Assembly (NCBI GenBank): GCA_017469785.1
Contig: JAFUFU010000001.1
Span: 59,109 to 123,108 of the forward strand
DNA length: 64,000 bases
Direction: 5' to 3'
From: Treponema sp.
GTDB taxonomy: Bacteria; Spirochaetota; Spirochaetia; Treponematales; Treponemataceae
The translations under genes were made by a program, and so were the position numbers. Under the pieces are notes generated by a model that saw nothing but the letters and a program-made list of their open reading frames with translations, was not told the DNA's origin and did no database searches. Numbering within the stretch: position 1 is the first letter of the stretch; the number at the start of each line of letters is the position of its first letter. Positions 1 through 64,000 of this stretch are shown one piece after another.

Positions 1-2333
1 TGCAGGAGGCGGAGGCGGCTGGAAACACCCGTCCCCACTACATTTCCTGGGACACCAGCCAGATTGGCCGGCTTTTGGAGCCAATGGGCGACCTGACTTT
101 TGACCAGGCCTACGAAACTTACAAGGAAGCCGCCCAGATTGCAGAAAATGCGGGGGCGGAGCTTGCCATTATCGAGACAATGGCGGACTTGCGGGAAGTT
201 AAGGCTGCGGTTCTTGCGGTAAAAGAAAACACGAATCTTCCGATTTTTGCCAGCATGACTTTCCAGCCGAATTTGCGAACTTTGACAGGAGCGGACATCC
301 GCACGGTGGTGGTTTATCTTGAGTCGCTTGGTGTGAATTTAATCGGATTTAACTGCGGCGGCTCTTTGAGCGAAGACGACAAAATCGTCACAGAGTTCAT
401 GCGTTATGCCCATCTTCCTGTCTGTGTCGAACCCAATGCGGGATTGCCGACGGTTATCAATGGAAAGGCAGTCTTTCTTGTAAAGCCGGAAGAATTTGCC
501 TCTCATCACAAAAAATACCGGGAGCTGGGAGTAAGCGTTTTTGGCGGCTGCTGCGGAACAACACCTGAGCATATCGCAGAAATGGTTCGCGTGATTGAAG
601 CCATGCCGCCCCAAAAGAGAAAGCCCTGTGAATTTGAGAACGCCTGTTTTATCTGCTCTTACAATTCCAGCGTTCAGATTGGCGGCGCGGCTGGTCCTCA
701 GATTATCGGTGAGCGAATCAACCCCACTGGAAAGAAAAAGGTAAAAGAAGCACTCCTTGCCCACAATATGAATTTCGTGCTGGGAGAGGCTGAAAGCCAG
801 ATTAACGCGGGAGCGCAGATTCTTGATGTCAATGTCGGTCTTCCGGGAATTGACGAAGCGGCAACCATGGTGGACGCGGTAAAGACCATTCAGGGAGCCT
901 TTAACACGCCGCTCCAGATTGATTCCAGCGAAGGGCCGGTTCTGGAAAAGGCACTGCGTTATTACAACGGAAAGGCCCTGATTAACTCAACCAACGGCCG
1001 CCAGGATGTGATGGATAAAGTCCTGCCTCTGGTGAAAAAATACGGCGGAGCGGTGGTCGCACTTTGTATCGATGAGGCGGGAATCGCACCCACGGCGGAA
1101 GGTCGTGTTGCGGTAGCCGAAAAAATCATCGCGGAGGCGGCAAAATACGGAATTCCTGTTCGTGACATCGTGATTGACACTCTCACACTTACGGTTTCAA
1201 GCCAGCAGAAAGAGGCTCTGGAGACCGTGCGGGCAATTCAGATTCTTAAGGAAAAATACAGAGAGCAGGGATTACAGTTCGTGCTCGGAGTGTCGAACAT
1301 TTCTTTTGGAATTCCACGGCGTGACATCATAAACTCAAGATTTTTCGCAATGGCTTTGTACGCGGGACTTTCTGCCTGCATCATCAATCCGCTCATGCAG
1401 CCAATGATGGAAACTTACTACGGCTACCGTGCCCTGGCAGGATTTGACGAGAACTGCCTTGACTACATCGAAAAATACAACGACACACCGGCCCCGGTTT
1501 ACGGATTGACCGCTGAGCAAGTGGCGGCAGCAAAAGGCAATGCACCAGGGATAGGAGCACCGCCGTCAGGCGTTCCGAACGCAGAGAGGAATGGAGCGAA
1601 CAGCGGAAGTGAAACGAGCACAACAACGAAAGTGCTCGCGGATAGCCCGGCCCGCAAGGGGGTGCCCAAATTACCTGAAAACTTAACTGACTCGGAAAAT
1701 TCGCTCATAAACATAATCTGCAAGGGCTTTAAGGATTCGTCGGCTGAGGCCACAAAAAAACTTCTGGACGAGGGAAAAGAGCCGGTCCAGATTATCGACC
1801 GCTGCATCGTGCCGGCATTGGACATCGTGGGAAAAGATTTTGAAATCGGAAAGAAATTCCTGCCCCAGCTTTTGCTCTCGGCGGACACGGTAAGCGCAAG
1901 TTTCGCGGTAATCAAGGCATTTTTGGAAGCGAGCGGAAACGCCCAGGAGTCAAAGGGAAGCATCGTAATCTGCACGGTTTTCGGCGACATCCACGACATC
2001 GGAAAAAACATCGTCAAGGCCATGCTGGAAAATTACGGCTACACGGTAATAGATTTAGGAAAAAATGTCCCCGCGGAAAAGGTCGTCCAGACCGTGCTTG
2101 AAAAAGACATTCAGCTGGTGGGATTAAGCGCCCTGATGACAACGACAGTCGCCAACATGGAAGACACAATCAAACTTCTGCGGGAAAAACTCGGCCAAGC
2201 GGGAAAGACCTGCAAAATCATGGTGGGTGGTGCCGTCCTCACGGCGGATTACGCGAGCCAGATTGGAGCGGATTACTACGCCAAGGATGCCATGGTGTCG
2301 GTCGCCATAGCTAAGGAAGTGTTTGGGAAGTAA
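1..2333 (+). CDS. metH: Cobalamin-dependent methionine synthase (5' end outside window)
   Basis: The reading frame is open from base 3, so the start lies upstream. The visible ~776 residues hold three MetH modules in order. The homocysteine-binding barrel carries the zinc cysteines in GFNCGGS and FGGCCGTTPEH. The methyltetrahydrofolate-binding barrel follows (GERINPTGKK, DVNVGLPGIDE, INSTNG). The cap and B12-binding domain has the GDIHDIGKNIV base-off cobalamin motif and a VGGAVLT stretch. The protein ends directly after the B12 domain, so the C-terminal AdoMet reactivation domain of E. coli MetH is absent, as in several anaerobes. Bases of about 1536-1670 encode an odd Gly/Ala/Ser/Thr-rich linker that looks like an in-frame repeat insertion. 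It catalyses methyl transfer from methyl-THF to homocysteine in the cytoplasm. Confidence 0.95.
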   Translation, partial: QEAEAAGNTRPHYISWDTSQIGRLLEPMGDLTFDQAYETYKEAAQIAENAGAELAIIETMADLREVKAAVLAVKENTNLPIFASMTFQPNLRTLTGADIRTVVVYLESLGVNLIGFNCGGSLSEDDKIVTEFMRYAHLPVCVEPNAGLPTVINGKAVFLVKPEEFASHHKKYRELGVSVFGGCCGTTPEHIAEMVRVIEAMPPQKRKPCEFENACFICSYNSSVQIGGAAGPQIIGERINPTGKKKVKEALLAHNMNFVLGEAESQINAGAQILDVNVGLPGIDEAATMVDAVKTIQGAFNTPLQIDSSEGPVLEKALRYYNGKALINSTNGRQDVMDKVLPLVKKYGGAVVALCIDEAGIAPTAEGRVAVAEKIIAEAAKYGIPVRDIVIDTLTLTVSSQQKEALETVRAIQILKEKYREQGLQFVLGVSNISFGIPRRDIINSRFFAMALYAGLSACIINPLMQPMMETYYGYRALAGFDENCLDYIEKYNDTPAPVYGLTAEQVAAAKGNAPGIGAPPSGVPNAERNGANSGSETSTTTKVLADSPARKGVPKLPENLTDSENSLINIICKGFKDSSAEATKKLLDEGKEPVQIIDRCIVPALDIVGKDFEIGKKFLPQLLLSADTVSASFAVIKAFLEASGNAQESKGSIVICTVFGDIHDIGKNIVKAMLENYGYTVIDLGKNVPAEKVVQTVLEKDIQLVGLSALMTTTVANMEDTIKLLREKLGQAGKTCKIMVGGAVLTADYASQIGADYYAKDAMVSVAIAKEVFGK
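1545..1672. repeat. GC-rich palindromic repeat lying in frame inside metH
   Basis: This segment encodes the low-complexity linker between the folate and B12 domains. Its reverse complement resembles the GC-rich intergenic repeat near 10545-10640: both have a GGGCAC start, a GGGCTATC/CGCTATCGCG core and a TTCCGCTG block. On the plus strand the words GGAGCGAACAGCGG also echo the repeat at 44461-44545. Similarity was judged by eye; a homology search was not possible. Confidence 0.45.
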
Positions 2334-2352
2334 GAGGGAGGAAAAAATTCTC

Positions 2353-2393
2353 TTGTCTTATAATCAAATAATGATATAATTATGATATATCAT
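2353..2393 (+). promoter_or_regulatory. Promoter and probable operator of the Phd/ParE pair
   Basis: A -35-like TTGTCT at 2353-2358 is followed after 16 bp by a perfect -10 TATAAT at 2375-2380. Just downstream, ATGATATATCAT (2382-2393) is a perfect 12-bp palindrome. Phd-type antitoxins usually autorepress at such palindromes, so this is the likely operator (inference). Confidence 0.5.
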
Positions 2394-2411
2394 TTACAAA
2401 AGGACGAAAAT

Positions 2412-2675
2412 ATGCCTGTAATCAGAGCAAGTGCAGACTTGCGGAACAAGTACTCTGAAATCTCGAATTATTGCCACACCACAAACGAACCTGTTTTTAT
2501 CACAAAAAACGGACAGGGCGATTTGGCTGTTATGAGCATTGCCCAATACGATTTTCTTTTGGAAAAAATTGACTTATATTCAAAATTAGCAGAAGGAGTT
2601 AAGGATTTCCAGACTGGTAAACACGAGCCGTTTGACAAGGCAATATCCGATATTAGAAGCAAGCTGGGAATTTAA
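2412..2675 (+). CDS. Type II antitoxin, Phd/YefM family
   Basis: The 87-residue protein begins MPVIRASADLRNKY, has the central Phd/YefM signature (EPVFITKNGQGDLAVMS) and a hydrophilic C-terminus. The family forms a DNA-binding N-terminal dimer and wraps its C-terminus around the toxin. An upstream in-frame ATG at 2382 exists, but AGGACG directly before 2412 and family length favour 2412. The stop codon shares its last base with the ATG of the ParE-like toxin, so the two are translationally coupled. Confidence 0.88.
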   Translation: MPVIRASADLRNKYSEISNYCHTTNEPVFITKNGQGDLAVMSIAQYDFLLEKIDLYSKLAEGVKDFQTGKHEPFDKAISDIRSKLGI

Positions 2676-3004
2676 TGAACGCTATCGAAATCTCAGAATC
2701 TGCAAAAACAGATATTGAAGAAATATTAACCTACATAAAAGATTCTCTTCAAAATCCCAAAGCGGCTTCAAACCTTGCAGACCTGCTTACACAAGAGATT
2801 TCTTCTTTAATAAAGCATCCATTCAGCGGCTCCCCTGTACAAGATGGATTCCTTTCAGATTATGGATTTCGTTTTTTACTTGTAAAAAATTTCAAAGTTT
2901 TTTATATCGTTTCAGAGCATAAAGAAGATAAAGAAATCAGAATAATCCGTGTTTTATATGCCCGCCGAGATTATGCGGCAATATTGAACGAAGAATTGAA
3001 GTAA
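2675..3004 (+). CDS. Type II toxin, RelE/ParE family
   Basis: The 109-residue protein has the RelE/ParE fold pattern. An N-terminal helix (ISESAKTDIEEILTYI) is followed by a hairpin with HPFSGSP, then the strands FRFLLVKNFKVFYIV and IRIIRVLYARRDY. Toxins ending in RVLYARRDY generally belong to the ParE/YoeB side of the family; gyrase poisoning versus mRNA cleavage cannot be told from sequence alone. It overlaps the antitoxin by one base. No truncation is seen, so the module is probably functional. Confidence 0.88.
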   Translation: MNAIEISESAKTDIEEILTYIKDSLQNPKAASNLADLLTQEISSLIKHPFSGSPVQDGFLSDYGFRFLLVKNFKVFYIVSEHKEDKEIRIIRVLYARRDYAAILNEELK

Positions 3005-3137
3005 CAGCCGCTGCATTAATGATTGCAGGCTTCCTTGCCTCCCGCTTCATTCTTTTCACCTTATCACAAAATGATAGACTCCCCATGTTATAATCCTCAT
3101 AAATACATGATTTGACACATGTTTTCAGGAGGAGCAC

Positions 3138-3326
3138 ATGCCTATTCTTAAGGATCTTGAACAAGAAGAAAAATATGAAATGCGACGGAAAAATCTCGAT
3201 AGGGAATTCAAGTGGACACAAGGACAAATTGAAAAACTCCGTGCCTTGAACAGCGGGCTCTTAAAAAAAGCAGGAAGAACTTGTCTCGCAAATGAAAAAG
3301 GTCTCAGATTTGCTTACGCGGCTTGA
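3138..3326 (+). CDS. N-terminal part of a frameshifted two-repeat protein
   Basis: This frame has an excellent ribosome binding site (AGGAGGAG 7 nt before ATG). It encodes 44 sensible residues ending in a predicted helix (LDREFKWTQGQIEKLRALNS), then meets a run of seven A (3263-3269). Beyond the run it drifts into an unlikely tail. Removing one A gives GLLKKQEELVSQMKKVSDLL, running straight into the next feature. The helix resembles residues ~172-200 of that downstream protein (LDSKFEWSEENIKKILAIN), so the intact protein would have two related halves. Function is unknown. Confidence 0.6.
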   Translation: MPILKDLEQEEKYEMRRKNLDREFKWTQGQIEKLRALNSGLLKKAGRTCLANEKGLRFAYAA

Positions 3327-4299
3327 AAGCGAAGGCTTTGATTTTCTGCATGGCTTCAAAGTTATCGGAGTCATCGAGTTTTGGAAAGCAGAGCTGGACG
3401 AGGAGGATTTTGGCAAATCTAAATTTTCCGCTTCTGAGGACTTGGAAAAATGGCGCTATATATCAGAAGAAGCAAATTCTCGGTATTGGTCGCTGATTTT
3501 TGATTCAAACACAGGCGATTTTATGACATTCTCAAAGATATTATTGTCGGATGCAATCGATACGCCCTATAACTTTAATCTTCCAGAAGAAAATAAGGTA
3601 AAGCTTTGCAGTTTTCTTATCTATTTTTATGAGTATATTTCAAAAGCAAGTTTTTCCGACCTCTTGGAGTGCAGCGCGGATGACTTTTTCCCATGGGTCA
3701 TCGTAGAAATAAACTGTGACACGGTAGAACTGAAGGAAATTTACGACCATTGTCTGTTCGATGAAAGTCCTTTTCCATCAGTTTTGGAGGACAGAAAGAA
3801 TGCCCTTGACAGCAAATTTGAATGGTCAGAGGAGAACATCAAGAAAATTTTAGCCATCAATGCAATCGTCTGGAAAAAATTCAATCAGGCGGAAGAAAAC
3901 TTAAAACGACTGGCGAGTGTTTTTCGTGAACTTTCTAAGACCGATTCCTTCTTTGAACCTTACGGAATTGAGGCAGAAATCCGCTATCAAGGCAAGAAGC
4001 CGACTGATATTGCAAGCATCGAAATGCAGAAACTCTTGTGTCAGTATACGCTGGACTTTGGCACATATCTGGGGATTAACGAAAATATTCCAGAAGTTGA
4101 GATGGGCAATGTCAACAAAAACGAAGATTTGAACTGGAATTTTGAGGTGTATGCAGACCATTTCAATGAAGATCAGAAAAAAATCCGCTTCAACTATTTT
4201 ATGCACAGGGTCTTCATCGATGGCCCAACATTCAGCCTTGAGGATTTGGTCCGCATGGAAGAAGAAGGATTTTACACCAGATACGAGATTAATTTTTAA
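3292..4299 (+). CDS. Unknown protein, main part of the frameshifted two-repeat gene
   Basis: The frame codes for 335 residues from ATG 3292, but no Shine-Dalgarno sequence precedes that codon, and the true start is probably 3138 with a shift at the A7 run. The protein is acidic and soluble, with no signal peptide or membrane segment. Residues ~168-225 repeat the organisation of the N-terminus: an RKN-LD-F-W-I-K-L-N helix, then a long amphipathic helix, then a GF/YG segment. I do not recognise the family. It is followed after 12 bp by another unknown gene with a strong RBS, so the two probably form an operon. Confidence 0.65.
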   Translation: MKKVSDLLTRLESEGFDFLHGFKVIGVIEFWKAELDEEDFGKSKFSASEDLEKWRYISEEANSRYWSLIFDSNTGDFMTFSKILLSDAIDTPYNFNLPEENKVKLCSFLIYFYEYISKASFSDLLECSADDFFPWVIVEINCDTVELKEIYDHCLFDESPFPSVLEDRKNALDSKFEWSEENIKKILAINAIVWKKFNQAEENLKRLASVFRELSKTDSFFEPYGIEAEIRYQGKKPTDIASIEMQKLLCQYTLDFGTYLGINENIPEVEMGNVNKNEDLNWNFEVYADHFNEDQKKIRFNYFMHRVFIDGPTFSLEDLVRMEEEGFYTRYEINF

Positions 4300-4311
4300 A
4301 GGAGAATTAGC

Positions 4312-4818
4312 ATGAGAAAACGACGATATGTTCGATATGCTATGAATGAAACTGAAGAAAAAAACACCTACGGCATCAAAATCTCAGGGCAGCCTCTTGA
4401 TGGTGAGACGCAAACAATAATCACTTTCGATATGCTTGAAAAACTGCACACAATTCTCTGCTACGATTACGAGGACGGAAAGCCTTGGCATGACATGACC
4501 TGCGTAATGGAGCTGATTTTTCAGGAAATAATTTATAAGGATGACAAGTGCATAAATTCGGACGGGGTACATTTTTCAAAAATAAGATACTTGTACCCGC
4601 ATCCGTGGTCGCTGCTCTCTGATTTTCATGATTTTGCGGAGAATTTTACTTTTTACTGCCCCTGCCTTACCGCTGTCCGAATGGATTTGACGGCAAATTA
4701 TTTCCGGCACGACTACAAAGACGAGGGGATTTTCTTTGATGAGTTTGAAAGTTTCAATTGCACCATAAAGCACAAAAAACGCTACTTCCCGCAGAATCCC
4801 GTCATGCCGGATGATTAA
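4312..4818 (+). CDS. Hypothetical protein
   Basis: A protein of 168 residues preceded by AAAGGAGAA 8 nt before the ATG. It is rich in aromatic and acidic residues and has no signal peptide, membrane segment or recognised catalytic motif. The spacing of 12 bp behind the frameshifted gene suggests co-transcription. The pair (large repeat protein plus a 168-residue acidic partner) has the look of an accessory cassette, but no function can be assigned. Base composition is more AT-rich than in the surrounding housekeeping genes. Confidence 0.65.
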   Translation: MRKRRYVRYAMNETEEKNTYGIKISGQPLDGETQTIITFDMLEKLHTILCYDYEDGKPWHDMTCVMELIFQEIIYKDDKCINSDGVHFSKIRYLYPHPWSLLSDFHDFAENFTFYCPCLTAVRMDLTANYFRHDYKDEGIFFDEFESFNCTIKHKKRYFPQNPVMPDD

Positions 4819-4854
4819 GGGAAAATCGCATGAAAAAGGATGCCACAGGCCGGA

Positions 4855-5982
4855 CTACCATAATCGTAATCGCCTAAAGTCCAGCGTGAACGGGCTTGAA
4901 TAGTAGTATCCTTTTTTGAATGTGTCATACTCAATCGGGGCACATAAATCGACTCTCATCATACTTATATCGCGATAAAGAGAAGGAATACTTGCCGAAG
5001 TAACATTTTCCATGCATACATCCAGAAAATCTGTCAGTTTCGGGAATGATTTCATTCGAATCATATCATCAATTATTATAATTCTCCGTACCATATCCCA
5101 GCTTGATGTTTTTCCTTTTCTCGTCGTTTGCTTAGGGCTGTCCTTGCAGACAATTTCGCGCCCGTCATGATGAAAACCTGCGCACATGTAGAAAGCCCAT
5201 TTACTGACTTCGAGGTCTTCAGAAAATCCTTCATAGATAACTTCTTTGAGTGATTCACAATTCATAAATGCAAGGTGATTAATTTTTCGGACACTTGCAG
5301 GAATTATGACTTTTTCCAGAGATACCATATCGCTAGAAAGCGAGGTTTGCCTGTAAAACTCATAAAATGTATTTGTTCCGATTACCTTAATTTCTTCCGG
5401 CAGCCGTAATTCCGCTTTGTCAAAATGTAAGCGAAAAAGAGAAACCTGATGTATTTTATTTACAACAAAACCGTCAATAACTGTATATGCGGGATTTGAA
5501 AGCAAAACATCGGCAAGAAATTTCGGTTTTAAAGTCATCACCTTTTTGTTTTTGCCGAAAAATGTCAGATTTACAAAAGTAATATTTCCACCCACACGAA
5601 TTGATTTGCACTTTGTCGTAAAACAACACGCAGAGATGTCTGTTACGCTTTCTGGAACAACGATTTCTTCAATAGCTGGACAGTGCTTAAAGTCAATGAC
5701 GAATTCTTTAAGTTTATTGGGAAACTTAATATCTTTGAGTGCCTTGCAGTATGAAAAGGCATTAGCCGTTATCTCCGTCACTGAATCGGGAATGATAATC
5801 TTTTCAATCGTCGTGTTCGGTTCAATATCATCAGCAAAAGTAAAATCCGCGATTTTATTTACGCCATCTGGAATCGTGACAACAGGCTCATTTCCCTTGT
5901 AACGACGGAGCACATGCTTTTTGGAGCCAGTTTTTTTGCTAGTGAATGTTTTGATGATAAAGTTAGGGTCGGTAAATATCAT
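4855..5982 (-). CDS. BspA-like leucine-rich-repeat (LRR_5) protein
   Basis: The 375-residue protein carries several LRR_5 units of the treponemal BspA type: IPDGVNKIADFTF, IPDSVTEITANAFSYC, VPESVTDISACCF and IPASVRKINHLAFMNC. I chose the start at 5982 because GGAGG precedes it by 6 nt; a frame extension upstream adds residues without an RBS. There is no signal peptide, so unlike surface BspA proteins it is probably cytoplasmic. The C-terminal ~100 residues are not repeats. Such proteins mediate protein-protein contacts; the partner is unknown. Confidence 0.8.
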   Translation of the reverse strand: MIFTDPNFIIKTFTSKKTGSKKHVLRRYKGNEPVVTIPDGVNKIADFTFADDIEPNTTIEKIIIPDSVTEITANAFSYCKALKDIKFPNKLKEFVIDFKHCPAIEEIVVPESVTDISACCFTTKCKSIRVGGNITFVNLTFFGKNKKVMTLKPKFLADVLLSNPAYTVIDGFVVNKIHQVSLFRLHFDKAELRLPEEIKVIGTNTFYEFYRQTSLSSDMVSLEKVIIPASVRKINHLAFMNCESLKEVIYEGFSEDLEVSKWAFYMCAGFHHDGREIVCKDSPKQTTRKGKTSSWDMVRRIIIIDDMIRMKSFPKLTDFLDVCMENVTSASIPSLYRDISMMRVDLCAPIEYDTFKKGYYYSSPFTLDFRRLRLW

Positions 5983-6055
5983 GGGGCGGCCTCCTTGTAT
6001 TCCCGTTAACCATAAGAGCTTCCTTTGGATTAGAAGCACAGAGTTTAATTAAAAA

Positions 6056-6778
6056 TTAGAACTTACAGTTTTTCAAGTATTCGTCTTTAAGTGAAAGTCT
6101 TTCCCCAAAAAGAAGAGTCGCAAAATAATGAGAGACGGGAAAATCAGACCCGAAAAGTATTTTTGACTTGTCATTTGTGAGCGCGCGAAGTTTTTGCAGG
6201 TTTTTCTTTTCGAGACAAGCAGTATCAGAAAAAACATTTTTGTATTTATTAAGCATTTCAGCTGTTTGTCCGACAGGATTTGAATGAGCCAAAATCACAC
6301 GGGCATGTCTGTATTCAGCAAAAAAGGGCTCAAATCGCGTCGGCAAGTCACATTTTTGTGTTCCGCAGTGAATCAGTACCGACTTTTTGTTGTCATCTGC
6401 CCAGCGGAAAATCTGATGAAGAGCCTTAAAATGCATAGGATTTTCCTCATCCCAAATTTGCCCGGCAGGATGTAATTTTATTCCGCAATAGTCAAAAGAT
6501 TTTGTGGCACTTTTTACACTGATTCCTTGTTCTGCGTATTTCGGAATGAACCACAGGTACGGTTTTATGATAAGATTTTTTGATTCAAAGGATTGTGCGT
6601 AGGCGATTTCTTCTTCTACAAGGGAAAGCTCTGCATCATCGCGGCAACTTGATGTCGATGAATATCGTATTTCAGTGATATGCGTTAGATTCTGCGTAGA
6701 CTCAATTATATCGAACAGTTCTATGGCATCGTAGTAGATTTCGTTGAACTGTCCGATGTGGATATGATAGTCTGTCAT
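6056..6778 (-). CDS. Amidohydrolase-superfamily metal-dependent hydrolase
   Basis: The 240-residue protein shows the TIM-barrel metallohydrolase motifs in order: DYHIHIG at the N-terminus, GIKLHPAG, VLIHCG, VILAHSNP and LFGSDFPVSHY. These fit the Amidohydro_2 branch. The substrate is unknown. Its start codon overlaps the stop of the upstream membrane protein gene in an ATGA, indicating coupling. It is somewhat short for the family (usually 260-300 residues) but retains all metal-site motifs. Confidence 0.8.
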   Translation of the reverse strand: MTDYHIHIGQFNEIYYDAIELFDIIESTQNLTHITEIRYSSTSSCRDDAELSLVEEEIAYAQSFESKNLIIKPYLWFIPKYAEQGISVKSATKSFDYCGIKLHPAGQIWDEENPMHFKALHQIFRWADDNKKSVLIHCGTQKCDLPTRFEPFFAEYRHARVILAHSNPVGQTAEMLNKYKNVFSDTACLEKKNLQKLRALTNDKSKILFGSDFPVSHYFATLLFGERLSLKDEYLKNCKF

Positions 6779-7221
6779 TTTGAGAAGAACAGCTCATAAA
6801 TGCAGACCGCAATTGCACACAAAACAGCTACAGGAACTACAAGCATAAAAAGTTTTGATTTAACACTGTATACCAAGTATTTTATTCCATTCACGCCGAA
6901 GTACATCAAGAAGGCAAATACACTCAGAAAACTGCTCATTGCATGAATATTCACACCAAAGGCAATCAGCGAAATCGCAATTATTATTTGAATAATAAGA
7001 CCTAGCGTTAAAAGTGCCCTTGTTTCACAATGGGAGAGAAAATAAAACGCCAAATTCCATAGTGTGAGCAATATGAGCAAAATGTTTAAAACAATGACTG
7101 GAGCCGTTTTTTTTACCTCTTCATCGCTGAACATCACAATGCCACATAAAATGATGAGAGGCATTCCCAGTGTGAAAAGAATTCGTCGTATCCACATACA
7201 AAGTCTTTCAAAAAAATTCAT
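6775..7221 (-). CDS. Small integral membrane protein of unknown function
   Basis: The 148-residue protein is almost entirely hydrophobic, with four or five predicted transmembrane segments (for example ILFTLGMPLIILCGIVMF and LVVPVAVLCAIAVCIYELFF). No family motif was recognised. GGAGTAAACA precedes the ATG. It overlaps the amidohydrolase gene by 4 bp, so the two are probably one transcript. Confidence 0.65.
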   Translation of the reverse strand: MNFFERLCMWIRRILFTLGMPLIILCGIVMFSDEEVKKTAPVIVLNILLILLTLWNLAFYFLSHCETRALLTLGLIIQIIIAISLIAFGVNIHAMSSFLSVFAFLMYFGVNGIKYLVYSVKSKLFMLVVPVAVLCAIAVCIYELFFSK

Positions 7222-7257
7222 GTTGTTTACTCCTTCCTGTTAGTCTTCACTAAAGTT

Positions 7258-7428
7258 TTATTTCTTTAATTTATCATCAAAGTATTCTGGTCTATATTTT
7301 TCTATGATTTGCTCTACAATCATTTTTTTATGTGCGTCCATCCTGCTTGACAGCAGAATCCCTATCGTTATTTTGTCTCTATCAGTAGCTTCATCATAGA
7401 TGTTTTCTAAAATAGCTTTATAATTCAT
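7258..7428 (-). CDS. Small hypothetical protein
   Basis: A 56-residue charged, helical protein (MNYKAILENIYDEATDRDK...). I place the start at 7428 because AAGGAA lies 7 nt upstream; a longer frame to 7452 has no such site. It has no membrane segment and no known motif. It lies 37 bp upstream of the small membrane protein and downstream of another tiny gene on the same strand. Confidence 0.5.
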   Translation of the reverse strand: MNYKAILENIYDEATDRDKITIGILLSSRMDAHKKMIVEQIIEKYRPEYFDDKLKK

Positions 7429-7489
7429 ATAAATATTCCTTAAAGCGGACAACCCAATAATGAATTGTCCGCCATATTGTATAGTGTGA

Positions 7490-7672
7490 TTACATAGCTA
7501 CAAAGATATGATTACCACCAGTCACCTTGCATCCTGACAGAATAGGTGCATGGTCTCCATAACTCTTAGCAACATATCCACACTTCACACACTGGTAATT
7601 TGTTCCCGCAAACACACCCTTTCCTAAGTTCACAGCATACGCCGGCTTCTTAATGTTTTTCATTGATTTCAT
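7490..7672 (-). CDS. Tiny zinc-ribbon-like protein
   Basis: A 60-residue basic protein with a strong RBS (AAAGGAGG 7 nt before ATG). The segment NYQCVKCGYVAKSY contains a CxxC knuckle, and a later GCKVTGGNH supplies a Cys and His. A metal-bound ribbon is therefore plausible, although the second half is not a canonical CxxC. Such proteins often bind nucleic acid or proteins; nothing more specific can be said. Confidence 0.6.
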   Translation of the reverse strand: MKSMKNIKKPAYAVNLGKGVFAGTNYQCVKCGYVAKSYGDHAPILSGCKVTGGNHIFVAM

Positions 7673-7696
7673 AACGAAATCCTCCTTTCTTTTGAC

Positions 7697-7828
7697 ATGA
7701 TGACAAAAATCGCTGAAGCACTCAAAGTCAATCCAGCAGATTTGTTCATTCGGGATTCATCAAAAGGAAAAATTCAGTTGAGGGGTGTATTGAAATCAGA
7801 ATTCGAAACAATTCTTGCTAAGATTTAA
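7697..7828 (+). pseudogene. C-terminal remnant of an XRE-type regulator
   Basis: An uninterrupted 43-codon frame reads MMTKIAEALKVNPADLFIRD and ends in a regular stop. KIAEALKVNPADLF is the last helix of many XRE/Cro helix-turn-helix domains, and here it sits at the very N-terminus. The recognition helices are missing, and the plus-strand region upstream is occupied by the oppositely oriented zinc-ribbon gene. It is best read as a truncated regulator. Confidence 0.5.
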
Positions 7829-7953
7829 CCCAATCCTTGTTGAAGCGGCAGTAAAGGCGAAAGCAGGTAACACGCTTTAAACTCGACATTAGGACTAATA
7901 TTTTTTTTCGCTATATATAGGCATAAATATCTTTTCACGAAAAAGGAGATTCT

Positions 7954-8922
7954 ATGCCGAATGAAAACCTTACCCAAGACAATCCCGTGACCCACCTTGA
8001 GATGGGCGCTCTTCCCGGTGCCGCCACCAACAAGAGCTACAAGGACAGCCTCTTCCGTCTGATTTACAGCGGGAACGATGAGCGAAGCCGAAGATGGCTC
8101 CTCTCCCTCTACAACGCCGTCAGCGGCCGGAACTACACCGACACCAGCGGCATGAGGATCACGACGATTGAGAACGTGATTTACCTGACCATGAAGAACG
8201 ACCTTTCCTTCCTCCTGGACTCCCAGATGAACCTCTTCGAGCATCAGAGCACCCTCAACCCAAACATGCCCCTGCGCGGCCTCATCTACTTCGGTCAGCT
8301 CTATCAGAACGAGGTCAAGCGGCGGAAGAAAAACATCTACGGCGAGGCTCTCATAAAGATTCCGTCGCCGCGCTTCATTGTCTTCTATAACGGCGAGAAA
8401 AGCCTGTCGGATGTCTCAAAGCTTAAACTTTCTGTAGCATTTGAAGTTCCCGACACGACAGGGGAATTTGAATGGACAGCCACCGTGATAAACATCAACC
8501 GGGGAGCCAATGAGACTCTTCAAAAAAAGTGCCAGTCGTTGTATTATTATGCAGAGTTTGTTGCGCGGGTCAAGGAGAACCAGAAAAGCGGCATGGAGCC
8601 ACCCGAATCCATCAACGAGGCCGTAAACTACGCCATCCGGAAGAATTTTCTGGAAGGCTTCTTTGAGGAGCAGAAAATGTACATAACGAACAGCTTGCTT
8701 ACGGAATTCGACCAGGAGCTTCACGACCAGTCCTGCATGGAGCTGGGATACGAGCGGGGCCGAGCTGAGGGAATTAAAGAAGGTGCGCAGCAGAATGCGG
8801 TGGCGAACGCGAAGAATTTGCTCAGCATGAATCTTGGAACTCCCGAACAAATAGCACAGTGTTGTTCCCTGCCACTTGAACAAGTCCTTGCCCTAAAAGA
8901 AGAACTCGCAGTACACCCCTAG
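7954..8922 (+). CDS. Rpn-family recombination-promoting nuclease / PD-(D/E)XK transposase-like protein
   Basis: The 322-residue protein matches the Rpn/PD-(D/E)XK group common in treponemes. The N-terminal YKDSLFRLIYS is followed by a nuclease core NDLSFLLDSQMNLFEHQST, where the D and the E-x-Q serve as metal ligands and the catalytic position. Then come RFIVFYNG and a C-terminal RGRAEGIKEGA segment typical of the family. AAAAAGGAG precedes the ATG. Members cleave DNA and stimulate RecA-independent recombination. Its first half is GC-richer than its AT-rich surroundings, consistent with a mobile history. Confidence 0.85.
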   Translation: MPNENLTQDNPVTHLEMGALPGAATNKSYKDSLFRLIYSGNDERSRRWLLSLYNAVSGRNYTDTSGMRITTIENVIYLTMKNDLSFLLDSQMNLFEHQSTLNPNMPLRGLIYFGQLYQNEVKRRKKNIYGEALIKIPSPRFIVFYNGEKSLSDVSKLKLSVAFEVPDTTGEFEWTATVININRGANETLQKKCQSLYYYAEFVARVKENQKSGMEPPESINEAVNYAIRKNFLEGFFEEQKMYITNSLLTEFDQELHDQSCMELGYERGRAEGIKEGAQQNAVANAKNLLSMNLGTPEQIAQCCSLPLEQVLALKEELAVHP

Positions 8923-9099
8923 ACTCGTGGTGAAATTTATTATGCAGATTACGGTCAGATAGACAACATAGTTCGCAAAATTGCAATGAACGAGGTGATT
9001 ACAGGCGAACGCCCAGCAATCACGGACATTCACGATATGTGTAAGTGTGAAAAAATTGACAATCCTGACGGCTCAAGACGCATGGGATTTTGTTTGTAG
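8923..9099 (+). pseudogene. Orphan C-terminal fragment of an unknown protein
   Basis: Directly after the Rpn stop codon and in the same frame, about 58 codons stay open (TRGEIYYADYGQIDN ... RMGFCL) and end at TAG 9097-9099. There is no start codon with an RBS at the N-terminus, but the sequence has normal protein character. It is likely the end of a gene whose beginning was removed when the Rpn gene arrived. A metallophosphoesterase remnant follows 9 bp later. Confidence 0.4.
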
Positions 9100-9108
9100 G
9101 AGGGCCGA

Positions 9109-9526
9109 ATGATTTGCATAACCGGCGATACACATAACACCGAAGACATGTCGAATCTCTCATCGCGAAGCCATGAGTGACGACAAAGCCTGGCGCAAGG
9201 CTCACGAATCCTGGTGGGAACAGGAAGAATGGAGTGAAGAAGAAAAAGAAACCTGCTTAGCAAAAATAAAAGAAAACAACAGTTTTGACTATGTTCTGTC
9301 TCATACAGGCCCGTCAGTCGGCATCGCCCTTACGGATGATTACTTCTGCAATAAAGAAAACCAAAAGCAGCTCCATCGCGATTCTAATGCAGTTTTCAAT
9401 GACAAAATCGATTCTCTCATTTCATATAAAAAATGGTTCTTCGGGCACTGGCACAGCGATTGGGGCTACGAGCATTACAAGGAATCCAAATACATTCCGC
9501 TCTATCATCAGGGAATTGTAATTTGA
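9109..9526 (+). pseudogene. Decayed metallophosphoesterase
   Basis: An AGGAGGG site precedes ATG 9109, which encodes MICITGDTHNTEDMSNLSS, the first metal-binding motif (GDTH) of calcineurin-like phosphoesterases. The frame stops at 9180. From 9173, another frame supplies the C-terminal half (SWWEQEEWS, YVLSHTGPS and FGHWHSDWG). The GDFG and GNHE motifs between them are missing. The gene has therefore suffered an internal deletion of perhaps 100 codons plus a frame change and should be inactive. Confidence 0.75.
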
Positions 9527-9646
9527 ACTGACAAAATTGAAGCACGCTCCCTGCCCTTCCTCTTACAAAAACTCCATGCAAGTAGAATTTCCCCTGCTTT
9601 TCTGATATTCTATATGCTCCAAATCAATTTCGGGCAAATGGAATAA

Positions 9647-10537
9647 ATGAAACCAAGAATCTACGACAACAAGCCGTTAAAATCATTCAATCCTCTCGTC
9701 GCTTATGCGGGCGTGCTTTTCGGGCCGCCTAGTTTTATCACGAATTTCAAGTGCTTTGCCACGATTCTCAAGGAATTTTTCTTTCTTCAATATTTCGAAA
9801 AATTCCACATTTTTCACATTCCAGTGGTGCATGTTGATCATCCGCTGGACAAAAAAATTCCCTTTACGCCGGAAAAAGTTTCTGTTTACCTTGATTTTAT
9901 AAATCTCTGGGTGCGTCCCCTTGCCATGCTGGTCAAAAAATTCGGATTCTGGCATGCGAGCCGCCTTACAAAAATATGGATGCTCCGCTTCCGAAAGCTT
10001 TATCAATGTTGCGGTAAGATTTATCATTTCCGCCTCACTACGACTGACCGCCCAAAATACAAGGAGATGCGGGAATTCCGCCAGATTCACGCCCTGGATC
10101 CTCACTTTCTCTGCGTTCCCAGTCTGCATGTGGCCACGGTTTTCCTTGCTTTCGGCTTTTACCGCCACATTTTCGGCAAGGAAGATTTTACAGAAGTCGA
10201 AAAGCGTGACTGGAGCGAAGAGCTTTACAAGGGTGCGCTTGAAATCACCGAGACTGTTCTTTATGTAAAGCAGCACTCGGTCAACTGTATTCCGGCGGCA
10301 CTTTACCTCGTGGTCGCCAATTTTCAGGAATGGATTTCCGCTGACGATGCCCGCAAATTTATCGACCAGCTTTTTGTAAATCCCGAAGGCTTTTCGGCAG
10401 AAGAAGCATTTCAGGTTCGAGAGCATATCCGCGCGACTTTTGAGCAATATCTTACTGACGGAGCAAAAACTCCGAATTGGTACGATCCTATTCGGGAATT
10501 CTTAATCAATTACGAAGATAAGATAAATATAAAATAA
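9647..10537 (+). CDS. Conserved hypothetical protein with a PAP2-like motif
   Basis: The 296-residue protein is rich in aromatic residues. VPSLHVATVFLAFGFYR (about residues 162-178) recalls the central PSxH motif of PAP2 phosphatases, and VKQHSVNCIPAAL could be a degenerate third motif. The first motif is not clear, and the usual six membrane spans are not evident. I regard the PAP2 relation as tentative. No RBS is obvious. It stands alone between a decayed gene and a GC-rich repeat. Confidence 0.55.
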   Translation: MKPRIYDNKPLKSFNPLVAYAGVLFGPPSFITNFKCFATILKEFFFLQYFEKFHIFHIPVVHVDHPLDKKIPFTPEKVSVYLDFINLWVRPLAMLVKKFGFWHASRLTKIWMLRFRKLYQCCGKIYHFRLTTTDRPKYKEMREFRQIHALDPHFLCVPSLHVATVFLAFGFYRHIFGKEDFTEVEKRDWSEELYKGALEITETVLYVKQHSVNCIPAALYLVVANFQEWISADDARKFIDQLFVNPEGFSAEEAFQVREHIRATFEQYLTDGAKTPNWYDPIREFLINYEDKINIK

Positions 10538-10544
10538 AATTCGG

Positions 10545-10640
10545 GCACTTCCCGCTATCGCGGGTCGGGTCTTTCGGGGTTCCGCTGCTGCTTCATTGCT
10601 TCGCTTCGCTGCGCAACTAACGCCCCTTCAGCCCCTAGTG
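10545..10640. repeat. GC-rich palindromic intergenic repeat
   Basis: The gap before miaB is markedly GC-rich and packed with short inverted repeats (CCCGCTATCGCGGG; CTTCGCTTCGCTGCGC). It shares words with the metH linker segment (reverse strand) and with 44461-44545 and 47715-47842. No reading frame with coding character is present. Confidence 0.5.
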
Positions 10641-10653
10641 CATTGGAGTCTAT

Positions 10654-12039
10654 ATGAAATATTTTTTTGAAACTTATGGCTGCGAAATGAATATCGCAGA
10701 ATCGGCCAGCGTTGAACAGCTTTTGATTTCCCGCTCATGGGAAAAGGCAGAGCATCCCGAAGAGGCAAATCTCGTTATTATCAACACTTGTTCCGTGCGA
10801 GGAAGCGCGGAGCAGCGTATTTTGGGACGCTTGGGCTATTTTGAGGGTGTCAAAAAAATCCGCATGGGAGACCTGAACGCAAAAATCCGTCTCGAAGACA
10901 TGAAATATGCCGCTGAATTCTACAAACAGAATGGAGCCTTGCCTCTCACGCTTGTGGTCATGGGCTGCATGGCCCAGCGGCTCTTGGACGACCTTAAAGT
11001 CCAGTATCCTGTCGTCGATTACGTCGTTGGCACATTCGGAAAATACAAATTCGGCGAAATCATTCAGGCCGTGGAAAACGGCAACAAGCCATTCAAAATC
11101 AAGGACGAAGAGACCTACACTTTCGCCCAGTACTCTTACGAGCAGGGAGCCTTCTCAACTTTCGTGCCAATCATGCACGGCTGCAACAATTTCTGCACTT
11201 ACTGCATCGTGCCTTATGTCCGTGGCCGCGAAGTCAGCCGCCGTGTAGACCAAATTTTGGCCGAAATCGACTTCCTCACCAAGGCAAATGTCAAGGAAAT
11301 CACACTTTTGGGTCAGAATGTAAACGCCTACAAGGGCGAAGACGGAACCACATTCCCCCAGCTTCTTGAAAAAATCTGCCGCCACATCGACGAGACAAAA
11401 TCTTCTATTAAGTGGGTGCGCTTCGAGTCATCAAATCCCAACGATTTCTCTGACGAATTAATCGAAGTCATCAAGAATAATCCCCATGTCTGCCAAGGCT
11501 TCCACATCGCCGCCCAGCACGGAAACAACGAAATCCTAAAGCGCATGAACCGCAAAAACACCAGGGAAGAATTCATCACTCTCGCTCAAAAATTGCGCTC
11601 TGCCCTGCCCGGCGTTCAGCTTATCACTGATTTAATGGTAGGCTTCCCCGGCGAAAGCGAGGAGCAGTTCAAGGACATCCTCTCCCTCATGGAAGAAGTC
11701 AAATTCGAGTCCAGCTTCATGTATTTCTATAATCCCCGTGAGGGAACTCCTGCCGCAAAATACGAGAACCAGATTCCCGTGGAAGAAAAAAAGGCCCGGC
11801 TTCAGAAAGTCATCGATTTGCAGTCAAAGCACACCACAGAAGTCATGTCAAAGCGAATCGGCGAGACAATCGAAGTCCTCTGCGACATCGTTTCCCGCCA
11901 CGACGAATCGGAGCTTTTGGGCAAAACCGAGCAGAACGAGCGTGTTGCCTTCAAGGCCGACAAAAAGCTGATCGGAACTTTCGTAAAAGTGAAATTAATT
12001 GCTTTAAATGGTAATACTTTTAAAGGTGAACTATTATAA
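10654..12039 (+). CDS. miaB: tRNA-2-methylthio-N6-dimethylallyladenosine synthase MiaB
   Basis: The 461-residue protein has the full methylthiotransferase layout. The N-terminal domain carries three cluster cysteines (TYGCEMN, NTCSVRG, MGCMAQR). The radical SAM core has CNNFCTYC within HGCNNFCTYCIVPYVRGRE, then MVGFPGESEEQF. A C-terminal TRAM domain begins near residue 395. It adds the 2-methylthio group to i6A37 of tRNAs reading UNN codons, using two 4Fe-4S clusters and AdoMet. The HGCNNFCTYCIVPYVRG signature separates MiaB from RimO and MtaB. Confidence 0.95.
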   Translation: MKYFFETYGCEMNIAESASVEQLLISRSWEKAEHPEEANLVIINTCSVRGSAEQRILGRLGYFEGVKKIRMGDLNAKIRLEDMKYAAEFYKQNGALPLTLVVMGCMAQRLLDDLKVQYPVVDYVVGTFGKYKFGEIIQAVENGNKPFKIKDEETYTFAQYSYEQGAFSTFVPIMHGCNNFCTYCIVPYVRGREVSRRVDQILAEIDFLTKANVKEITLLGQNVNAYKGEDGTTFPQLLEKICRHIDETKSSIKWVRFESSNPNDFSDELIEVIKNNPHVCQGFHIAAQHGNNEILKRMNRKNTREEFITLAQKLRSALPGVQLITDLMVGFPGESEEQFKDILSLMEEVKFESSFMYFYNPREGTPAAKYENQIPVEEKKARLQKVIDLQSKHTTEVMSKRIGETIEVLCDIVSRHDESELLGKTEQNERVAFKADKKLIGTFVKVKLIALNGNTFKGELL

Positions 12040-12131
12040 AATTCCTCACAGAGCAATGGAGGGCACAGAGAGTCTTTCTTATTATGAAAATCTCTCTATA
12101 TACTCTGTGAAAATTTTAAAAGGAGAAAATT

Positions 12132-12581
12132 ATGCCAATAAGATTAATCGGATCAATCATTCTTTTGGTTCTCGTCACGATTTTTGCGGGCGTGAATCTT
12201 GACAACAAGTGCGACATCACTTTCATTTTCTACACCTTTGAGCAGGTGCCGGTTTTTATGACCGTGATTGTCTCTTTCGCAATCGGGGCAATCCTCATGC
12301 TGCCCTTCACCCTTGGCCGCAAAAAGAAAAAGACTCAGAAAGCAGCTCAAACACAGAAACCTTCTGACACGCAGAATAAGCCAAAAGAAGAATCAAAAAC
12401 GCTTTTCGATTTTAAAATCAAGCGTGAGGCAAAGCCTGAAAAAACAAAAACAGAAAATCCTCAGAAAAATAAAAAATCCCTGTTCGGATTCAGAAAAGCC
12501 AAAGCTGATTCTGAAAACACCGCCTCTGCGACATCCGGGAACCAGGCAGACTCTTCCGAAAGCACAGGGGAACCGGTATGA
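12132..12581 (+). CDS. LapA-domain (DUF1049-like) membrane protein
   Basis: The 149-residue protein has two N-terminal membrane spans (LIGSIILLVLVTIFAGVNL and VFMTVIVSFAIGAILML) separated by a short loop, as in LapA-domain proteins. A long Lys/Glu/Ser/Thr-rich cytoplasmic tail follows. AAAAGGAG lies 8 nt before the ATG. It overlaps the thiamine pyrophosphokinase gene by 4 bp (ATGA). The role of LapA-like proteins in treponemes is not established; in E. coli they work in lipopolysaccharide homeostasis. Confidence 0.7.
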   Translation: MPIRLIGSIILLVLVTIFAGVNLDNKCDITFIFYTFEQVPVFMTVIVSFAIGAILMLPFTLGRKKKKTQKAAQTQKPSDTQNKPKEESKTLFDFKIKREAKPEKTKTENPQKNKKSLFGFRKAKADSENTASATSGNQADSSESTGEPV

Positions 12582-13234
12582 GCGAAGAGTCATTCCCGCC
12601 CATAAAGCGGGAATCCCGCTGCGTCATAATTGGGGCAGCCCCTATCAAAAACTATAAGAAAATTCGCTCGTTTTTAGGCAATGATGATTTCGTCATTGTC
12701 TGTGACGGCGGATTAAATCATCTTCGCAAGCTCAAAGTCAAGCCGAATTTAATCATCGGCGACTTCGATTCCCACAAAAATCCTCATTCAAAAATCGAAA
12801 CCATCGTCCTTCCCCACGAAAAAGACGACACCGACTCAGTTTTTGCCCTCAAAACGGCACTTTCCCGCGGTTACAAAGATTTCCTTTTCATCGGAATGAT
12901 TGGCGCGCGTCTTGATCACGGACTGGGAAATCTCTACATGCTCGTCAAATGCCAGAATGAGGGGGCAAAAGCCCTGGTGATTGATGATTTTTCTGAACTT
13001 GAGCTTGTGGGCAAAGAAGAAAAATCTATTTCAGACAAGTACGCTTATTTTTCTTTGCTGAACATCACCGGTACAGCCCGCGGAATCACGATAAAAGACG
13101 CGCTCTATCCCCTTGAAAACGCTGAAATCACGCAAGAATACCAGTACGGCGTAAGCAACGAAGTTCTTTCTGGAAAGACAGCCCTCGTCTCAGTGAGCGA
13201 AGGAAATCTTCTCCTAGTGAAAGTCTGGAAATAA
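12578..13234 (+). CDS. thiN: Thiamine pyrophosphokinase
   Basis: The 218-residue protein shows TPK motifs: VIIGAAPI, FVIVCDGGLNHL, PNLIIGDFDSH, LPHEKDDTDSVFAL and MIGARLDHGLGNL. It transfers pyrophosphate from ATP to thiamine to give thiamine pyrophosphate. The N-terminus carries about 14 extra residues before the first strand. The DNA coding for them contains a perfect hairpin (ATTCCCGC at 12592-12599, GCGGGAAT at 12607-12614) of a family seen elsewhere in the window. No TPP riboswitch was recognised upstream. Confidence 0.93.
   Translation: MSEESFPPIKRESRCVIIGAAPIKNYKKIRSFLGNDDFVIVCDGGLNHLRKLKVKPNLIIGDFDSHKNPHSKIETIVLPHEKDDTDSVFALKTALSRGYKDFLFIGMIGARLDHGLGNLYMLVKCQNEGAKALVIDDFSELELVGKEEKSISDKYAYFSLLNITGTARGITIKDALYPLENAEITQEYQYGVSNEVLSGKTALVSVSEGNLLLVKVWK
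12592..12614. repeat. ATTCC-type hairpin inside the 5' end of thiN
   Basis: An 8-bp perfect stem with a 7-nt loop, flanked by C/C as in CATTCC...GGAATC. Sister hairpins occur at 47784-47803 and 55413-55433. Here the repeat is translated as the start of thiamine pyrophosphokinase. Confidence 0.6.
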
Positions 13235-13372
13235 ATTCCTTAGCTACATTCCTTACCGCTCCCACTTTCAAAGAATAAAATTTTGTTTTTTCTCAATATT
13301 TTCCCTCTATTTTCCCACTTTTTGCTTGCCTATTGAATAAATAGCATATAGGCTTAATTGTAGAGGTACTTT

Positions 13373-15184
13373 ATGGAAAATAAAAAAAGGGGGCTGAGAC
13401 TCTTTTATAAGATTTTCAGTGGCTATTTGATAGCCTTGGTTGCAATCACAGCGATTGCTTTATTACTAATGTCCAATGCGGACAGATTCAGCCATGATTC
13501 TGAACTGATTGAAACAGAAATTCTTCCAAACACACTAAAGGCAAAAGATTTGCAGCTTCATGTCATTCAGGTTCAGCAGTGGCTCACAGATATTTCTGCA
13601 ACAAGAGGCGCACCGGGCTACGATGACGGTTACGATGAGGCGGCAGAACATGCAAAGGCTTTCGGAGAAATCATTCAGGAATTCACGGCTTTTTACCGTT
13701 CCCACAACGATAACGAAAAAGTAAGAGAACTGGCGGAAATGCAGACAGCTTTCAATGGTTACTATGATATGGGAAAGCACATGGCGGCTACCTATATCGA
13801 GTATGGCCCGGAAGAAGGCAACAAAATTATGGAAGAATTCGACCCTTACGCCGAGAAAATTTCAGAAATGGTAGACGGATTTGTTGAAAATATCAGCGGA
13901 ATGCTTGTAACAAGGATTAAGGGCATCAGCGATGATTCTCACAATCTGGTTATTTTGGGCTCAGCTGTCAGCGGAATTTCTACAGTCCTCCTGATTGTTT
14001 TGAGCATAATTATTTCATTTAAGATTACAAAACCAATCAAGGAATTCTCTGCCGTCTTAAAAGACATTTCCGAAGGTGAAGGCGACTTGACCCGCAAAAT
14101 CGAAGTCTCTTCACGGGACGAAATCGGCGAAATGGCAGAGTATTTCAACAACACCTTTGCGAAAATCCGCCAGCTGGTCGCAACGGTGCAGAAGCAATCA
14201 AATATGCTTGGCTCAGTCGGCTCAAATCTCTCTTCAAATATGACCGAAACGGCAGCCGCAATCAACCAAATCTCGGCCAATATCAAGAGCATTAAATCTC
14301 AGACAATCAATCAGGCGGCCAGCGTCACCGAAACCAGCAGCACGATGGAACAGATTTCAATGGGAATCTCCCGCCTCAACTCTCTTATCGGCGAGCAAAG
14401 CTCTAACATCAGCCAGTCTTCTACAATCATCAATTCTCTTATTCAGAATATCGATGGTGCCACTAAAACTTTGATTCACAACACCGAAAACATCAACCGT
14501 CTTTCAGAAACCTCTGAATCAGGAAAAGTTGCCCTGGATAAAATCACTCATGCCATTGAGGAAGTTGCCAATGAATCCCGCAGCCTCATGGAAATCAGCA
14601 GCGTAATTCAGAATATCGCAAGCGAGACAAACCTTCTCGCCATGAATGCGGCAATCGAAGCGGCTCACGCAGGCGAGACAGGAAAGGGCTTTGCCGTCGT
14701 TGCAGATGAAGTCCGAAAACTTGCAGAATCTTCTTCAGCACAGACAAAAACCATTGAAAGTGCACTCAAAAAGATTACGGCATCAATTTCTGTCGTCACG
14801 GCATATTCTACTGAAGTCGTTGAAAAATTCACTTCGATTGAGCAAGAAGTCAACAATGTTTCTAATCAGGAAGAAAGGATTCGAAGCACAATGGAGCAGA
14901 CTTCCGAAAACAGCAAGGAAGTTCTCCACTCAATTACGATGCTCAACGACATAACTCAGAAAGTTCAGAAAAGCTCCGTTGAAATGCTGGAAGGAAGCAA
15001 CCAGATTACCCACGAAGCAAAGAATATGAACACGATTACACAGGAAATAACAGGCGGAATGAATGAAATGGCAACCGGCGCGGATCAAATTACCGAAGCC
15101 GTAAACACGGTAAACACGCTAACCGTTGACACCCAGAACAGCATCAACGCCCTTAACACCGAAGTAAATAAATTCAAAGTATAA
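13373..15184 (+). CDS. Methyl-accepting chemotaxis protein
   Basis: The 603-residue transmembrane receptor has one span at about residues 17-37 and a second near 193-212. Between them is a four-helix-bundle sensor ([14 protein letters not shown] is typical of a common MCP sensor class). A HAMP domain follows the second span ([19 protein letters not shown]). The cytoplasmic signalling hairpin has the conserved tip [18 protein letters not shown]. It signals to CheA/CheW at the inner membrane. The ligand is unknown, and no other che gene is adjacent. Confidence 0.93.
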
Positions 15185-15192
15185 AAAAAAGA

Positions 15193-15313
15193 GGGGGTGA
15201 CCAATAAGTTCAAACAGTGTCATTTTCGGGCTTGACCCGAAAATCCATTTAATTACAATACAAGAGATTGCCGTGTCGAGCACGGCAATGACTCATACTT
15301 ATTGGACAGCCCC
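15193..15313. repeat. Terminal-inverted-repeat element, copy 1
   Basis: A 121-bp non-coding element between the 3' ends of the convergent chemoreceptor and pheS genes. Its ends GGGGGTGACCAATAAGT and ACTTATTGGACAGCCCC are inverted repeats (15 of 17 match). Inside are two hairpins with perfect 9-bp stems: ATTTTCGGG/CCCGAAAAT and ATTGCCGTG/CACGGCAAT. A second copy lies inverted at 42256-42388 and a third partial one at 45695-45814. Confidence 0.8.
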
Positions 15314-15334
15314 TTTCCTTTATAAGATGAAAAA

Positions 15335-16891
15335 TTAGAACTTTGCCTTTCGCAAGCGGACTTCTTCAATATTCTCGCTGAAGAGCTCACGCAAGTCGTT
15401 CAAGCCAAGTGCCATAAGCGCCATGCGGTCAATACCCATGCCCCATGCCAGAACCGGACAATCCAAGCCCTGAGCCTTTGTAACTTCCGGACGGAAAATG
15501 CCCGCTCCGCCAAGCTCAAACCAGCCCAAAACAGGATGTTTAATGTGAACCTCAACAGAAGGCTCCGTGAATGGGAAGTAGCCCGGAACATATTTAACTT
15601 CAGTTGCGCCTGCGACTTCTTTTGCGAACATCTCAAGCATACCAAGCAAAGTGCGCAAGTTTACATCCTCACCGGCGATGATTCCCTCTGTCTGATAGAA
15701 GTCGCTCAAGTGAGTAGCGTCAACCTTGTCGTAGCGGAAACAGCGGGCAATACCAAAATATTTGCCCGGAACTTCTGCCTTGTGAAGCTGATGTGCCGAA
15801 AGAACAGTTCCCTGTGAGCGCAAAACCAGCCTTCGCGTGAATTCATGGTCAAAATCGTAGTTCCAGCCACGGCTTCCTGTGTTGCCGCCGTTTTTGTGGG
15901 TTTCGGCTACATTTGTAAGCCAAGGCTCTTCGATTTCTTTTGCGTGGGTCGGATTTTTGATTCGATATACATCGTGAATGTCGCGGGCTGCGTGGAACTG
16001 CGGCATAAAGAGTGCGTCGCCGTTCCAGAATTCAGTCTCTACAAGCGGGCCGTCATATTCCTGAAATCCCAAAGAACAGAGCTTGTCCTTAACATGCTCC
16101 AAGAACTGAACATAAGGATTCGTGCGACCCGGAATGATTCGTGCCGGCGGAATTGCAATATTGTAGCCACGGAAAGTGCCGTTCTTCCATTCGCCAGAAG
16201 CAAGCATTTGCGGAGTGACGGCTCCCAACTCTTCGCCAGTGATTCCTGCCTTTTTGAGGGCGGCGACTACATCAGCAGCCTCTTTGTTGAGCTTGTAAAC
16301 GACTGTCTCGCGCTCAATGATTTTGAAAGGAGAATCTGCCGCACCGCGTTTTTTGGCATAGTTCGTGATGACTTTCTGCTCGTCCGCGTTCAATGAAGCG
16401 TTGTCCAGCTGACCGTTTTCGGCTTTTGCGGCACGCTCGAACAAGTCTGTAGCGATTTTGATATTGGCAGGGATTTCCGCGCCTGAATATTCAGCCTTTT
16501 TTTCGGCATTCATTTTGAGAACGCCGGCTTTTGAGAGCTGACCGAATGCCGAACCGACATCCTTCTGCTCAAGGCCTGTGCCTGCTGCGATTTCTGGAAG
16601 GAGTTTTGCTCCCTTTTCTTTTACAAAGTTGATTATTCGGACTTCAGGGATGCCGTCTTTTGCGTAAGCTCGTCCCAAATCAGTGATTTCGTAGAATGTG
16701 TGGGGAGTTTTGCTCACAACAGAGAGCAATTCTTTTCCGCCAAGCCAGCTGAATGCCTGGTTACAGTGACCTTCTTTGTAGTCTAATTCTTTCTGAAGTT
16801 TTTCTGATGTTAATTCGTCTTTTGCCGTGTAGTTAAGAAGAACTTTGATTTCAAGGGGATGAAGGTTTTTAATGATGTTCTGAATGTCCAT
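15335..16891 (-). CDS. pheS: Phenylalanine-tRNA ligase alpha subunit (archaeal/spirochaetal type)
   Basis: The 518-residue protein has N-terminal winged-helix repeats (LHPLEIKVLLNY, KLQKELDY, ITDLGRAYAKDG) in place of the short coiled coil of ordinary bacterial PheS. The class II catalytic core follows: motif 2 region HDVYRIKNP and TVLSAHQLHKAEVPGKYFGI, and motif 3 GMGIDRMALMALGLNDLR. This long form is the archaeal/eukaryotic type that spirochaetes are known to carry. The partner pheT is not adjacent. It charges tRNA-Phe as an alpha2beta2 tetramer. Confidence 0.95.
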   Translation of the reverse strand: MDIQNIIKNLHPLEIKVLLNYTAKDELTSEKLQKELDYKEGHCNQAFSWLGGKELLSVVSKTPHTFYEITDLGRAYAKDGIPEVRIINFVKEKGAKLLPEIAAGTGLEQKDVGSAFGQLSKAGVLKMNAEKKAEYSGAEIPANIKIATDLFERAAKAENGQLDNASLNADEQKVITNYAKKRGAADSPFKIIERETVVYKLNKEAADVVAALKKAGITGEELGAVTPQMLASGEWKNGTFRGYNIAIPPARIIPGRTNPYVQFLEHVKDKLCSLGFQEYDGPLVETEFWNGDALFMPQFHAARDIHDVYRIKNPTHAKEIEEPWLTNVAETHKNGGNTGSRGWNYDFDHEFTRRLVLRSQGTVLSAHQLHKAEVPGKYFGIARCFRYDKVDATHLSDFYQTEGIIAGEDVNLRTLLGMLEMFAKEVAGATEVKYVPGYFPFTEPSVEVHIKHPVLGWFELGGAGIFRPEVTKAQGLDCPVLAWGMGIDRMALMALGLNDLRELFSENIEEVRLRKAKF

Positions 16892-16923
16892 TTTTAAAAC
16901 TCGTGTATTTTATTTTGTTTTTA

Positions 16924-16955
16924 TAAAAAATTTGAGCCAGCTCTTATGAACTGGC
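16924..16955 (-). terminator. Probable intrinsic terminator of the 17 kb periplasmic-protein gene
   Basis: Read on the minus strand, GCCAG...CTGGC (16936-16955) forms a stem extended by partial pairs and is followed by TCAAATTTTTTAT. It sits just downstream of the stop at 16978. Confidence 0.55.
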
Positions 16956-16977
16956 CCTTGCTTTCAGCGTTTAAGCT

Positions 16978-17373
16978 TTAGCGGATAAACTGCACATAAG
17001 AATGATAAACAGCCCATTTCATGTTTTTATCATCCTTGAAGAACTTTGTATTGTCACGGCGCAGATAGCGGTAGTTGTAATACATGTTCTCTTTCTTGAA
17101 GTCATCGAGACATTCAAGGACAGTGTTCATTGCTTCGCCCTGATCAAATGAAACTGACAGGCACTGATAGTAGATGTGAGCCTCATCTGTGAGCGGTGTG
17201 TATTCAATCTGAACAGTTGCTGTTTTGTTTGTTGTATGCTGATTCTCAGGGATGATTACGCGTGTTGAAAGATCAACATAATTTGGGTCTTTCTGCAATT
17301 CTTCCAATTCATCAGCAAAGGCAAAACCTGCAAAACAAAAAAGTGCTGCTACAATAGCGATAAATTTCTTCAT
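16978..17373 (-). CDS. Exported hypothetical protein
   Basis: The 131-residue protein starts with a classical signal peptide (MKKFIAIVAALFCFAGFAFA, cleavage near residue 20-22). A mature part rich in Tyr, Asp and Lys follows, without cysteines that would mark a lipoprotein. The start at 17373 has AAGGAGGA 6 nt upstream; an earlier in-frame ATG at 17415 lacks a site. A probable intrinsic terminator follows. The family was not recognised; it is likely periplasmic. Confidence 0.7.
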   Translation of the reverse strand: MKKFIAIVAALFCFAGFAFADELEELQKDPNYVDLSTRVIIPENQHTTNKTATVQIEYTPLTDEAHIYYQCLSVSFDQGEAMNTVLECLDDFKKENMYYNYRYLRRDNTKFFKDDKNMKWAVYHSYVQFIR

Positions 17374-17471
17374 GTTATTCCTCCTTGTTGGGCAATGGGA
17401 ATGCATTCCCTGCAAGTAATTTATACAATATAAATTTAAGACTAATTAGAAAGTTACAAGAATAATGCTCT

Positions 17472-18155
17472 TTAAAAAGTCTTATACTCTATTATTTTAT
17501 CGGTTTCCATAAAAAAATCAAGGGTAACTTTATATCTGCCGGCATCCACACCGATTTTCGGAGGTTCGTGCATGAATACGGTTCCGCTGATTTCTTTGGG
17601 TTTTGTTTTTATCCATTTGCGCTCATAGTTTCTGACGGCATTTTTCAGAGCCTCGCCACATGCTTTTTGGACACCCTCAAATCCCTCGGCAAGCTGTGCG
17701 TAGCCTTCTCCTTTTATTTTCGGATGCATGACGGATTCCCAGCCTTTGTAGACATGAACTTGTGCATCCGAGCGGCGGTATTCTACCCAGCAGTAGAGAA
17801 TTGATTCTTCAACCCATGGTTTTGCATAGGCGATGTTTTTTATTTCTGATTCTGACAAGTCACGGAGCGGTGAGAATTCAAAATATTCCGGAACTCCACG
17901 GGTCTTGTCGTATGGAACATATTCAAATTTCCACCCATAAATCATTCCTGAAAGCAGAAAGGGTGAAATTTCCCTGATTTTCCGAACAGGAAGGGCAAAA
18001 GCGTCCTTTTCTACTTTTTCTACGCCAGGAAAAGCTTCCATTGATGCCCAGAGGGCAAAACGAATCATGCGTTCCTGACTTACATCCTGGGCGAACATGA
18101 GTGGCGATATAAAGAGAAGAAGGGTAAGAATTATCTTCTGTAAGCGTTTTTCCAT
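17472..18155 (-). CDS. Exported hypothetical protein
   Basis: The ~227-residue protein starts with a signal peptide (MEKRLQKIILTLLLFISPLMFAQ). Its mature domain has no motif I recognise; it ends in a beta-strand-rich segment (RYKVTLDFFMETDKI). The start at 18155 lies 25 bp inside the 3' end of the rhomboid gene, so the two are coupled. An upstream start at 18200 would bury the signal peptide and is less likely. No lipobox cysteine is present. Confidence 0.65.
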   Translation of the reverse strand: MEKRLQKIILTLLLFISPLMFAQDVSQERMIRFALWASMEAFPGVEKVEKDAFALPVRKIREISPFLLSGMIYGWKFEYVPYDKTRGVPEYFEFSPLRDLSESEIKNIAYAKPWVEESILYCWVEYRRSDAQVHVYKGWESVMHPKIKGEGYAQLAEGFEGVQKACGEALKNAVRNYERKWIKTKPKEISGTVFMHEPPKIGVDAGRYKVTLDFFMETDKIIEYKTF

Positions 18156-18796
18156 ACTTGAATCGGATGAACTCCCATGCGGGCAATAAAATACAGCCAC
18201 GCGAACGCAAATCCAGCCAGGTGCGTCATGTGGGCGACATTGCTTGATGACACGAACTGACTTACAAATTCAATGACTCCATAGCCCAAGACCATGAGCG
18301 GGGCAGGAACTGGAAGCAGTCCCCATATATAGATTATCGACCGGGGAAAGAGGACTGCGTAGGCAAAAAGAAGGCCGTAAATTGCACCACTGGCTCCGAT
18401 TAATGAAATAGCGAACGTCCAGGGTTGTATTCCGTTCATCATGAGAAATTTGCCGAAAGCGTAATACATGCCTAAGGAAAAGAGTCCGCTGCATACCCCA
18501 ATGACAAAATACATGAGAAGGAATTCTTTCGAGCCGAGAGCCTTTTCTATCGCCGTACCAAAAATCAACAGGGCGAGCATATTGAAGAACAGATGGCTTA
18601 TGTCACCGTGGACGAACATATAGGTGACAAGCTGCCAGAAATAATGCCCGTAGACGAAGCCGATGACGCTCAGCCCAAAAAAATTTTTATTTACAGAGAG
18701 AAAAGTGAACAGAAAATGTACGGCAGTATTGATTATGACAAGTGCAAATGCTGCCCGGAAAAAAGAATACTGGAATGGCTTTCTTAAAGGATTCAT
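18131..18796 (-). CDS. Rhomboid-family intramembrane serine protease
   Basis: The 221-residue protein has about six membrane spans and the rhomboid signatures. HGDISHLFFNM follows the first loop, the nucleophile serine is S136 in GASGAIYG, and the general base is H192 in HMTHLAGFAF. It cleaves transmembrane substrates within the inner membrane. It lies between a diguanylate cyclase gene (12 bp upstream) and an exported-protein gene that it overlaps. That neighbour could be a substrate or partner, but this is only context. Confidence 0.9.
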   Translation of the reverse strand: MNPLRKPFQYSFFRAAFALVIINTAVHFLFTFLSVNKNFFGLSVIGFVYGHYFWQLVTYMFVHGDISHLFFNMLALLIFGTAIEKALGSKEFLLMYFVIGVCSGLFSLGMYYAFGKFLMMNGIQPWTFAISLIGASGAIYGLLFAYAVLFPRSIIYIWGLLPVPAPLMVLGYGVIEFVSQFVSSSNVAHMTHLAGFAFAWLYFIARMGVHPIQVWKNAYRR

Positions 18797-18808
18797 TGTA
18801 CCCCGCTG

Positions 18809-19921
18809 CTATTTCTCAAGGGTGATATCAGAAATAATCTTTGGGTCTGCAAAAGTGACTCGGTTTCTGCCGCTGCGCTTGGAAACATAAAGAGCCTGAT
18901 CTGCCTGATCAACGAGCTGCTTTGCGGATGTGACAGGATTTTCTTTGGTATCGAAAGTAGCGACGCCCAATGAGATAGTGACTTTTACATGCTGGTCTTC
19001 GTAACAGAAATCAAACTGCTCAACCTTGCTTCTGATTCGCTCTGCAACGATAAGCGCGTCTTCGGTTTTTGTCTCGTTGAGAAGAACGGTAAATTCCTCG
19101 CCTCCGTATCGCGATGCCAAATCCTGACCGCGAATGCTTGATTTGATAATCTTTGCGACTGTCTGAAGAACATAGTCACCACATGCGTGGCCATATGTAT
19201 CGTTGAAACGCTTGAAGAAATCTATGTCGAACATGATGACAGAAAGGTTTCCTTCGTTTGCAAGGGCGTTGTCAAGCTTATCGGTGAGTACGTTATAGAA
19301 GAAATATTTGAGCTTTAGATGCGTCATCATGTCGGTCGAAGAGCGTTCGAGAAGAGCCGCATTGTTTATTGCGACGGAAGACAGTGATGCGATAATCGTG
19401 AGCTGCTCTTTTTCGTAATCCGTGTAGCTGGCGTCTTCTGCGAGGGTAATCCGTTCTCCAAGCAAAAGAATTCCGTTCAGGTGATTGTGCTGGACAAGAG
19501 GGATGATGAGCGACGGTTTGAGCGTGGTAATCATGTTCAAATCTGTAGAGTCTGGGAGCTTTGAGACTAGCTCATCAACTGTATAGGCTGCGTTGCTGGA
19601 TTCAAGAAGCTCCACAATTGGATTTGAGACAGGAATCACATAAGAAATATTCGGATTTGGATCCATGCCGTTGTAGTTGGAATCAAGATGAAAAGAATCA
19701 GCGTCAAGCGCGTTCAGAACAAAGATACCGGCACCGAGGACATGAAACTGACCCATGCATGTATATAGGACAGATTCAATCAAAGTTGAGAATTCAAGTG
19801 TTGAACATAGTGAAAGAGAAATTTCGAGGAGCTGTTGCAAATCATAGATTTTCTTTTCGTATTCGCGTACAAGAGAGTCTGTGTTTGTTTCCTGCAACTG
19901 TTCAGTCATTTCATTGGTCAT
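18809..19921 (-). CDS. GAF-GGDEF diguanylate cyclase
   Basis: The 370-residue soluble protein has a coiled-coil start, a GAF-like sensor at about residues 35-190, and a C-terminal GGDEF domain. The active site reads GGEEF (residues 273-277), and the RxxD inhibitory site RGQD lies exactly five residues upstream (264-267). It should make cyclic di-GMP and be product-inhibited. The usual TGLxNR entry motif is degenerate (MTHLKLKYFF). Its ATG lies inside the last codons of the upstream coiled-coil gene (11-bp overlap). Confidence 0.9.
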   Translation of the reverse strand: MTNEMTEQLQETNTDSLVREYEKKIYDLQQLLEISLSLCSTLEFSTLIESVLYTCMGQFHVLGAGIFVLNALDADSFHLDSNYNGMDPNPNISYVIPVSNPIVELLESSNAAYTVDELVSKLPDSTDLNMITTLKPSLIIPLVQHNHLNGILLLGERITLAEDASYTDYEKEQLTIIASLSSVAINNAALLERSSTDMMTHLKLKYFFYNVLTDKLDNALANEGNLSVIMFDIDFFKRFNDTYGHACGDYVLQTVAKIIKSSIRGQDLASRYGGEEFTVLLNETKTEDALIVAERIRSKVEQFDFCYEDQHVKVTISLGVATFDTKENPVTSAKQLVDQADQALYVSKRSGRNRVTFADPKIISDITLEK

Positions 19922-21512
19922 GGTTGTTCTCTATTTCGCCAATAATTGCATAATTTTTCATAATTTTAAGGAAGAGCTTCCAATTTTCTTGCTGCTGCTC
20001 AATCATTCCCGCTCCGTCGTGATTTCGCGCAGACGTAAGAAGCACCTTAATATTAGAAACCATATCAGACTTTGATTTTTTTGAGTCAACAATAAGCTCG
20101 CCAATCTCAATATACAACTGGTACAAGATTTTTGATGTTTCTTGAATCAGTTTATGAGCCTGATTATTTATATTATCGACCAAAGAGCCTACCTTTTTAA
20201 GGAAATCTTGATTTGCACGGCTGTCTTGAATCAATCCCCGGAGCTCTGCCTCGTCGTTCGGTCCGTTTCGTTCAAATGACTTTTCAAATTCTTCGATTTG
20301 GTTTTCGATTTCATTCATTGCGTAAATCGAAGAGGAGAAATCAGCTTTGTAGCTTTGGTTGTTGAAGAAACCTTCGATAACGATATTGTTGAGCACTGTC
20401 TTTACGCTTGTTGTTATGAAGGTCTGCATGAAGGTCTTGAGGACTTGGAGTGGCGTTATCCAGATGAAAGAGTAGGGAGTTTCTGAGCGGAGATATTCGT
20501 TTGTCTGGGAGTTATAGACGTTAAGTTCCTCCAGCTTCTGGTCTCCGAACAGCTCTTTGATTTCAAATGAGACGGTGTAATCCTTGATTTCGCCTTTGAT
20601 ACGCTCGCTGTCTGACGCAAATCGTTTCTGCATGTATTCGATGAATCCTTTGAGCGAGTTTGAGCGGTAGGTTGCGAATTGGAATGTTATGTTCGAGTCC
20701 TTTTTTCCGAGACAGATAATCTTTTTCATGACATCGGACGTAAGGTACTTTGTAAAGACTGAGTTTATTTTTTTGAGGTTTGAGGAAAGGTTTGATTTTT
20801 CTGATTCTGACAGCGGCTGGCCTGTGAGAAGCTCCTTGAGCGCGAAAATCGCCTTTTCTTCGGCTGTGTTAATTTTGAGGCTGCCTGTCAGATAATACAA
20901 ATCCTGAAGTATCGGTGCGGCTGACTCTGTCGGAACGGCGGTTACCAGCCCAAGGGAAGTGGAGGCCAATCCGTCGAAATTCTGGTCAAACAGATGAACC
21001 ATGTTTATGTAGTTGAAGTGACAGATGTCCGCAAGCTGCTTGAGCGATGAAAGAGTTTCGTCGATTTTCATGAATCCCGGTGCGGTAAGCTGCTTGAGAA
21101 GCGCTTCCAGGGCGCGCTTTTGGACTTCGATGACTTTGTTCATTGGCAGGTCAGAGTCCATAATCTGTGCCTTACGGGCTTCATATTCCAGGCTCTCAAG
21201 TTTTTTCTGAGACGGCTCGTCGAATCCTGTGATAATCAGTTCCGATTCAAATCTTCCGTTGCGCGGAATGTCCTCGGTGTTGATAGTTTTTGAAAGAATA
21301 TCATCAATGGGCTTCGTGTTTTCGTAAAGGACTCGGAAAAGCTCCGCGAAGTTCGGCTGGAGAAAACCGTTTTTGATAATCTGAGACGGAAGAAGCTTCA
21401 GCTCGCTTTCTATTTTTCGCATTTCAATGCGCTTCTTGACCTCTGGAGACGAGCTAAGAAAAATAGATTCAAAAAATTCCTTTAATACCCTCAAAAAACC
21501 CATAGTATCCAT
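19911..21512 (-). CDS. Spirochaetal conserved protein (DUF5312-like)
   Basis: The 533-residue protein is mostly helical and cytoplasmic, with no signal or membrane segment. The N-terminus FLRVLKEFFESIFLSSSPEVKKR and the overall length recall a treponemal family of unknown function that I believe is DUF5312; this label is from memory. An alternative start lies three codons later. It overlaps the diguanylate cyclase gene, suggesting a functional link with c-di-GMP signalling, not proven. Confidence 0.65.
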   Translation of the reverse strand: MDTMGFLRVLKEFFESIFLSSSPEVKKRIEMRKIESELKLLPSQIIKNGFLQPNFAELFRVLYENTKPIDDILSKTINTEDIPRNGRFESELIITGFDEPSQKKLESLEYEARKAQIMDSDLPMNKVIEVQKRALEALLKQLTAPGFMKIDETLSSLKQLADICHFNYINMVHLFDQNFDGLASTSLGLVTAVPTESAAPILQDLYYLTGSLKINTAEEKAIFALKELLTGQPLSESEKSNLSSNLKKINSVFTKYLTSDVMKKIICLGKKDSNITFQFATYRSNSLKGFIEYMQKRFASDSERIKGEIKDYTVSFEIKELFGDQKLEELNVYNSQTNEYLRSETPYSFIWITPLQVLKTFMQTFITTSVKTVLNNIVIEGFFNNQSYKADFSSSIYAMNEIENQIEEFEKSFERNGPNDEAELRGLIQDSRANQDFLKKVGSLVDNINNQAHKLIQETSKILYQLYIEIGELIVDSKKSKSDMVSNIKVLLTSARNHDGAGMIEQQQENWKLFLKIMKNYAIIGEIENNHDQ

Positions 21513-21612
21513 TGTAGTAGCTTAGCGGTTTTTTTACAAGATTTTAAAGTTTGTATTTTTCCGTTCGGACTTTGCGCTTGCTTTTTCGGAATTTCGGACG
21601 TATCATTAATTG

Positions 21613-22344
21613 ATGGAATTTTATGAAAATATCGCCGAATACTATGATGAACTGTACCCGGCCAGTGATGACATGAAATCATTTTACGCAGAAGAAGGCA
21701 AGGAGTATGTCGCTCCCATAAAATACCTGAGCATAGGCTGTGGGACAGGCACGTTCGAGCACTTTCTTGCCAAAGAGGGGGCCGATGTCACCGGCCTCGA
21801 AACTGTGCCGTCTTTGATTGAGTCCGCAAATCGCAAGCGTCGCACACAGCTTATGGCCCTCAGATTTTTCCAGATGTCCAGCCTTGAAATGTGCCGTTTT
21901 CTGGGAAAATCTTTCTATAATATTATATTCATTCCTGACAATCGGATTATCTTCACTCACGACAGCACGCTGATGGCAAAATTCTTTTATGATTGCAGGC
22001 AGCTCCTTGCTCCTGAAGGAAAACTCGTGCTAACCGTGCCGAATTTCCAGAAATTCTCTGCCTCGCCGGTCGCAAAACTTCCTGTTCGTGAAAGCATTCG
22101 TGTCCGCCTGTTCTCAAAAATCAAGACGGAAGCGGACGGCCGAAAATACCTTGTGCAAGATTTGGAGACAGGCAACGGCAAGAAAATTTCCGTTACTGAA
22201 AATGCCGAAATATTCCCGCTCACTAAAAACCAGATTGAACAGTACGCAAAAGAAGTCGGATTCACGAAATTCAGATTCTACGGAAACTATTCGCGCGGAG
22301 ATTTCACTTCGGATTCCGATGAGCTTATCGTAGTGATTTCCTGA
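21613..22344 (+). CDS. Class I SAM-dependent methyltransferase
   Basis: The ~243-residue protein has motif I YLSIGCGTGTFEHFLA and an acidic residue after strand 2 (VTGLETVPSLI). Motif IV is unusual (NIIFIPDNRIIFTHD), and the post-motif is LLAPEGKLVLTVPNF. The N-terminus FYENIAEYYDELYP is typical of small-molecule methyltransferases. The substrate is unknown. The frame also allows a TTG one codon earlier; neither start has a good RBS. It is transcribed away from the DUF5312-like gene. Confidence 0.8.
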   Translation: MEFYENIAEYYDELYPASDDMKSFYAEEGKEYVAPIKYLSIGCGTGTFEHFLAKEGADVTGLETVPSLIESANRKRRTQLMALRFFQMSSLEMCRFLGKSFYNIIFIPDNRIIFTHDSTLMAKFFYDCRQLLAPEGKLVLTVPNFQKFSASPVAKLPVRESIRVRLFSKIKTEADGRKYLVQDLETGNGKKISVTENAEIFPLTKNQIEQYAKEVGFTKFRFYGNYSRGDFTSDSDELIVVIS

Positions 22345-22360
22345 AAATCAGCAGTGAATC

Positions 22361-23293
22361 TTAATTTATTCGCCATTTACCGTTTTCTTTTATAAAACGG
22401 CTTGCGGGAATCTCAAGCAGGCGTCCGTCTTCGCTCAGCATCCGGATAATCTGCTTGATTGGGTTCACGTCAGTTATCCTAAAATTTGCCCCGTCATAAT
22501 GAATGTGAAGTCCTTCTGACGGAAGTTTTTTCCGTGCCTCAGCGTACCAGTTGTATTCATAGCTCAGACAGCACAACAGGCGGCCGCATTGTCCGGAAAT
22601 CTTTGTTGAGTTGAGGGATAGGTTCTGCTCCTTTGCCATTTTGATGGATACTGGCGGAAGTTTGTCGCGGATAGAATGACAGCAGTAGGGGCGCCCGCAT
22701 ACGCCAAGCCCGCCGATTATCCGGCTTTCATCGCGGACGCCGATTTGCCGCAGCTCAATACGCATCTTGAAAACGCTGACTAAATCTTTGACAAGCTCGC
22801 GGAAGTCAACGCGGTTCTCGCTTGAGAAGAAGAAAAGCGCTTTTGATTCCTCAAGCAGGAAGTGGACGGCCACGAGTTTCATATCAAGACCGTGCTCGAG
22901 AACTTTTTCCTTGAAAATCCTGAATGCATCATCCTCTTTGAGGCTGAGCTCCTTGAATTTCTGCAGGTCCTCGTCGTTCGCCTTGCGTTCGATTTTGACG
23001 ATATCAGAAGGCCTAAGACCGAGCGGATGTTTTGCCCTTCCCAGAATCATTGCAAGGTCTTTTCCGTAGCGGGTCGGAATGATGACATAATCGCCGTTCT
23101 TCAAGTCCTCGAATTTTTCGGGAACGGTAGCGTAAACGCCTTCGCTGGAATATTCAAGGCGGCACAGATAGAGGATTTTAGGATAGACAAAATGCTCTGA
23201 GCCTTCTTCCTCGTAGCTTTTATATTCTGCATCCTCAAGCTTTGAAATATCCTCTTCGCTTTCGGTTATATCCTGTTCAAAAATGTCGCTCAT
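22361..23293 (-). CDS. RicT/YaaT-type PSP1 domain protein
   Basis: The 310-residue protein contains the PSP1 domain, with the cysteine clusters GVCGRPYCCHS and GQCGRLLCCLSYE that coordinate iron-sulfur clusters in the Bacillus RicT (YaaT) complex. The acidic N-terminal ~45 residues are outside the domain. In Bacillus the protein works with RicA and RicF in mRNA maturation and phosphorelay control. YaaR lies directly upstream, as yaaR lies near yaaT in Bacillus, which supports the call. Confidence 0.88.
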   Translation of the reverse strand: MSDIFEQDITESEEDISKLEDAEYKSYEEEGSEHFVYPKILYLCRLEYSSEGVYATVPEKFEDLKNGDYVIIPTRYGKDLAMILGRAKHPLGLRPSDIVKIERKANDEDLQKFKELSLKEDDAFRIFKEKVLEHGLDMKLVAVHFLLEESKALFFFSSENRVDFRELVKDLVSVFKMRIELRQIGVRDESRIIGGLGVCGRPYCCHSIRDKLPPVSIKMAKEQNLSLNSTKISGQCGRLLCCLSYEYNWYAEARKKLPSEGLHIHYDGANFRITDVNPIKQIIRMLSEDGRLLEIPASRFIKENGKWRIN

Positions 23294-23308
23294 TATTTTA
23301 CTCCGTTT

Positions 23309-23854
23309 TTATTCCGCCATCAGGTCGACTATCATGCCGTTGATTTCCTCAACCCGGGCCAGAAGGTTCAGATTTGCACCATGCAAAATCAGCATTTCGG
23401 ATGCCAGCTGGTTCAGTTTTTTGTCAATGACTTGAATCTGGTACATTGGCTTGATAATCCTGCCGCTCCGTAATTTTTTCTGCTCGCGTGTCGTTATGAA
23501 ATTATAATTGATTTTTACAATATATTTCATAAATTGACTGACTTTTTTGCGATATTTTTCCATGGCCTCAAGGTTCTGGCGCGTTTTCAGCTCGTCTCCT
23601 GCAAGGTCCATTTCATCTTTCAGAAAGACAATTGCTTCTTCTTCGCTCATGCCTGTAAGTTCAACAGGAAATCCTTCGGAGATAAGCTGGGAAGATTCCT
23701 GATTTTTCGACAGGAAAGATGCGAAGGATGCTTTTTCTTTTTTGGGTGCCTCCCGTGTTTTCTGCTGCGCCATTTGCTGAGAGGCCGCCTGAGTTGCCGC
23801 GAAATAAAGTGATTGGGTATTAAGCTGCGAATTTACTGATGAGACTTCAGCCAT
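23309..23854 (-). CDS. YaaR family protein (DUF327)
   Basis: The 181-residue protein has a Gln/Ala/Lys-rich N-terminus and a helical C-terminal DUF327 domain (MEKYRKKVSQFMKYI, IQVIDKKLNQLASEM). The function of the family is unknown. It shares a base with the bactofilin stop and lies 15 bp before the RicT gene, so it belongs to a bactofilin-yaaR-ricT transcript. Confidence 0.82.
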   Translation of the reverse strand: MAEVSSVNSQLNTQSLYFAATQAASQQMAQQKTREAPKKEKASFASFLSKNQESSQLISEGFPVELTGMSEEEAIVFLKDEMDLAGDELKTRQNLEAMEKYRKKVSQFMKYIVKINYNFITTREQKKLRSGRIIKPMYQIQVIDKKLNQLASEMLILHGANLNLLARVEEINGMIVDLMAE

Positions 23855-24261
23855 TAAATTGCCTTGCCGCGAATGCTCTGCTCATTTGAGAAACGCTCTG
23901 TCATTCTTGCGAATTCTTCGTCGTCTTTGAGGGCGATGCAGTGTCCGTGTAAAATAACGTTTTCCTCAATCTCCAGTTTTTTTGTGAAGATATTTCCGAT
24001 GACCGCAGATGAAGAGAGAAGTTTTATTCCGTTGGGAGCGTAAATATCTCCGAGAACGATGCCGCCGATAACCGTTGAGAGTGCGCTTATGCTTCCGTTG
24101 ATGCGGGCTTTGTCTCCGATTATGATATTTCCTGTGGATTCGAGATTGCCGTCAATATCACCGTCCACGCGGATAAAACCGTTCGCATGAACGTCGCCAG
24201 AAACAGCAGAGCCAAGACCGATTATCGTGTTAATTGAAATATCATCAGTGAGAAATGCCAT
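23854..24261 (-). CDS. Bactofilin (polymer-forming cytoskeletal protein)
   Basis: The 135-residue protein has the repetitive right-handed beta-helix pattern of bactofilins (IIGLGSAVSGDVHANG, IRVDGDIDGNLES, IIIGDKARINGSI, GDIYAPNGI). Bactofilins polymerise without nucleotide at the membrane and place cell-wall enzymes. The M23 peptidase gene ends 2 bp upstream, a pairing known from several phyla in which bactofilin localises the peptidase. A role in cell shape or cell-pole organisation is likely (inference). Confidence 0.92.
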   Translation of the reverse strand: MAFLTDDISINTIIGLGSAVSGDVHANGFIRVDGDIDGNLESTGNIIIGDKARINGSISALSTVIGGIVLGDIYAPNGIKLLSSSAVIGNIFTKKLEIEENVILHGHCIALKDDEEFARMTERFSNEQSIRGKAI

Positions 24262-24263
24262 GG

Positions 24264-25295
24264 TTATTTTGCGACTTTGATATTCACATATTTAGCCGGA
24301 TCTACGACATCGGAACCGATGTGAACTTCATAATGAAGGTGCGGACCGGTGGAAATTCCTGTGCTTCCGATATAGCCGATAACGTCACGCTGAGAGACGA
24401 ACTGGCCTTTTTTGACGCGTGTTGATGCCATATGGCAGTATCGGGTGTAGATTCCGTGCTTGTGCTTGATGATTACATAGTTTCCGAAACCTGAGTCATA
24501 GGCGACCGTTACGACCTGACCATTTGCCGTTGCAAGAATCGGGTCGCCGCTTCGCCATGTAGAGATGTCCAGACCCTTGTGAATGTACCAGTTGCCCGTA
24601 ATCGGGTGTGTTGTTTGACCGAACGGCTGAGATACGTGACCGATGCCTCCACGGACCGGCCAAATGTTCGGAATGTCGGCAAAAAGCGTTTCCTGACTTT
24701 CGAGCATTTTTCCAATCTGCTCAATCGGCTGGATTGCGCTTTCCAGATAAGATGAAAGCTGACGCATATCAGATGCTTCTTTGGTAGAACCTGAAACTGT
24801 GTCTTTTGTGTCGAAAAGCGAATTCAAGTCGCTGTCAGATACAGAGGCTTTTGCGACAGTGCTTGACTGATTGATTCCAAGAAGGGAGAGAGTTTGGGAA
24901 AGGGATGAACGGAAGCGTTTTGCCGTTTGCAGGACATTGTTGTTTTCGTCGCGGAGCTCATCAAAACTTGCAAGGAGCTCACGGTTTTCACGCATCGAGC
25001 GGGCAAGCTCTTCACGGATACCTGCATCCTGTTTTTTGAAATAGATGAAAGCCGATGCAATTCCGATTACAAGAATGATTCCAAAAGCGAGTGCAAAGAC
25101 GTTCGTGCGGAAGTTGATTACTTTGCTCTGCGAGTGGGGAACAATCATGATAGTGAGCTTTGAATCGCAGACACGGAATGCCTTGACGAAAAATCTTCCG
25201 GTACAGTTAAGGAGACGTTGCAAGCCGTGCAATAAAGACGAGACTACGTTTTTTTCGATTTTTTTATAATGTCGTGTTCTTGCCAAATCATTCAC
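24264..25295 (-). CDS. Membrane-anchored M23 (LytM-type) peptidoglycan endopeptidase
   Basis: The 343-residue protein has one transmembrane segment (FALAFGIILVIGIASAFIYF), a coiled-coil stalk (residues ~90-130) and a C-terminal M23 domain. Zinc and catalytic motifs are complete: HKGLDIS (H and D), then GPHLHYEVH. Such enzymes cut peptide cross-links in peptidoglycan. The gene heads the run M23-bactofilin-yaaR-ricT with 0-15 bp spacings, indicating one operon and joint action in cell shape. Confidence 0.93.
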   Translation of the reverse strand: MNDLARTRHYKKIEKNVVSSLLHGLQRLLNCTGRFFVKAFRVCDSKLTIMIVPHSQSKVINFRTNVFALAFGIILVIGIASAFIYFKKQDAGIREELARSMRENRELLASFDELRDENNNVLQTAKRFRSSLSQTLSLLGINQSSTVAKASVSDSDLNSLFDTKDTVSGSTKEASDMRQLSSYLESAIQPIEQIGKMLESQETLFADIPNIWPVRGGIGHVSQPFGQTTHPITGNWYIHKGLDISTWRSGDPILATANGQVVTVAYDSGFGNYVIIKHKHGIYTRYCHMASTRVKKGQFVSQRDVIGYIGSTGISTGPHLHYEVHIGSDVVDPAKYVNIKVAK

Positions 25296-25424
25296 TCCAA
25301 AAGTAAACGAAATTTATTTTTAGATAATTCCTAAAAATATATCATACTATGAGAAACTGTGTCAAACATGCTTGACTTCATATACTGAATATCGGCGAAA
25401 AATAAGGCGGCAAGCACTCAAATT

Positions 25425-26426
25425 TCAGATAAAATTCCTGAAAACTTGCTTGTAGTCTTCAATGGATTCTGCGGCGACGATTTCTTTTCTCAGCGCGGCC
25501 CCGCCTTCGATTCCTTTTGAATAGGCGCAAAAACGCTTGCGGGCATCTCGGCATGCAGAAAGTTCTCCCATATCCTGCACCAGCAATTCAAGTTCACGGA
25601 AGCCTGCGCGAATCCGCTTTTCTACGGGAATTTCGGTAATTGTGCCTTTGGTGAGGAATTCCTTGGTTTTTGTGAACAGGAAGGGATTTCCCATGGCTCC
25701 GCGGGCGAACATCACCGCGTCAACAGCAGTCTCTTCAAGCATTCGTTTCGCGTCCTCGGGTGTGAAAGCGTCTCCGCTCCCGAATACGGGGATTTTTTGA
25801 GAGCCGGCTGTTTTTTCTGCAACGAATTTGACAAGCTCGGCCAGAGCCATCCAGTCTGATTTACCTTCGTAGCCCTGTGCCCGGGTGCGGCCGTGCATGG
25901 TGATTGCCGACACTCCTGCCTTGATGGCGGCCTCGGCACATTCCTTCCATGTGATGTGCTCCGCGTCCCAGCCGAGCCGGAATTTCACGGTGACGGGAAC
26001 TTTTCCTTCGGCAGCCTTCACCACTGCGCTTACAATTTTAAAAAGATGCTCCGGGTCTCTTGTGAGGGCGCTTCCGGCATTTGACTTGATGATTTTGGGA
26101 ACCGGACAGCCACCGTTTATGTCGATGCACTCGGCCGTGGTTTTCTCAAGGACGATTCTTGTGGCCTGGGCCATGGTTTCGGGATTTCCGCCGAAAATCT
26201 GCACGGCATAGGCCTTTTCGTTGGGGGCGCGGGCCATGAGAAGTTCGGTTTTTTCGTTGCCCCGTGTTAGTGCCTCGGAACTGACCATTTCGGTGTAGGC
26301 AAAATCCGCTCCACAATCCGCACAGATAGAGCGAAAGGCACGGTCAGAATAACCTGCTACAGGAGCGAGAAACAAATTTCCGCCAAGAGAAAGCTTGCCG
26401 ATTTGTACTGGATGATATAAAGCCAT
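25425..26426 (-). CDS. dus: tRNA-dihydrouridine synthase (DusB-like)
   Basis: The ~333-residue protein shows Dus motifs: FLAPVAGYSDRAFR (FMN phosphate region), INGGCPVPKIIKSNAGSAL with the catalytic cysteine, VKFRLGW, MHGRTRAQGYEGKSDW, and MFARGAMGNPF. It reduces uridine to dihydrouridine in tRNA D-loops with FMN and NADPH. The start at 26426 gives the family N-terminus; the frame runs to 26468 but crosses a hairpin there. No RBS is seen, and TATAAT lies just before the ATG, so a leaderless message is possible. Confidence 0.9.
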   Translation of the reverse strand: MALYHPVQIGKLSLGGNLFLAPVAGYSDRAFRSICADCGADFAYTEMVSSEALTRGNEKTELLMARAPNEKAYAVQIFGGNPETMAQATRIVLEKTTAECIDINGGCPVPKIIKSNAGSALTRDPEHLFKIVSAVVKAAEGKVPVTVKFRLGWDAEHITWKECAEAAIKAGVSAITMHGRTRAQGYEGKSDWMALAELVKFVAEKTAGSQKIPVFGSGDAFTPEDAKRMLEETAVDAVMFARGAMGNPFLFTKTKEFLTKGTITEIPVEKRIRAGFRELELLVQDMGELSACRDARKRFCAYSKGIEGGAALRKEIVAAESIEDYKQVFRNFI

Positions 26427-26442
26427 AATTATATTATAAAAT

Positions 26443-26461
26443 GCCCCGCACGGAATGCGGG
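26443..26461 (-). terminator. Hairpin after the tatD-like gene
   Basis: CCCCGCA and TGCGGGG form a perfect 7-bp stem with a 5-nt loop, 12 bp past the tatD stop. On the minus strand it is followed by CATTTTATAA. It may act as a weak terminator separating tatD from dus. A similar CCCCGC/GCGGGG hairpin occurs at 49107-49124. Confidence 0.5.
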
Positions 26462-26472
26462 GAAACATCGAG

Positions 26473-27255
26473 TTACTCTGGCAGACGGAAAATCTTGCAG
26501 CTGTTGGTCCACAGGATTTTGCTCAGTTCCTCAAGGTCGATTTCAAGCATTTCTGACAGGAATCGGGCTGTTGATGGAAGATATGCCGGCATTGCCCGCT
26601 TGCGCTCTCGGAATTCTGCCGGAACCATGAAAGGGCTCTCGGTTTCAATCAAGATGCGGTCATGCGGAATGTTCAGAACCGTTTCGTGCAGGTTTCGTGC
26701 ATTTCGGTATGTGAGGTTTCCTGCAAAAGAGAAATAGACGTCGAGGCCTGCCTCAAGACATTTTTTTGCGTAAGCGGCATCCTCGCCGTAACAGTGAAGA
26801 ATTGCACCTGCTGGCGGAATTCGCTCTTTGAGAATGTCGAACATGTCTTTTCCAGCGTCGCGGCTGTGAATGATGACCGGCTTGTCGTATTTTTTGGCGA
26901 TTTCAAGCTGTGTGATGAAAAGCTCTGTTTGCATGCGTTTGTCGCCGAACTGCTTGTAGTAATCCAGACCGCATTCACCGACAGCGATTACATTTGGGAG
27001 TTTGAGACCTTCTTCAATGGTCTTTATCCAGTCTTTTCCGGGATTCATGACTTCAACAGGCGCCACACCAATGGCGTGATATACTCCCGAAACCGCCTTG
27101 ATGTTCGGATAGACTTTCTTGAAGTCGTGGAGACTGTTGTTAATGCTTACAATGCGCGTGACTCCGGCCTGTTTTGCCTGTTGAATGACGCGTAACTGTT
27201 CAATCGGGTCCTCATAAATGAGCCCGATATGGGCGTGAGTATCAAAAAACTGCAT
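26473..27255 (-). CDS. tatD: TatD family metal-dependent DNase/hydrolase
   Basis: The 260-residue protein has the TatD signature: FFDTHAHIG near the N-terminus, AVGECGLDYYKQF, KPVIIHSRDAG, GAILHCYGED and LIETESPFMVP. The TatD group are metal-dependent nucleases or proofreading hydrolases. The start at 27255 has GGAAG 8 nt upstream; the frame remains open to 27375 but that extension is unrelated to the family. A hairpin follows the stop. Confidence 0.9.
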   Translation of the reverse strand: MQFFDTHAHIGLIYEDPIEQLRVIQQAKQAGVTRIVSINNSLHDFKKVYPNIKAVSGVYHAIGVAPVEVMNPGKDWIKTIEEGLKLPNVIAVGECGLDYYKQFGDKRMQTELFITQLEIAKKYDKPVIIHSRDAGKDMFDILKERIPPAGAILHCYGEDAAYAKKCLEAGLDVYFSFAGNLTYRNARNLHETVLNIPHDRILIETESPFMVPAEFRERKRAMPAYLPSTARFLSEMLEIDLEELSKILWTNSCKIFRLPE

Positions 27256-27482
27256 GGCTTTCTTCCAGAAATGAGATATGATAATGAAAAGTCCGCACGG
27301 GAAAACGCGGGACTTATCAAAACGAGTTGATTTTTTATTCTTCTTTAGGATAGCAGAGAAAAACAAAGCTGTCAAATTGCTTTTTCGGAAGATTTATAAA
27401 TATTATAGAAGATTCTTGAAAAAAAACTCCCATAGTGATAATCTTTTTTTAATCTTATTCTTTGGGAATCGAGGTAAAAATT

Positions 27483-28505
27483 ATGGCAAAAGATTTGGAC
27501 TGGGCAAATTTGCCTTTCGGCTATATGGAAACTACAAAAAGTTTCGTTTCAAATTGGAAAAACGGTGCGTGGGACGAAGGAACTCTCACCAGCGACCACA
27601 CAATCACAATGTCAGAATGTGCTGGCGTCTTGCAGTATGCTCAGACTTGTTTTGAAGGTCTCAAAGCTTACACCACCGCAGACGGAAAAATCGTCACATT
27701 CCGTCCTGATTTAAACGCTGACCGCATGAAGGACTCTTGCGAGCGTCTGGAAATGCCAGTCTTCCCAAAAGACCGCTGGATTAAAGCCGTAATCGACACA
27801 ATCAAAGCAAATATCGAATGGGTTCCGCCTTACGGAAGCGGAGCAACTCTTTACATCCGTCCATACATGTTCGGTTCAAGCGCGGTTATCGGCGTAAAAC
27901 CGGCAGACGAATATCAGTTCCGAATTTTGGTCACACCGGTCGGCCCCTACTTCAAGGGCGGCGTAAAGCCAATCACAGTGCGCATCTCTGACCTTGACCG
28001 CGCGGCTCCCCATGGAACCGGTGACATCAAGGCGGGCTTGAACTATGCAATGAGTCTCTACAACATCGTTGACGCTCACAAAAAAGGCTTCGCCGAGAAC
28101 ATCTACACTGACCCGGCAACACACACTTATATAGAAGAAACCGGCGGCGCAAACATCCTTTTCGTCACAAAAGACGGAAAATTGGTCACGCCGAAATCAA
28201 ACAGCATTTTGCCGTCAATCACACGCCGCTCTCTCATTCAGGTTGCAAAAGACTATCTCGGTCTCACAGTCGAAGAGCGTCAGGTCAACAAGAATGAGCT
28301 TAAAGACTTCGTAGAAGTCGGTCTCTGCGGCACTGCTGCCGTAATCAGCCCAATCGGTTGCATCGATGACCACGGAACAAAAATCAACGTTCCAAGCGGC
28401 ATGGATGAAATCGGCCCTGTCCTCAAAAAGCTCCGCGAAACTCTCACGGGCATCCAGATGGGAAGCGAAAAAGCCCCGGAAGGCTGGATTTACGAGATTA
28501 AATAA
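27483..28505 (+). CDS. ilvE: Branched-chain amino acid aminotransferase
   Basis: The ~340-residue protein belongs to the fold-type IV PLP aminotransferases. Motifs include CFEGLKAY, LYIRPYMFGSS, the PLP-lysine region GDIKAGLNYAMSL, and EETGGANILFV. It interconverts branched-chain amino acids and their 2-oxo acids. The start at 27483 has GAGG upstream; an earlier ATG at 27462 lacks one. The gene stands alone; a 9-bp hairpin lies between it and the next gene. Confidence 0.93.
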   Translation: MAKDLDWANLPFGYMETTKSFVSNWKNGAWDEGTLTSDHTITMSECAGVLQYAQTCFEGLKAYTTADGKIVTFRPDLNADRMKDSCERLEMPVFPKDRWIKAVIDTIKANIEWVPPYGSGATLYIRPYMFGSSAVIGVKPADEYQFRILVTPVGPYFKGGVKPITVRISDLDRAAPHGTGDIKAGLNYAMSLYNIVDAHKKGFAENIYTDPATHTYIEETGGANILFVTKDGKLVTPKSNSILPSITRRSLIQVAKDYLGLTVEERQVNKNELKDFVEVGLCGTAAVISPIGCIDDHGTKINVPSGMDEIGPVLKKLRETLTGIQMGSEKAPEGWIYEIK

Positions 28506-28530
28506 AAAATCCACAGACTCGCACAGACGT

Positions 28531-28561
28531 ACACAGATTAAAAATCGGTGGAAATCTGTGT
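28531..28561. repeat. Hairpin in the ilvE-TSCPD gap
   Basis: ACACAGATT and AATCTGTGT form a 9-bp perfect stem with a 13-nt loop. It is preceded by further CACAGA words. It has no following T-run, so it is more likely a small repeat than a terminator. Confidence 0.4.
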
Positions 28562-28579
28562 CTGCCCGCGGTAAAGATT

Positions 28580-28825
28580 ATGGAACAAATTACTTACAAA
28601 ACAAGCGGCACCTGCGCCCGCCTCATTCACTTTGAGCGCGATGCCGAAAATCGTATTCACAATATCTCTTTCGAGGGCGGTTGCAACGGAAATCTCAAGG
28701 CAATCGCCAAGCTCTGCGAGGGCATGAAGGCCGAAGAAATCAACGAAAAACTTTTGGGAAATCTCTGCGGCAACAAATCTACATCTTGTGCCGACCAGCT
28801 GGCAAAAGCCGTAATGACTGCATAG
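28580..28825 (+). CDS. TSCPD-domain protein (TIGR03905-like)
   Basis: The 81-residue protein shows the small TSCPD pattern: TYKTSGTCARLIHFE, FEGGCNGNLKAIAKLCEGM and a C-terminal TSCADQLAKAV. This cysteine-bearing domain also occurs at the end of some ribonucleotide reductases; the free-standing form has no settled function. It is followed after 34 bp by the YcgN-type cysteine-cluster gene. Confidence 0.85.
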   Translation: MEQITYKTSGTCARLIHFERDAENRIHNISFEGGCNGNLKAIAKLCEGMKAEEINEKLLGNLCGNKSTSCADQLAKAVMTA

Positions 28826-28859
28826 CGTCTTCTATGGCATTCTTAGAATTTTCGCATCA

Positions 28860-29288
28860 ATGAAAGATTTCTACAGAACTAAATCCCTTGCAGAATTGAG
28901 CCCCGAAGAATGGGAAGCCCTCTGCGACGGATGCGGCCGCTGCTGTTACCGGAAGTACATCACAGGCTACGGAAAGAGGGAAAAGACCCACTACACCCGC
29001 GTGGCCTGTGACCTGCTGGACCTAAAGATAGGGAAGTGCCGCGACTACGAGAACCGCTTCAAAATCATCAAAGATTGTCTCCAGCTCACCAAAAACAATG
29101 TCGCTCAATTTGACTGGCTCCCCGAAACCTGTGCCTACCGCCTTGTCCACGAAGGAAAGCCTCTTCCCGACTGGCACCCGCTAATCTCCGGCCGCAAAGA
29201 AAGCGTGGGTGAAGCGGGAATCTTGATTCAGAACGGAATCCACGAAAGCGAAGTGGACGAATGTGACTGGGACGAATACGAGATTTGA
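28860..29288 (+). CDS. YcgN-family cysteine-cluster protein (UPF0260)
   Basis: The 142-residue protein carries the N-terminal cysteine cluster CDGCGRCCYRK, a second group around RVACDLLDLKIGKC, and LPETCAYRLVHEGKPL. These are the eight-cysteine pattern of the YcgN/YkgJ group, presumed to bind zinc or iron-sulfur. Function is unknown. The 142-residue length is typical. Confidence 0.88.
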   Translation: MKDFYRTKSLAELSPEEWEALCDGCGRCCYRKYITGYGKREKTHYTRVACDLLDLKIGKCRDYENRFKIIKDCLQLTKNNVAQFDWLPETCAYRLVHEGKPLPDWHPLISGRKESVGEAGILIQNGIHESEVDECDWDEYEI

Positions 29289-29353
29289 AAAGCAAAAACA
29301 CTTGAAATTTCTGCACCTTTTGTGGTGAATTATTTTTCATCCCGCTCGTGATT

Positions 29354-29665
29354 CTATTTCCGAATCTTTTCCTTTAATTTGATTCCCAGTTTTTCAAGCT
29401 CCTCGTCAATCACTGAGTCAATTCTGGCAAAAAGGCTGTCATCGCCTGAAAATTCTTGCGCCGTGTAAAAGAAACTTGCTGGCGTTGTATTAAAAATGAC
29501 ACAAAGCGCGTCCAGAAGTTCTGCCGTCACAAAAGATTTTCCGTTTTCTATGCGGCTGAGATGTGTCGGGATTATATCTAATCTTTCAGCCAGTTCTTCC
29601 TGTGTCAGCTTCCTTAATTTTCTGAAATGCTTTAGATTCTCGCCAAAAATTTCTCGTACATTCAT
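29354..29665 (-). CDS. XRE-family helix-turn-helix regulator
   Basis: The 103-residue protein has an N-terminal HTH_3 domain (residues ~8-62: LRKLTQEELAERLDIIPTHLSRIENGKSF), then a short acidic/basic C-terminal helix. It marks the start of an AT-rich accessory patch. Its target is unknown; the divergent AT-rich gap 29666-29787 is the natural place for an operator, but no clear palindrome was seen there. Confidence 0.85.
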   Translation of the reverse strand: MNVREIFGENLKHFRKLRKLTQEELAERLDIIPTHLSRIENGKSFVTAELLDALCVIFNTTPASFFYTAQEFSGDDSLFARIDSVIDEELEKLGIKLKEKIRK

Positions 29666-29787
29666 ATAATGAGAATTTTATAGATTGAAATGATTACAAA
29701 ACATAGCACTTAATGAAAATATTCTTAACACTCTTGGCATTAAATGACAAATTTCGCTTGATTTATTAATTTTTAATGTTATAATTT

Positions 29788-30060
29788 TTGAGAAACAAAG
29801 CATTTTATGCTAAGTTTAAGGAGAATGCAAAATTTTTAGTTGTTTATGTCTCTGAAATAGAAGACAAACCGGGGAAATATAATGTTTATTTCCATGATGA
29901 CTGTGACATCGATCCATACCGTGCAGAAGCCCTGCCAGAAAAAGAAGCGATAGCGTTTGCAGAAAAACTTCTTGAAGAACAGGGGCATGTTGGCGGTGAA
30001 ATCATTATCGAGACAAATGACGGTAAAGCTCGCCTGCTTTGGGATTCAGACAGAAGGTAG
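29788..30060 (+). CDS. Hypothetical protein with a TTG start
   Basis: The frame codes for about 90 residues ending EIIIETNDGKARLLWDSDRR. It has protein character (YNVYFHDDCDIDPYR) and no signal peptide or known motif. An in-frame stop at 29782 means it must begin at TTG 29788 or later. TATAAT occurs at 29780-29785, too near for a leader, so the gene may be leaderless or 5'-truncated. Confidence 0.45.
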   Translation: MRNKAFYAKFKENAKFLVVYVSEIEDKPGKYNVYFHDDCDIDPYRAEALPEKEAIAFAEKLLEEQGHVGGEIIIETNDGKARLLWDSDRR

Positions 30061-30089
30061 AGTGGTTGATTTTTAAAAACTTGTGAAAC

Positions 30090-30135
30090 TAACCATGGAT
30101 GCGTGAAAAATAGCTTTCTGCTACATCCGTGGTTA
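30090..30135. repeat. Inverted repeat upstream of the 30 kb lipoprotein gene
   Basis: TAACCATGGATG and CATCCGTGGTTA pair over 12 positions with one mismatch across a 22-nt loop, just before the lipoprotein gene. It may be a leader hairpin or a terminator for the preceding small gene. Confidence 0.4.
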
Positions 30136-30154
30136 AATTTTAAGTAGGACTTTT

Positions 30155-31111
30155 ATGAAGAAAATTATAGTATTGTCGATGTCACTTATGGCATTATTGT
30201 TTGGATTTGTGTCATGCAGCAATGATGATAATGATGATGCAACAGAGACTAAAGATAGTAAAACATCAGTTTCATTTGATAATCTTGAGGCATTAGATAT
30301 TTCTGATGCAAAGGCTCTATATATCGGTACGGGAACAACGGGTTCAAATCGTTCTGCTAGAGATGCTGCAAGTGAAAGCATTCAGAAATTACTTAAAATC
30401 ACGGATTCAGATAAAACGGAGGAAGTCGCTTATCTTGACAAGGACGGATTTATGCTTTACACGGGTCGCGGTGACAGTGGTTTTTATACGAGAGTAAAAA
30501 AAACAACCGGTAGCCTTGTTCCTATGACTTATACTTATGCATTTTGGACAGGCTTAGACGGCTATATGTATTATTGCGAGTATGATTCCTCCGACAAAGT
30601 GTCTATCAAAAAAATTGATACAACAAACTATGAAGTCAACATAAAGGATTATGCAACAAATCTTCCTCTAGATTTCTTTCTAGAGTATCCTTATGATGCT
30701 TATAAGCTTACTCTAAAAAATAAGATGTACTTTATTAGAGGTACAAGTATTTTAGAAGTGCATAATGAATCAAATACACCAAGAGTAGTAACGCTGGCAG
30801 AGATAAACGCAGCAAGTGTTTCCCATGTAGTTGCTACCGAAAATTACTATTATTTGGCAGGAACTGATACGGCTGGAAAAGGATTTTTGGTGAAAGTTGA
30901 CCCAACGAATGATACTTGTACGAATCTGCTTTCAGAAGATTATGTAATGTATACTTTTACGGCTTCAGAAGTGGACGGTATCGTCTTTAATGCCATGCGT
31001 ATGAGTGATGGAAAGAAAATTATTGGTAAAGTCGGAGTCAATGGTGGTGCTGTAACCATAATTGATGAAGAAAGCGATGCCCAAATAACATATCTTGAAA
31101 GAATCAATTAA
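30155..31111 (+). CDS. Lipoprotein of unknown function
   Basis: The 318-residue protein has a lipoprotein signal peptide ending in a lipobox (GFVSCSN) and an Asp-rich stretch after the cysteine. The mature part carries repeated YxxxG and beta-strand patterns (YYYLAGTDTAGKGFLVKVD) suggestive of a beta-propeller-like fold, only by eye. It lies in an AT-rich accessory patch and is followed by a strong terminator. The function is not known. Confidence 0.75.
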   Translation: MKKIIVLSMSLMALLFGFVSCSNDDNDDATETKDSKTSVSFDNLEALDISDAKALYIGTGTTGSNRSARDAASESIQKLLKITDSDKTEEVAYLDKDGFMLYTGRGDSGFYTRVKKTTGSLVPMTYTYAFWTGLDGYMYYCEYDSSDKVSIKKIDTTNYEVNIKDYATNLPLDFFLEYPYDAYKLTLKNKMYFIRGTSILEVHNESNTPRVVTLAEINAASVSHVVATENYYYLAGTDTAGKGFLVKVDPTNDTCTNLLSEDYVMYTFTASEVDGIVFNAMRMSDGKKIIGKVGVNGGAVTIIDEESDAQITYLERIN

Positions 31112-31145
31112 TTTCTTGATGTAGTTTTTTTATTTCTCATAGTGC

Positions 31146-31179
31146 ACCACGCTTTCCCCAGTGGAGAGCGTGGTTTTTT
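31146..31179 (+). terminator. Intrinsic terminator of the lipoprotein gene
   Basis: ACCACGCT (31146-31153) and AGCGTGGT (31167-31174) form an 8-bp perfect stem followed by a run of T. Confidence 0.85.
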
Positions 31180-31226
31180 CTTAAAAAGTATGCTACAACG
31201 AAAAATGGAGGTATCGTTATGAATAT

Positions 31227-31502
31227 ATGCAAGCCGTATCTATAAAAATACCGGATTCAATGGTCGAATACACAGCGGTTGAAAGTGAAAGCGAAGAATT
31301 GCTTCGAAATGCAATGATTCTGTTTCCATATATTCAGAATGAGACTATCTCGCACGGGAAGGCTGCCCAAATTCTTGGAATAAATAAATTGGATCTGATA
31401 GCATTGTACAGTACTTTGGGAATTCCCTATCTTGACCAGACAAAAGAAGAATTGCAAAACGACCTCGCTGTTCTAAAAAAACTCCGGAGTCGTTCAGCAT
31501 GA
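31227..31502 (+). CDS. UPF0175 family antitoxin-like protein
   Basis: The 91-residue protein has the UPF0175 pattern: a beta-strand ISIKIPDS start, then two helices and LGINKLDLIALYSTLGIPYLD. UPF0175 proteins are usually antitoxins next to a PIN-domain DUF3368 toxin, and such a toxin begins at 31499 with a 4-bp overlap. The RBS (GGAGG at 31207) is best placed for an ATG at 31219 whose frame stops after eight codons; a 2-bp expansion in an AT repeat may have displaced the original start. Confidence 0.75.
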   Translation: MQAVSIKIPDSMVEYTAVESESEELLRNAMILFPYIQNETISHGKAAQILGINKLDLIALYSTLGIPYLDQTKEELQNDLAVLKKLRSRSA

Positions 31503-31567
31503 CAGTAATTTCTGATACAACACCAATTATCTCACTCATAAAAATAAACCGCTTGGATTTACTTTAA
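31499..31567 (+). pseudogene. Truncated PIN-domain toxin (DUF3368-like)
   Basis: The 22 codons read MTVISDTTPIISLIKINRLD, the N-terminal strand of a DUF3368/PIN toxin with its first catalytic aspartate. The frame then stops at 31565. The rest of the gene (usually ~150 residues) is missing; the downstream DNA holds no further PIN motif that I can see. It overlaps the antitoxin gene as in intact pairs. Confidence 0.7.
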
Positions 31568-31674
31568 AATTTACTATTTTTGCACATGCAAGAAGTTTAT
31601 CCATCAGCTCTCCGACAAAAAAAACCGTCGCAAGGACGGGCTTAATGGGCATTTTCTTTCGGTTTGCACCTACG

Positions 31675-31693
31675 CTTGGCGAAAAGTCAAGCG
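31675..31693. repeat. 19-bp direct repeat, left copy, flanking HigBA
   Basis: CTTGGCGAAAAGTCAAGCG is identical to 32453-32471 on the other side of the HigBA genes. The left copy is extended to a hairpin (CGCTTG...CAAGCG). Confidence 0.75.
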
Positions 31694-31725
31694 TAAGATT
31701 TGTTAAAAATCATAAAAAAGGTGTG

Positions 31726-31754
31726 TTGACAGTTCCCAAATTGGGAACTATACT
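31726..31754 (+). promoter_or_regulatory. HigBA promoter with a palindromic operator in the spacer
   Basis: TTGACA (31726-31731) and TATACT (31749-31754) are separated by exactly 17 bp, and those 17 bp are the perfect palindrome GTTCCCAAATTGGGAAC. The ATG of higB lies 6 nt after the -10 box, so transcription should begin at or next to the start codon. The layout implies that HigA, alone or with HigB, blocks RNA polymerase directly. Confidence 0.85.
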
Positions 31755-31760
31755 GCAAGT

Positions 31761-32054
31761 ATGCATGTGATTTCCCGAAAAACTTTGAGCGATTACTGGC
31801 AGAAAGCCCCCGAAGCAGAACAAGCTCTAAAGGCGTGGTTTTGTGAAGCGCAAAAAGCACAGTGGGCTTCTCCTGCGGACATAAAAGAAAAATATCGTTC
31901 GGCAAGTTTTCTAAAAGGAAATCGCATTGTATTCAATATTTGTGGCAATAAACATCGCTTAATTGTCCGCATAAACTACGCATCAAAGACAGTGTTCGTG
32001 CGATTCGTTGGAAGTCATTCAGACTATGATAAAATCAACGCGGAGGAAGTGTAA
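31761..32054 (+). CDS. higB: HigB-family toxin (mRNA interferase)
   Basis: The 97-residue protein fits the HigB group that starts MHVISRKTLSDYW. It continues with NRIVFNICGNKHRLIVRINYASKTVFVRFVGSHSDYDKI, where the Arg/His-rich strands of the RelE fold would cut mRNA on ribosomes. The toxin precedes the antitoxin, as usual for hig. No RBS exists before the ATG and the promoter ends 6 nt upstream, so it is probably read from a leaderless transcript. It shares one base with the higA start. Confidence 0.9.
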   Translation: MHVISRKTLSDYWQKAPEAEQALKAWFCEAQKAQWASPADIKEKYRSASFLKGNRIVFNICGNKHRLIVRINYASKTVFVRFVGSHSDYDKINAEEV

Positions 32055-32419
32055 TGTCGTATAACAAACTCATAAAAACAGAGGTCGATTATAACAATGC
32101 GCTCAAACGAATTGAGCAGCTTTTTGACGCAAAAGCAGGCACTCCTGAGGCGGACGAACTTGAACTTTTGGCAACCCTTGTTGAATTATACGAAAAAGAG
32201 CATTTCCCCATTGTTGCCCCTGATCCTGTTTCTGCCATAAAATTCCGAATGGAGCAAGAAGGTCTTACAAACGAAGATATGATTGCGTATCTTGGCGGAA
32301 AATCGCGAGTCTCAGAAATTTTTTCACATAAACGGAATTTGAGTCTTTCCATGATAAGAAAATTGGTGGCGGGGCTTCAGATTCCCGCAGAAGTTCTTTT
32401 AGGCGCGACAGTTTTGTAA
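32054..32419 (+). CDS. higA: HigA-family antitoxin
   Basis: The 121-residue protein is of the long HigA type (COG5499-like). An N-terminal helical part (residues 1-60) wraps the toxin, and a C-terminal helix-turn-helix follows (MEQEGLTNEDMIAYLGGKSRVSEIF, then LSLSMIRKLVAGLQIPAEVLLG). GCGGAGGAAG precedes the ATG. It should neutralise HigB and bind the palindrome in the promoter spacer. Confidence 0.9.
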   Translation: MSYNKLIKTEVDYNNALKRIEQLFDAKAGTPEADELELLATLVELYEKEHFPIVAPDPVSAIKFRMEQEGLTNEDMIAYLGGKSRVSEIFSHKRNLSLSMIRKLVAGLQIPAEVLLGATVL

Positions 32420-32452
32420 CCGATACTCAACTCAATTTTATTTAAAGTTACA

Positions 32453-32471
32453 CTTGGCGAAAAGTCAAGCG
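32453..32471. repeat. 19-bp direct repeat, right copy, flanking HigBA
   Basis: Identical to 31675-31693. Followed by GAGG and six T, so it could also work as a weak terminator of the higBA transcript. Confidence 0.75.
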
Positions 32472-32548
32472 AGGTTTTTTATCTCTTTAAAAATTCATAC
32501 ATTATTGCAGGAGAGAATATATCACAAGTCTTTTTAAAAATCACATAA

Positions 32549-32580
32549 AAAAGGCGAGGATGTTTCGTTCCCCGCCTTTT
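32549..32580. terminator. Bidirectional terminator between higA and uxaB
   Basis: AAAAGGCG and CGCCTTTT pair perfectly and the stem is flanked by A-run and T-run, so it can stop transcripts from both convergent genes. Confidence 0.8.
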
Positions 32581-32609
32581 GTTTGGTCGCTGAGCGTAGT
32601 CGAAGCGAC

Positions 32610-34172
32610 TTATTTCACAATCTCAGCCAAAGCAACTTTCATACCCTTAGACTGAATATCAGCCAGGTGACCAGCCACAGCGGCTTCAAGTCCTGCGACC
32701 TTTGTCAAATCTTCCTTCCAGAAGTCAACATTGCTCAAGACCTTGTTTGCGATAACCTTTGCGTCTTTTGTCTCTTTGTTGAGGGCGGCAAAGAATTCCA
32801 GAACAGGCATAGTGTCCTTGTTTGGATATACGCCGTCTTCGCGCTTAGACTCAAGGTATTTTGCGCCTTTTTCGTCGGTCTTGATTTCTGTACCGTTGTA
32901 GAAGGCGATGAGGGCTGCGATTGAGAATCCGAGAAGCTTTGGAACAGAGCCGTTCTTTTTGACAGACTGCAATACAGAAGGCAGACAGCGTGTCCAGTAT
33001 TTTGCCACAGAGTTCAAAGAAATCTCAATCAAGCGGTGTGGGTTGAAAGGATTCTGGAAGCGGGTCCAAACATCCTGTGCATATTTCTTCAAGTCTTCCT
33101 GGTCGCCGTCGATTGAAGGAACGATTTCATTGAAGATGATGTCGTGCATGAATTTCTGAGCGTCGGCGTTTGGTGTGTTAAAGCCTGTTCCCACTTTTTC
33201 TGAGCATACGATATCCTGAACATAGTTGCATCCTGCAAGGAATGCTGCCAGTACAGAAGAAGTGTGTGCTCCGTTCAAGATGCGGACTTTTCTTGTGTGG
33301 TAGTAGTCCATGTTCTGTGTCCAGATAACAGAAAGTCCTGCCTTCTGGAGGGGAAGCTCATCTTCATGTGATTTTTTAGATTCAATAACCCAGAAGTGGA
33401 AAAGCTCTGCTGAGTCAAGGAGTTTGTCCTCGTAGCCTAGTTTTTCGCAGAGGTTTTCTGCCTGAGTCTTGCCGTTCTCTTCTTTTGCGAGGAGTGGGAA
33501 GTATCCTGGAACGATGCGGTCAACGAGACATGAACAAACGTCACATGCTTCGTCGAACCAGTTGATGAAGTCCGGTCCCAGCTGCCACATTTCTGCGTAG
33601 CGGAGGATGTTGATGCGAAGGTTCAAGCCGGCCTGGTCGCTCAATTCACAAGGAATCAAAATCAAGCCCTTAGAAGTGTCGCCCTTGAATGCCTGGAAGC
33701 GTTTGTACAAGAAAGCGGTGACTTTTGCCGGGTAGTTTTTCTGTGGCTTCTGGTCGAGAGTTACAGGAACTCCGTCGATTTCTGTGTCAAAGCGGATTCC
33801 AGCTTCTGTTGTATTTGAGACGATAAAGCGCAAATCCGGGCTAGAAGCCAGGGCGATATAGTCGTCATAGTTTGTGTATGGGTTGATTGAGCGGCTTACA
33901 GAAGTGATTGCCCGTGTCTCAACGGTTGGTTTTCCGTCTTTCATGCCGCGGAGAACAGTCGTGTACAAGTTGTCCTGAGCGTTCATCGCGTCAATCATGC
34001 CTTTTTCCAGGGGCTGAACGATTACGATGCTGCCGTTGAAGTCTGTTTTTTCGTTGACAATATCAATCTGCCAATCTACGAATGCGCGCAAGAATCCGCC
34101 TTCACCAAACTGAAGGATTTTCTCCGGGCGTTTTACTGTCTTTACTACGTCTTTTATTGATTTGAGAGCCAT
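32610..34172 (-). CDS. uxaB: Tagaturonate reductase
   Basis: The 520-residue protein belongs to the polyol/mannonate long-chain dehydrogenases. The N-terminal FGEGGFLRAFVDWQID nucleotide-binding region, FIVSNTTEAGIRFD, and the catalytic-side VRILNGAHTSSVLAAFLAG match UxaB rather than mannitol dehydrogenase. It reduces tagaturonate to altronate with NADH in galacturonate breakdown. The start at 34172 has GGAGG 7 nt upstream. It is divergent from the hybrid regulator and sugar ABC genes, which suggests a hexuronate or pectin locus. Confidence 0.88.
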   Translation of the reverse strand: MALKSIKDVVKTVKRPEKILQFGEGGFLRAFVDWQIDIVNEKTDFNGSIVIVQPLEKGMIDAMNAQDNLYTTVLRGMKDGKPTVETRAITSVSRSINPYTNYDDYIALASSPDLRFIVSNTTEAGIRFDTEIDGVPVTLDQKPQKNYPAKVTAFLYKRFQAFKGDTSKGLILIPCELSDQAGLNLRINILRYAEMWQLGPDFINWFDEACDVCSCLVDRIVPGYFPLLAKEENGKTQAENLCEKLGYEDKLLDSAELFHFWVIESKKSHEDELPLQKAGLSVIWTQNMDYYHTRKVRILNGAHTSSVLAAFLAGCNYVQDIVCSEKVGTGFNTPNADAQKFMHDIIFNEIVPSIDGDQEDLKKYAQDVWTRFQNPFNPHRLIEISLNSVAKYWTRCLPSVLQSVKKNGSVPKLLGFSIAALIAFYNGTEIKTDEKGAKYLESKREDGVYPNKDTMPVLEFFAALNKETKDAKVIANKVLSNVDFWKEDLTKVAGLEAAVAGHLADIQSKGMKVALAEIVK

Positions 34173-34401
34173 CTTTGAACCTCCGAAAGTCCTATAATTA
34201 AAATTCAACATTTACTTTTATAATCCCTAATTGAAAATATTTATATAGTGAGAAATGACACATTTTTGATAAAAACCGTGAAAACTGAAAAAAAAGATTT
34301 TTTTGCTGAAAAAAGAAATGTCTTAAAATAATTTTTAGAATTCCTTTTGTAATATACATATATAACTTGTAAAAAAAACGATGTCATTATAAAATGGTAA
34401 A

Positions 34402-37400
34402 ATGCAAAATTCGCGTATTGGACGAAGGTTAGGGTTTATTCTCTCAACCATTCACACGGGTTCAGCCCTAAAGCTTTTTCACAGGTTTGTTGAGCGGGCC
34501 GTTCAGGATGATGGAGCCGTCTTTGTTTTCCCTGGCGGAAGATTGGATGTAAAAAATAGCACTGAATATCTCCGTAACGATATCTATAACTTAGTCAATT
34601 CGGCAAACCTTGATGGTTTCGTCAGCTGGGCATCCAGCATCAGTGGTTCGGTTCCGATTCAAGAAGTCGAAGAATTCCACAGTCAGTTTATGTCAATTCC
34701 CTTTGTTACAATTGGTCAGAAAGTTCCGGGGCATCCATGCGCCGAGTTTGACGCATACTCAGGAATGAAGGAACTTGTTCGGCATTTCATTCAGGTTCAC
34801 GGCGTAAAAAAAATTGCTTTCTTGCGTGGCCCGGAAAACCACACCTCGGCCGAAGAGCGTTTCCGCGGCTACAAGGATGCTCTCACTGAAGCCGGAATTA
34901 CTGATTTTGATAATCTTATTACGGCGCCATTAGGCTTTGACAGCGGTGAAGTTGGAGCGATTCAGTTATGCGAGGAGCGTGGTCTGGTTCCAGGAAAGGA
35001 TTTTGAGGCCCTAGTCTCGGCAAGCGATTTGATGTCTTTTGCGGCCGTTAATTACTTCAGGTCTCGTGGCGTCCAAATCCCAAAAGAATTAAAGATTGGC
35101 GGCTTCAATGATACAAGCGAGAGCCGGATTGCCGTTCCGCCATTCTCTACCGTTCATATGCCGCGCACTGAACTTGCCCTTGAGTCATACGAAAAATTAT
35201 CTAGCGTTCTTGATGGAATGTTGGGCGTTTCCGATATAAATATTCCTGCCTATCCTGTGATTCGTGAAAGTTGCGGATGCACGCAGGCAAAAATCTGGAC
35301 CTCTGATGTAAAGGTCAAAATTAAAAACGAAGCACAATTCAAGGATGAGATTTATCGGATTTTCAGAATCAATCCGTCAACTCAAAAATTTGAAGCTGCC
35401 ATTACTGCGCTTTTTGCAGGAGATAAATCCAAGTTTTATGATTTGTTCACGCAGCTGCTTACGGCCTACTTTGAGAATAATGGCGAGCTGCAGAATCTGT
35501 TCGCGGCAATGTCTCTGCTAAGGAACCTGAATTGTCTTGCCTCTGACTACATTGAAAAGGTGATTCGTCATGTTGCGATTCTCATTCCTCGTGTTCAGGA
35601 GAGGGTTGCCGCCGGAAAGCGTTACAATTCCGAAAAAATGAACGGTGCAATCAGTGCCTTGAAGAACGAGCTTCTTTCAGTCTTTGACAGGAATCATTTG
35701 ATTTCCGTTCTGAAAAAGCATCTTTTTGCTATCGGCATCAATACCGTTTCGATTATCCTCTATGATGACGATGACTATTCTACATATATAGGCGGCTTCA
35801 ATAATACGGATGAGCTCCGTACCGAAGAAGTCCGTTTCCCCAGTGAATCGATTGTTCCGGACCGTTATTCGGCTGATTTCAACAAGGGAGCCTTCATCGT
35901 TCAGCCATTGTTTGCTGAAGGACGCTCATACGGATATATTCTTTGTAATTACTCTTCTGGATGTCATGGCTTAGTATATGAAGATTTGCGTTCATCTGTC
36001 AGTTCTACGCTCCAGAGTATTTTCCTTTTTGAGCAGACGAATGCGGCAAAGCGTATTGCTGAGCAGGCAGAATTCGCCAAAACAGAATTCTTTGCAAACG
36101 TCGGAAGTGATTTGTGTGACCCGCTCAAGAATATTTCGGCAAAGCTCAGTCAGATGGAAGAAAATGTCGAAAGAGGACTTCTTGATAATGACATCCTCGC
36201 AGAGCAGCTTCTCTTCATCCGTTCACAGATTGACGCTCAGCTTGAAAAAACAGAAACCCTTGTCGATTTGACTCGTTCACAGGTTGATGACCTTCCAATG
36301 GATAAAAAGTTGTTTGATATTCATCAGATTCTCCCCGGAAGCGTCGCTGCCAGCGTTGAGCAGAATTTTCCGCTTCTTTACGGAGATGCCGAGCGGCTCA
36401 AGCGGGCATTGCAGACGATTTTTGATTTCGCCGAGAAAACGCCCTATATTTCCGAAAAACCGGAAGGCGTTCACATTGAATTCTATTCAAACAAATTCGA
36501 CTGGCGTAAGCCTGAATTGCTTTTGGCCGAAAAAATCATTCTCTTGCAGTATGGTGATGTCGTAAAATCCACGAACTATGCGGAAGTGGTTCTCCCATGG
36601 CCAAGTCTTTCAGGGCAGCCTCTTGAAATTCAGGACAGCGAAACTTTGCAGATGTACAGTTTCTCCGAGAATATTTGTGAAGAAAAGAAGGATGCTGATG
36701 TTAAATATATTTTTGGAGACGACGCGGAGCTTTCTCAGCTGAACAATGTTGTTTTATTGTGGGAACCCGATTCAGCGCCTATTGATGAATGGGTTAAGGT
36801 CTATGGGTTGCGTCATTATGACTCTTTGTTCCGTGCGCCGATTCTTTGTTACAGTCACAATATGATTGGCCACAATTTTATTGACTTACTGGAGCAGAAA
36901 ATAAAGACTCAGCGCTCTGCCCCGGTTCTCTTCGTGAATGCCAAGCATACGCATTATGGTTCATGGGCAACAGATGCGAATACCGTGAGCATTTCTTCCA
37001 TGCAGGACTTTGACAAAATCCTGGAAGAAATCACTCCCTCTCTTATTGTGTTTGAGTCAATTGATGAGGCAAGCATCCGAAAAATCCGTCAGAATCAGAA
37101 GACGGTGCTTGTTCCGATTGTCGTGCTTCCTGATACTGTTGACAGCGATGAAGAAGTGGAGCTGCTCTGCTCTCATCCGCGCATCATTCTCTGTAATCGT
37201 GGGGCTGCCGAGTCTGAGCAGTTTGAGGACAGAATCAAGGGAATCCTTGCAGGCGACGAAATCCTTCCGCCCCATACGGGAGCGCTTGTAAAAAAAGCTA
37301 TCCTTTACCTTAACAGAAACGCGGCCCAGCAGATTGTCCGCTGGAAACTTGCGGATACGGTTCATGTCAGCGAGGATTATCTCACGAGAATTTTCCATAA

Positions 37401-37590
37401 AGAAATAGGTCTCAGCCTTTGGGAATATCTGAATCGCTATCGAATATATATTGCAACTAAAATGCTTCTTGAAACAAATGACACGATTTATGAGATTGCG
37501 GAAAATTCAGGATTTCAGGATCAGGCTTATTTCTGCCGTGTATTCAAGAAAATCTATGGTGTTCCGCCTGGCAAAATTCGGTCGAAATAA
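34402..37590 (+). CDS. Hybrid regulator: LacI-type sensor, degenerate kinase core, AraC output
   Basis: The 1062-residue protein has no LacI helix-turn-helix. It begins with a LacI-type sugar-binding domain (residues ~1-290: GFILSTIHTGS, FLRGPENHTSAEERFRGYKDAL). A GAF-like region follows, then a coiled-coil segment resembling a histidine-kinase dimerisation helix with Asp in place of the phospho-His (FFANVGSDLCDPLKNI). A region with two receiver-like strands precedes the C-terminal AraC DNA-binding domain (last ~100 residues: ENSGFQDQAYFCRVFKKIYG). It probably senses a sugar and controls the downstream ABC operon. No RBS is seen. Confidence 0.8.
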   Translation: MQNSRIGRRLGFILSTIHTGSALKLFHRFVERAVQDDGAVFVFPGGRLDVKNSTEYLRNDIYNLVNSANLDGFVSWASSISGSVPIQEVEEFHSQFMSIPFVTIGQKVPGHPCAEFDAYSGMKELVRHFIQVHGVKKIAFLRGPENHTSAEERFRGYKDALTEAGITDFDNLITAPLGFDSGEVGAIQLCEERGLVPGKDFEALVSASDLMSFAAVNYFRSRGVQIPKELKIGGFNDTSESRIAVPPFSTVHMPRTELALESYEKLSSVLDGMLGVSDINIPAYPVIRESCGCTQAKIWTSDVKVKIKNEAQFKDEIYRIFRINPSTQKFEAAITALFAGDKSKFYDLFTQLLTAYFENNGELQNLFAAMSLLRNLNCLASDYIEKVIRHVAILIPRVQERVAAGKRYNSEKMNGAISALKNELLSVFDRNHLISVLKKHLFAIGINTVSIILYDDDDYSTYIGGFNNTDELRTEEVRFPSESIVPDRYSADFNKGAFIVQPLFAEGRSYGYILCNYSSGCHGLVYEDLRSSVSSTLQSIFLFEQTNAAKRIAEQAEFAKTEFFANVGSDLCDPLKNISAKLSQMEENVERGLLDNDILAEQLLFIRSQIDAQLEKTETLVDLTRSQVDDLPMDKKLFDIHQILPGSVAASVEQNFPLLYGDAERLKRALQTIFDFAEKTPYISEKPEGVHIEFYSNKFDWRKPELLLAEKIILLQYGDVVKSTNYAEVVLPWPSLSGQPLEIQDSETLQMYSFSENICEEKKDADVKYIFGDDAELSQLNNVVLLWEPDSAPIDEWVKVYGLRHYDSLFRAPILCYSHNMIGHNFIDLLEQKIKTQRSAPVLFVNAKHTHYGSWATDANTVSISSMQDFDKILEEITPSLIVFESIDEASIRKIRQNQKTVLVPIVVLPDTVDSDEEVELLCSHPRIILCNRGAAESEQFEDRIKGILAGDEILPPHTGALVKKAILYLNRNAAQQIVRWKLADTVHVSEDYLTRIFHKEIGLSLWEYLNRYRIYIATKMLLETNDTIYEIAENSGFQDQAYFCRVFKKIYGVPPGKIRSK

Positions 37591-37604
37591 TTATATTCAG
37601 TCGG

Positions 37605-37670
37605 TTTTGTCCAATAAGACAAAAGTATTTTCAATGCAAAATTACAATTTACGCTGTAATATATTATTAC
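37605..37670 (+). promoter_or_regulatory. Putative regulatory palindromes before the sugar ABC operon
   Basis: TTTTGTC-CAATAA-GACAAAA (37605-37624) is a perfect 7-bp inverted repeat. GTAATA-TAT-TATTAC (37656-37670) is a second palindrome just before the RBS of the first permease gene. Either could be the binding site of the AraC-type regulator upstream (inference). Confidence 0.4.
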
Positions 37671-37680
37671 GAGGTTAGGT

Positions 37681-38622
37681 ATGAACGCACAAGAAACAAC
37701 TGTTCTTAACACTCCGAAAAAAGATCTTTGGAAAAACATCAAGAGACATTTTTCGGTCTATGCTCTCCTTATCATTCCAGTCGTGTACTATGCTATCTTA
37801 AAGTATGGGCCGATTGTTAATGGTCAGATTGCTTTCAAGGACTTCCAGCCGGTAGACGGCGTATGGGGAAGCGTTTGGGTTGGATTTAAAAATTTCAGCA
37901 CTTTTATCCATTCGTTCTATTTCGGCGAACTTATGCGAAATACAATTCTTTATAGCTTGGCTAAGCTTTGTGTTTCTGTTCCGCTTTCAATTATTTTGTC
38001 TGTTGCTTTGTACGAGTGTACGCACAATGTACTTCGTCGTGTCGTTCAGACTTTGGCTTATCTGCCGCACTTCCTTTCATGGGTTATCATGTACGGTATT
38101 TTGCTTATTCTTCTTGCAAAGGGTGACGGTCTTGTTAATCAGGTTATCGAAGGCGCGGGCGGTACATCAATCGACTTCCTTACCAATACAAGTGTATTCC
38201 CGGTTGTTGTCATCCTTTCGGATGCATGGAAGGAGATGGGTTGGGCGGCAATCATCTTCATCGCAGCTCTTATGGGCATCGACCCGTCTTTGTTCGAGGC
38301 TGCCATGGTAGAAGGTGCATCTGCCGTTCAGCGCGTATGGTATATCACAATTCCTTCAATCAAGCCGGTTATCGTTACAGTCGTTCTTCTTAAGCTCGGT
38401 ACCGTTCTTGATGCTGGTTTCAATCAGATGTTCATGTTGTACTCTCCTGCTGTTTACTCAGTAGCGGATATCATTGATACATGGGTTTATCGACAGGGTC
38501 TTCTTCAGTTTGAGTTTGCGCTTGCAACTGCTGTAGGTATCTTCAAGGGTGTCATCGGTATGATTCTTGTTATGGTTTCTAACAAGGTCGTTAAGAAGTT
38601 GACTGAATCTTCACTCTTGTAA
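37681..38622 (+). CDS. Sugar ABC transporter permease (LplB/UgpA-like)
   Basis: The 313-residue protein has six predicted membrane spans and the permease loop that contacts the ATPase (EAAMVEGASAVQRVWYITIP). The N-terminus YALLIIPVVYYAILKYGPI is typical of the LplB subgroup of carbohydrate permeases. It pairs with the second permease 15 bp downstream and the binding protein after that. No ATPase gene is present in the cluster. Confidence 0.9.
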   Translation: MNAQETTVLNTPKKDLWKNIKRHFSVYALLIIPVVYYAILKYGPIVNGQIAFKDFQPVDGVWGSVWVGFKNFSTFIHSFYFGELMRNTILYSLAKLCVSVPLSIILSVALYECTHNVLRRVVQTLAYLPHFLSWVIMYGILLILLAKGDGLVNQVIEGAGGTSIDFLTNTSVFPVVVILSDAWKEMGWAAIIFIAALMGIDPSLFEAAMVEGASAVQRVWYITIPSIKPVIVTVVLLKLGTVLDAGFNQMFMLYSPAVYSVADIIDTWVYRQGLLQFEFALATAVGIFKGVIGMILVMVSNKVVKKLTESSLL

Positions 38623-38636
38623 TTCGAGGTGCAAAA

Positions 38637-39530
38637 ATGGAAAAACCAAAGACAGTAAAATTAACATCAGGCGACAGAGCCTTTTATATCGGTGTAAATA
38701 CATTCCTTATCTTCATCGGTATTGTTATCGCTGTGCCTATCATCAGTACGATTTCTTCTTCTGTAACCCCGAACGGTTACATTGGAACTACTTTTGACAA
38801 ATTCATCCTCATGCCATGGAAATGGGATGGAGCTGCATACAAAGCCTTGCTTGGAAATAACGGTTTCACGCTTGCGTTCTGGAACTCAATCAAAATCATG
38901 CTTTTCGGTGTAGTTACTTCATTGTCACTCACCGTTCCGATGGCATATTGTATGTCTGTTCAGGATTTGCCTGGCCGCAAAATCCTCAACTACTTCGTTC
39001 TTATTCCATATTTGTTCAACATCGGTGTTATCCCTACATTCTTGGTTGTCACAAATCTTCACCTTACTAACCACTTGTGTTCAATCTTCTTGCCGGGCGC
39101 AATCGGTACTTACAACTGTCTGATTATGCGCGGCTTCTTCGAGGGAATCCCTGAGTCTCTCAAAGAATCGGCCCGAATCGACGGTGCGGCTGAATGGTAT
39201 GTTCTTATCTCAATCATTCTTCCGCTGTCAAAGCCAATCATCATGACAATCGGTTTGTACTACGCAGTCGGTTACTGGAATGACTTCATGCACGCTTTGC
39301 TTTACTTGACGGAGGCTTACTTGCAGCCGCTTCCAATCCTCACCCGAAACATCCTTCTCGGTGCTTCAATGAGCGAAACTTTGGATACTGGTACTGCGTT
39401 CGGTGCGGCTTCAATCGCATCTATCAAAGCGGCTTGTGTATTCCTTTCAGCTATTCCGATGATGCTCGCATATCCGTTCATCCAGAAATACTTTACAAAA
39501 GGTACTATGCTTGGTTCTGTTAAGGGCTAA
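38637..39530 (+). CDS. Sugar ABC transporter permease (LplC/UgpE-like)
   Basis: The 297-residue membrane protein has six spans and the EAA loop ESARIDGAAEWYVLISIILP. GAGGTGC precedes the ATG. Its C-terminal segment (YPFIQKYFTKGTMLGSVKG) is characteristic of LplC/YtcP-type permeases, which go with oligosaccharide-specific importers. It is the second half of the transmembrane channel. Confidence 0.9.
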   Translation: MEKPKTVKLTSGDRAFYIGVNTFLIFIGIVIAVPIISTISSSVTPNGYIGTTFDKFILMPWKWDGAAYKALLGNNGFTLAFWNSIKIMLFGVVTSLSLTVPMAYCMSVQDLPGRKILNYFVLIPYLFNIGVIPTFLVVTNLHLTNHLCSIFLPGAIGTYNCLIMRGFFEGIPESLKESARIDGAAEWYVLISIILPLSKPIIMTIGLYYAVGYWNDFMHALLYLTEAYLQPLPILTRNILLGASMSETLDTGTAFGAASIASIKAACVFLSAIPMMLAYPFIQKYFTKGTMLGSVKG

Positions 39531-39580
39531 GTTATTATAAAAATGATTTCATTTGTTTTCATATAATGAAGGAGGAAAAA

Positions 39581-41143
39581 ATGAAAAAGTTAATGAAGGG
39601 AGTTGTTGTTTCTGCAGCAGCTATTGCCGCATTGGCTATGGTATCATGCGGTGGCTCAAAGAAAAGCAGCGCAGTAGATATTGAACTTTGGTATGGTGCA
39701 GCTGCATCAGAAGCAGGTCCGATTCCCTCTGATTGGATTGGTTATCAGATTGTAAAAGACAAGTTGAACATCAACCTTAAACTTACAAACTTGCCATCTT
39801 CAGAAGCAGACCAGAACACAAAGGTTAACGCCGCTGGTGCAGCAAATACATTGCCTGATTTGTTCATGGTTTCAAACGAAGTTTATGCAACACTCGTTTC
39901 AAAGAAACTTCTTGCTCCGGTTGATTCAATTTATGCAAAGATGCCTAACCGTACTGCAAAATTGTACGATAAAGACTCGCGTGCATTCACTACAATTGAT
40001 GGAAAATCATATGCTCTCGCTCAGCCGGGCTCTATCGTCCGCAATGAAGGCGTTCTTATCCGAAAAGACTGGTTGGACAAGCTCGGTCTTTCAATCCCCA
40101 AAACAACTGACGAGTATCTCGCAGTTATGAAGGCTTTCACTGAGAAAGATCCGGATGGAAACGGCAAGAACGACACCTATGGATACGGTGCATACCTTGA
40201 GGTTTCTGCAACAAACGAAGGTCTCGGACGACGCCTTGATCCTCTCTTCGGTGCATTTGGAGTTGCTGGTACTTGGAACCTGGCATCTGCAAAAACAGCA
40301 GGTCTTAACATCTACAAGCCAGAGTACTATGACGCAATGGTATTCGTAAAACAGATTGTTGATGCTGGATATATTGACCCGAACTGGTTGGCTTACAAAA
40401 AAGACGACTTCCGAGCTGCTTGGAAACAGGGCCGCTTTGGTATCATGCGTGAGCAGAATGCTGCTTATGCTTCTGAAGGCAACTTCAAACCATTCGATAA
40501 CAACTTCCCTGATGGTGAATGGGTTATCGTTGAGCCACCGGTAGGACCGAACGGACAGTCTTCAGCAGGTACATATTCACAGGCATATCGTATGTATGCT
40601 GTTTCTGCAAAAGCTGCCAAAGAGGGAAAACTTGACAAAATCGCTGAACTCCTTGAGTGGATGTCTTCAGATGAAGGCTACTATCTTCTTGGCTGGGGTC
40701 AGGAAGGAGTCAACTATGTGTTCAATGACAAAGGTGTTCCTGTAACAGACGGTTTGCCAGATCCTTCAAAAGCTTATACAGAGTCTGCAATGATTCCGCT
40801 CACACAGCTCCGCAATATGGTTTACTATAACGGTGATATTGAGTTGGCTTCACGCTATCCGACATGGCACCGCAAAAACGGAAAAGAGATGTCTGCTCTT
40901 ACCGCACTCCGCGAGATGCAGGCTAAAGCTTGGACTCCGTGTATCGGTCAGGACAAAATGCCACAGCCTAACGCTGACGTAAAACGCTTCTACGAGCAGG
41001 GCGTTGTCGAGTTTATGACTGGTAATCGCGCTCTTAACCCGACCGAATGGCAGAAGTTCCTTGACGAATTCACTAAGATTGGTGGAAAAGACTGGAACGA
41101 TGCTGGTGTTAAACTCGCAAAAGAGAAGAACATTATTAAATAA
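39581..41143 (+). CDS. Sugar ABC transporter substrate-binding lipoprotein
   Basis: The 520-residue protein has a lipoprotein signal (LAMVSCGGSKK) and the fold of a large (LplA-type) solute-binding protein. Useful segments are LPDLFMVSNEVYATL, VLIRKDWLDKLGL, DPDGNGKNDTYG (a calcium-loop-like motif) and LEWMSSDEGYYLLGWG. AAGGAGG places the start at 39581; an earlier ATG at 39566 lies upstream of that site. It should bind an oligosaccharide at the outer face of the inner membrane. The substrate is perhaps pectin-derived, from context. Confidence 0.92.
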   Translation: MKKLMKGVVVSAAAIAALAMVSCGGSKKSSAVDIELWYGAAASEAGPIPSDWIGYQIVKDKLNINLKLTNLPSSEADQNTKVNAAGAANTLPDLFMVSNEVYATLVSKKLLAPVDSIYAKMPNRTAKLYDKDSRAFTTIDGKSYALAQPGSIVRNEGVLIRKDWLDKLGLSIPKTTDEYLAVMKAFTEKDPDGNGKNDTYGYGAYLEVSATNEGLGRRLDPLFGAFGVAGTWNLASAKTAGLNIYKPEYYDAMVFVKQIVDAGYIDPNWLAYKKDDFRAAWKQGRFGIMREQNAAYASEGNFKPFDNNFPDGEWVIVEPPVGPNGQSSAGTYSQAYRMYAVSAKAAKEGKLDKIAELLEWMSSDEGYYLLGWGQEGVNYVFNDKGVPVTDGLPDPSKAYTESAMIPLTQLRNMVYYNGDIELASRYPTWHRKNGKEMSALTALREMQAKAWTPCIGQDKMPQPNADVKRFYEQGVVEFMTGNRALNPTEWQKFLDEFTKIGGKDWNDAGVKLAKEKNIIK

Positions 41144-41165
41144 GTAGACTTTTAGTTTACTGAAG

Positions 41166-41200
41166 CGGGCATGGAGAGTTTTCTCTGTGCCCGTTTTTTT
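41166..41200 (+). terminator. Intrinsic terminator of the sugar ABC operon
   Basis: A CGGGCA...TGCCCG stem extended by GAGAG/CTCT around a TTTT loop (41166-41193) is followed by seven T. Confidence 0.9.
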
Positions 41201-41239
41201 GTCTTTTTGGACTGACATATTCTGTTGAAAAACTCAAAG

Positions 41240-41366
41240 TTTTCCACAATATGTTTAAAACTTGTTGAAAAGATTGTGGAAAAACTGATAAAGAGTTGAA
41301 AAATTCACATTTTATTAACCAGTTTTCCACCGTTTTTATGTGGAATTGTGGAAAAAATGTGGAAAT
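41240..41366. promoter_or_regulatory. Cluster of DnaA-box-like 9-mers
   Basis: The 305-bp gap after the ABC operon is AT-rich and holds six copies of TTTTCCACA or its complement within 127 bp: 41240, 41275 (reverse), 41323 (one mismatch), 41339 (reverse, two mismatches), 41347 (reverse) and 41358 (reverse, one mismatch). Three GTTGAAAA words lie among them. DnaA boxes follow TTWTNCACA. No dnaA, dnaN or gyrB is adjacent, so this may be a titration or regulatory cluster rather than the chromosome origin. Confidence 0.5.
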
Positions 41367-41448
41367 TCACAAGATTTGGAGCTTGACCTAGATTTTTCTG
41401 CCGGAAGAGATTCTTGCAGAGAACATGTACTTTTGTTAGAATTCGCCT

Positions 41449-42243
41449 ATGAAGAATAAATACACTAATGAACTTGCGGTATGCGGTTTTGAAGCCGTAA
41501 AAGCTTTGGTTAAATGCAATCCTCAGAAAATTACGCGTTTCTACTATACGCGGGACCGAATGATGGATTTTAAGGATTTGTTCAAATCTCTTGCCGAGCG
41601 CCGTGTGCCTTACAATAATATTCCTGTCGGTGAGCTTGAAAAACTGAGCGGCACGGTTCATCATCAGGGCGTTGTCGCAATGATTGAGCAGCCAGAAATA
41701 CCTCATTTGAACACTGATATTACGGACGGCTGGCTTCACGACAGGGAGAGTGCGATTTTGCTTGATCGCGTTGGAAATGCAAACAATCTCGGTGCGATTA
41801 TTAGAAGCGCGGCATTTTTCGGGATAAAGAATATTGTAATTCCAAGAGATGAAGAGCAGACTTCGATAACTACCAGTTCCTACAGGGTGGCCCAAGGAGG
41901 GATGGAGTATGTCAACGTCTATTCGATTCAGTCCATCGAAAAGCTGCTTGCCTCGATGAGCGGAAAAATGATTCGCTTCGGTACGGATGTGCGTGGAAAC
42001 ACGCCGATTTCGCAGATTTCTGAAATGTGTAACGAGAAAAAAAAGCCGGCTCTTATTGTCTTAGGCAACGAGGAGCACGGAATTTCGCCTGTTGTGCGCA
42101 GAAACTGCGACGCTTTGGTGCGGATTCCGGCATCGGCGACATTTGATGATGAAAAGCCGCAGGCTATTGAGAGCCTGAATGTAGCTCAGGCCGCGGCGAT
42201 TATTTTGTATGAATGCCGAAAACTAAGAATTACATCCCTATAA
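41449..42243 (+). CDS. TrmH/SpoU-family RNA 2'-O-ribose methyltransferase (RlmB-like)
   Basis: The 264-residue protein contains the SPOUT motifs: LLDRVGNANNLGAIIRSAAFFG (motif 1 with catalytic Arg), LIVLGNEEHGIS (motif 2) and SLNVAQAAAIILYE (motif 3). An N-terminal substrate-binding domain precedes them (AVCGFEAVKALV, VPYNNIPVGELEKL). The RlmB subgroup methylates 23S rRNA G2251, but tRNA-specific relatives look similar. It is preceded by the DnaA-box-like cluster and has no clear RBS. Confidence 0.9.
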   Translation: MKNKYTNELAVCGFEAVKALVKCNPQKITRFYYTRDRMMDFKDLFKSLAERRVPYNNIPVGELEKLSGTVHHQGVVAMIEQPEIPHLNTDITDGWLHDRESAILLDRVGNANNLGAIIRSAAFFGIKNIVIPRDEEQTSITTSSYRVAQGGMEYVNVYSIQSIEKLLASMSGKMIRFGTDVRGNTPISQISEMCNEKKKPALIVLGNEEHGISPVVRRNCDALVRIPASATFDDEKPQAIESLNVAQAAAIILYECRKLRITSL

Positions 42244-42255
42244 TATCTAATTGGT

Positions 42256-42388
42256 GGGGCTGTCCAATAAGTATGAGTCATTGCCGTGCTCAAGGGCATT
42301 GCTTAGACACGGCAATCTCTTGTATTGCAATTAAATGGATTTTCGGGTCAAGCCCGAAAATGACACTTTTTGAACTTATTGGTCATCC
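42256..42388. repeat. Terminal-inverted-repeat element, copy 2 (inverted)
   Basis: Same family as 15193-15313 but in opposite orientation. GGGGCTGTCCAATAAGT starts it, and ACTTATTGGTCATCC ends it. The ATTTTCGGG/CCCGAAAAT hairpin is conserved, while the loop of the ATTGCCGTG hairpin has grown by an extra CAAGGGCATTG-type segment. It also lies between convergent 3' ends (rRNA methyltransferase and kdgK). Confidence 0.85.
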
Positions 42389-42413
42389 TGCATCCTCACG
42401 GATAAAGTGCTGT

Positions 42414-43442
42414 CTAGCGGTTCATCTCTGACTGCTTGCCCTTGCTTTGGTGGGCTGCGATAATCGAGCTGATTTCATTGAAGTCGGAAAGTGGAAGATC
42501 ACCGAAGATTGTGTTTTTGGTAGCGCAGGTGGCGTTTCCGAATTCCGTGGCTTTCTGCGGGTCGCCGTATTTCAGCAGGCCGAACAAGACTCCTGCACAA
42601 TAAGCATCGCCACTTCCGATTCTATCAACTACGTCGATGTCTTTGTAAGGCTCCTCAGTGTAGAATTTGTCGTCTTTTTTGGAATAAACAAGGGATGTGA
42701 AAGAGTGTACCTTTGGGCTGATGACTTCACGCATTGATGACGCGATGTAGCTGATGTTGGGAAAGTCTTTGCAGAACTCCCTGTGCATGTCCTGAAGAGA
42801 GCCTGTTTTTTGGAACATACGGCGGCAGCTTTCTTCGGAAATGAAGAGAATGTCTACATAAGGAAGAATCTGCTTGATAGTGTTTCGGGCAGTGTCTTCG
42901 TCCCAAAGATTTGCGCGGTAGTTTACGTCGAAAGCGATTTTGGCTCCCGCTGCCTTGAATTTTTTTATCATCTCAACCGCAAGGGAGCGTGTGTTCTCGC
43001 TTAAGGCAAGAGTGATTCCTGAAGTGTAAAACATGCGCGTTTTGCTGTAGATGTCTTCAGGAATTTCTGATGAACTAATCTTTGTGATTGAAGAATTTTT
43101 GCGGTCATAGACGACTGTGGGCTTTCGTGGATAAGCTCCGTTTTCGTAGTAGTAGATGCCGACGCGGGCTTCTGGAGAGTCGTCGAAGATGATATAGTCG
43201 TCGCTTACGCTTGATGCGCGGATTCTGTTTTTGATGAAAGTTCCGAGCTGGTTTTTGGGAAGACGGGTTATGATTCCTGTTCGCAGACCCAAAAGGGAGA
43301 CTCCTGATGCAACATTTAGCTCTGCGCCACCCGCATGTTTTTTGAATGAGTCGCTTTTGCTGATGAGTTCATTAACTGAAGGTGAGAGGCGAAGCATGAT
43401 TTCGCCGAATGTAATCAAATCAAATTCTTTGTTTTGTTCCAT
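42414..43442 (-). CDS. kdgK: 2-dehydro-3-deoxygluconokinase (PfkB family)
   Basis: The 342-residue protein is a ribokinase/PfkB-type sugar kinase: GEIMLRLSP at the start, HAGGAELNVASGVSLLG, FDVNYRANLWD, and the ATP/catalytic motif DRIGSGDAYCAGVLFG with the general-base Asp. FDVNYR is typical of KdgK. It makes KDPG, linking hexuronate catabolism to glycolysis. It complements the tagaturonate reductase in this window. An ATG preceded by a weak site; the partner aldolase is not in view. Confidence 0.88.
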   Translation of the reverse strand: MEQNKEFDLITFGEIMLRLSPSVNELISKSDSFKKHAGGAELNVASGVSLLGLRTGIITRLPKNQLGTFIKNRIRASSVSDDYIIFDDSPEARVGIYYYENGAYPRKPTVVYDRKNSSITKISSSEIPEDIYSKTRMFYTSGITLALSENTRSLAVEMIKKFKAAGAKIAFDVNYRANLWDEDTARNTIKQILPYVDILFISEESCRRMFQKTGSLQDMHREFCKDFPNISYIASSMREVISPKVHSFTSLVYSKKDDKFYTEEPYKDIDVVDRIGSGDAYCAGVLFGLLKYGDPQKATEFGNATCATKNTIFGDLPLSDFNEISSIIAAHQSKGKQSEMNR

Positions 43443-43534
43443 AATCTTATTTTAACTTTTTATTGCTCAGTGAACAAGTGCAAGCACTTGACTGAATCGC
43501 TAAAAATTTGACTTATTCTGTCGATAATTAAGAT

Positions 43535-44455
43535 ATGAGTGAAAAAGGAAAGAAAAATAAAAAGAAGACCGGATTGGGACTGGCACTCTGGATTCTTGCT
43601 TTTTTGATTATTTTGATTGTTTTTTTGGTCAAACAGGAAGAGATAAAAGAAAATTTTGACAAATCTGGAGCAAGCGCACTCATTGAGAAAAAAATCGGAA
43701 AGGATATTTTTGACGACAAAAAAGACGGAAGCGAAGAAACTGTCATTCAATTGAAAAAGGAAAAGCCGGTCGAAGCAGTGAAAGCTGCTCCTGCAGAGGT
43801 GGAGCCTCAGCTTGTTGAAAGAAAAGAATCTCAAACTCCAATAGCTCAGACAGAAACAAAGAGTCAACCTGTAGCTGTGGAGACCGAAAAGCATAAAACG
43901 CAGCCGCAACCTGAGAAGAGACAGCCTGTCCAGCAGGAAACAAAAACGGCCAGCAAGACTCAGGCTGAAGAGAAAAGCAAGGCTTCTGTCGAAGTGAAAA
44001 CGGCAACTCAAACACAGGCTCCGGCAAGCACTGTGTCAAACACGACAAAAGCGATGCTCTGTTTTGTGGCGATTGATTCAGACGGTCTGGTGGTGCGAAA
44101 AGAGGTGAGCCGAAGCGTTTCAAAAGACGCGCCCTTGGTGGAGTCTCTGAAGGAGCTGCTAAAGGGACCGACAGCCACGGAATCAAAAACCGGCTGCCAG
44201 ACTTATATTCCGGCTGGAACACACCTGATTGGGGCTAGCATAAAAAACGGAATAGCATATTTGAATTTCAGCGAAGAATTTCAGTTCAATGATTTCGGCC
44301 CCATGGGACTTAACGTGCAGCTTATGCAGATTGTATACACGGCCACGAGCTTTTCATCGGTAAAGAAAGTCCAATTTTTAATTGACGGAAAAACACTTGA
44401 CTATCTGAGTGAGGGGGTCTGGATCGGCAGTCCCCGCGGAAGAAATGATTATTAG
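43535..44455 (+). CDS. Membrane-anchored GerMN-domain protein
   Basis: The 306-residue protein has a single N-terminal membrane segment (GLALWILAFLIILIVFLV). A long Gln/Thr/Lys/Glu-rich linker (residues ~60-170) follows, then a C-terminal GerMN domain (LKELLKGPTATES, IPAGTHLIGASIKNGIAYLNFSEEF, QLMQIVYTATSF). GerMN domains bind peptidoglycan or septal complexes in sporulating bacteria; their role in spirochaetes is unknown. It faces the periplasm by topology. Confidence 0.85.
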   Translation: MSEKGKKNKKKTGLGLALWILAFLIILIVFLVKQEEIKENFDKSGASALIEKKIGKDIFDDKKDGSEETVIQLKKEKPVEAVKAAPAEVEPQLVERKESQTPIAQTETKSQPVAVETEKHKTQPQPEKRQPVQQETKTASKTQAEEKSKASVEVKTATQTQAPASTVSNTTKAMLCFVAIDSDGLVVRKEVSRSVSKDAPLVESLKELLKGPTATESKTGCQTYIPAGTHLIGASIKNGIAYLNFSEEFQFNDFGPMGLNVQLMQIVYTATSFSSVKKVQFLIDGKTLDYLSEGVWIGSPRGRNDY

Positions 44456-44460
44456 CCGGT

Positions 44461-44545
44461 AAAAGGCCGCCCCGCTATGGAGCGACGCGCTTGCGCGGTG
44501 CGAAGCACTGAGCGTGAGCGAATCGCGGAACAGCGGCAGCAAGGT
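44461..44545. repeat. GC-rich palindromic intergenic repeat
   Basis: A non-coding segment between the convergent ends of the GerMN-protein gene and the following exported-protein gene. It contains CGCTATGGAGCG, GCGCTTGCGC and CGAAGCACTGAGCGTGAGCG. It shares words (TGGAGCG, GCGGAACAGCGGCAG) with the metH linker and the other GC-rich repeats. Confidence 0.5.
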
Positions 44546-44558
44546 GATTGGCGCAGAA

Positions 44559-45629
44559 TTATTCAAAACTGGCTAGAATCTCGTTGAAATATTTTTTATT
44601 CGGTTCGTACGCCCCGGCGTAAACGGTGAGAGTGTAGAGCCCGACGGTTTTGGGGTCGATTTCACGCAAGAATTTGAAGTCATATGTATAAGTGTCGCTT
44701 TCGGCATGGTAGGAAACCTGCGTGAAGAGAGTTCCGTTTGCTTTGACTTCAATTTTTTGATTCTGCCAGTTTGGATAGACGAACTCGTTTCCCAAAAGAA
44801 GGCGGCGTTTGAGCACATCTGTCTGGTTTTCAGAGGAGGCCGAGACCTCATTCACTGTTAGAACGGCGACATTGCCGAGAGTGTAGAGGTTTTCTGCGAC
44901 TGGAACCCATGATGAATCCAGTTTTGCCTTGAATTCCGTGGAATTTTCTGTAGCCTTATAGTTTACTTCGAGAGCTTTTGCTTTTTTATCTTTTTTGAAT
45001 TTGTGATTTTTGTCCTTAAAGTTTTCATCAAATCCTGTGAACTTTGCGAAACTCTGGTCATTCTGTGAAACAAGCTGGCCGGCTGACACAATCTGCAAGA
45101 CTGTTTTTTTGTCAACGGAGACGATTTTTTCGAGGTTGAAAATCGGAATGAGGGGATTGTAGTAGAGCGTTACGTTTCCGCCGAACTGTGCGTAGTCCTG
45201 ATAATCTGTTTTGGGAGAAGTGATTTCACCCGCATTCTGGCGGCGTTTTGTCATCTCGTAGAAAAAATCATGGATATAATTGATTAAATCCGTGTCATCT
45301 GGCTGGATGGTGCTCAGAATTCGCTCGCCGGTAAGTTCTAGACTCTCCTTTTTTGAATCGACAGTAAAAAGAATATGGATGTTTTTTTCTGGAAGTGGGG
45401 TTATCTTTGCAAGAACGGCCGGAGCATAGTAGCGGAATCCATAGGTGGTCTCGTCGTAGTAGACGATTCCAATGTAGGATTCCCGCTCAAAGCTCGTGTC
45501 CCGGTAGTAGACATACTGGCCTGAAAAATCCGGAACTGAGGGCGTGACTGCGGGCAGGGCGTGGAAAAATGAAAAATGAAAGATGGAAAATGAAAATACA
45601 ATAAGTGATTTTTTGAAAAAGTTTGTCAT
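44559..45629 (-). CDS. Exported hypothetical protein
   Basis: The ~356-residue protein has an N-terminal signal peptide (KKSLIVFSFSIFHFSFFHA) and a mature part rich in beta strands (YVYYRDTSFERESYIGIVYY, VTLYYNPLIPIFNL). I chose 45629 because AAGGAC precedes it. The open frame continues to 45803, but that extension reads through a 27-bp tandem repeat (LQGHCL units) and cannot be real. No known domain. It precedes proS in orientation but is 190 bp away. Confidence 0.7.
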   Translation of the reverse strand: MTNFFKKSLIVFSFSIFHFSFFHALPAVTPSVPDFSGQYVYYRDTSFERESYIGIVYYDETTYGFRYYAPAVLAKITPLPEKNIHILFTVDSKKESLELTGERILSTIQPDDTDLINYIHDFFYEMTKRRQNAGEITSPKTDYQDYAQFGGNVTLYYNPLIPIFNLEKIVSVDKKTVLQIVSAGQLVSQNDQSFAKFTGFDENFKDKNHKFKKDKKAKALEVNYKATENSTEFKAKLDSSWVPVAENLYTLGNVAVLTVNEVSASSENQTDVLKRRLLLGNEFVYPNWQNQKIEVKANGTLFTQVSYHAESDTYTYDFKFLREIDPKTVGLYTLTVYAGAYEPNKKYFNEILASFE

Positions 45630-45694
45630 AGATGTCCTTAAAAAGAGTTGGCAAAAAGCCGTCATTTCCGGCGATTCAGGGAAGAGATGGGGAA

Positions 45695-45814
45695 GACCAA
45701 TAAGATTGCCGTGTCTAAGCAAGGGCGACAAGTAATGCCCTTGAAGCAAGGGCAACAAGCAATGCCCTTGAAGCAAGGGCGGCAAGCAATGCCCTTGAAG
45801 CACGGCAATGGCTC
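45695..45814. repeat. Terminal-inverted-repeat element, copy 3, with 27-bp tandem units
   Basis: It starts GACCAATAAG and holds ATTGCCGTG and CACGGCAAT like copy 1, but lacks the CCCGAAAAT hairpin. The loop of the ATTGCCGTG hairpin is expanded into three consecutive 27-bp units (45717-45743, 45744-45770, 45771-45797) that differ from one another at one or two positions. Each unit contains GCAAGGGC and ATGCCCTTG, which can pair internally. Confidence 0.8.
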
Positions 45815-45821
45815 AGGCGAT

Positions 45822-47657
45822 TTATGAATTCAGCTCGGCGAGCGCGTCTTTTACGAACTTGATTGCCTTTGTGGCGGCTTCCGTGGCTGGAACGAGCTCG
45901 GCTTCGCTTGCGGCGCGGGGCTTGAACTCAATGTTCGGAAGATTTTTGTCGCCCACGGTGATTCGAAGCGGAATTCCGATAAGCTCCATGTCGGCGAATT
46001 TTACGCCCGGTCGCTCATTGCGGTCGTCAAGAAGAACTTCGATTCCTGCGGCTTTAAGCTCGTCGTAGATTTTGTCTGCGGCTTCTTTCATGGCACCTTC
46101 GTATTTAATCGGAACGATGCAAACCTGGAAGGGAGCTACTGTCATCGGCCAGATAATGCCCTTTTCGTCGTTGTTTGCCTCGATGATTGAAGCGAGGGTG
46201 CGGTCAACGCCGATTCCGTAACAGCCCATGGTAGGCTCGGTAGGCTTTCCGTTCTGACCAAGGAAGGTTACATGCATTGATTTTGTGTATTTGTGACCCA
46301 GCTTGAAGATGTGGCCAAGCTCGTTTCCTTTTTTCTGATAGAAAACGCCGCCACAGCAAGCGCATTTGTCTCCTTCTTTTACTGTGCGGACATCTGCATT
46401 GATGTATGGAGTGAAGTCCCGGAGCGGCTCAACATGCTTTACATGGTAGCCGTTTTTGCCGGCACCGGTGATTGCGTCGTGCATTCGGGCCTGACCGTCC
46501 TTGACGACAGAATAGTCAACTACGAGAGGGCATTTTGAAGTCATGGGACCTACAAAGCCGTGGCCTGCCTGAGCGTATTCGAGGATTTCTTCATCTTCTG
46601 CCAGGACGACTTCGCTTGCCTTTAGAGTTGCGGCAAGTTTTGCTTCGTTTACATCCAAATCAGAGCGGATGCAGACGCAGGCGTAAGAAAGAGGATAGTA
46701 ATCGCCGGCCGGATCTTTGACTCTCTTCCAGTTTTTGGCACAGTCCAGAGCCGAATAGTCAAGGGAAGAGTTGATTACGCGGTAGATGAGGCACTTGATG
46801 AACATTTTCGGAGACTCATCGAAGAATTTTTCCATGTCTTCGATAGAGAAAACATTGGGAGTCTCAACTTCTTCAAGAGCCTTGTCTGTTGCAGCGACTT
46901 TTTCGCCCTTTTTGTTGGTAGACTCGTCCAAAGCGCACTCTGCCTTTTCCACATTGGCGGCATAACCGCACTTTTCGTTAGGACAGATAATCAGGGTGTC
47001 GTCGCCGATTGGAGACTCAACCATGAATTCTTCTGAGCCGCTTCCGCCCATTGCGCCAGAATCAGCCTTTACGGGAATGATTTTGAGCCCAAGCCGCTTG
47101 AAGATGCGGAAATATGCCTTTTCGTAGGCCTTGTATGACTCGTCCAGAGATTCATCGTCAGCGTTCATGGTGTAGCCGTCAGCCATGATGAATTCCCGGC
47201 CTCGCATTACGCCATATCGCGGACGGATTTCGTCCCGATATTTCGTGTTAATCTGATAGAGGTTTACGGGAAGCTGCTTGTATGAGTCAAGGCCGTCGCG
47301 GACGATGGCAGTGTAGGCTTCTTCGGCGGTTGGGGAAACTACCATGTCCTGCTCGCCCCGGTTCTTTGCCTTGAGCATTTGCGGGCCCATTGTTTCCCAG
47401 CGGCCGGATTCTTTCCAGAGTTCGCCCGGTACAATTACGGTCGGCTTGAATTCCAAAGCGCCGGCTGTTTCGTTCCATTCCTCACGGATAATATTTTCGA
47501 GTTTGTAAAGAGAGCGTACGCCCAGCGGAAGATATGTATAAAGACCGTTTCCAAGTTTGCGTGTGATTCCTGCCCTGAGCATGAGTTTGTGGCTCGCGAT
47601 GACGGCCTCAGCCGGTGCCTCGCGGAGAGTTGAGATATAGAATTTAGATGTTTTCAT
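45822..47657 (-). CDS. proS: Proline-tRNA ligase
   Basis: The 611-residue class II synthetase has the bacterial ProRS layout. Motif 1 lies around SHKLMLRAGITRKLGNGLYTYLPLG. Motif 2 is RDEIRPRYGVMRGREFIM. An editing insertion domain sits between motifs 2 and 3, and motif 3 is GIGVDRTLASIIEA. A C-terminal anticodon-binding domain follows (VCIVPIKYEG, LDDRNERPGVKFADMELIG). The start at 47657 gives the family N-terminus; the frame is open to 47729. Charges tRNA-Pro in the cytoplasm. Confidence 0.95.
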   Translation of the reverse strand: MKTSKFYISTLREAPAEAVIASHKLMLRAGITRKLGNGLYTYLPLGVRSLYKLENIIREEWNETAGALEFKPTVIVPGELWKESGRWETMGPQMLKAKNRGEQDMVVSPTAEEAYTAIVRDGLDSYKQLPVNLYQINTKYRDEIRPRYGVMRGREFIMADGYTMNADDESLDESYKAYEKAYFRIFKRLGLKIIPVKADSGAMGGSGSEEFMVESPIGDDTLIICPNEKCGYAANVEKAECALDESTNKKGEKVAATDKALEEVETPNVFSIEDMEKFFDESPKMFIKCLIYRVINSSLDYSALDCAKNWKRVKDPAGDYYPLSYACVCIRSDLDVNEAKLAATLKASEVVLAEDEEILEYAQAGHGFVGPMTSKCPLVVDYSVVKDGQARMHDAITGAGKNGYHVKHVEPLRDFTPYINADVRTVKEGDKCACCGGVFYQKKGNELGHIFKLGHKYTKSMHVTFLGQNGKPTEPTMGCYGIGVDRTLASIIEANNDEKGIIWPMTVAPFQVCIVPIKYEGAMKEAADKIYDELKAAGIEVLLDDRNERPGVKFADMELIGIPLRITVGDKNLPNIEFKPRAASEAELVPATEAATKAIKFVKDALAELNS

Positions 47658-47714
47658 AGAAGATATTTTATTGAAATTTCGGGAGAGATACAACAAGAAG
47701 GATTTTTTTAATGC

Positions 47715-47842
47715 AGGGCGGTCCGGCACTTCCGTGCCGTCGCTATGTCCGCCCTTCGCTAGCGCTCATTCCTTCGCTCAGTCATTCCGACGAAAGTCGG
47801 AATCCCTTCGCTACGGAACTTCGGGGCTTCCAGCGCTACCGC
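47715..47842. repeat. GC-rich composite repeat with nested hairpins
   Basis: AGGGCGG (47715-47721) pairs with CCGCCCT (47749-47755) around an inner stem CGGCAC/GTGCCG (47724-47739). Further along, ATTCCGAC (47784-47791) pairs with GTCGGAAT (47796-47803). This ATTCC-type hairpin is shared with 12592-12614 and 55413-55433. The interval is between phosphofructokinase (3' end) and proS (5' end) and is non-coding. Confidence 0.6.
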
Positions 47843-47846
47843 AAAT

Positions 47847-49070
47847 TTACATCGTAAGATTCAAATGGCGCGGCAATCCGTCTACCATAATCGGGCTGAG
47901 TTCAGCCTGAATCAACGGATGAATGTAGTGAATCAAATCCTGTGTGACGTAATCGTCGTCGGTAATCCACTCAAGGGGGACTTTCTTTTCGACGTTGGCG
48001 ATTTTTGAGACATCAGCGGTTTCGGTGATGCACATGTATGGGTCGTCAGAAACTCGCTTCAGGACAACTACTTTGCCGGTTTCGCCTTCGAATGCTGCTT
48101 TGACAGCGGCTCCGCCGACATTGTATGCTTCGGTGATGTCCGTTCGGCTGGTCATGTGAGCGGCGCATCGCTGGAGCGTTGAAAGCTCGATTGCCCGGGC
48201 TTTTGTGCCAAGCTCAGCCGTGACTTTGTTGGCAAGGAATTTTGCACTTCCGCTCATCTGTTTGTGGCCGAAAGCGTCTACGAATTCAACGTGCTCTGCA
48301 AGCTCAAAAACGAATCGGCCGTCAGCGACTTTTATGCCTTCTGAAACTGCAACAACTATAGATTTACCGGTTTTTGAAAGCTCACGGATTTTTGCAAGAA
48401 AGTGATCCACGTCAAAGACTTTTTCTGGAAGATAAATCAGGTCGACGCCTTCGCAGTCATCAGATTTTGCAAGGGACGCGGCCGCCGTGAGCCAGCCTGC
48501 GTTTCGTCCCATAATCTCCACGATTGAAATTGTCGGGTAGTCGTAGACATGGCCGTCGCGGATAATTTCTTTCATTGTGGACGCAATAAATTTTGCCGCG
48601 CTTCCGTACCCTGGTGTGTGGTCAGTGATTGCGAGGTCGTTGTCGATAGTCTTTGGAACGCCCATGAACTTGATGTCGCTTTTTACGCTCTCGGCATATT
48701 TTGAAAGCTTGTCGATGGTGTCCATGGAGTCGTTTCCACCGATATAAAAGAAGAATTTGATGTCTAGTTTTTTGAGGATTTCAAAAATCCGCTCGTAAGT
48801 TGCCTTGTCCTTTTGGATATCAGGGAGCTTAAAGCGGCATGAGCCTAAAGCTGATGACGGTGTTCGTTTGAGAAGGTCGATGGCCATCGTTGAGTTTAGC
48901 TTGTCCGTCAAATCCACATATTTTTCGTCCAAAAGACCTTTGACACCATTGCACATTCCGTAGATTTTGTTCGCGCCTCGGTCAAGGGCTGTTTTGAAGA
49001 CGCCTGCGAGACTTGAATTGATTACAGCAGTCGGGCCTCCTGATTGTCCGACGATTACGTTTCCATTCAT
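47847..49070 (-). CDS. 6-phosphofructokinase, probably pyrophosphate-dependent
   Basis: The 407-residue protein has the PFK fold. Motif GGNDSMDT carries Asp where ATP-using enzymes have Gly (GGDGS), and PKTIDNDL carries Lys where ATP enzymes have Gly (PGTIDND). Both substitutions mark PPi-dependent PFK. Other motifs are VGQSGGPTAVIN and IVEIMGRNAGW. It makes fructose 1,6-bisphosphate reversibly. GGGGGAAAA precedes the chosen ATG; the frame continues to 49178 through a repeat element and is not used. Confidence 0.88.
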   Translation of the reverse strand: MNGNVIVGQSGGPTAVINSSLAGVFKTALDRGANKIYGMCNGVKGLLDEKYVDLTDKLNSTMAIDLLKRTPSSALGSCRFKLPDIQKDKATYERIFEILKKLDIKFFFYIGGNDSMDTIDKLSKYAESVKSDIKFMGVPKTIDNDLAITDHTPGYGSAAKFIASTMKEIIRDGHVYDYPTISIVEIMGRNAGWLTAAASLAKSDDCEGVDLIYLPEKVFDVDHFLAKIRELSKTGKSIVVAVSEGIKVADGRFVFELAEHVEFVDAFGHKQMSGSAKFLANKVTAELGTKARAIELSTLQRCAAHMTSRTDITEAYNVGGAAVKAAFEGETGKVVVLKRVSDDPYMCITETADVSKIANVEKKVPLEWITDDDYVTQDLIHYIHPLIQAELSPIMVDGLPRHLNLTM

Positions 49071-49106
49071 AGATTTTCCCCCTGAAATTACTGTTATAAA
49101 AAAATT

Positions 49107-49124
49107 CCCCGCATGGAGGCGGGG
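49107..49124 (-). terminator. CCCCGC hairpin upstream of phosphofructokinase
   Basis: CCCCGC and GCGGGG pair across a short AT-containing loop, resembling the hairpin after tatD. It may end transcription from the upstream dehydrogenase gene. Confidence 0.4.
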
Positions 49125-49136
49125 TAAAAGACGGTC

Positions 49137-49201
49137 GAGAATTTCGCAAGCGAAATTCTCGTTAAGTAAAAAACGCATGGATGCGTTTTTTACGACGGCT
49201 G
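49137..49201. repeat. Two-hairpin repeat element, copy next to the dehydrogenase gene
   Basis: Hairpin 1 is GAGAATTTCGC/GCGAAATTCTC (AA loop), followed by GTTAAG, hairpin 2 AAAAAACGCAT/ATGCGTTTTTT (GG loop) and CGACGGCTG. The last codons and the stop of the minus-strand dehydrogenase lie inside it: CAGCCGTCG encodes its final Gln-Pro-Ser. A copy with other stems is at 63727-63778. Confidence 0.7.
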
Positions 49202-49999
49202 CTTGCCGATGTAAGCGAGGATACCGCCGTCAACATAGAGGATGTGGCCGTTGACTGCGTTAGAAGCGTCTGATGCCAGGAATACTGCAGGACCTGCGAG
49301 TTCCTCTGCATCAAGCCAGCGACCAGCCGGAGTTTTTGCGCAGATGAACTGATCGAAGGGATGGCGTGAGCCGTCTGCCTGCTTCTCGCGGAGTGGAGCT
49401 GTCTGCGGAGTTGCGATGTATCCAGGTCCGATACCGTTACACTGGATGTTCTGTCCGCCGTACTCTGAACAGATGTTGCGTGTGAGCATTTTGAGACCGC
49501 CCTTAGCTGCTGCATAAGCAGAAACTGTCTCACGACCGAGCTCTGACATCATTGAGCAGATGTTGATGATTTTTCCGTGGCCTTTTTTAATCATGCCTGG
49601 GAGAACTGCCTTAGAAACGATGAATGGAGCGTTCAAGTCAACGTCGATAACCTGGCGGAATTCCTCTGCTTTCATCTCAAGCATTGGGATTCGTTTGATG
49701 ATACCTGCGTTGTTTACGAGAATGTCGACGACGCCCACATCCTTCTCGATTTTTTTGACTGTTTCCTGAACTGCAGCCTCGTCTGTAACATCACAGATAT
49801 ATCCGTGTGCATCGATTCCGGCTTCTTTATAGTTTTTGAGACCGTTGTCGAGCTGTTCCTGTCCACGGTCGTTGAAAACGATTTTTGCGCCAGCTGCAGC
49901 GAAAGCCTTAGCGATTGCGAAACCGATTCCGTATGAAGCGCCAGTTACCCAAGCGACTTTTCCTGTAAGGTCAAAATCTTTCATTTTAAATTCTGCCAT
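49190..49999 (-). CDS. SDR-family gluconate 5-dehydrogenase / KduD-like reductase
   Basis: The 269-residue short-chain dehydrogenase has VTGASYGIGFAIA (NAD(P)-binding), LVNNAGI, the catalytic Ser/Tyr/Lys of SMMSELGRETVSAYAAAKGG, and a C-terminus HILYVDGGILAYIGKQPS. The ending YIGKQP is typical of bacterial gluconate 5-dehydrogenases, which are close to KduD. It reduces a keto-sugar acid and fits the hexuronate genes here. Its last three codons and stop overlap a hairpin element, so the natural end may have been replaced. GGGGGA precedes the ATG. Confidence 0.85.
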   Translation of the reverse strand: MAEFKMKDFDLTGKVAWVTGASYGIGFAIAKAFAAAGAKIVFNDRGQEQLDNGLKNYKEAGIDAHGYICDVTDEAAVQETVKKIEKDVGVVDILVNNAGIIKRIPMLEMKAEEFRQVIDVDLNAPFIVSKAVLPGMIKKGHGKIINICSMMSELGRETVSAYAAAKGGLKMLTRNICSEYGGQNIQCNGIGPGYIATPQTAPLREKQADGSRHPFDQFICAKTPAGRWLDAEELAGPAVFLASDASNAVNGHILYVDGGILAYIGKQPS

Positions 50000-50097
50000 T
50001 TCTGAAAATCCCCCAAATAATTAGATTATTTAAAGGATATTCGACAAAGATTGAAAAATCAATGAGAAAAAGAGTTTTGTTTTTTGCTATTACCGTA

Positions 50098-51723
50098 CTA
50101 TTTTATCTGTGAAAGGGAGTCCAAATATTTCGGATTCGTGATAGTCCAGTTTTGCAAGGATTTTTCGTTCAGAAGTGATGTCTTGCGGCTGGCAAGGGCA
50201 TTTTTTTCAGTTTCAAGTTCGTTTGAAACGATTGAGATTTCGGTATTGAGCCGCATGAAATCTTGAAGCCCCTGCTGGACTGTGACGCACTTCTTTTGGA
50301 AATCATCAGGGAATACGGTAAAATCATGGAATGCCCGGGCGATGATGCTTTCACTGTTGTTGAGATCACCGTAGACGACTTCTTTTTCATTGCAGAGCGA
50401 GACCATATTTTCGTTGTCGACAGCGATTGACGAGCTGAAATTGTCGAGCATGTTTCCGGTATCCTGCATGAAGCTTTCGAGAATTGCCTGAATTCCGTCA
50501 AGGGAAGTGTTTGCCGAGTTGATGAGGTTGTCCATGTCGGTTACGGAGTCTTGTACAGACTTAATCGCATCGTTCTTTGAGACTTCGATTTGCTGAAGGA
50601 TGCGGACATGGTGCAAGCGGCTCATGACCGGGCGGAGGGTCTCAAACACAGAGTAGATTCCTTTTGCCCGTGAGGTTATGTTGTGGCATGTTCCCTGAAG
50701 ATCCTTCTGGACCATATGATAGTTGTTGAATTGGCCAATCATGAGACGATATTTTTCGATTATTAAAGAAAGCTGCTTGGCGATATTATCGTTGCCGAAG
50801 GCGTGGTTGTTGAGGAAGCGTGATTCAAAATCCATGCGCTTGGTATCGGCGTTTTCCATGATTTCGACCACTTCCTGCCAGGCTCCTGCGAATTGGGCAC
50901 AGGCCTGGGAAAGAAGGGATGACAGATTTGACAGAAGGGCGATGTTTTTTTCGCAGGCGGCGATGGCAAAGCATACATAATCAAGTTCTTCGCCAGAACC
51001 AGGAGTCGCAGGATTGTATTTGTTCATCTCATTGAAGCCGTGTGTGACAGACTGGAATGCTGATGAAAGCTTAGGCCTGAATTCTGTGACTGACAATGCA
51101 CGGTCGATGGCAGGATAAATAGAATCAACTTTGCCGGAAATCTCTGAAATCGAAGGCTGGACGTTGGAAAGCATTCTCTGCAGTTCCGAGCTGCATTCCG
51201 TGTCTTTTGATGAAATTGAACGCTGGGATTCGATGATTCCAGAGAAAATTGATTTGAGAGAGTTTATCTGCTCAAGGAGCTGGGCTTCTTCTGCGCTCAG
51301 TTTGTCCGATGAAATGAACATATCCTTTGAGAGCCGCTGGAGATTCTCGGTGATTTTGCTGAAAGCCAGACCTTTTTCGCCTGATTTTACTGATATGACC
51401 ATCGCGTTGAGTGCGATAAGCTCCATTTGCTCGGAGTCTTCCTTGACTTCGGCGATAAGTTTGTCGAGGGACTGCAAATCCTTGATTTTTTCGTTGAGCT
51501 TGTCAAAAATCGGGGTGTATTTTTCACTGAAATTTGCCATGTTGGATGAAGATTTTGCCGTAAGAGAACCAGAAATGGATGAAAGCGCATTCTTCAGATC
51601 CTGAAAAGTTGTGTGGCTGTCCGGAACCGTGAGCTGCGGAAAAACCGAGCTGAGCTGGGTGAAAATTCCCTCGCATTTGGAATTGATTGTGTTGAGCTGT
51701 GAAAGAGCTGCGCTTGCGTTCAT
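50098..51723 (-). CDS. Cytoplasmic chemoreceptor-like coiled-coil protein
   Basis: The 541-residue protein is helical throughout and has no membrane segment or sensor domain. Residues ~92-135 (MELIALNAMVISVKSGEKG, then KITENLQRLSKDM) match the pattern of the MCP signalling hairpin tip, where receptors have LLALNAAIEAARAGE. The key Glu and Arg positions are altered (VISVKSGE). It may be a degenerate receptor that binds CheA/CheW, or an unrelated filament-like protein. No other che gene is adjacent. Confidence 0.6.
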   Translation of the reverse strand: MNASAALSQLNTINSKCEGIFTQLSSVFPQLTVPDSHTTFQDLKNALSSISGSLTAKSSSNMANFSEKYTPIFDKLNEKIKDLQSLDKLIAEVKEDSEQMELIALNAMVISVKSGEKGLAFSKITENLQRLSKDMFISSDKLSAEEAQLLEQINSLKSIFSGIIESQRSISSKDTECSSELQRMLSNVQPSISEISGKVDSIYPAIDRALSVTEFRPKLSSAFQSVTHGFNEMNKYNPATPGSGEELDYVCFAIAACEKNIALLSNLSSLLSQACAQFAGAWQEVVEIMENADTKRMDFESRFLNNHAFGNDNIAKQLSLIIEKYRLMIGQFNNYHMVQKDLQGTCHNITSRAKGIYSVFETLRPVMSRLHHVRILQQIEVSKNDAIKSVQDSVTDMDNLINSANTSLDGIQAILESFMQDTGNMLDNFSSSIAVDNENMVSLCNEKEVVYGDLNNSESIIARAFHDFTVFPDDFQKKCVTVQQGLQDFMRLNTEISIVSNELETEKNALASRKTSLLNEKSLQNWTITNPKYLDSLSQIK

Positions 51724-51857
51724 AGTAGAAATCCTTATTGATCAAGAAGTTTATCAGAAATTATTCTCAAAACACTATTATAAATTCAAATTTAAGGAAT
51801 TACAATTGAGAAAGGGATTTTATTGGAAGAAAATGTTTTTTTTGGTATGCTCTTGCC

Positions 51858-52475
51858 ATGTACAAGTTTTTTTTGATTCTTATTGCGTGTTTTATGATTT
51901 TCTCCTGCTCTAAGCCGGGGGATTTGACGATTGGTCGTGCCATGAAATCATATCAGTCAAAGGATTATGACAACGCCCTCTCATTTTTCAAGGAGGCTCT
52001 GGATGAGGAATCAAATTATTCTCCAGAACTGATTTATAATTTCATTGCGAACATTTACCTTCAGATGGACGATATTGAGAACGCAGTTGTTTATCAGGAA
52101 AAGAGCGTTGAGCTCAGGCCGGAATACAGGAATCTTGTCTCGCTTGGTATGAGCCTTCATCTCTTGAAGCGTGATGCAGAGGCAGAAGGAGCATACCGCA
52201 AGGCCATTGACCTGGATCCGCAGAAGGGCGAGGCCTACGCAAGTCTTGGCGCGCTTTATCTCGGTCAGGGGCGCTCCCAGGACGCAATTGTCCAGCTCAG
52301 GAAAGCGACTGAATTTGAGCCTAAAATCGCCGTGATGCACGCAAATCTCGCCATTGCATATGCTGCGAACGGTGAGTCCGAAAAATCTGACGCTGAATTT
52401 AAAATCGCTGAAGAACTGAAATGCGAGAATCTTGAGGAATTCAAAGAGCGTGCCGAATCTATGCAAAAACAGTGA
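51858..52475 (+). CDS. TPR-repeat lipoprotein
   Basis: The 205-residue protein has a lipoprotein signal with lipobox IFSC and about four tetratricopeptide repeats (IGRAMKSYQSKDYDNALSFF, FIANIYLQMDDIENAVVY, AYASLGALYLGQGRSQDAIVQ, MHANLAIAYAANGESEKSD). TPR lipoproteins scaffold outer-membrane or cell-wall complexes. It stands alone, with a long structured terminator just downstream. Confidence 0.88.
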   Translation: MYKFFLILIACFMIFSCSKPGDLTIGRAMKSYQSKDYDNALSFFKEALDEESNYSPELIYNFIANIYLQMDDIENAVVYQEKSVELRPEYRNLVSLGMSLHLLKRDAEAEGAYRKAIDLDPQKGEAYASLGALYLGQGRSQDAIVQLRKATEFEPKIAVMHANLAIAYAANGESEKSDAEFKIAEELKCENLEEFKERAESMQKQ

Positions 52476-52507
52476 ATCATGCTTTTGAACAGCAGGAAAA
52501 ATGCAAA

Positions 52508-52602
52508 AAAAAAATGGCTGGAGTCGTGGTTCTGACTAAAACTCGCTTGAACTTGTTCACCGCGAGTTTGTAGGGAGGTTCACGACGGGAAGCCATTTTT
52601 TT
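52508..52602 (+). terminator. Long nested hairpin, probable terminator
   Basis: An outer 12-bp stem AAAAAAATGGCT/AGCCATTTTTTT encloses GTCGTG/CACGAC (52523-52528 with 52581-52586). That in turn encloses AAACTCGC/GCGAGTTT (52539-52546 with 52562-52569). The A- and T-runs allow it to end transcripts in either direction. Its ~95 nt size exceeds an ordinary terminator. Confidence 0.75.
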
Positions 52603-52641
52603 GTTTTATGCCCAAATACTCAAAAAAATCATGATTCACTG

Positions 52642-52693
52642 TTGACATGTTACCGAATGTTCGGTATATTTTTGTTACCGTCTGTTCGGTAAC
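52642..52693 (+). promoter_or_regulatory. Promoter and two operators of the TetR-RND operon
   Basis: TTGACA (52642-52647) and TATATT (52665-52670) are 17 bp apart. TACCGAATGTTCGGTA (52651-52666), a perfect 16-bp palindrome, fills the spacer. A second palindrome GTTACCGTCTGTTCGGTAAC (52674-52693) covers the expected transcription start and the ribosome-binding region. Both share TTACCG/CGGTAA arms, so they are probably sites for the fused TetR regulator encoded next. Confidence 0.85.
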
Positions 52694-52696
52694 AAA

Positions 52697-53956
52697 ATGG
52701 CTAAAAATTTAAACTCAAAACCAACAAAAGAACTGATTCTCGACGCTGCTTTTTCTTTCCTCGAAAGGCCTTTTTTCTCGTCTTTTTCAATGAACGAGCT
52801 TGCGTCGAAGGTCGGAATTTCAAAGCCTGCCATTTACCGCCATTTTAAAAACAAAGATGATTTGCTTGATGCGATGGAAAACCGAATCGTCGATAATATG
52901 GCAGACTTGCTCAAAGATATTGCCTCAAAAGATTTTGAAACTACAAAAAAATCACTGGCGGGCCTGATTCGGTATTTCATTGAGAATCCCAGCCATATCA
53001 ATTATTTTATCGCCCAGATGTCGCAGAATCCGAATTATGAGGAGCGTCTTTTCAAAAAACTGAGCGAACGGAATGTTTCATTTACTGATATCGAAAAAGG
53101 GCAGCCCTTCTATCTTGATAATTTCAAGTCAGACATGAGCCTTTTCGCAAAACATATTTTTTCGGGCATGTCTCTTTTCTATTTCGTTAAATTGCAAGAA
53201 AACCTTCGTTGTGATTGCAAAATTTCAAGCACACCATTGGATTTTTCTGAAAAAGTCGTGAATCTTCTTTTAAACGGCTTTTCCGGAACTTGTGAAAAAG
53301 ATAATCCGGTTTATCCTCAGGAAATTACCAGGGAGCGTCAGAAAGAGCTGTTCGATTTGTGCAAAATTTCAGAAGATTCTTTCCCGGCAGAAAATCGGAT
53401 TTTTACGGCCCTGGCGGCTGTTATCGAAAAATACAAGATGGGCGGCGTAACTGTCGAGCGTATTGCTGATGAGCTTGGTATGGCAAAAAGCAGTCTCTAC
53501 GAGTATTTCGACAACAAAAATCAAATGATAAAAACTCTGGTCAATAAAGAGCTTTTGCTTTTGAAAACAATTGCCAATGAAAATACGGTCGAGGCAAAGA
53601 ATTTTACAGAATATATTCTGATTCAGATGTATTCGGAATTGGAGTATTTTATGCATCGTCCGTCAATCATTCCGATTTGCGGTTGGCTTTTGATGAGCAA
53701 TGACAATTCCTTTGAGGAGAATCAAAGAAAGTCCGAGGAATGTAACGATTATCGGGAAGCTTGGGTAAAGTGGCTTCCAGGGCGGATTAACTCTCCTGAT
53801 TTGGGATTTTCTTATTCGCCGAAAATGCTTACGACTTGGGCGGGAGTTTTGCCAGTGGCTTTCCTTGTGGAGGCAAAAGGCAAAGATTTGAGCGAGGAAA
53901 AGTTCATGGAAGGTTTTAATTTCATGATTGATTATATATTTAATGGAATAAAATAA
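52697..53956 (+). CDS. Fused double TetR-type regulator
   Basis: The 419-residue protein contains two TetR helix-turn-helix domains: residues ~10-57 (ILDAAFSFL, SMNELASKVGISKPAIYRHFKN) and ~235-280 (VTVERIADELGMAKSSLYEYF). Each is followed by a helical effector-type segment of ~150 residues. Usual TetR regulators are ~200 residues, so this is a tandem fusion. Two matching operators lie directly upstream, and the ATG follows operator 2 with no Shine-Dalgarno. It heads an RND efflux operon that it should repress. Confidence 0.9.
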   Translation: MAKNLNSKPTKELILDAAFSFLERPFFSSFSMNELASKVGISKPAIYRHFKNKDDLLDAMENRIVDNMADLLKDIASKDFETTKKSLAGLIRYFIENPSHINYFIAQMSQNPNYEERLFKKLSERNVSFTDIEKGQPFYLDNFKSDMSLFAKHIFSGMSLFYFVKLQENLRCDCKISSTPLDFSEKVVNLLLNGFSGTCEKDNPVYPQEITRERQKELFDLCKISEDSFPAENRIFTALAAVIEKYKMGGVTVERIADELGMAKSSLYEYFDNKNQMIKTLVNKELLLLKTIANENTVEAKNFTEYILIQMYSELEYFMHRPSIIPICGWLLMSNDNSFEENQRKSEECNDYREAWVKWLPGRINSPDLGFSYSPKMLTTWAGVLPVAFLVEAKGKDLSEEKFMEGFNFMIDYIFNGIK

Positions 53957-53967
53957 CGGAGGAATAA

Positions 53968-55407
53968 ATGAAAAAAATCGTAAGTCTGATTTTGATTGCT
54001 TTTACGGCAGTAACTTTTACTTTCGCGCAAGAAAATTCAAAATCTGAATCAAAAGAAGAAAAATCAGAAGTCATAAAGCTTTCGATTGAGGATGCTGTGA
54101 GCTACGCGCTTTCACACAGCCGCACTCTCAAAAGCAACGACATCGATTTGGAAATAAAAAAACGGGCTTCCAGCAATTCTTGGAATGTGTTTTTGCCAAA
54201 TGTTCAAGCTTCTGGAACGATGAGCCGCGCAAATGAGTATAGCCCTTCAAATTCAGGAACTCTGCAGGCGATAAATGGTGCCCTCGCAATGAACGGAATG
54301 AAAAATTTTCTTCCCGTGAAAGACGGCTACGACAAAGAAGAGGACAGGTGGTCTACGGTGGGAACGGTTTCTGCCAGCTGGAATTTTACGCCGGCATACA
54401 TTGCCCAGATAAAAATTGCAAAAGCCCAGTACGAGGCAGGAAAAATCTCTTGGGAACAGAGCCAGCGGGAGACAATCACCAACATCAAAAAGATGTATTA
54501 TGGCCTTCTCTTGCAGCAGGAAAGCCTGAAAATTCAAAAGACATCTCTGGAAAATGCCCGGCAGCGAATGATTCAGGCGCAAACAAACTTCAGAAACGGC
54601 GCTATCCCCGAAATCCAATATTTGCAGACTCAGGTAAATTATGAGAACGCAAAGCCTGATGTTGACAGCGCAGAGCAATCACTGGCCCAGCAAATAGATT
54701 TGTTCACTTTTATGATTGGAATGCCTGTTGGAACAAATATAGAACTGACTGATTCAATCGAGCCTGTGTATGTTGATGTTTCGGCGGATGATTTGCTTGC
54801 GAAATATTCCGACAACGACCTTCAGATTCAGAATCTTGAAAAAAACAAACTTGCGGCAAAACTTGGAATAACGGCGGCAGACTTTTCGACATGGCTCCCA
54901 ACCCTTGCCCTCAGCTATTCATATCAGCCGGTGTACATCGGTTCGGAAGGAGCCTGGCATTTTTCTAAAGACATTGGTGACGGTGAAAAATGGTACGATT
55001 CAGGCTCATTCAGCGCAACTCTTGTCTGGAACCTTACGAATATGTTGCCTTGGTCTTCTAACCGTCAGAAAGTAAAGGACTACAAACAGCAGCTCGCCCA
55101 GCTTGATCTTTCAATCGAGACTCTCAAAGAGAATCAGAAAGTGCAGGTAAGAAAGGCAGTTGACACTCTCACTCAGGCAAAAGAGCAGATTGATGTCATG
55201 GGAAGAAATGTTACCCTTGCTCAGCGGGCTTATGATATGACGGCTCGTTCTTACAGAAACGGTACGACAGAGCTTCTTGATTTGCGTGACGCCGAGGCTT
55301 CCCTCAATCAGGCAAAGCTCGGTCAAATCAACCAGAAATTCCAGTACATATCCGCATTGATGGATTTGGAAAACACGCTGAACGTAAGCCTTACGGAATC
55401 AAAATAA
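53968..55407 (+). CDS. TolC-family outer membrane efflux protein
   Basis: The 479-residue protein has a signal peptide (MKKIVSLILIAFTAVTFTFA) and two outer-membrane-efflux helical repeats: DAVSYALSHSRTLKSNDIDLEI, later NARQRMIQAQTNFRNGAIPEIQYLQTQ and YRNGTTELLDLRDAEASLNQAKL. It forms the outer-membrane duct of an RND pump. It follows the TetR gene by 11 bp with GGAGGA before its ATG, so it is in the same operon. Confidence 0.92.
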   Translation: MKKIVSLILIAFTAVTFTFAQENSKSESKEEKSEVIKLSIEDAVSYALSHSRTLKSNDIDLEIKKRASSNSWNVFLPNVQASGTMSRANEYSPSNSGTLQAINGALAMNGMKNFLPVKDGYDKEEDRWSTVGTVSASWNFTPAYIAQIKIAKAQYEAGKISWEQSQRETITNIKKMYYGLLLQQESLKIQKTSLENARQRMIQAQTNFRNGAIPEIQYLQTQVNYENAKPDVDSAEQSLAQQIDLFTFMIGMPVGTNIELTDSIEPVYVDVSADDLLAKYSDNDLQIQNLEKNKLAAKLGITAADFSTWLPTLALSYSYQPVYIGSEGAWHFSKDIGDGEKWYDSGSFSATLVWNLTNMLPWSSNRQKVKDYKQQLAQLDLSIETLKENQKVQVRKAVDTLTQAKEQIDVMGRNVTLAQRAYDMTARSYRNGTTELLDLRDAEASLNQAKLGQINQKFQYISALMDLENTLNVSLTESK

Positions 55408-55412
55408 AAGTC

Positions 55413-55433
55413 ATTCCGAAGTCGTTTCGGAAT
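55413..55433. repeat. ATTCC-type hairpin inside the efflux operon
   Basis: ATTCCGAA pairs with TTCGGAAT (5-nt loop) in the 54-bp gap between the TolC-type and MFP genes. Same family as 12592-12614 and 47784-47803. Confidence 0.6.
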
Positions 55434-55461
55434 CTAAACAGGAACTAATTGGAGGAAATAT

Positions 55462-56385
55462 ATGAAACGAACAGCAAAATCAGTAATCACGGCGGCTTCA
55501 ATGGCTGCTGCCCTTACTTTCATTAGCTGCGGTCCAAAAAAAGCCGCGGCTGCAGAAGATTCAAAAGAAGTGGAGACTCTTTATGCGGTCTCAACATACA
55601 AAACCGTGGCGGGAAACCTGGATGATTATCTTGAATTCGGCGGTGACGTGGCTTCGGTGAATGAGGTCATGGTTCTGCCTGATCAGGCCGGAAAAATCAC
55701 CAACGTGCTGGTAAAGGTAGGCGATATGGTAAAAAAAGATCAGGTAATCGCTTACGTAAACCCTCTCCGTGTCGGCGTCGTGTACAATGACAGCCCTGTC
55801 CGTGCTCCTATTGCGGGGCGAATCACTTCCCTTCCGGTTACGGTCGGTTCCACGGTTTCCCAGTCTTCTTCCGTGGCAAAAGTAGCCCGCACGGATGAGC
55901 TTGAAATCAGAATCAACATCGCAGAGCGTTTTGTCAGCCGAATCTCCAACGGTCAGAAAGCGACCGTTACCTTCGATGCTTACCCCAGCGTCGTTTTTGG
56001 CGCAAAGATTTTTGAAGTCAGCCCTGTTCTGGACACTTCCACCCGCACCATGGGCGTAAAGCTCCGTCTCAATCCGCCGGACAGCCGCGTAAAGGTGGGC
56101 ATGTACGGCCGGGTCCGCCTTGTTACCGAAAGCGTAAAAGACGCTATTATCCTTCCTGTTTCAGCCATAGTTACCCGCGACGGCAAGGATTACGTTTTTG
56201 TTATTACAAGCCCTAAATCGGGCAAAAATGCAGCTGTGGTCGGCTTGCGACCGGTCACAAGAGGCATTTCCGTGGACAACAAGGTTGAAATCACAAAAGG
56301 TCTTGAAGCCGGTGAGGAAATCGTTACCAAGGGTCAGACTTTGCTTAATGACGGCTCAAAAGTCAACATCGTTTCATCGAACTAG
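55462..56385 (+). CDS. RND efflux periplasmic adaptor (MFP) lipoprotein
   Basis: The 307-residue protein has a lipobox (LTFISCGPKK). The adaptor layout follows: a biotinyl-lipoyl-like hairpin halves region (VMVLPDQAGKITNVLVKVGDMVKKDQVIAYV, APIAGRITSLPVTVGSTVS), a beta-barrel domain (IRINIAERFVSRISNGQKATVTFD) and a membrane-proximal domain (VVGLRPVTRGISVDNKVEI, VTKGQTLLNDGSKV). It bridges pump and TolC. GGAGG precedes the ATG. Confidence 0.92.
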   Translation: MKRTAKSVITAASMAAALTFISCGPKKAAAAEDSKEVETLYAVSTYKTVAGNLDDYLEFGGDVASVNEVMVLPDQAGKITNVLVKVGDMVKKDQVIAYVNPLRVGVVYNDSPVRAPIAGRITSLPVTVGSTVSQSSSVAKVARTDELEIRINIAERFVSRISNGQKATVTFDAYPSVVFGAKIFEVSPVLDTSTRTMGVKLRLNPPDSRVKVGMYGRVRLVTESVKDAIILPVSAIVTRDGKDYVFVITSPKSGKNAAVVGLRPVTRGISVDNKVEITKGLEAGEEIVTKGQTLLNDGSKVNIVSSN

Positions 56386-56393
56386 GAGATTTT

Positions 56394-59300
56394 ATGACTT
56401 TATCTGAAAGGTGTGTAAATAAACCGACGACGACATTCCTCATCTTCTTGATGTCTGTCTTGCTCGGTATATATTGTGTGTTTAAGCTGCCGGTTGACAT
56501 GTACCCTGATATGGACTTGCCCTACATGATTGTCATCACCACTTACAGCGGAGCGGGTCCTGAGGAAGTGGAGCAGAGTATCACCCGAACCATGGAAAGC
56601 TCTCTTTCGGGACTTTCCGGCCTTAAAAAATTGCAGTCCCGCTCAATGACGGGCACCAGCTTGATTATCCTGGAAATGAACTACGGCACCAACCTTGATG
56701 CCACCACCAACGAAATCCGGGATAAAATCGACATTATCAGGCGCTATCTTCCTGATGATGCCGATTCGCCGATTACGATTAAGATGGACCCTTCGATGAT
56801 GCCGATTATGATGCTTTCGATGAAGGGAAGCCGAACTCCAGAAGAGCTGCGCACTTATGCCGAGGATGTGGTTCAGCCGCGCCTGGAGCAGCTTGACGGT
56901 GTAGCTTCGGCTACGGTTTCCGGCGGACGGGAGAGGGCAATCAACGTTGACATTCCCCGAGACCGCTTGGAGGCTTACGGACTTTCAATTTCTACCGTGG
57001 CCCAGCTTATCGGCGCTCAGAACATCCAGTCTTCCGGCGGTACAATCACTTCTGGCGATACCAACTATACGATTAAGACCAGCGGTAAGTATCAGTCTAT
57101 CGATGATTTGAAGAATACTGTTATCTCATACAAGCCTTCCGCAGAAGGTCAGATTCGCACAATCCGCCTGCGGGATGTGGCTGACGTTTACGACGGCTAC
57201 AAAAAGGAATCTACCCTCGCTTATCTTGACGGTGAGCCTTGTGTCGTCCTTATGGTCCAGAAACAGTCGGGCAAGAACTCCGTTACGGCGGCAAAAAATG
57301 TCCGAAAGACCATTCCTTCCATTAAGGCGGAGCTTCCCAGCGACGTGGAGCTGGTTGAGACTTCAAACACAACTGACATCATCGAGCAGACAATCAACGA
57401 GGTCGTTAAATCGGTCGTTCAGGGTGCTTTGCTGGCAATCCTCGTACTGATTATCTTCCTGCGCTCAATCAAGTCTACGATTATCGTTGGTCTTTCAATT
57501 CCGATTTCGGTTTTCATCACCCTCATGCTCATGTATTTCCAGGGTTTGACCCTGAACATGATTTCCCTTGCAGGTCTTTTGCTGGGTATCGGTATGCTGG
57601 TCGATAACTCAATCGTCGTTTTGGAGAACATTTACGCCTACCGTCAGCGAGACGCAAAACCGAGAGTGGCCTCAATCCTGGGTTCTCAGGAAATGGTCAT
57701 GTCAATCACCGGCTCTACTCTCACTTCAATCTGTATCTTCGCGCCTATGCTCATGTTCAAGAAGACTCTCGGCATCATGGGTCAGATGTTCAACGATTTG
57801 GCATGGACGATTATCTTCTCGCTTACCTGTTCGCTTTTGGTCGCTATGTGTCTGGTTCCGGTTTTGACTTCAAAATATCTCAAAATCGACAAAATCGACA
57901 CATCAAAGAAAGGCGAGGGCAAGCTTGCGGGATTTACATTTGCCCTTAACGGAGCCTTCAACAATTTCTTTGCCAAGCTGGATGAAAAATATGCCAAGGG
58001 AGTCGCCTTTGTCCTTCACCACAGGAAAGCCAGCCTGCTTACCCTTGTGGCTCTGCTGATTCTTTCATTCGCTTCTATTAAAGTCATCGGATTTATCTTC
58101 ATGCCGGCCTCTGCCTCAAACTCTGTGGCCGTTGAATTTACCCTGCCTCAGGGAACGAAAATCAACATCACTGACGACATCATGCACGAGTTTGAGAACA
58201 TCGCCATGCAGGAACTTGTGGGCGTAAAATACACCACGATGACCGTCGGCGGAACGAGTATGTTCAGCGCTGGTTCTGAGACGAACAAAGGTTCGATTAC
58301 ATTCACCCTTTATCCTCCCAGCGAGCGACTTCCCGGCTACGACAACGAGAAGTCGGCAAAGGCCAAGCTCCGAAAGCATTTTAACTCTTTCCCGGGCACG
58401 GACTTGATTTTCTCTGCCGGAGCAAACCAGGCTTCATCTACCAGCGACATTAACATTGCCGTAAAATCGGACGACTTGACTCTTGTGCGGGAATATGCCG
58501 CTATGGTCGAGAAAATGCTCAAGGAAAAGGGCAGTGACTATGTTCAGGAAGTCACTTCGGATCAGGAAGACGGCTTGCCGGAAGCTACGATCCGGGTTGA
58601 CCGCGACAAAATGTATGAATTCGGTTTGAACATTCATTCTGTGGGTGCGGAAATTTCCGGGGCAATCAACGGAACTACGGCCAGCCGCTACACTGAGCGC
58701 GGTAAGGATATTGATGTCATCGTCCGCCTTTCTGAGGCAGATAAAAAGCGCCTTGATGATTTGGACTCAATTTCTGTCGTAAACTCACAGGGCTTGCGAA
58801 TTCCTCTTTCAAGTTTCGCTTACTATGAAGAAACTACGGCTCCTGTCACGATTTACCGTGAGAATCAGTCACGAATCGTTCATGTAAAGGCGAATCGTGT
58901 TGACGGTATGTCTCTTGGCGTTTGTCAGGAAGGCGTGAGAAAGCTTCTTGCCGACAATATTCCGAAAGATGATGCAGTCACGGTTTCTCTCGGCGGTTCT
59001 ATGGAAGATGTTATGGAAGCCGTCACCAACTTCGGTATGATTATCATCATGGCGGCTTTCCTGGTATTCGTCGTTATGGCGAGCCAGTTTGAGTCTCTCC
59101 TTGATCCATTCATCGTTATCCTTACGATTCCGCTTTCTTTCATCGGCGTTATCATGATTTACGGTCTTACAGGAACCCAGCTCAATGTCGTTACGATTAT
59201 GGGTATGCTGGTCTTGGTCGGTACAATCGTAAACAACGGTATCGTTCTGGTTGACTACACCAACTTGCTCCGTAAGCGTGGTATGGAACTTGAAGAGGCT

Positions 59301-59699
59301 TGTGTTGAGGCTGCACGAAACCGCCTGCGACCGATTCTTATGTCAACTTTGACGACTGTAATTTCATTGGCTCCAATGGCTTTCTTCCCGGGCGAAGGCT
59401 CTCAGTCAATGCAGCCGATTTCACTCACCGTATTCGGCGGTATGACCTTCGGTTCTTTGATGACGCTCTTCATCATGCCGACCATTTACTTCATCTTCAA
59501 CAATCGCCGATTGAAGAAAGCCGAGAAAAAGAGACAGAAGCTTCTTATAAAAGAAGGAAAGCTTGATGCAAATGAGGCCAAGGCTGACAAGGCCGAGGAA
59601 AAGCGGCGGCTCCGGGATGAAAAACGCCGGGCGAAGCTTGAGGCAAAGGCCGCAAAGGCCGCGAAAGACTTGGAGGACTTCAAAAATGGGTTATCTTGA
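56394..59699 (+). CDS. RND efflux transporter (AcrB/HAE1 type)
   Basis: The 1101-residue inner-membrane pump has twelve predicted spans with two large periplasmic loops. Motifs include PDMDLPYMIVITTYSGAGPEE in the first loop region, GLLLGIGMLVDNSIVVLENI with the proton-relay aspartates of span 4, and ILTIPLSFIGVIMIYGLTG. A ~75-residue charged tail rich in Lys, Ala and Glu (from about residue 1030) follows the last span and looks like a coiled coil. It is longer than in E. coli AcrB (1049). Substrates unknown. Confidence 0.94.
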   Translation: MTLSERCVNKPTTTFLIFLMSVLLGIYCVFKLPVDMYPDMDLPYMIVITTYSGAGPEEVEQSITRTMESSLSGLSGLKKLQSRSMTGTSLIILEMNYGTNLDATTNEIRDKIDIIRRYLPDDADSPITIKMDPSMMPIMMLSMKGSRTPEELRTYAEDVVQPRLEQLDGVASATVSGGRERAINVDIPRDRLEAYGLSISTVAQLIGAQNIQSSGGTITSGDTNYTIKTSGKYQSIDDLKNTVISYKPSAEGQIRTIRLRDVADVYDGYKKESTLAYLDGEPCVVLMVQKQSGKNSVTAAKNVRKTIPSIKAELPSDVELVETSNTTDIIEQTINEVVKSVVQGALLAILVLIIFLRSIKSTIIVGLSIPISVFITLMLMYFQGLTLNMISLAGLLLGIGMLVDNSIVVLENIYAYRQRDAKPRVASILGSQEMVMSITGSTLTSICIFAPMLMFKKTLGIMGQMFNDLAWTIIFSLTCSLLVAMCLVPVLTSKYLKIDKIDTSKKGEGKLAGFTFALNGAFNNFFAKLDEKYAKGVAFVLHHRKASLLTLVALLILSFASIKVIGFIFMPASASNSVAVEFTLPQGTKINITDDIMHEFENIAMQELVGVKYTTMTVGGTSMFSAGSETNKGSITFTLYPPSERLPGYDNEKSAKAKLRKHFNSFPGTDLIFSAGANQASSTSDINIAVKSDDLTLVREYAAMVEKMLKEKGSDYVQEVTSDQEDGLPEATIRVDRDKMYEFGLNIHSVGAEISGAINGTTASRYTERGKDIDVIVRLSEADKKRLDDLDSISVVNSQGLRIPLSSFAYYEETTAPVTIYRENQSRIVHVKANRVDGMSLGVCQEGVRKLLADNIPKDDAVTVSLGGSMEDVMEAVTNFGMIIIMAAFLVFVVMASQFESLLDPFIVILTIPLSFIGVIMIYGLTGTQLNVVTIMGMLVLVGTIVNNGIVLVDYTNLLRKRGMELEEACVEAARNRLRPILMSTLTTVISLAPMAFFPGEGSQSMQPISLTVFGGMTFGSLMTLFIMPTIYFIFNNRRLKKAEKKRQKLLIKEGKLDANEAKADKAEEKRRLRDEKRRAKLEAKAAKAAKDLEDFKNGLS

Positions 59700-60012
59700 G
59701 AACATTAAAATACATGCGGGCGTGCAGAAGCGCGTTGAAATCATCTTCTCTCAGGCTGTAGAGGAAGACTTTATCGCCGAGTTTAAGGAGCAGGGAGTGG
59801 GCGCGAAATACACCAAGCTGGCCAATGTCATGGGCGCGGGCTTCTCAAATCCCCGCCTTGGCGACGCAATCTGGCCCCAGCTCAACATGATGTACATCAT
59901 CTATTGCAACGAGGAGGATTGCGGTAAAATCATCGCCATCGTCGAAAAACTCCGCGAGCAGTACATGGGCGAGGGAATCGCCTGTTTCGTAAGCGAATCG
60001 ACCGAGGTGTAG
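59686..60012 (+). CDS. PG0541-like small PII-fold protein of the RND operon
   Basis: The 108-residue protein (MGYLENIKIHAGVQKRVEI...) has the ferredoxin-like PII/GlnB fold pattern: VEIIFSQAVEEDFIAEFKEQGVG, a T-loop-like AKYTKLANVMGAG, and MYIIYCNEEDCGKIIAIVEKL. It overlaps the last 14 bases of the RND gene and has GGAGG 9 nt upstream. Proteins of this type, called PG0541 family, accompany RND pumps and are thought to be regulators or assembly factors. An upstream in-frame ATG at 59563 lies inside the RND gene and is rejected. Confidence 0.8.
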   Translation: MGYLENIKIHAGVQKRVEIIFSQAVEEDFIAEFKEQGVGAKYTKLANVMGAGFSNPRLGDAIWPQLNMMYIIYCNEEDCGKIIAIVEKLREQYMGEGIACFVSESTEV

Positions 60013-60014
60013 CC

Positions 60015-60842
60015 ATGGCAATACTTACACTTACGAGGCAGGCAGGCTCTTTCGGCGATGAAATCGGGATGCTCATTGCCCGCCGGCTTGGATACACTTA
60101 CTATGACAAACACGAAATAGAACGGCGGATAATCGCGAAGGGACTTTCGAAAGAAGAATTCCTAAAGTTCGACGAGCGTAAGCCGCGATTTTTGGACAGG
60201 TTTACAAAAAATCGCGATAAGTATCTGAATTATCTGAGCGCTGTTATTCTTGAGATTGCTCATGAGGGGAACTGTGTCATTATGGGGCGGGGGGCTTTCC
60301 TCTTTTTGAGGGATGTTCCGAGCCATATTACGCTCCGTTTTGTTTCAACTGCCGAGGCCCGTCTCCAGCACATCAAGGAAATCACAGGCATTACGACCGA
60401 TAAAGTCGCTGAAAAAATGCTTGCTGATTCTGACAAGCGTCAGGCTCAATTCTACAAGAGCTGTTTCAAATACGATTTAAGCGACCATTCTTTGATTCAG
60501 GCAACTGTCAACACGGCGCTTGTTCCTCCCGATATGCTTGCCGAGATGATTTCTGCAGGAATCAAGAACAACGTTAGTCATGAAATTGAAGATGCAGGAA
60601 AAAGACGGGTTGATGACTTGATTCTCGCGCAGCAGATGACAAACAAATTGATTTTTGAGCACGGTCTGCACATTGACGAATTGTGGGTCATGGTAAAGGG
60701 TGAGACAGTCACTCTCCATGGACTGACTTCATTCCATGCAACGGTTGACCGGGCTGTCATGATTCTCGAAAGCGAGTATTCCGGATATAAGATTGAATCT
60801 GAAATACGGTGCGTGCAGGACAATCGTCTTTCAAAGGCCTGA
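60015..60842 (+). CDS. Cytidylate-kinase-like protein with C-terminal BON-like domain
   Basis: The 275-residue protein begins with a cytidylate_kin2-type nucleotide-binding motif (LTRQAGSFGDEIGMLIARRLGYTYYD). It continues with CVIMGRGAFLF, TLRFVSTAEARLQ and a kinase lid region. Its last ~50 residues (LWVMVKGETVTLHGLTSF, then AVMILESEYSGYKIE) resemble a BON domain. It lies 2 bp behind the PII-like gene at the end of the efflux operon, which is unusual for a kinase. A strong terminator follows. Confidence 0.75.
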   Translation: MAILTLTRQAGSFGDEIGMLIARRLGYTYYDKHEIERRIIAKGLSKEEFLKFDERKPRFLDRFTKNRDKYLNYLSAVILEIAHEGNCVIMGRGAFLFLRDVPSHITLRFVSTAEARLQHIKEITGITTDKVAEKMLADSDKRQAQFYKSCFKYDLSDHSLIQATVNTALVPPDMLAEMISAGIKNNVSHEIEDAGKRRVDDLILAQQMTNKLIFEHGLHIDELWVMVKGETVTLHGLTSFHATVDRAVMILESEYSGYKIESEIRCVQDNRLSKA

Positions 60843-60861
60843 CGCTGACGTAATTTTTTTG

Positions 60862-60892
60862 AGGCTGGATGGTGATTTTTACCATTCAGCCT
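60862..60892 (+). terminator. Intrinsic terminator of the TetR-RND operon
   Basis: AGGCTGGATGGT and ACCATTCAGCCT form a 12-bp stem with one mismatch, followed by TTATTTTTATTT, 20 bp after the kinase-like gene stop. Confidence 0.9.
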
Positions 60893-61025
60893 TATTTTTA
60901 TTTAAATTTGTAAAATTCCGTACAAAATTTTTATTAAAAATACATAAATTTAATTGACTATAATTTCTATAAAAGCTACTATTTTCTATATAATAAACAT
61001 AATCAATATTAGGATGGAGAAATCA

Positions 61026-63713
61026 ATGGCAACAAAGTATGTCTACTTTTTTGGCAACGGTGACGCAGAAGGCGATGAGTCAATGCGCCCGATTCTTGGT
61101 GGTAAAGGTGCTAACCTTGCACAGATGGCAAAAGCTCCTTTGAGTCTTCCGGTTCCACCTGGATTCACAATTTCTATTGACGTTTGTCAGGAATACTATA
61201 AGCTCGGAAAAAAATATCCTGCAGGTCTTGATGCAGAAGTTGCAAAATATCTTAACAAACTTGAGACAACATTCGGCAAAAAACTCGGCGACGAGAACGA
61301 CCCTCTCTTGGTTTCTGTTCGTTCAGGTGCCGCAGAGTCTATGCCGGGTATGATGGATACAATCCTCAACCTCGGTCTTAACGATAAATCAGTTGTTGGC
61401 CTTGCCAACAAAACAAACAACCCGCGTTTCGCATGGGATGCTTACCGCCGCTTCATCCAGATGTACGGTAACGTTGCTATGGGCGTTGACCATGACAAAT
61501 TCGAGGAAATCATTTCTTCTGTAAAAGCAAAGGCTGGAGTTAAAGAAGATACAGAACTCACAACAGAGAACCTCCAGGAAATCGTTGCTAAGTACAAGGA
61601 AATGTACAAAAAAGAAAAGGGCGAAGACTTCCCACAGGATCCACAGGTTCAGATGTGGGGAGCAATCGGCGGTGTATTCGGCTCTTGGATGAACGAGCGC
61701 GCTATCATCTACCGCAAGCTCAACAATATCGACGAGAACGTTATCAAAGGTACTGCCGTAACAGTTATGGCAATGGTATTCGGTAACATGGGCGAAACAT
61801 CGGGAACTGGTGTTGCATTCTCTCGCGATCCATCTACAGGTGAGAACCACTTCATGGCTGAGTACCTCATCAACGCTCAGGGTGAAGACGTTGTTGCTGG
61901 TATCCGCACTCCAATGGATATCTCTGCTCTCGAAAAACAGCAGCCAGAAATCTTCAAAGAAATTTCTACAATTCGTGACCGTCTTGAGGCACACTATCAC
62001 GATATGCAGGACATGGAGTTCACAGTTCAGGAAGGTAAACTCTTCATGCTCCAGTGCCGCAATGGTAAACGAACAGGTCCAGCTGCCGTCAAGATGGCTG
62101 TAGACATGGTTGCAGAAGGCATGATTACAAAAGAGCAGGCTCTCTTGCGCGTTAAGCCAGACCAGCTTGATCAGCTCCTCCACCCACAGTTCGAGGCAAA
62201 AGCACTCAAATCTGCTAAGCCATTGGCATCTGCTCTCAACGCTTCTCCGGGAGCTGGTTGTGGTGAAATCGTATTCACTGCCGACGAAGCTGTTGCTGAG
62301 GACAAAGCAGGCAAAAAAGTTATCCTCGTCCGCAAAGAGACATCTCCAGACGACATCGCCGGAATGTACGTTGCTCAGGGTATCTTGACTTCAACTGGTG
62401 GACGCACTTCACACGCAGCTGTTGTTGCCCGCGGTATGGGTACACCATGTGTTTGTGGTTGTTCAGACGTTGTATTCACAGGAAAAGATACTGTTACAAT
62501 CGGTGGTAAAGAGTTCAAGAAAGGCGACTACATTTCTATCGATGGTTCAACAGGTAAAGTATATGGCGAAGTTATCCCTGTAACTCCAACTTCAGTTTCT
62601 GGCGACCTTGAGACATTCCTCTCTTGGGCTGACGAAGTTCGCGCTTCTTCTTGCCGCACAACTCCATCTGGAAAAACTGTTAAGGGATTCGACGTTCTCG
62701 CTAACGCAGAGCAGAACGAAGCTCCACAGGCATTCCGCTTCGGTGCAGCTGGTATCGGTCTCTGCCGAACAGAGCACATGTTCTTCGAAGAGCCAAAACT
62801 CACATCATTCCAGAAGATGATCATTTCTGACACAACAGAAGAGCGCAAGGCTAACCTCGCGGCAATTCTCCCATTGCAGCAGAAAGACTTCTACGGAATC
62901 ATCAAGACAATGGAAGGTCGTGCAGTTACAATCCGTCTCCTTGACCCGCCGTTGAACGAGTTCGTACAGGCTGAGACTCCAGAGCTTGCAAAAGCACTTG
63001 CTGACAAACTCGGCGTAGCAGTTGAGGTAATCAACAAGAAATATGCTGAGCTCAATGAGCACAACCCAATGCTCGGACATCGTGGTTGCCGTCTCGCTAT
63101 CACATATCCAGAGATTTACGAGACACAGGTTGAGGCTATCGCCCGCGCTACAGCACAGGCTGAGAAAGAAGGTCTCAAACATGACGTTCGCATCATGATT
63201 CCAAACGTAACAACATTCGCTGAGCTCAAACAGATTCGCGCTCAGGCAGAGGCTGTTATCGCTAACGTCAACAAAGAGCTTGGAACATCACTCAAGTTCC
63301 AGATTGGTTCTATGATCGAATTCCCACGCGCTGCCGCTACAGCTGACAAGATTGCTGAGTACGCTGACTTCTTCTCATTCGGTACAAACGACCTTACTCA
63401 GACAACATTCGGCTTCAGCCGCGACGACTACTCTAAGTTCATCGATTCTTACCTCGACCAGAAAGTTCTTCTTCAGGATCCATTCAAGACTTTGGACGAA
63501 GACGGCGTAGGCGTAATGATTGGCTTGGCAGAAGAGAAGGGACGCGCTGTTAAGGCTGACCTCCACCTCGGAATCTGCGGTGAGCACGGTGGTGACCCGG
63601 CTTCTATCGAGCTTTGCTACAAACTCGGCTTGAACTATGTTTCTTGTTCACCGTTCCGAGTTCCAGCTGCCCGATTAGCAGGTGCTCAAGCTGTAATCAA
63701 ATCAAACAAATAG
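61026..63713 (+). CDS. ppdK: Pyruvate phosphate dikinase
   Basis: The 895-residue protein has the PPDK arrangement. The ATP-grasp domain reads ILGGKGANLAQMA, then SVRSGAAESMPGMMDTILNLG. The swivelling phosphohistidine domain carries TGGRTSHAAVVARGMGTP, and the PEP-binding barrel ends GICGEHGGDPAS with the catalytic Cys. It interconverts PEP/AMP/PPi and pyruvate/ATP/Pi. GGATGGAG precedes the ATG; an earlier frame start at 60954 is AT-rich and not used. The last eight codons plus stop recur 85 bp downstream. Confidence 0.95.
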   Translation: MATKYVYFFGNGDAEGDESMRPILGGKGANLAQMAKAPLSLPVPPGFTISIDVCQEYYKLGKKYPAGLDAEVAKYLNKLETTFGKKLGDENDPLLVSVRSGAAESMPGMMDTILNLGLNDKSVVGLANKTNNPRFAWDAYRRFIQMYGNVAMGVDHDKFEEIISSVKAKAGVKEDTELTTENLQEIVAKYKEMYKKEKGEDFPQDPQVQMWGAIGGVFGSWMNERAIIYRKLNNIDENVIKGTAVTVMAMVFGNMGETSGTGVAFSRDPSTGENHFMAEYLINAQGEDVVAGIRTPMDISALEKQQPEIFKEISTIRDRLEAHYHDMQDMEFTVQEGKLFMLQCRNGKRTGPAAVKMAVDMVAEGMITKEQALLRVKPDQLDQLLHPQFEAKALKSAKPLASALNASPGAGCGEIVFTADEAVAEDKAGKKVILVRKETSPDDIAGMYVAQGILTSTGGRTSHAAVVARGMGTPCVCGCSDVVFTGKDTVTIGGKEFKKGDYISIDGSTGKVYGEVIPVTPTSVSGDLETFLSWADEVRASSCRTTPSGKTVKGFDVLANAEQNEAPQAFRFGAAGIGLCRTEHMFFEEPKLTSFQKMIISDTTEERKANLAAILPLQQKDFYGIIKTMEGRAVTIRLLDPPLNEFVQAETPELAKALADKLGVAVEVINKKYAELNEHNPMLGHRGCRLAITYPEIYETQVEAIARATAQAEKEGLKHDVRIMIPNVTTFAELKQIRAQAEAVIANVNKELGTSLKFQIGSMIEFPRAAATADKIAEYADFFSFGTNDLTQTTFGFSRDDYSKFIDSYLDQKVLLQDPFKTLDEDGVGVMIGLAEEKGRAVKADLHLGICGEHGGDPASIELCYKLGLNYVSCSPFRVPAARLAGAQAVIKSNK

Positions 63714-63798
63714 GATGACAATCACGCGAGTTTTGCGCAAGCAAAACTCGTTAAGCACGCGTTAGCGTGCGACGGCTGTTATCAAGTCTAACAAATAG
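63690..63798. repeat. Duplicated 24-bp ppdK 3' end around the element
   Basis: The last eight codons and stop of ppdK (63690-63713) recur at 63775-63798 with three differences. The hairpin element lies between the copies, so the second copy is the ancestral gene end or a target duplication. Confidence 0.7.
63727..63778. repeat. Two-hairpin repeat element after ppdK
   Basis: Hairpin 1 is CGAGTTTTGC/GCAAAACTCG, then GTTAAG, hairpin 2 GCACGC/GCGTGC and CGACGGCTG. The arrangement equals that at 49137-49201 but both stems have different bases with pairing kept. A near copy of the ppdK tail (63690-63713) follows at 63775-63798 with three mismatches over 24 bp. Confidence 0.75.
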
Positions 63799-63865
63799 TT
63801 TTCTGACGGACACGCCCTGCGTGCCGTCGAAACATAAGCAAAAAAAGCACTTCCCGAACTTGATA

Positions 63866-64000
63866 TGTACCCCTTTTACTGGACAAAAGTAAAAGGGGTA
63901 TTTTTATGCGCTATTCATTTGAATACAAAAAGAAATGTGTTGAATTGTATCGACAAGGAATCTGGGTTGAGACTCCAGATGGTTTTACAGATCCAAGAAA
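63866..64000 (+). mobile_element. Left end of an IS3-type insertion sequence
   Basis: The sequence TGTACCCCTTTTACT begins at 63866, with the TG end and CCCC of many IS3/IS150-type elements. TACCCCTTTTACT (63868-63880) and AGTAAAAGGGGTA (63888-63900) form a perfect 13-bp stem with a 7-nt loop, followed by T's and the transposase ATG. The hairpin can act as a terminator against read-through from ppdK. Confidence 0.75.
63906..64000 (+). CDS. IS3-family transposase OrfA, 5' part
   Basis: ATG 63906 begins a frame reading MRYSFEYKKKCVELYRQG and then the ETPDGF segment. This is the helix-turn-helix N-terminus found in IS3/IS150-group OrfA proteins. It is cut by the window edge. No RBS is visible because the IS-end hairpin occupies that region, which suits low expression. 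Confidence 0.8.
   Translation, partial: MRYSFEYKKKCVELYRQGIWVETPDGFTDPR

Follow-up and report, generated by a model that had tools for sequence, protein, structure and literature searches.

The gene examined here, called A, is most probably a frameshift-inactivated member of a two-domain protein family which was recently exchanged together with its partner gene B, the loss of its frame being a young event in a decaying accessory island. It lies in a window of 64,000 nucleotides of the Treponema sp. contig JAFUFU010000001.1, where the following features were located (all coordinates are those of the window).

3127 to 3133, forward strand: Shine-Dalgarno sequence AGGAGGA of gene A (duplex -10.3 kcal/mol, spacing 4), identical in the UBA3813 locus L012.
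3138 to 3326, forward strand: 5' piece of gene A, a 62-codon frame that is the family frame only as far as the A run; the single-half HMM matches its residues 9 to 45.
3263 to 3269, forward strand: run of seven As (A7) at which the frame breaks; six As (A6) in the intact UBA3813 orthologue.
3292 to 4299, forward strand: 3' piece of gene A (335 aa), comprising what remains of the first half, as far as about 3705, and the second half, from about 3775 to 4296.
4312 to 4818, forward strand: gene B (168 aa), which recurs as the partner of two-half A genes and lies no more than about 1.1 kb from A in all six A2-type loci with contig room.
3041 to 7328, no strand: block 97.1% identical to UBA3813, read as a recently exchanged segment, with A, B, the leucine-rich-repeat gene and genes for an amidohydrolase-like and a membrane protein.
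4855 to 6039, reverse strand: BspA-type leucine-rich-repeat protein inside the exchanged block.
8953 to 9096, forward strand: remnant of an AAA ATPase (last 48 residues; tblastn 3e-25), a protein of 555 aa in genome G015, where it stands beside a detached FlhA membrane-domain gene, and a 57-residue tail in UBA3813.
9173 to 9526, forward strand: truncated metallophosphoesterase, 117 aa long against 253 aa in UBA3813.

The frame opening at 3138 behind a good ribosome binding site does run into seven As, as the sequence-only reading had described, and beyond the run the sense of the protein carries on in the following frame, which reads QEELVSQMKKVSDL, into the frame at 3292. In Treponema sp. UBA3813 the syntenic locus (L012, the sole locus found in a scan of genome contigs) carries six As (L012 5973 to 5978) within one open gene of 391 codons having the same ribosome binding site and ATG as gene A of the window. 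Since the intact relative has A6, the A7 copy of the window is the derived one, and the comparison supports gene A being one protein split at the run. An intact homologue at the same genomic place and a frame broken in the window would, as far as sequence goes, make the window copy a pseudogene. Comparison with orthologues from related genomes, which had been proposed as a check, yielded further intact two-half genes. Seven were aligned, UBA3813 and six more (34 to 39% identity to the UBA3813 protein), the double-domain proteins of G133 and G223 being excluded as too divergent.

The product of intact gene A is a soluble-looking protein of 391 aa made of two diverged copies of a ~ 175-aa domain. 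That the protein has two related halves had been suspected from a helix in front of the run which recurs downstream; the recurrence stands but lies 202 residues away, the distance of ~ 170 given earlier being the count from codon 3292. An HMM of 29 single-half domains, with no two-half rows (its members were gathered with profile A1, of which four of the 11 rows are two-half), matches both halves of the UBA3813 protein (3.1e-18 and 7.7e-33) and, in the window, the 62-aa piece as far as the run (domain E 1.6e-9), these E-values being computed for a database of one. As both halves match a single-half profile, the two-half layout goes well beyond what chance would give. Furthermore, a quick tree built from 47 domains groups the seven first halves into one clade and the seven second halves into another (SH-aLRT 99 and 97), hence the simplest origin is one duplication followed by fusion.

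A search with the window protein found matches in 8 of 97 genomes, its own included; the match in G012 (E 0.0015, inside a 773-aa frame) is probably due to chance. With an 11-row half-domain profile, matches were obtained in 33 of 200 genomes of the genus and in 11 of 296 genomes sampled across the phylum (six of them from the genus, own included). Numerous other family members are single-half proteins of about 180 to 200 aa. In two loci (L064 4897-6184 and L065 5041-6229) a tandem pair of single-half genes overlaps by 11 bases, which looks like the two halves before their fusion, and in G119 (L067 5150-6634) ankyrin repeats are fused to one A domain in a 494-aa protein. Two single-half members (L005 in G020 and L030 in G105) have each lost one and the same Trp codon of the FxWTPE motif, invariant elsewhere, to a different stop (TGA and TAG), the rest of the frame being well conserved (pN/pS 0.15 and 0.17).

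The earlier impression of an unrecognised family was confirmed, no Pfam, NCBIfam, PHROGs or PDB family being recognised; the gene A family and partner B are absent from the protein-family libraries searched. In Pfam the best E-value was 0.011 among 11 half-domain members, 0.091 for the window A piece and 0.12 for B, none convincing, and NCBIfam gave zero matches for the window A pieces and B. The best PHROGs value (0.027) was likewise unconvincing, the best PDB value for A was 0.23 with none for B, and relatives of A or B were not found in viral contigs searched with profiles A2 and A3. AlphaFold2 modelling of the UBA3813 protein with the window row reached a mean pLDDT of 34.5, too low to build on; the second-half domain with three rows reached 54.5, and none of its 73 Foldseek matches had E <= 0.001. 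Judged by title among the matches listed, no paper deals with A/B family genes or with detached export-gate genes as their neighbours.

Gene B accompanies two-half A in the window, in G117 (taken as UBA3813) and in G015, G111, G122 and G225, with varying order and orientation and with one gene between A and B in G225; G170 and G172, in which B was not seen, were left out of this count as their contigs end 310 and 132 bases from A. Among 200 genomes, full B matches were found only in these six, G225 having a second full B on a 5-kb contig (C7) without A. Remnants of B occur in four of the ten genus genomes having a B match and, together with the two nonsense-broken single-half A genes, this indicates that loss is common in the family. 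The pN/pS of B against UBA3813 (0.93) comes from five changes only and is uninformative. A reading of A as toxin and B as antitoxin was dropped, since single-half A genes are widespread without a B match.

Besides full-length copies, detached genes for FlhA and FlhB domains of the export gate are found among the neighbours of A family members. Such FHIPEP (FlhA) and Bac_export_2 (FlhB) genes adjoin two-half A/B in G015, G122, G111 and G225 and single-half A in G130 and G045, and FliG_C, AAA and MoxR/VWA-type proteins are present in some of these islands. Detached FlhA membrane-domain, FlhA cytoplasmic-domain and FlhB cytoplasmic-domain genes, some of them extended, were seen at L148 (G015 C3 1-20000), L152, L061, L062, L060, L163 and L164, and FliG_C proteins at L148 and L161, in addition to full-length FlhA/FlhB copies. 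The commonest recurrent families in a clustering of the neighbours were WYL/LRR proteins in nine genomes (also at six control places), B in five, the FlhA membrane domain in three, and a metallophosphoesterase, a nameless protein and Sel1 in four genomes each.

Gate matches were sorted by hand, leaving out full-length ones and those which we take to be FlhX-type. Five of the 13 A loci then have a detached gate gene no further than 6 kb away, against 0.18 expected under uniform placement (5 against 0.08 at 2 kb, 7 against 0.28 at 10 kb), the nine genomes concerned having been chosen partly after their neighbours had been seen and accessory genes clustering anyway. At least three FHIPEP matches occur in 4 of 8 genomes with two-half A against 11 of 192 others (p 0.0012), and at least two in 5 of 8 against 47 of 192 (p 0.03), counts which contig breaks can inflate. 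In the other 25 family-positive genomes the FHIPEP link was not found (3 of 25 against 12 of 175, p 0.28), and in the window's genome and G117 the only FlhA match is one full-length FlhA, a detached one not being found. Given genomes picked post hoc, inflatable counts and the lack of such a gene in the window's genome, the link to detached gate genes is a lead and not a demonstration.

As to function, the likeness to the FHIPEP/Bac_export_2 export gate is one of neighbourhood, detached domain genes adjoining A and B in relatives, whereas A and B themselves match no such profile. We commit ourselves weakly to intact A being an adaptor or regulator of detached FlhA/FlhB export-gate proteins, which is possible but rather doubtful. 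More speculatively still, A and B might both be adaptors in an undescribed treponeme accessory system made from detached flagellar export and switch parts (the FlhA membrane domain alone, the FlhA cytoplasmic domain, the FlhB cytoplasmic domain with a further domain, FliG_C, AAA and MoxR/VWA-type proteins), of which the window would hold the decayed remains. The main alternative, a serious one that still falls short of being probable, is that intact A and B are immunity, antitoxin or defence-type genes and not partners of an export gate. Both are patchy, acidic (pI 4.8 and 5.3) and exchanged between species, and their neighbours include Phd/ParE, SUKH, Abi_2, DUF3990 and GmrSD genes. A PADLOC comparison gave 54 matched models for 125 neighbours and 21 for as many control proteins, but models and not proteins were counted, several models may fall on one protein and the single control genome was G117, which has no detached FlhA match, so the comparison is not decisive. 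Neither A nor B matched a PADLOC profile, and they belong to no Pfam or NCBIfam family, which argues against this alternative.

The block shared with UBA3813 extends over 4.3 kb and contains four gaps, one of 2 bases ahead of A, one of a single base at the run, one of 15 bases within A and one of 9 within B, the one at the run being the only coding gap that is not a multiple of three. Synonymous divergence (pS) from UBA3813 is 0.032 for A, 0.011 for B, 0.04 to 0.14 for the three other block genes and 0.02 to 0.06 for two genes just beyond, and rises to 0.25 to 0.33 in three flanking genes, two of them presumably metH-like and miaB-like. Among 18 orthologue pairs outside -381 to 12039, 14 are at 0.57 to 0.90, two near 1.0 and two low (0.14 at 12578-13234 and 0.27 at 15335-16891). 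With pS graded in this way and two low outer pairs, the low divergence fades out without a sharp edge. We read the low-divergence block as probably reflecting recent exchange with a UBA3813-like lineage. The body of A differs from UBA3813 by 6 synonymous and 8 nonsynonymous changes (pN/pS 0.32), so that the break, if real, would be young. Directly 5' of A, at 2382-3004, stands a Phd/YefM-ParE toxin-antitoxin pair, where the window and the UBA3813 locus do not align.

Nearby genes are truncated or reduced to a tail, as listed for the metallophosphoesterase and the AAA ATPase, which indicates that the island is decaying. An ORF at 7954-8922 has 322 aa in the window and 164 aa at the UBA3813 locus, so decay is seen on both sides. 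In the scenario we favour, a small accessory module of A and B would move among treponemes, the window copy and its neighbours would have been recently exchanged with a UBA3813-like lineage, and a one-base expansion of the short A run would then have broken the frame of A and inactivated this copy. Pseudogenes frameshifted at a homopolymer within exchanged accessory islands are a known kind of decay. The present case resembles them in its one-base change of an A run, its intact relative and its decayed neighbours, and differs in that the libraries searched do not contain the two-domain family to which the gene belongs.

We infer that the extra base is real and the loss functional, which is likely. 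The main rival, which keeps a small but appreciable probability, is an assembly or sequencing error, the real gene A being intact and encoding the full two-half protein. The break is a one-base change in a homopolymer, the commonest class of error, and the 335-codon 3' frame is open and constrained with no relaxation seen; such a clean frame is expected equally of a young break or of a false one. However, A is the only one to require two frames among the UBA3813 proteins that have an orthologue-like match on the contig, the genome being sampled only (522 proteins from 666 kb, of which 27 were comparable, 25 in one frame over >85%, one split and one neither). The contig also holds 53 A7 and 9 A8 runs in 82 open frames of at least 150 codons, 62 in all, which is suggestive only as the frames were chosen as open. 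Moreover, the metallophosphoesterase further along was cut by a larger deletion and not by a homopolymer error.

It is very improbable that the 3' frame has its own start and forms a separate gene, an N-truncated A beginning at ATG 3292, even though it offers 335 clean codons and its overlap with the upstream frame might permit reinitiation. The frame had been described as having no ribosome binding site, and this agrees with a Shine-Dalgarno score of -4.3 at a spacing of 15, a score equalled or bettered by 19% of 264 internal ATGs. Of 19 ATG starts taken for comparison, 42% score no better, so the score alone cannot exclude a start, and the spacing weighs more heavily. Orthologues starting at 3292 with a ribosome binding site, named beforehand as evidence against slippage, were not found among the seven aligned, and the product would miss the FxW helix that is conserved in the first half.

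The sequence-only reading had also suggested that the run may be a functional slippage or phase-variation site, and this was not borne out. A contingency site flipping A on and off in the population is very improbable, although the run is A7 in the window and A6 in UBA3813 and although Treponema pallidum does phase-vary through homopolymers (PMC7864442). The tracts described in that account, as far as it goes, are poly-G (tprL and others), for tprL a promoter tract of 7 to 11 Gs, and resemble the present case in a homopolymer length difference in a treponeme gene, while the run of the window is poly-A, short, within the coding part and unconserved. The run is present only in the window and, as A6, in UBA3813 and is absent from the six other aligned orthologues, A7 is ordinary on the contig and not the long, unusual tract of a contingency locus, and the two other broken family members carry nonsense codons. 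The longest homopolymer found in the window, an A10 at 52505, lies outside the listed ORFs of at least 60 aa.

The heptamer A_AAA_AAA is a -1 slippery site, and A runs can slip. Recoding, in which transcriptional slippage or ribosomal frameshifting would give some full-length A, is the least probable reading: the site is unconserved, the -1 frame stops after 8 codons so that the favoured shift does not give the product, and E. coli polymerase, for which productive slippage in vivo is described from 7 Ts upward, is described there as preferring poly(T) and inserting threefold more often than deleting (PMC6260861), whereas restoring the frame of A requires the loss of one A or the gain of two, and counter-selection on A/T runs, by the account available, shows at a length of nine bases in a large share of genomes (PMC1088944).

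Taken as an ordinary break, the frameshift in A is a caution against taking each short A run as a switch. The occurrence of A and B beside detached FlhA/FlhB genes in several relatives is the most interesting loose end, and the A family, which matches no library searched, has a two-half form that goes back to one duplication and keeps a conserved partner in B, deserves naming.
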